Assembly (NCBI GenBank): GCA_945878705.1
Contig: CAMCUE010000012.1
Coordinates: forward strand, 1 to 12,541
Length of the DNA stretch: 12,541 bases
Direction of reading: 5' to 3'
DNA from: Ferrithrix thermotolerans DSM 19514
GTDB taxonomy: Bacteria > Actinomycetota > Acidimicrobiia > Acidimicrobiales > Ilumatobacteraceae
Shown: positions 1 through 12,541 of the stretch, one piece after another
Numbering within the stretch: position 1 is the stretch's first letter
Layout of the letters: the number at the start of each line of letters is the position of its first letter
Made by a program: the position numbers and the translations under genes
The notes under the pieces: generated by a model
Databases searched by the model: none
What the model saw: only the letters and a program-made list of their open reading frames with translations
Told to the model about the DNA's origin: nothing

Positions 1-2832
1 CTTAGGAGCCAGCATTTTGGCAAGATATCGCCCGGTATGCGATGCGCCTATTTTTGCCACAACTTCAGGTGATCCTTCAGCAACAACAGTTCCTCCTCCG
101 TTACCCCCTTCTGGACCGAGATCAATAATCCAATCAGCCGTTTTAATCACATCAAGATTGTGTTCAATCACTAAGACAGTGTTGCCCTGATCGACAAGAC
201 GCGCCAACACGATCAACAATCTTCGAACATCCTCAAAGTGTAAACCCGTCGTCGGTTCATCTAAAAGATAAATCGTGTGACCAGTGCTGCGCTTTGATAG
301 TTCGCTGGCAAGTTTCACTCGCTGTGCTTCGCCTCCAGAAAGCGTTGGCGCTGATTGGCCAAGACGCACATATCCCAATCCGACATCAACAAAAGTCTGC
401 ATGTGTCTTGCAATTCGAGGTTGGTTCGCGAAAAACTCAACGGCGTCCGAGACAGGCATATCAAGAACATCGGCGATGTTTTTGCTCTTAAAAGTTATTT
501 CCAAAGTGTCACGGTTATACCTGGCACCTTTGCAAACTTCGCAAGGCACATAGACATCGGGCAAGAAGTGCATTTCAATCTTGATGGTTCCATCTCCCGA
601 ACATGCATCGCATCGACCACCTGGAACGTTGAAACTAAATCTCCCGGGCATGTAGCCACGCACTTTGGCTTCTGGTGTCGAAGAGAACAATTTGCGAATG
701 TCGTCGAAAACACCCGTGTATGTCGCAGGGTTAGATCTAGGAGTGCGCCCAATTGGCGATTGATCCATGTCAATAACTTTGTCGAGGTGTTGTATGCCGT
801 CTACTCCGGTGTGGCGACCTGGTGCCTCTTTTGATTTGTAGATTTTTTGCATTAGAGACGGTAAGAGAATGTCTCTAATCAATGTGCTCTTGCCGCTTCC
901 AGACACGCCGGTTACCGCGACAAAACATCCCAAGGGGATTTTTACAGTTAAGTTTTTTAAGTTGTGCTCCCGAGCTCCCCTGATTGAAAGAAATTCTTTA
1001 TTAGGTTCGCGTCGCATAACTGGGATTTCTACTGATCGCTTACCAGATAGATACTGGCCCGTTATTGATTCGGCTACTTTCAAGACTCCACCAACAGCAC
1101 CGCTGTATACAACCTGACCACCGTGTTCACCAGCGCCAGGACCGATGTCAACTAGCCAATCACAAGACCGAATCGTGTCTTCATCGTGCTCAACGACAAT
1201 CACCGTGTTGCCGAGATCACGCAGCCGCTGCAAGGTTTCTATCAAACGATGATTGTCGCGTTGATGCAAACCAATACTCGGTTCGTCGAGAACATACAAC
1301 GTACCGACAAGCCCTGAACCGATCTGACTTGCAAGACGAATTCGTTGCGCTTCTCCGCCAGCCAGTGTTGCGGCCGCACGAGAAAGAGTTAGATAGTCAA
1401 GACCGACATCTAGTAGAAATCCAAGACGAGCATTGATCTCTTTTGTAATCCTTTCCGCGATCATCGTGTCGCGATCCGATAATTGAAAACTCGCCAAGAA
1501 CTTCGCAGATTCCGCAATTGACATCGCACAAACTTCAGAAATGTGTTTTCCGTCAACGAGCACCGCCAATGACGATGGCTTCAGTCGTGCTCCCTTGCAT
1601 TTTGGACACGGCACTTCACGCATGTAACTTTCAAATTGTTCGCGAGCATTATCACTTTCGGCACTTTCATGTCGACGCTTGATCCAAGGAATTACACCCT
1701 CGTACGATGTGCTGTACTCTCGACTTCGTCCGTAACGGTTGCGATATTTGATCATCATGTTGTCGTCGACGCCGTTCATCACGATCTTTTGCGCTTTGAC
1801 AGTCAATTTTGACCATTTCTTATCTAGATCAATTTCAAAGCGGTCAGCAACTGCTTCAAGCATTCGAGTGAAATATTGGGTGTGAGCGGATCGCCATGGA
1901 GCAATTGCACCTTCGTTGATGCTCAAGTTTGGATCTGGAACAACAAGATCTATATCGACCTCATATTTTGTGCCAAGACCCAAACAAGTTTCACACGCAC
2001 CATACGGAGAATTAAAAGAGAAATTTCTCGGCGCTAGTTCTTCGAAACTTGTTCCACACTTAGGACATGCCAAATGTTGGCTCACTGTGATCGGTTCACC
2101 GCCTTCAACCAGCTCAATTTCGGCCACACCATCAGCGAGTCGAAGCGCAGTTTCAAGTGAATCTGTCAAACGGCGACTGATGTTGTCCTTACGAACCAGT
2201 CGGTCAACGATGATGTCGATTCGATGTTGCTCATATTTCGCCAGACGCTTATCTTTTTTCAGAAATTCACTTATCTCGACGACTTCACCGTCGACCCGCG
2301 CCCGAGAAAATCCTTGTGCCGCCAACTCTTGTAGCAGCGTGTCATATTCACCTTTCCTTCCACGAACAACTGGCGCCAACACTTGAAACCGTGTTCCTTC
2401 TGGGAGTTTCAAAATTCGATCAACAATCTGCTGTGGAGTCTGGCGAGAAAGTTGTGTCATATCTTTCGGACAATGCTGAACTCCGATGCGTGCATACAAC
2501 AATCTCAGATAGTCGTAAACCTCAGTAATCGTTCCGACAGTTGAGCGTGGATTTCTTGATGACGACTTTTGATCTATTGAAATCGCAGGCGATAAGCCAT
2601 CAATCAAATCAACATCTGGTTTATCCATTTGGCCCAGAAACTGCCGGGCGTACGAGCTTAGAGATTCAACATAACGTCTCTGCCCTTCGGCATAAATTGT
2701 GTCAAACGCCAAACTGGATTTGCCCGATCCTGAAAGTCCCGTGATCACAATCAATTTGTCGCGTGGCAACTCGACATTGATATTTTTCAAGTTGTGCTCT
2801 CGAGCACCACGAACGATTATCTGATTTGCCAC
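1..2832 (-). CDS. uvrA: UvrABC system protein A (excinuclease ATPase), 3' end cut by window edge
   Basis: Damage-recognition ATPase of nucleotide excision repair; it forms a dimer that loads UvrB at lesions. My own reading of the minus strand gives 944 codons without a stop, running to base 1, so only a few C-terminal residues are missing (E. coli UvrA has 940). Visible features: first Walker [10 protein letters not shown] with K38; a zinc module at C256/C259/C280/C283; the first ABC signature LAGGEAQR; second Walker [10 protein letters not shown] with K648; second zinc module C741/C744/C764/C767; second signature LSGGEAQR; and two H-loop/D-loop regions ([18 protein letters not shown]). The start is GTG at 2832; a second GTG directly before it (2835) would add one residue. 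It begins 17-20 nt after the uvrB stop with no clear Shine-Dalgarno sequence, so translational coupling to uvrB is likely. No upstream ATG fits. Confidence 0.97.
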
Positions 2833-2852
2833 CACCCGAAGGCTACAAAGGC

Positions 2853-4889
2853 TTAGTGCGCATCCCGTAACTCGCGCTTTAATTCTTTAATTTCATCGCG
2901 AAGTCGGGCGGCATATTCGAAACGCAATTCTTCGGCTGCTTGATTCATTTCTTCTTCAAGGGGTGCGATTAGTCGGGCCAACTCATCTTGAGGCAATGCT
3001 CGAAGTTCACGCACTACCTTGTCGCGCTCATGATCTTTGCGCTTCCCTTTGCCTGGGTAAGGAGCCCCGTTTGCACCCGCCGAGGCAGGTCGGAGAATTG
3101 ACAGAATATCACCGATCGCTTTTCGCACGGTTTGTGGATCAATTCCATGTTTAAGGTTGTACGCGATCTGTAGTTCCCGTCGTCTAGCAGTTTCAGAAAT
3201 TGCGAATTCCATTGCGGGTGTTCGATTATCGGCATACATGATCACTTGGCCATCGACATTTCGCGCGGCGCGACCGATCATTTGGATGAGTGAAGTCTGA
3301 CTACGAAGAAAGCCCTGCTTGTCAGCATCCAAAATTGCTACTAGCGAAACCTCTGGCAAGTCGAGGCCCTCACGCAATAAGTTGATACCGACCAACACAT
3401 CAAATTCGCCAAGTCGCAGGGCTCGTAATATCTCAATTCTTTCAATCGTGTCGATATTTGAATGCAAATATCTAACTCGCAGACCCTGCTCAATTAGATA
3501 TTCGGATAAATCTTCAGACATTTTTTTTGTCAGAGTTGTTACGAGTGTTCGGTCGCCATTTGCGGTTTTTAATTTGATCATCTCTATCAAGTCATCAATT
3601 TGACCAGTCGTTGGGCGCACCATTACTTCTGGGTCAATCAATCCAGTTGGACGTACGATTTGCTCGACAATCTGGTCGCTCAATCCGAGTTCAAATTTCG
3701 CTGGTGTGGCAGAAAGAAAAATACATTGGTTGAGGCGCTCCATTGTTTCCTCAAATTGCAGCGGCCGATTGTCAATCGCAGAGGGCAACCGAAACCCGTG
3801 CTCCACAAGAGTCTGTTTACGACTTCTGTCTCCAGCAAATTGTCCATGTAATTGCGGCACTGCGACATGGCTTTCATCGATTACGAGCAAAAAATCTTTT
3901 GGAAAATAGTCAAGAAGCGTAAATGGTGGTTCGCCATGATTTCGTCCATCAATATGCATTGAGTAGTTCTCAATACCGTTGCAGTATCCAACTTCTTTCA
4001 TCATTTCAAGATCGAACATTGTTCGCATTCGAATTCTTTGTGCTTCGAGCAGTTTGCCTTGTGATTCAAATACTTTGAGACGATCGGCGAGTTCAATTTC
4101 TATTTTTGCCATCGCTGTTTTCATTCGCTCCTCGCCAGCGACATAGTGGGTCGCCGGAAACACGACGACCTCAGTCAGATCGCGAAGAGTTTCACCTGTT
4201 AGTGGGTCAACTACTGTGATTCGCTCAACTGTGTCGCCAAACATTTCGAAGCGAGTAACGGTTTCTTCATACGCCGGATGGACCTCAATCGTGTCACCAC
4301 GCACACGAAAGTTTCCGCGACCGAGCGTCAGGTCATTGCGGTCATATTGCAAACCAACAAGTCGAGCCAAAATACTTCGTTGGTCATAGTCGACGCCGAC
4401 ATGCAGTTCAAGCAAGTTGCCACGATATTCACCGGGATCACCCATGCCATAGATGCAACTAACAGACGCCACAACAATCGTGTCACGCCGAGTCAAAAGT
4501 GCCGCTGTTGCCGAATGTCGCAACCGATCAATCTCGTCGTTGATTGATGAGTCTTTTTCGATGAACGTATCACTCGACGCGATGTACGCCTCAGGTTGGT
4601 AGTAGTCGTAGTAGCTGACGAAATACTCAACACGATTATTCGGAAAAAACTCTCGCATCTCTTGAGCAAGTTGCGCTGCGAGCGATTTGTTCGGCGCAAG
4701 AATCAGGGTTGGTCGCTGTACCTTTTCAATTGTCCAGGCGATAGTTGCAGACTTACCCGAACCCGTAATTCCTAAAAGAGTCTGAAATCTGTCGCCACGA
4801 TTTACACCTTCGGCAAGTTTCTCAATTGCCTCAGGTTGATCCCCCGCCGGTGAGAATGGTGAATCGACTACAAATTTTCGTTCACTCAT
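2853..4889 (-). CDS. uvrB: UvrABC system protein B (excinuclease helicase-like subunit)
   Basis: Damage-verification subunit that receives DNA from UvrA and recruits UvrC. I start it at the ATG at 4889, giving 678 aa (E. coli UvrB has 673). This ATG overlaps the coaE stop as ATGA, and its product begins [20 protein letters not shown], the normal N-terminus. The longer start at 4913 lies inside coaE and adds eight residues with no family match. Visible features: Walker [10 protein letters not shown] with K46; the beta-hairpin that clamps DNA ([15 protein letters not shown]); the DESH box in [19 protein letters not shown]; helicase motif [12 protein letters not shown]; and a C-terminal UVR domain that pairs with UvrC (from about [12 protein letters not shown] to the end). 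Walker A has KSA where most family members have KT followed by a larger residue, a mild variation. All catalytic elements look intact. Confidence 0.98.
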
Positions 4890-5479
4890 TTCAGAGCAGT
4901 AATCCAAGACCATGCCGCATCAACTTGTAAGTCGAGTGCTTTTCGATCCCCAGAATTGTCAATTAAAAAATTAGCGATTGCTTTGCGTTGTTCGCGGGAA
5001 GATTGATTCGCAACTCGCGCCCGAGCGTCATCAATGTTCATTTTGCGTTGATCGACTATTCGTGCAACAGCAATTTCGGGATCTAGATCAACGACAACAA
5101 CTCCATCTAATCCTTCTCGCGGGTTCTCAACTAATAACGGAATATCAAGAACCACAATTTTTGAAGTATCGCTGTAACTCTTGACTCGTTCGTTCATTAC
5201 GCGACGCACGACTGGATGAATCAATTCGTTTAGTTTTTTGAGAACTTCCTTGTCTTTAAAAACTTCGTTGGCAACGGCTCCACGATTTAGGGAACCGTCT
5301 TCGGCGACAACCGAGGGGCCGAACATTTCGACAATTTTATTAAAAATTTCTCCACCGGGCTGCTGCAATTCACGGACGATCAGATCTGCATCAACGATTA
5401 TCGCACCGCGGTCGGCGAACAACCTCGACACTTCTGATTTACCACAACCAATTCCACCTGTGAGTCCAATGAGAATCAT
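4886..5479 (-). CDS. coaE: Dephospho-CoA kinase
   Basis: Catalyses the last step of coenzyme A synthesis, ATP-dependent phosphorylation of the ribose 3'-OH of dephospho-CoA. The product is 197 aa, the usual length of single-domain CoaE. The N-terminal P-loop reads [11 protein letters not shown] (residues 5-15, K14). A DAD motif follows at 30-32, with the CoA-binding region around [10 protein letters not shown] and the LID segment [16 protein letters not shown]. Mycobacterial CoaE carries an additional C-terminal GrpB/UPF0157-like domain, which is absent here. The gene follows rpsA after 48 nt and its stop overlaps the uvrB ATG by 4 nt, so the two are probably translationally coupled. The pairing with repair genes matches the conserved actinobacterial order rather than a shared pathway. 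A TACAGT hexamer 9 nt before the ATG could be a weak internal -10 element. Confidence 0.97.
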
Positions 5480-5527
5480 TTGAGACTCACTGTAGTTATT
5501 TTTGGTTATTGATACTCAGGTAATTAG

Positions 5528-6877
5528 TCAGCCTGCACTTGGCTCATCAGAAGATGAAGCGACAGGTGTCTCTGCTGGTGTCTCTGCTGGTGCCTGCTCG
5601 GTTGTCTCTGGTGTGGCAACTGCATTTGGATCGAAAAACTCCGCCCATGCAGATTCACGAGACGAATCATCACCGCTCACCCAGTTGCCCTGCTCATCAG
5701 TTTGAAACTGCCCACGATATTCTTCGGCCAATTCGCCACCTTCAGCAGCTTGTTTAATTGACAAACTAATTCGACGTCGAGCCAAGTCGAGATCAATGAT
5801 TTTCACCCAAAGTTCTTCGCTTGGAGTGACAACTTGTTCTGGCGCCTCAACATGATGTGTTGACATCTCCGAGATGTGTACGAGACCTTCAATGCCGTCG
5901 CCGACTTGAACGAAACCACCGAATGGAACGAGTTTCGTGACTCGACCGTAAACAAGCTGTCCAACTTGATGGCTTGAAGCAAATTCTTGCCATGGGTCTT
6001 GTTGCGTTGCTTTGAGAGACAAACTGATTCGATCTCGTTCGCGATCGATTTCAAGAACCTTGACCGAAACCTCGTCACCAATTTTTACTACTGCGCTTGG
6101 ATTGTCAACATGCTTCCATGACAATTCCGATACGTGGATCAATCCATCCATGCCACCTAAATCAACAAAGGCACCAAACGCAACAACACTTGAAACTCGG
6201 CCAGTTCGAACCTCGCCGATTGCAAGGTTCTCAAGGAAATCGCTTTGACTACCCTTTTGATTTTGCTCTAACAACACTCGTCGCGAAAGAACAACATTGT
6301 TTCGTTGACGATCAAGTTCAAGAATTTTTGCAGTGATGCGTTGACCAAGGTACGGTGCGAGGTCGCGCACACGACGTAACTCAACAAGTGACGCTGGCAA
6401 GAAGCCGCGAAGACCAATGTCTACGATCAAACCACCCTTGACGGCTTCAATTACGACACCTTCAACTGTTCCATCACTATTTTTGATCGCTTCAATATCG
6501 CCCCAGGCACGCTCGTACTGAGCACGCTTCTTTGATAGCAACAGCCGACCTTCTTTGTCTTCAAGGGTGAGAATTAGAGTCTCAATTTTTTCACCCAATT
6601 TAACGATCGTATTTGGATCGGCATCTTGACGAATTGAAAGTTCCCGATTAAGAATTACGCCTTCGGTCTTGTAACCGATCTCTACGAGAACCTCATCACG
6701 AGTAATTCGCACAACGGTTCCGGTTACTAACTTTCCTTCTTTAAGTTCAACCATTGTTTCGTTGATTGAGTCTGCAAACGAAACATCTCGTTCAGTCACT
6801 TTTCGAGGGGTGTAATTTCCTTCGGCATCGAAGGTTCCCATTGCGGGAGAGGACATAATTATTTGATCGGTTGACAC
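5528..6877 (-). CDS. rpsA: 30S ribosomal protein S1
   Basis: RNA-binding ribosomal protein that helps mRNA bind to the small subunit. The product has 449 aa from a GTG start, with four S1 (OB-fold) repeats at about residues 46-118, 134-200, 219-290 and 304-376. The fourth contains the typical GLVHISEM segment, and the second carries VDIGLRGFLPASLVE, both near-identical to actinobacterial RpsA. An acidic, low-complexity tail follows (377-449) with an AETPAETP tandem. The first 45 residues are a variable extension. ATG codons at residues 8 and 13 are alternative starts, and no strong Shine-Dalgarno sequence distinguishes them. E. coli S1 has six S1 domains, so four is the short actinobacterial form. 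The 78-nt leader after polA contains repeated TCCTATCC elements that may regulate the gene. I infer essentiality from the family only. Confidence 0.97.
   Translation of the reverse strand: MSTDQIIMSSPAMGTFDAEGNYTPRKVTERDVSFADSINETMVELKEGKLVTGTVVRITRDEVLVEIGYKTEGVILNRELSIRQDADPNTIVKLGEKIETLILTLEDKEGRLLLSKKRAQYERAWGDIEAIKNSDGTVEGVVIEAVKGGLIVDIGLRGFLPASLVELRRVRDLAPYLGQRITAKILELDRQRNNVVLSRRVLLEQNQKGSQSDFLENLAIGEVRTGRVSSVVAFGAFVDLGGMDGLIHVSELSWKHVDNPSAVVKIGDEVSVKVLEIDRERDRISLSLKATQQDPWQEFASSHQVGQLVYGRVTKLVPFGGFVQVGDGIEGLVHISEMSTHHVEAPEQVVTPSEELWVKIIDLDLARRRISLSIKQAAEGGELAEEYRGQFQTDEQGNWVSGDDSSRESAWAEFFDPNAVATPETTEQAPAETPAETPVASSSDEPSAG
5565..5598. repeat. 12-bp tandem repeat in the 3' end of rpsA
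   Basis: On the plus strand GGTGTCTCTGCT occurs twice without a mismatch (5565-5576 and 5577-5588), followed by a degenerate third copy beginning GGTGCCTGCT. Read on the minus strand, it encodes the Ala-Glu-Thr-Pro repeats in the disordered tail of S1. The 12-bp unit keeps the frame, so copy number may vary between strains without breaking the gene. Confidence 0.75.
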
Positions 6878-6893
6878 AGTTGTAACTTTCGGC

Positions 6894-6929
6894 GGATAGG
6901 AGAGGTGGATAGGACGGTATATCCTACCC
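6894..6929 (-). promoter_or_regulatory. Candidate rpsA promoter/leader with repeated TCCTATCC elements
   Basis: On the plus strand GGATAGGA appears at 6894-6901 and again at 6907-6914, 13 nt apart. A near-inverted copy, TCCTACCC, lies at 6922-6929. In the rpsA transcript this gives one GGGTAGGA that can pair with either of two downstream TCCTATCC copies; the nearer one makes a stem with a 7-nt loop. The minus strand also contains TAGGAT (6926-6921), which fits the actinobacterial -10 pattern TANNNT and would start RNA about 37 nt before the rpsA GTG. Whether it acts as promoter, operator or RNA hairpin cannot be decided by eye. Confidence 0.35.
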
Positions 6930-6955
6930 GAAGGCGCACTAGTTAAGAGTGAAAA

Positions 6956-9664
6956 TCAGGCTTTCGCCGATGCCCAAGTATCCCCCCATGCAAGGTTCAC
7001 CACTAATGGAACATTGAGTTCGGCGGCCGAGCACATCTTGTCGCGCACAACTTTTTCGACTGCGGCTTCTTCGCTAGCAACTGCCTCAAGGATCACCTCA
7101 TCATGAACCTGTAGGACCAACTGTGAAACAAACCCACCTGACTCTAAAGCCTCGTCAATTCGAACTAGTGCGACCTTAAAAATGTCGGCTGCCAAACCTT
7201 GGATACCCGAATTCATCGCTTGACGCTCACCGACCTGTCGAATTCTAAAATTTGGGTTTTGCAATTCAGGGATTGATCTTCGGCGACCAAATAGCGTCTC
7301 GGTATAGCCACGCTTTCGGGCCTCTTCGACAGTTTCGTCCATGTACTGCTTAACTCGTGGAAATGCGGCGAAATACGCTTCCAAGATTTCACTGGCTTCG
7401 CTGACTCCGATCGCTAAACGTTGCGCCAGACCGTATGCCTCCATTCCATACGCCAAACCGTATGAAACCATTTTGGCTTTTGATCGTTGCTCGCTAGTCA
7501 CTTTAGAGATTGCGACACCGAAAATATTTGCCGCAGTCACATTGTGAACGTCAACATTATTTTTGAAAGCATCAATCAAACCGGGATCGTTTGCCAAATG
7601 GGCAATGCATCGCAATTCAATTTGATTGTAGTCAGCAACGAGAAAACGCGAACCCGTGCACGGTATAAATGCCGTTCGAAAAACTTTACCTTGCTCACTT
7701 CGTATCGGAATGTTGTGAAGATTTGGCTGATCACTGCTCAATCGTCCAGTGCGAGCAACCGTCTGATTGAAAGTTGCATGAATTCTGTCATCAGATTCAA
7801 CAACAGAAAGTAGACCTTCGCCGTATGTCGACCGCAGTTTTTCAACCTCGCGATATTCAAGCAGAGGCTCAATGAACTCAGGCCACTGATCTCGCAGTTT
7901 CTCAAGAGTCGCAGCATCTGTAGATGGACCAGTTTTATTTTTCTTTCCTGGCGTCAGCTTTCTATCTTCGTAGAGAATCTTGCGTAGTTGAAGCGGCGAG
8001 TTTAAATTGAATTCACTTTTAGCAACACTATGAAGGAGTTTGGTCAGTCGCAAACATTCTGCAGTCAAGCGATCGTTGATCGATCCCAATTGCTTACGAT
8101 CTATTGCTACACCAAGATATTCCATTTTTGCTAGAACTCTTACCAATGGGTGCTCAATATCTAGATACAATTTCAAAAGATTTATTTTCGATAGCGAATC
8201 CGTCAGTAGTTGTGAGACGAGCGCTACACCGAGTGCCGCATTGGCACAACTAGTTATTACACCTGAATCAGTTTCAACGGCATTGAAATTCAACTGACCG
8301 TCGGCGCTTTCTTTGCCTGTTGCTGCAAACTTCAGATCCAAATAACGATCAACGACATCATAGATTTCATACTTTGCTTCTGACGGGTCGAGCAGGTAAG
8401 CCGCGATGGCTGTATCCAAGACCATGTGTTTTAAATCAATTTTGAGAGCCAACAAACTTCGCAACAGGGGCTTAACATTGTGTCCACGAAATTGCCATTG
8501 ATCCAAGAGAACTTTTTTGACATCGGCATTTACGAGCAACAATTTATTAATCCAACTGACTTCGTATTTTGACGCATTGGTGACAACTGCCAAACCAAGT
8601 AACTCAGACCTACCAGCGTCACCGACCCATGCCGCTGCAACATCACTGATCTGGTTGACTTTTAATGCTTCGCACGCCGCACTGGGCGAATCGCAAATTT
8701 TTACAACCGCTGTGAGGTCACTAGCGGGAACACCTGATCGATTTATCGATTCTGCATCGAAGTTTTCGCCACTGCTCTGTTTGAGATCAATCTGGAAATG
8801 TTTCAACGCTTCTATGAATCTCGTGTTCATGGTTCGAAACTCAAACATTGCGAACATCTTCTTGACGTCATCCATCCGAGGATTAGGTACGGAATTATGA
8901 ATATCAATTGTTACTGGAGCGTCCCGACGCAATACCATCAGTTCGGCATTTCTAATTACACGATCTCGATTTTCGTGGAGTGCCTGTTTGAGTTTTGGTG
9001 TCTGCTCATCGGCGTGGTCGAATACATTGACAAGATTCAAATATTTGTTGATCAGTTTTGCTGCAGTTTTTTCGCCGACGCCGGGCACTCCATCTAGATT
9101 GTCGCTCGGGTCTCCACGCAGTGCTGCGTAATCTGCATATTGTTTTGGCGTGACACCAGTTCGTTCGTAAATTCCGGCTTCGTCATACAACGCATAGTCA
9201 CTTACCCCACGCTTGTTGTATAAAACGCGAATATTTGGGTCGCTAACCAGTTGATAGTTGTCTCGATCGCCAGTGACAATGATTAAATCGTCCCCTGATT
9301 GTTCGGCCTTGTCGGCAATAGTTGCAATTAAGTCATCGCCCTCGAAACCGGCTGCGTCGATCGCAACAACGCCCATCGCATCCAATAACTGACGAATCAA
9401 ATCAAGTTGCTGATACAAAATATCTGGTTGTGCTTCGCGCTGGGCTTTATATTCTGGGGCAGCAACGTGACGAAAGGTCTTTTCTTTGCGATCAAAAACA
9501 ACGATCACTCCGTCTGGTTTATGATCCCTCAATAAAGTCAGCAGCATCGAAGTGAAGCCATAAATCGCGTTGGTAACTTGGCCGTTTGCTGTGACCATGT
9601 CTGTCGGCAACGCAAAAAACGCGCGATACGCCAACGAGTTTCCGTCAAGCGCCATCAATTTCAT
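6956..9664 (-). CDS. polA: DNA polymerase I with intact 5' nuclease and degenerate 3'-5' exonuclease domain
   Basis: Fills gaps after excision repair and removes Okazaki primers. The product has 902 aa, close to the mycobacterial enzyme. The N-terminal 5' nuclease keeps its metal ligands (D7, D58, E108, D110, D111, D133, D135, D185, D188) and a helix-hairpin-helix region (GVPGVGEKT). At about 315-500 lies an exonuclease-type fold, but I see no DxE motif and no later catalytic Asp, so proofreading is probably lost, as in mycobacteria. The polymerase core keeps motif A (VADYNQIELR, D678; the usual Ser after DY is Asn), the O-helix R727, K731 and Y735 in SYGLAYG, and motif C VHDE (D855). Tyr at the E. 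coli F762 position is typical of actinobacteria and associated with weak discrimination against dideoxynucleotides. The ATG is preceded at 6 nt by TAGTTT, so the mRNA may be leaderless. The gap to pdtaR is 72 nt. Confidence 0.98.
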   Translation of the reverse strand: MKLMALDGNSLAYRAFFALPTDMVTANGQVTNAIYGFTSMLLTLLRDHKPDGVIVVFDRKEKTFRHVAAPEYKAQREAQPDILYQQLDLIRQLLDAMGVVAIDAAGFEGDDLIATIADKAEQSGDDLIIVTGDRDNYQLVSDPNIRVLYNKRGVSDYALYDEAGIYERTGVTPKQYADYAALRGDPSDNLDGVPGVGEKTAAKLINKYLNLVNVFDHADEQTPKLKQALHENRDRVIRNAELMVLRRDAPVTIDIHNSVPNPRMDDVKKMFAMFEFRTMNTRFIEALKHFQIDLKQSSGENFDAESINRSGVPASDLTAVVKICDSPSAACEALKVNQISDVAAAWVGDAGRSELLGLAVVTNASKYEVSWINKLLLVNADVKKVLLDQWQFRGHNVKPLLRSLLALKIDLKHMVLDTAIAAYLLDPSEAKYEIYDVVDRYLDLKFAATGKESADGQLNFNAVETDSGVITSCANAALGVALVSQLLTDSLSKINLLKLYLDIEHPLVRVLAKMEYLGVAIDRKQLGSINDRLTAECLRLTKLLHSVAKSEFNLNSPLQLRKILYEDRKLTPGKKNKTGPSTDAATLEKLRDQWPEFIEPLLEYREVEKLRSTYGEGLLSVVESDDRIHATFNQTVARTGRLSSDQPNLHNIPIRSEQGKVFRTAFIPCTGSRFLVADYNQIELRCIAHLANDPGLIDAFKNNVDVHNVTAANIFGVAISKVTSEQRSKAKMVSYGLAYGMEAYGLAQRLAIGVSEASEILEAYFAAFPRVKQYMDETVEEARKRGYTETLFGRRRSIPELQNPNFRIRQVGERQAMNSGIQGLAADIFKVALVRIDEALESGGFVSQLVLQVHDEVILEAVASEEAAVEKVVRDKMCSAAELNVPLVVNLAWGDTWASAKA

Positions 9665-9670
9665 AACAAG

Positions 9671-9676
9671 AAACTA
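9671..9676 (-). promoter_or_regulatory. Candidate leaderless -10 element before polA
   Basis: Minus-strand TAGTTT matches the actinobacterial -10 pattern TANNNT and is followed by exactly six bases (CTTGTT) and then the polA ATG. This puts the expected transcription start on the A of the start codon. No convincing -35 box is visible, and no Shine-Dalgarno sequence precedes polA. In AT-rich DNA such a hexamer can occur by chance. Confidence 0.35.
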
Positions 9677-9736
9677 GTCGGGTTTGCAACTACGGGCTGA
9701 CACTTTTATCAACGCACAACAAAAAACTCACTAGAT

Positions 9737-10312
9737 TTACGGTCGAAGATCTCCGGAGATAATTCGCTCAGCGATCTCGCCCATTTTTACTCGCTCACTC
9801 ATCGCCATTTTCTGAATATATGTGAAGGCGTCATTTTCGGTCATTGCGTGCTTGTCGATCAGAATTCCCTTGGCGCGATCCATGAGTTTGCGTATCTCAA
9901 GTTGGGCGCCGAGTGCCTCAACCTCTCCTGTCAGAGCACGCATCTCGGCGAACCTAGCAATTGCCAACTCAATCGCTGGGACTAAGTCTGACTTTTGAAA
10001 CGGCTTGACGAGATAGGCCAACGCGCCTGCATCACGTGCTTGTTCAACTATCTCGCGTTGGCTGAAAGCCGTCAACATCACGACAGGACAAATCTTCGAC
10101 TGAGAAATCAGTTTGGCTGCTTCGAGTCCAGACATTACTGGCATCTTGATATCCAAAATTGCGACATCTGGTTTGTGCTGAGTCACAAGTTGTACGGCCT
10201 CATCTCCACGACCGCAATCCGCTACAACTTCATAGCCTTCTTCTTCAAGGGTTTCGCGGAGGTCTAGTCGAATAATCGCTTCATCCTCGGCGATAACAAT
10301 CTGAATTGCCAC
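9737..10312 (-). CDS. pdtaR: ANTAR-domain response regulator, PdtaR-like
   Basis: Two-component response regulator expected to act on RNA rather than DNA. The product has 191 aa. The receiver domain covers residues 1-120, with the acidic pocket E9/D10, phospho-acceptor D54 (AILDIKMP), T81 and K103 (LVKPF). A short coiled linker leads to an ANTAR domain at about 128-186 (RKLMDRAKGILIDKHAMTEN onward). It closely resembles M. tuberculosis PdtaR (Rv1626), which pairs with the sensor kinase PdtaS and, like other ANTAR proteins, is thought to bind paired hairpins to prevent transcription termination. No kinase gene is in the window. The start is GTG, only 3 nt after the stop of the upstream small gene, so the two are very probably co-transcribed. 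As I recall, Rv1626 also sits near polA in mycobacteria, which supports the symbol. Confidence 0.9.
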   Translation of the reverse strand: MAIQIVIAEDEAIIRLDLRETLEEEGYEVVADCGRGDEAVQLVTQHKPDVAILDIKMPVMSGLEAAKLISQSKICPVVMLTAFSQREIVEQARDAGALAYLVKPFQKSDLVPAIELAIARFAEMRALTGEVEALGAQLEIRKLMDRAKGILIDKHAMTENDAFTYIQKMAMSERVKMGEIAERIISGDLRP

Positions 10313-10315
10313 GAA

Positions 10316-10615
10316 TTAATTGCCCAACTTATCAAGTAACTGATCTTGATGAATTTGCTGCTCAGCAATCTTGGCTACAAGGTGATCATGGTGGCGTTGC
10401 ATCGCTTCTAGATGTCGTTGCGCCTGGTGATGCTCAAGTGAGGCATCAGGTGTCTCAGCGACCATTGCCCTGATCTCTTTTACTTGAGCGTCGTCAACAA
10501 TGAAATCAAGTTGCTCTCTAGTAACTCGCAGATCATCGCTCAATTCACGAATTGTTTGAGTCCCCCGTTTGAGTCGACGCTCGACAAAGCGATCACTGAG
10601 ATTATTTTCAGTCAT
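10316..10615 (-). CDS. Small histidine-rich helical protein of unknown function
   Basis: I do not recognise a family. From the ATG at 10615 the product has 99 aa and no signal peptide, membrane segment or cysteine. The N-terminal half is charged and helical (for example RELSDDLRVTREQLDFIVDD), with a helix-turn-helix-like rhythm that I cannot confirm. After a TPD break at 55-57, a long helix, probably a coiled coil, contains seven His (62, 63, 68, 75, 76, 78, 89). Residues 68, 75 and 89 keep heptad spacing. An alternative ATG at 10639 would add eight residues but overlaps the candidate promoter; TACACT lies 7 nt before the chosen ATG, a leaderless arrangement. It ends 3 nt before pdtaR, so a role linked to that regulator is possible. 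The tight operon position and clean frame argue for a real gene. Confidence 0.7.
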   Translation of the reverse strand: MTENNLSDRFVERRLKRGTQTIRELSDDLRVTREQLDFIVDDAQVKEIRAMVAETPDASLEHHQAQRHLEAMQRHHDHLVAKIAEQQIHQDQLLDKLGN

Positions 10616-10622
10616 ATATATG

Positions 10623-10628
10623 AGTGTA
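10623..10628 (-). promoter_or_regulatory. Candidate leaderless -10 element for the small gene and pdtaR
   Basis: Minus-strand TACACT fits TANNNT and is followed by CATATAT and then the ATG at 10615, so RNA would start at or next to the start codon. The surrounding sequence is AT-rich. The tRNA ends only 22 bp upstream, and no clear terminator separates them, so read-through from the tRNA promoter is an alternative. Confidence 0.35.
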
Positions 10629-10650
10629 TGGATCAACACTTGGTGCTAAG

Positions 10651-10733
10651 TGCCCGGGATGGGAGTCGAACCCACACACCCTTTCAGATAACGGATTTTG
10701 AGTCCGTCGCGTCTGCCATTCCGCCACCCGGGC
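10651..10733 (-). tRNA. tRNA-Leu, anticodon CAA
   Basis: The minus strand gives an 83-nt class II tRNA. The acceptor stem GCCCGGG pairs with CCCGGGC. The anticodon stem ACGGA/TCCGT encloses the loop CTCAAAA, whose anticodon CAA (10700-10698) reads UUG leucine codons. A long variable arm follows, as expected for leucine. The T arm has a GTGGG/CCCAT stem with one G-U pair and the loop TTCGACT. The discriminator base is A, the leucine identity element. CCA is not encoded (CTT follows), so it must be added enzymatically. The tRNA is the first gene of the minus-strand series and faces away from fabD. Confidence 0.96.
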
Positions 10734-10741
10734 TTGCGCCC

Positions 10742-10799
10742 CTATCGTATCTAGTCAAGGTCTCTGCGATCGCCTTAAATTCTTCTACGATAGATACGA
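10742..10799. promoter_or_regulatory. Divergent promoter region with inverted repeat between tRNA-Leu and fabD
   Basis: The gap holds two perfect overlapping inverted-repeat pairs: CTATCGTA (10742-10749) with TACGATAG (10786-10793), and TCGTATCTA (10745-10753) with TAGATACGA (10791-10799). Each arm includes the -10-like hexamer TACGAT pointing outwards: minus strand 10749-10744, ending 10 nt before the tRNA, and plus strand 10786-10791, ending 10 nt before the fabD ATG. No good -35 boxes are visible. The repeat may simply reflect two similar promoters, or it may be a shared regulator site. Confidence 0.45.
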
Positions 10800-10801
10800 C
10801 A

Positions 10802-11977
10802 ATGCTTGCGTTCACGTTTCCTGGTCAAGGGTCTCAAAGACCGGGCATGGGTTTACCTTGGGTTGATCACGAAAGTTGGGAACTCGTTGACGAAGCCTCT
10901 GCGATCGTCGGGCGAGATGTCGGTGAACTTTTACTCACTGCCGATGCCGAAACTTTGAAAGACACACGCAATGCTCAACTAACTACTTTCGTTTCAAGTC
11001 TGATGGTGCTAGATGCTGTCGAGCGATTGGGCGTAGAGCCAACCCTCTGTGCTGGGCATTCGCTCGGCGAATATACAGCGCTAACTGCAAACGGCGCCCT
11101 CGGTTTTGATGACGGTGTTCGACTTGTTGTTGAGCGAGCAGCCGCGATGCACGAAGTTGGACAATCCTCACCAGGTGTCATGGCGGCTGTACTTGGACTT
11201 GAAGACGAAGATGTAGAAACAGCCTGTCGTCGTGCCGATAGCGATGTGTGGGTCGCTAATTTTAATGCACCTGGTCAAGTAGTTATTGCTGGCTCACCCG
11301 AAGGGGTCGCAATCGCAAGTGATCATGCCAAACAGTTGGGCGCAAAGCGCGTGATGGCATTGCCGGTTTCGGGGGCGTTTCACACTCCATACATGAGCGG
11401 TGCTCGCGATCGGTTGCGAGATGCGATTGCTCTTGCAAAACCGAGAGACAGCGATGTGCCGATCGTTTCAAATGTTGATGCTAAACCTCATCACCACGGC
11501 AGCGAATGGTCGACTCTGCTGTCGGCACAGTTATCAAGCCCGGTGAGATGGAAGCAGTGCTTACAAACGATGTCTGAAAACGGGATCACTAAATTCATCG
11601 AACTTGGTCCAGGTGGTGTTCTAACTGGAATGGCCAAACGCACGCTAAGTACAGCCCGCACTTTGAGTATTTCAACTCCTGATGAACTCGACAAATTAAT
11701 TGAATGGATCGGCGATGCAAAAACGCCGTCACCAGAACTGCATGAAGGAGAGCACCTTTTTGCTGTCGAACGTTTAGTCGTTAGCCCGAGCGCCGGCGTA
11801 TTTACTCCTCTGTCATCCTTGCACGATGGTTCACGAATTAAGGTTGGAGATGTTTTGGGGATGGTTGGGGGCAACGAAGTGAGATCGCTGTTTGACGGAA
11901 TTTTGCAAAACTTCATCAGTGTTGACGGCGAACGCGTCACTGCGCATCAGCCAATCGCCTGGCTTCGGACAATTTAG
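10802..11977 (+). CDS. fabD: Malonyl-CoA:ACP transacylase fused to a C-terminal biotinyl/lipoyl-like domain
   Basis: Moves malonyl from CoA to acyl carrier protein, supplying type II fatty-acid synthesis. The product has 391 aa, whereas FabD usually has about 300-320. The catalytic domain (1 to about 300) is complete: FPGQGSQRPGMG at the N-terminus, the nucleophile S87 in GHSLGEYTAL, R112 that binds the malonyl carboxylate, H194 in GAFHTPYM, Q243, and the late ELGPGGVLTGM segment. A Pro/Glu-rich linker (about 303-320) leads to residues 322-391, which follow the biotinyl/lipoyl barrel pattern (SPSAGVFTP, KVGDVLGMV, FDGIL, DGERVTAHQPIAWL). The hairpin that should carry Met-Lys-Met instead reads GGNEVRS, and no lysine occurs after K347, so it cannot be lipoylated or biotinylated in the normal way. 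Extending the frame upstream past 10802 would cross the tRNA and is rejected. fabH follows. Confidence 0.96.
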   Translation: MLAFTFPGQGSQRPGMGLPWVDHESWELVDEASAIVGRDVGELLLTADAETLKDTRNAQLTTFVSSLMVLDAVERLGVEPTLCAGHSLGEYTALTANGALGFDDGVRLVVERAAAMHEVGQSSPGVMAAVLGLEDEDVETACRRADSDVWVANFNAPGQVVIAGSPEGVAIASDHAKQLGAKRVMALPVSGAFHTPYMSGARDRLRDAIALAKPRDSDVPIVSNVDAKPHHHGSEWSTLLSAQLSSPVRWKQCLQTMSENGITKFIELGPGGVLTGMAKRTLSTARTLSISTPDELDKLIEWIGDAKTPSPELHEGEHLFAVERLVVSPSAGVFTPLSSLHDGSRIKVGDVLGMVGGNEVRSLFDGILQNFISVDGERVTAHQPIAWLRTI

Positions 11978-12011
11978 GTTGTATTAAGTGCCGATAATTC
12001 CCAAGACAGCT

Positions 12012-12541
12012 ATGAATGGCGTAATTACAGGATGGGGTCGAGCGTTGCCCGAAAAAGTTGTTACCAATAGCGAACTCGCAAAGACGATGGATACATCTGA
12101 TGAGTGGATTCGTGAGCGAACAGGCATTGAGCGCAGACACATCGGTGGCACGACAGCAAGTTTGTCGATTGAATCTGGTCGAAAAGCAATTGAGATGGCA
12201 GGCGTTGACCCTTTAACAATTGATGCTCTGATTTTGGCAACGACTACACCCGACAGAACTGTGCCCGCAACAAGCGCAGCAGTACAAAACGGATTGGGTC
12301 TTCGTTGCGGGGCGTTTGATGTGAACGCTGCATGCTCGGGATTTGTCTACGGTCTCGTAACCGCGCACGGACTGATTGCGATCGGCATGAAAAAGATTCT
12401 TGTAATCGGAACAGATACTTTGTCTCGCATTACAGATTGGTCAGATCGCAACACTGCAATTTTATTTGCCGACGGTTCCGGCGCAGCAGTCGTTGAAGCA
12501 GTTGACGGCCCAGGACAACTTCTGGGATGGGATATAGACGC
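12012..12541 (+). CDS. fabH: Beta-ketoacyl-ACP synthase III, 5' part only
   Basis: Starts fatty-acid chains by condensing a short acyl-CoA with malonyl-ACP. About 176 residues are present before the window ends; the full protein should have about 320-330. The N-terminus reads MNGVITGWGRALPEKVVTN, and the typical SDEWIRERTGI segment follows at about 29-39. The catalytic Cys is C108 in VNAACSGF (C112 in E. coli), and DGSGAAVV appears near the edge. The His and Asn of the active-site triad lie beyond the window. I chose the ATG at 12012 because it matches the family length; an in-frame GTG at 11988, about 9 nt after an AGG, would add eight residues and is a real alternative. The gap after fabD is only 10-34 nt, so the two are probably one operon that supplies and uses malonyl-ACP. 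Confidence 0.95.
   Translation, partial: MNGVITGWGRALPEKVVTNSELAKTMDTSDEWIRERTGIERRHIGGTTASLSIESGRKAIEMAGVDPLTIDALILATTTPDRTVPATSAAVQNGLGLRCGAFDVNAACSGFVYGLVTAHGLIAIGMKKILVIGTDTLSRITDWSDRNTAILFADGSGAAVVEAVDGPGQLLGWDID

Follow-up and report, generated by a model that had tools for sequence, protein, structure and literature searches.

The C-terminal extension of the FabD protein encoded in the window (the whole stretch of DNA analyzed here, 12,541 nucleotides) is predicted from structural models to be a selected barrel of the biotinyl/lipoyl kind devoid of the attachment-site lysine. The domain represents an independent gene family of Actinomycetota, found in certain lineages as a fusion to FabD. 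It is part of the FAS II initiation gene set, in the order fabD, domain, fabH.

The fused FabD and its C-terminal barrel

The catalytic part of the FabD (ACP S-malonyltransferase) occupies residues 1-290 (positions 10,802-11,671, forward strand). It matches TIGR00128 above the cut-off (282.8 versus 260.9 bits, profile positions 2-287 of 290) and Acyl_transf_1 with an E-value of 8.8e-38. Ser87 of the GHSLG motif and His194 of the AFHTP motif, which we take to be the catalytic residues, are invariant in the 34 rows of alignment A3. On the same strand follow a linker (residues 305-321, 11,714-11,764), the barrel domain (residues 322-391, 11,765-11,974) and the 5′ part of fabH (11,988-12,541), the usual downstream neighbor of the domain, inside which the window stops. 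The TIGR00128 match and the AlphaFold2 models thus confirmed the original prediction of a complete FabD prolonged by a linker and a C-terminal domain of about 70 residues. A tRNA-Leu (CAA) gene lies just upstream of fabD on the opposite strand (10,650-10,733, reverse); the long frame 10,484-11,977 overlaps it, which is mechanical only.

AlphaFold2 models and fold matches predict a barrel-sandwich hybrid fold for residues 322-391. Biotinyl/lipoyl proteins came out best in a profile search with the domain (2d5d, E-value 3.6e-6), with an efflux adaptor lower (4l8j, E-value 0.016), and structural match scores were alike for BCCPs and efflux-adaptor barrels, which the fold comparison does not separate. 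Profile, models and fold matches together support the previously proposed fold of the BCCP/lipoyl kind. The window domain itself scores below the Pfam cut-off of PF00364 (Biotin_lipoyl; 13.6 versus 22.1 bits). Membership in YqeB (TIGR03309) was rejected, the match reaching 24.9 versus 220 bits and covering only profile positions 162-212 of 256, that is 51 of 256 positions.

In the linker, residues 307-320 have a pLDDT below 50 in the AlphaFold2 model. It comprises invariant or nearly invariant alignment columns, including a conserved GE-L motif (G316, E317, and L319) also found before the barrel in the stand-alone relatives of alignment A4. Residues E317, E323, R324, R378, and W387 are invariant in all 53 rows of A4; the addition of distant classes (alignment A5) reduces the invariant residues to P, G, and G.

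A frameshift, a misassembly or the chance joining of a downstream ORF would also yield such a frame, and a check for a frameshift or a joined ORF had been set beforehand. The full-length fused frame is common to 24 of the 28 same-genus genomes, with one more copy split between contigs and no match in the other three. The frame is uninterrupted in 8/8 genomes of other genera of the family and at many loci of other families, and no intervening stop was seen in the genus. The same FabD architecture was indeed recovered among relatives, with fused frames across the family, the class, and also outside the class. Nothing was found in favor of an artefactual origin, to which we assign next to no probability.

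Within the genus, FabD has a median dN/dS of 0.047, from 54 usable pairs out of 300. The domain comes next at 0.065 (72/300 pairs usable), then the linker at 0.129 (58/300). These ratios are approximate because synonymous divergence is high (medians of 1.1-1.2 among usable pairs). The domain is under purifying selection. Its mean identity to five family relatives is 67%, against 76% for FabD. As relatives carry the same frame and purifying selection acts on the domain, the fused FabD is not an artefact.

The attachment site and the hairpin

Alignment with a BCCP revealed a lysine in the biotin column of none of the 159 distinct domains (103 fused and 56 stand-alone), which bears out the claimed loss of the modifiable lysine and rules out an ordinary biotinyl domain. 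The biotin lysine is likewise found in 0/120 of the proteins listed among the 536 stand-alone proteins matched in a database search. Many stand-alone proteins are named "biotin carboxyl carrier protein" by jgi, an annotation that is corrected by this result. In the window, the only lysine of the domain, K347 (11,840-11,842), precedes the hairpin, away from the biotin position, and is kept in four of 25 genus sequences, the window's own and its three nearest.

The hairpin of the window (residues 355-360, 11,864-11,881), flanked in the model by strands 351-355 and 358-361, stands at the site of the biotinylated EAMKM loop of BCCP. As originally described, it is shortened: in the alignment with BCCP it is four residues shorter than in the stand-alone relatives. 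These four residues are missing in 98 of the 103 distinct fused domains and in none of the 56 stand-alone ones, all of which keep the hairpin length, with mostly a glycine in the biotin column. The deletion is not the general outcome of fusion, since fusions of other lineages (L173, L177, L194, L195, and L242) retain a full-length hairpin.

An ordinary biotinyl domain is encoded elsewhere in the window's genome (EAMKM in a 434-aa frame), as is an EAMK-bearing one in 9/9 other genomes checked. The EAMK domain is situated close to the end of long frames, measuring 567-583 aa within the fetched pieces, the whole frames being mostly longer; judged by EAMK position and frame length, they may share the layout of a BC-BCCP chain. 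Because this ordinary domain exists elsewhere, acetyl-CoA carboxylase has no need of the lysine-less domain as a carrier. An unusual loop, E(V/I)MKSF, was also observed in small lysine-bearing BCCP-like proteins of other Actinomycetota (L270-L274), not adjoining fabD or fabH.

Spread, gene neighborhood and fusion history

The domain had been presented as a peculiarity of FabD. This description holds for the lineages in which the two are fused but not for the family, which is independent: elsewhere in the order, other families have the domain as a separate frame directly after fabD. In the class survey, 53 of 148 genomes matched the domain at E ≤ 1e-20, which is a lower bound because the weaker matches of G064 and G070 proved to be fused FabDs. 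At 1e-3 the tally rises to 117/148, most other weak matches being located in long frames that, by their length, look like ordinary carboxylases or E2 proteins. Across the phylum, a first profile matched 45/296 genomes at E ≤ 1e-9 and a broader one 98/396, some of these matches being ordinary BCCPs. A protein search with the bare domain as query gave 209 matches, of 59-151 aa among the 120 listed; many of them, on short contigs, resemble pieces of fused FabD and some are on long contigs. In 11 of the 148 class genomes (e.g., G054, G150, G063, and G106), several of them over 95% complete, FabD itself had no match at E ≤ 1e-20.

The gene neighborhood was analyzed for 163 distinct matched cores at 188 loci of Actinomycetota, 150 cores without lysine and 13 with. 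Directly upstream of fabH are 144 of the 150 lysine-less cores: 66 fused to FabD (fabH next in 66/66), 65 stand-alone between fabD and fabH, and 13 stand-alone before fabH alone. Three others come after fabD with no fabH next, two of these at a contig end; two directly precede a carboxyltransferase gene, and one has none of these contexts. The L179 match, a doubtful reverse frame beside unrelated genes, was counted as having none. None of the 13 fetched lysine-bearing cores occurs in a fabD/fabH context. Over the 171 loci with fabH downstream, the distance between alignment ends of domain and fabH ranges from -12 to 291 bases (median 38).

A universal partner of FabD was rejected as a description of the domain. 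At 12 of 20 further FabD loci, from many families of the class, FabD and FabH are 35-103 bases apart (alignment ends) with no domain between; three of the remaining eight hold the domain (L194, L195, and L201) and five have no FabH in the stretch. Since many class families have FabD followed directly by FabH, the domain is not a general requirement of FAS II. Genome G050 possesses a fused FabD gene and a second FabD gene lacking the domain (L038 and L039), and its unfused FabD could reveal what the domain adds. Three loci titled "MAG: Bifidobacterium breve" (L100, L130, and L160) carry the fabD-domain-fabH arrangement; the FabD of L100 groups with Acidimicrobiia relatives, those of L130 and L160 align with the window's, and the titles look wrong.

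A FabD tree of 101 sequences requires five changes of the fused state, gain and loss being undistinguished, and well-supported branches force at least two changes; this is a quick tree in which 39 of the 98 inner branches are drawn open. Outside the window's class, fused forms exist as well (L173, L177, L242, and L258-L260). None of the 191 domain loci shows a domain joined in frame to FabH, though fabH lies just as close as fabD. Fusion that recurs with a single partner is a classical indication of joint function.

Downstream of the domain, the genes run fabH-fabG-acpP-fabF (by Pfam at two loci and by BLAST elsewhere, where acpP often went undetected). The carboxyltransferase gene was called by PF01039 at two loci and elsewhere by BLAST to those two. 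At 30 of 31 stand-alone loci in the set from the window's class, it is encoded on the same strand no more than 4.3 kb downstream. Within this distance downstream of fused genes it was found at none of 35 loci in the class set and at neither of two from other classes; it was also found at none of the 11 other-class stand-alone loci having that much sequence. Among 20 later-fetched other-class loci, two of which are ordinary BCCPs, it is downstream within this distance at 11. These counts follow lineages, and the loci are not independent. At L091 and L178, the domain directly precedes the carboxyltransferase gene, with no fabD or fabH in the fetched stretch, which is the most direct hint of a link to acetyl-CoA carboxylase. 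Locus L091 (4427-6095) contains L067 of genome G196, which has no FabD match at E ≤ 1e-20. A universal linkage was rejected, the carboxyltransferase gene being absent near fused genes. Because it is absent near fused and some stand-alone loci, the link holds for certain lineages only and may reflect ordinary fab-acc clustering.

A putative docking module and its known counterparts

We propose, with about as much confidence as doubt, that the domain is a non-catalytic docking or assembly module of FAS II initiation. Through surfaces inherited from BCCP, the domain, either fused to the malonyl transacylase or acting as a small subunit, would connect this enzyme with a partner. The likeliest candidate would be acetyl-CoA carboxylase (its carboxyltransferase or biotin carboxylase part), otherwise FabH or ACP. 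Malonyl-CoA would then be made, loaded on ACP and used at one site. The domain would carry no prosthetic group, and the linker, for which disorder is predicted in the fused form, would allow the barrel to contact its partner independently of the catalytic part. We infer the physical contact from the conserved neighborhood. The initial idea of a docking or scaffolding role receives indirect support from the fabH synteny, the repeated fusion with FabD and, in some lineages only, the clustering with carboxyltransferase. Tentatively, these lysine-less BCCP paralogues might couple acetyl-CoA carboxylase physically to FAS II initiation: the pseudo-carrier would dock at the place of BCCP and hold FabD (fused in several lineages) and FabH beside the carboxyltransferase for malonyl-CoA to be passed on, as a bacterial counterpart of plant BADC.

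The domain could instead serve regulation, a reading that we consider rather unlikely. A pseudo-BCCP would take the BCCP site of the biotin carboxylase/carboxyltransferase or glue its subunits, thereby setting the rate of malonyl-CoA supply, and the fusion would link this control to the consumer FabD. It has a precedent in plant BADC, viewed as inhibitor and then as assembly glue (PMC11926652), and certain lineages have the carboxyltransferase gene in the cluster, in two cases immediately adjacent to the domain. However, no such gene was found near the 37 fused genes, and the EAMK domain resides in long, BC-BCCP-like frames, unlike the separate subunits of plants. A simple passenger, a fused former BCCP that merely stabilizes FabD without an interaction role, would be consistent with a domain that changes somewhat faster than FabD and is absent from sister families. 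Purifying selection on the domain argues against it, and passenger status is inadequate because the separate gene has been kept at the same place over several classes, so that we consider it improbable.

Equally improbable in our view is a ligand-sensing barrel that would bind a small molecule, such as acyl-CoA or an acyl-ACP product, and adjust FabD or FabH. The charged and aromatic residues that are invariant in A4 in the absence of a cofactor, as well as the position inside the FAS II gene set, fit this function, but nothing in the analysis points to a pocket and barrel-sandwich domains of such size are not known to act as acyl sensors. Much less credible still is a domain that remains a carrier, modified on another residue. 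Its fold is that of carrier domains, and two of the 103 fused domains and 11 of the 56 stand-alone ones do have a lysine no more than seven columns from the biotin position; such lysines nevertheless have no constant position and are never in the biotin column, while lysine is entirely absent from 66 of the 103 distinct fused domains and from 30 of the 56 stand-alone ones.

FAS II is commonly seen as a set of free enzymes. The conserved, unmodified carrier-like module described here, encoded between fabD and fabH and fused to FabD more than once, offers a concrete way to ask whether FAS II is coupled to acetyl-CoA carboxylase in bacteria. The fold, the FAS II cluster, and the lysine-less BCCP relative each have a precedent; their combination, its spread, and the repeated fusion with FabD were not found described, and our search of the open-access literature yielded no account of this family, which is weak evidence of absence in print.

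Compared with known proteins, the N-terminal 282 residues are an ordinary FabD (TIGR00128), to which the window protein adds the C-terminal linker and domain. Relative to BCCP (PF00364; 4hr7/1bdo from E. coli and 2d5d from P. horikoshii), the domain lacks the biotinylated lysine and any AMKM-type motif, has a shortened hairpin in the window's form and sits within fabD-fabH. YqeB, RnfC_N, NqrA_N, and the HlyD/RND adaptor barrels are other proteins of other pathways. The nearest functional precedent would be plant BADC, an analogy that makes no claim of membership. In PMC11926652, BADC proteins are described as BCCP relatives with 25-30% identity and no biotinylation motif, which bind BC and BCCP and were first viewed as inhibitors, later as ACCase assembly glue. 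Likened by that description, both are BCCP relatives without the biotinylation motif and tied to malonyl-CoA supply, whereas the domain is bacterial, shorter, and located within the FAS II genes or fused into them.
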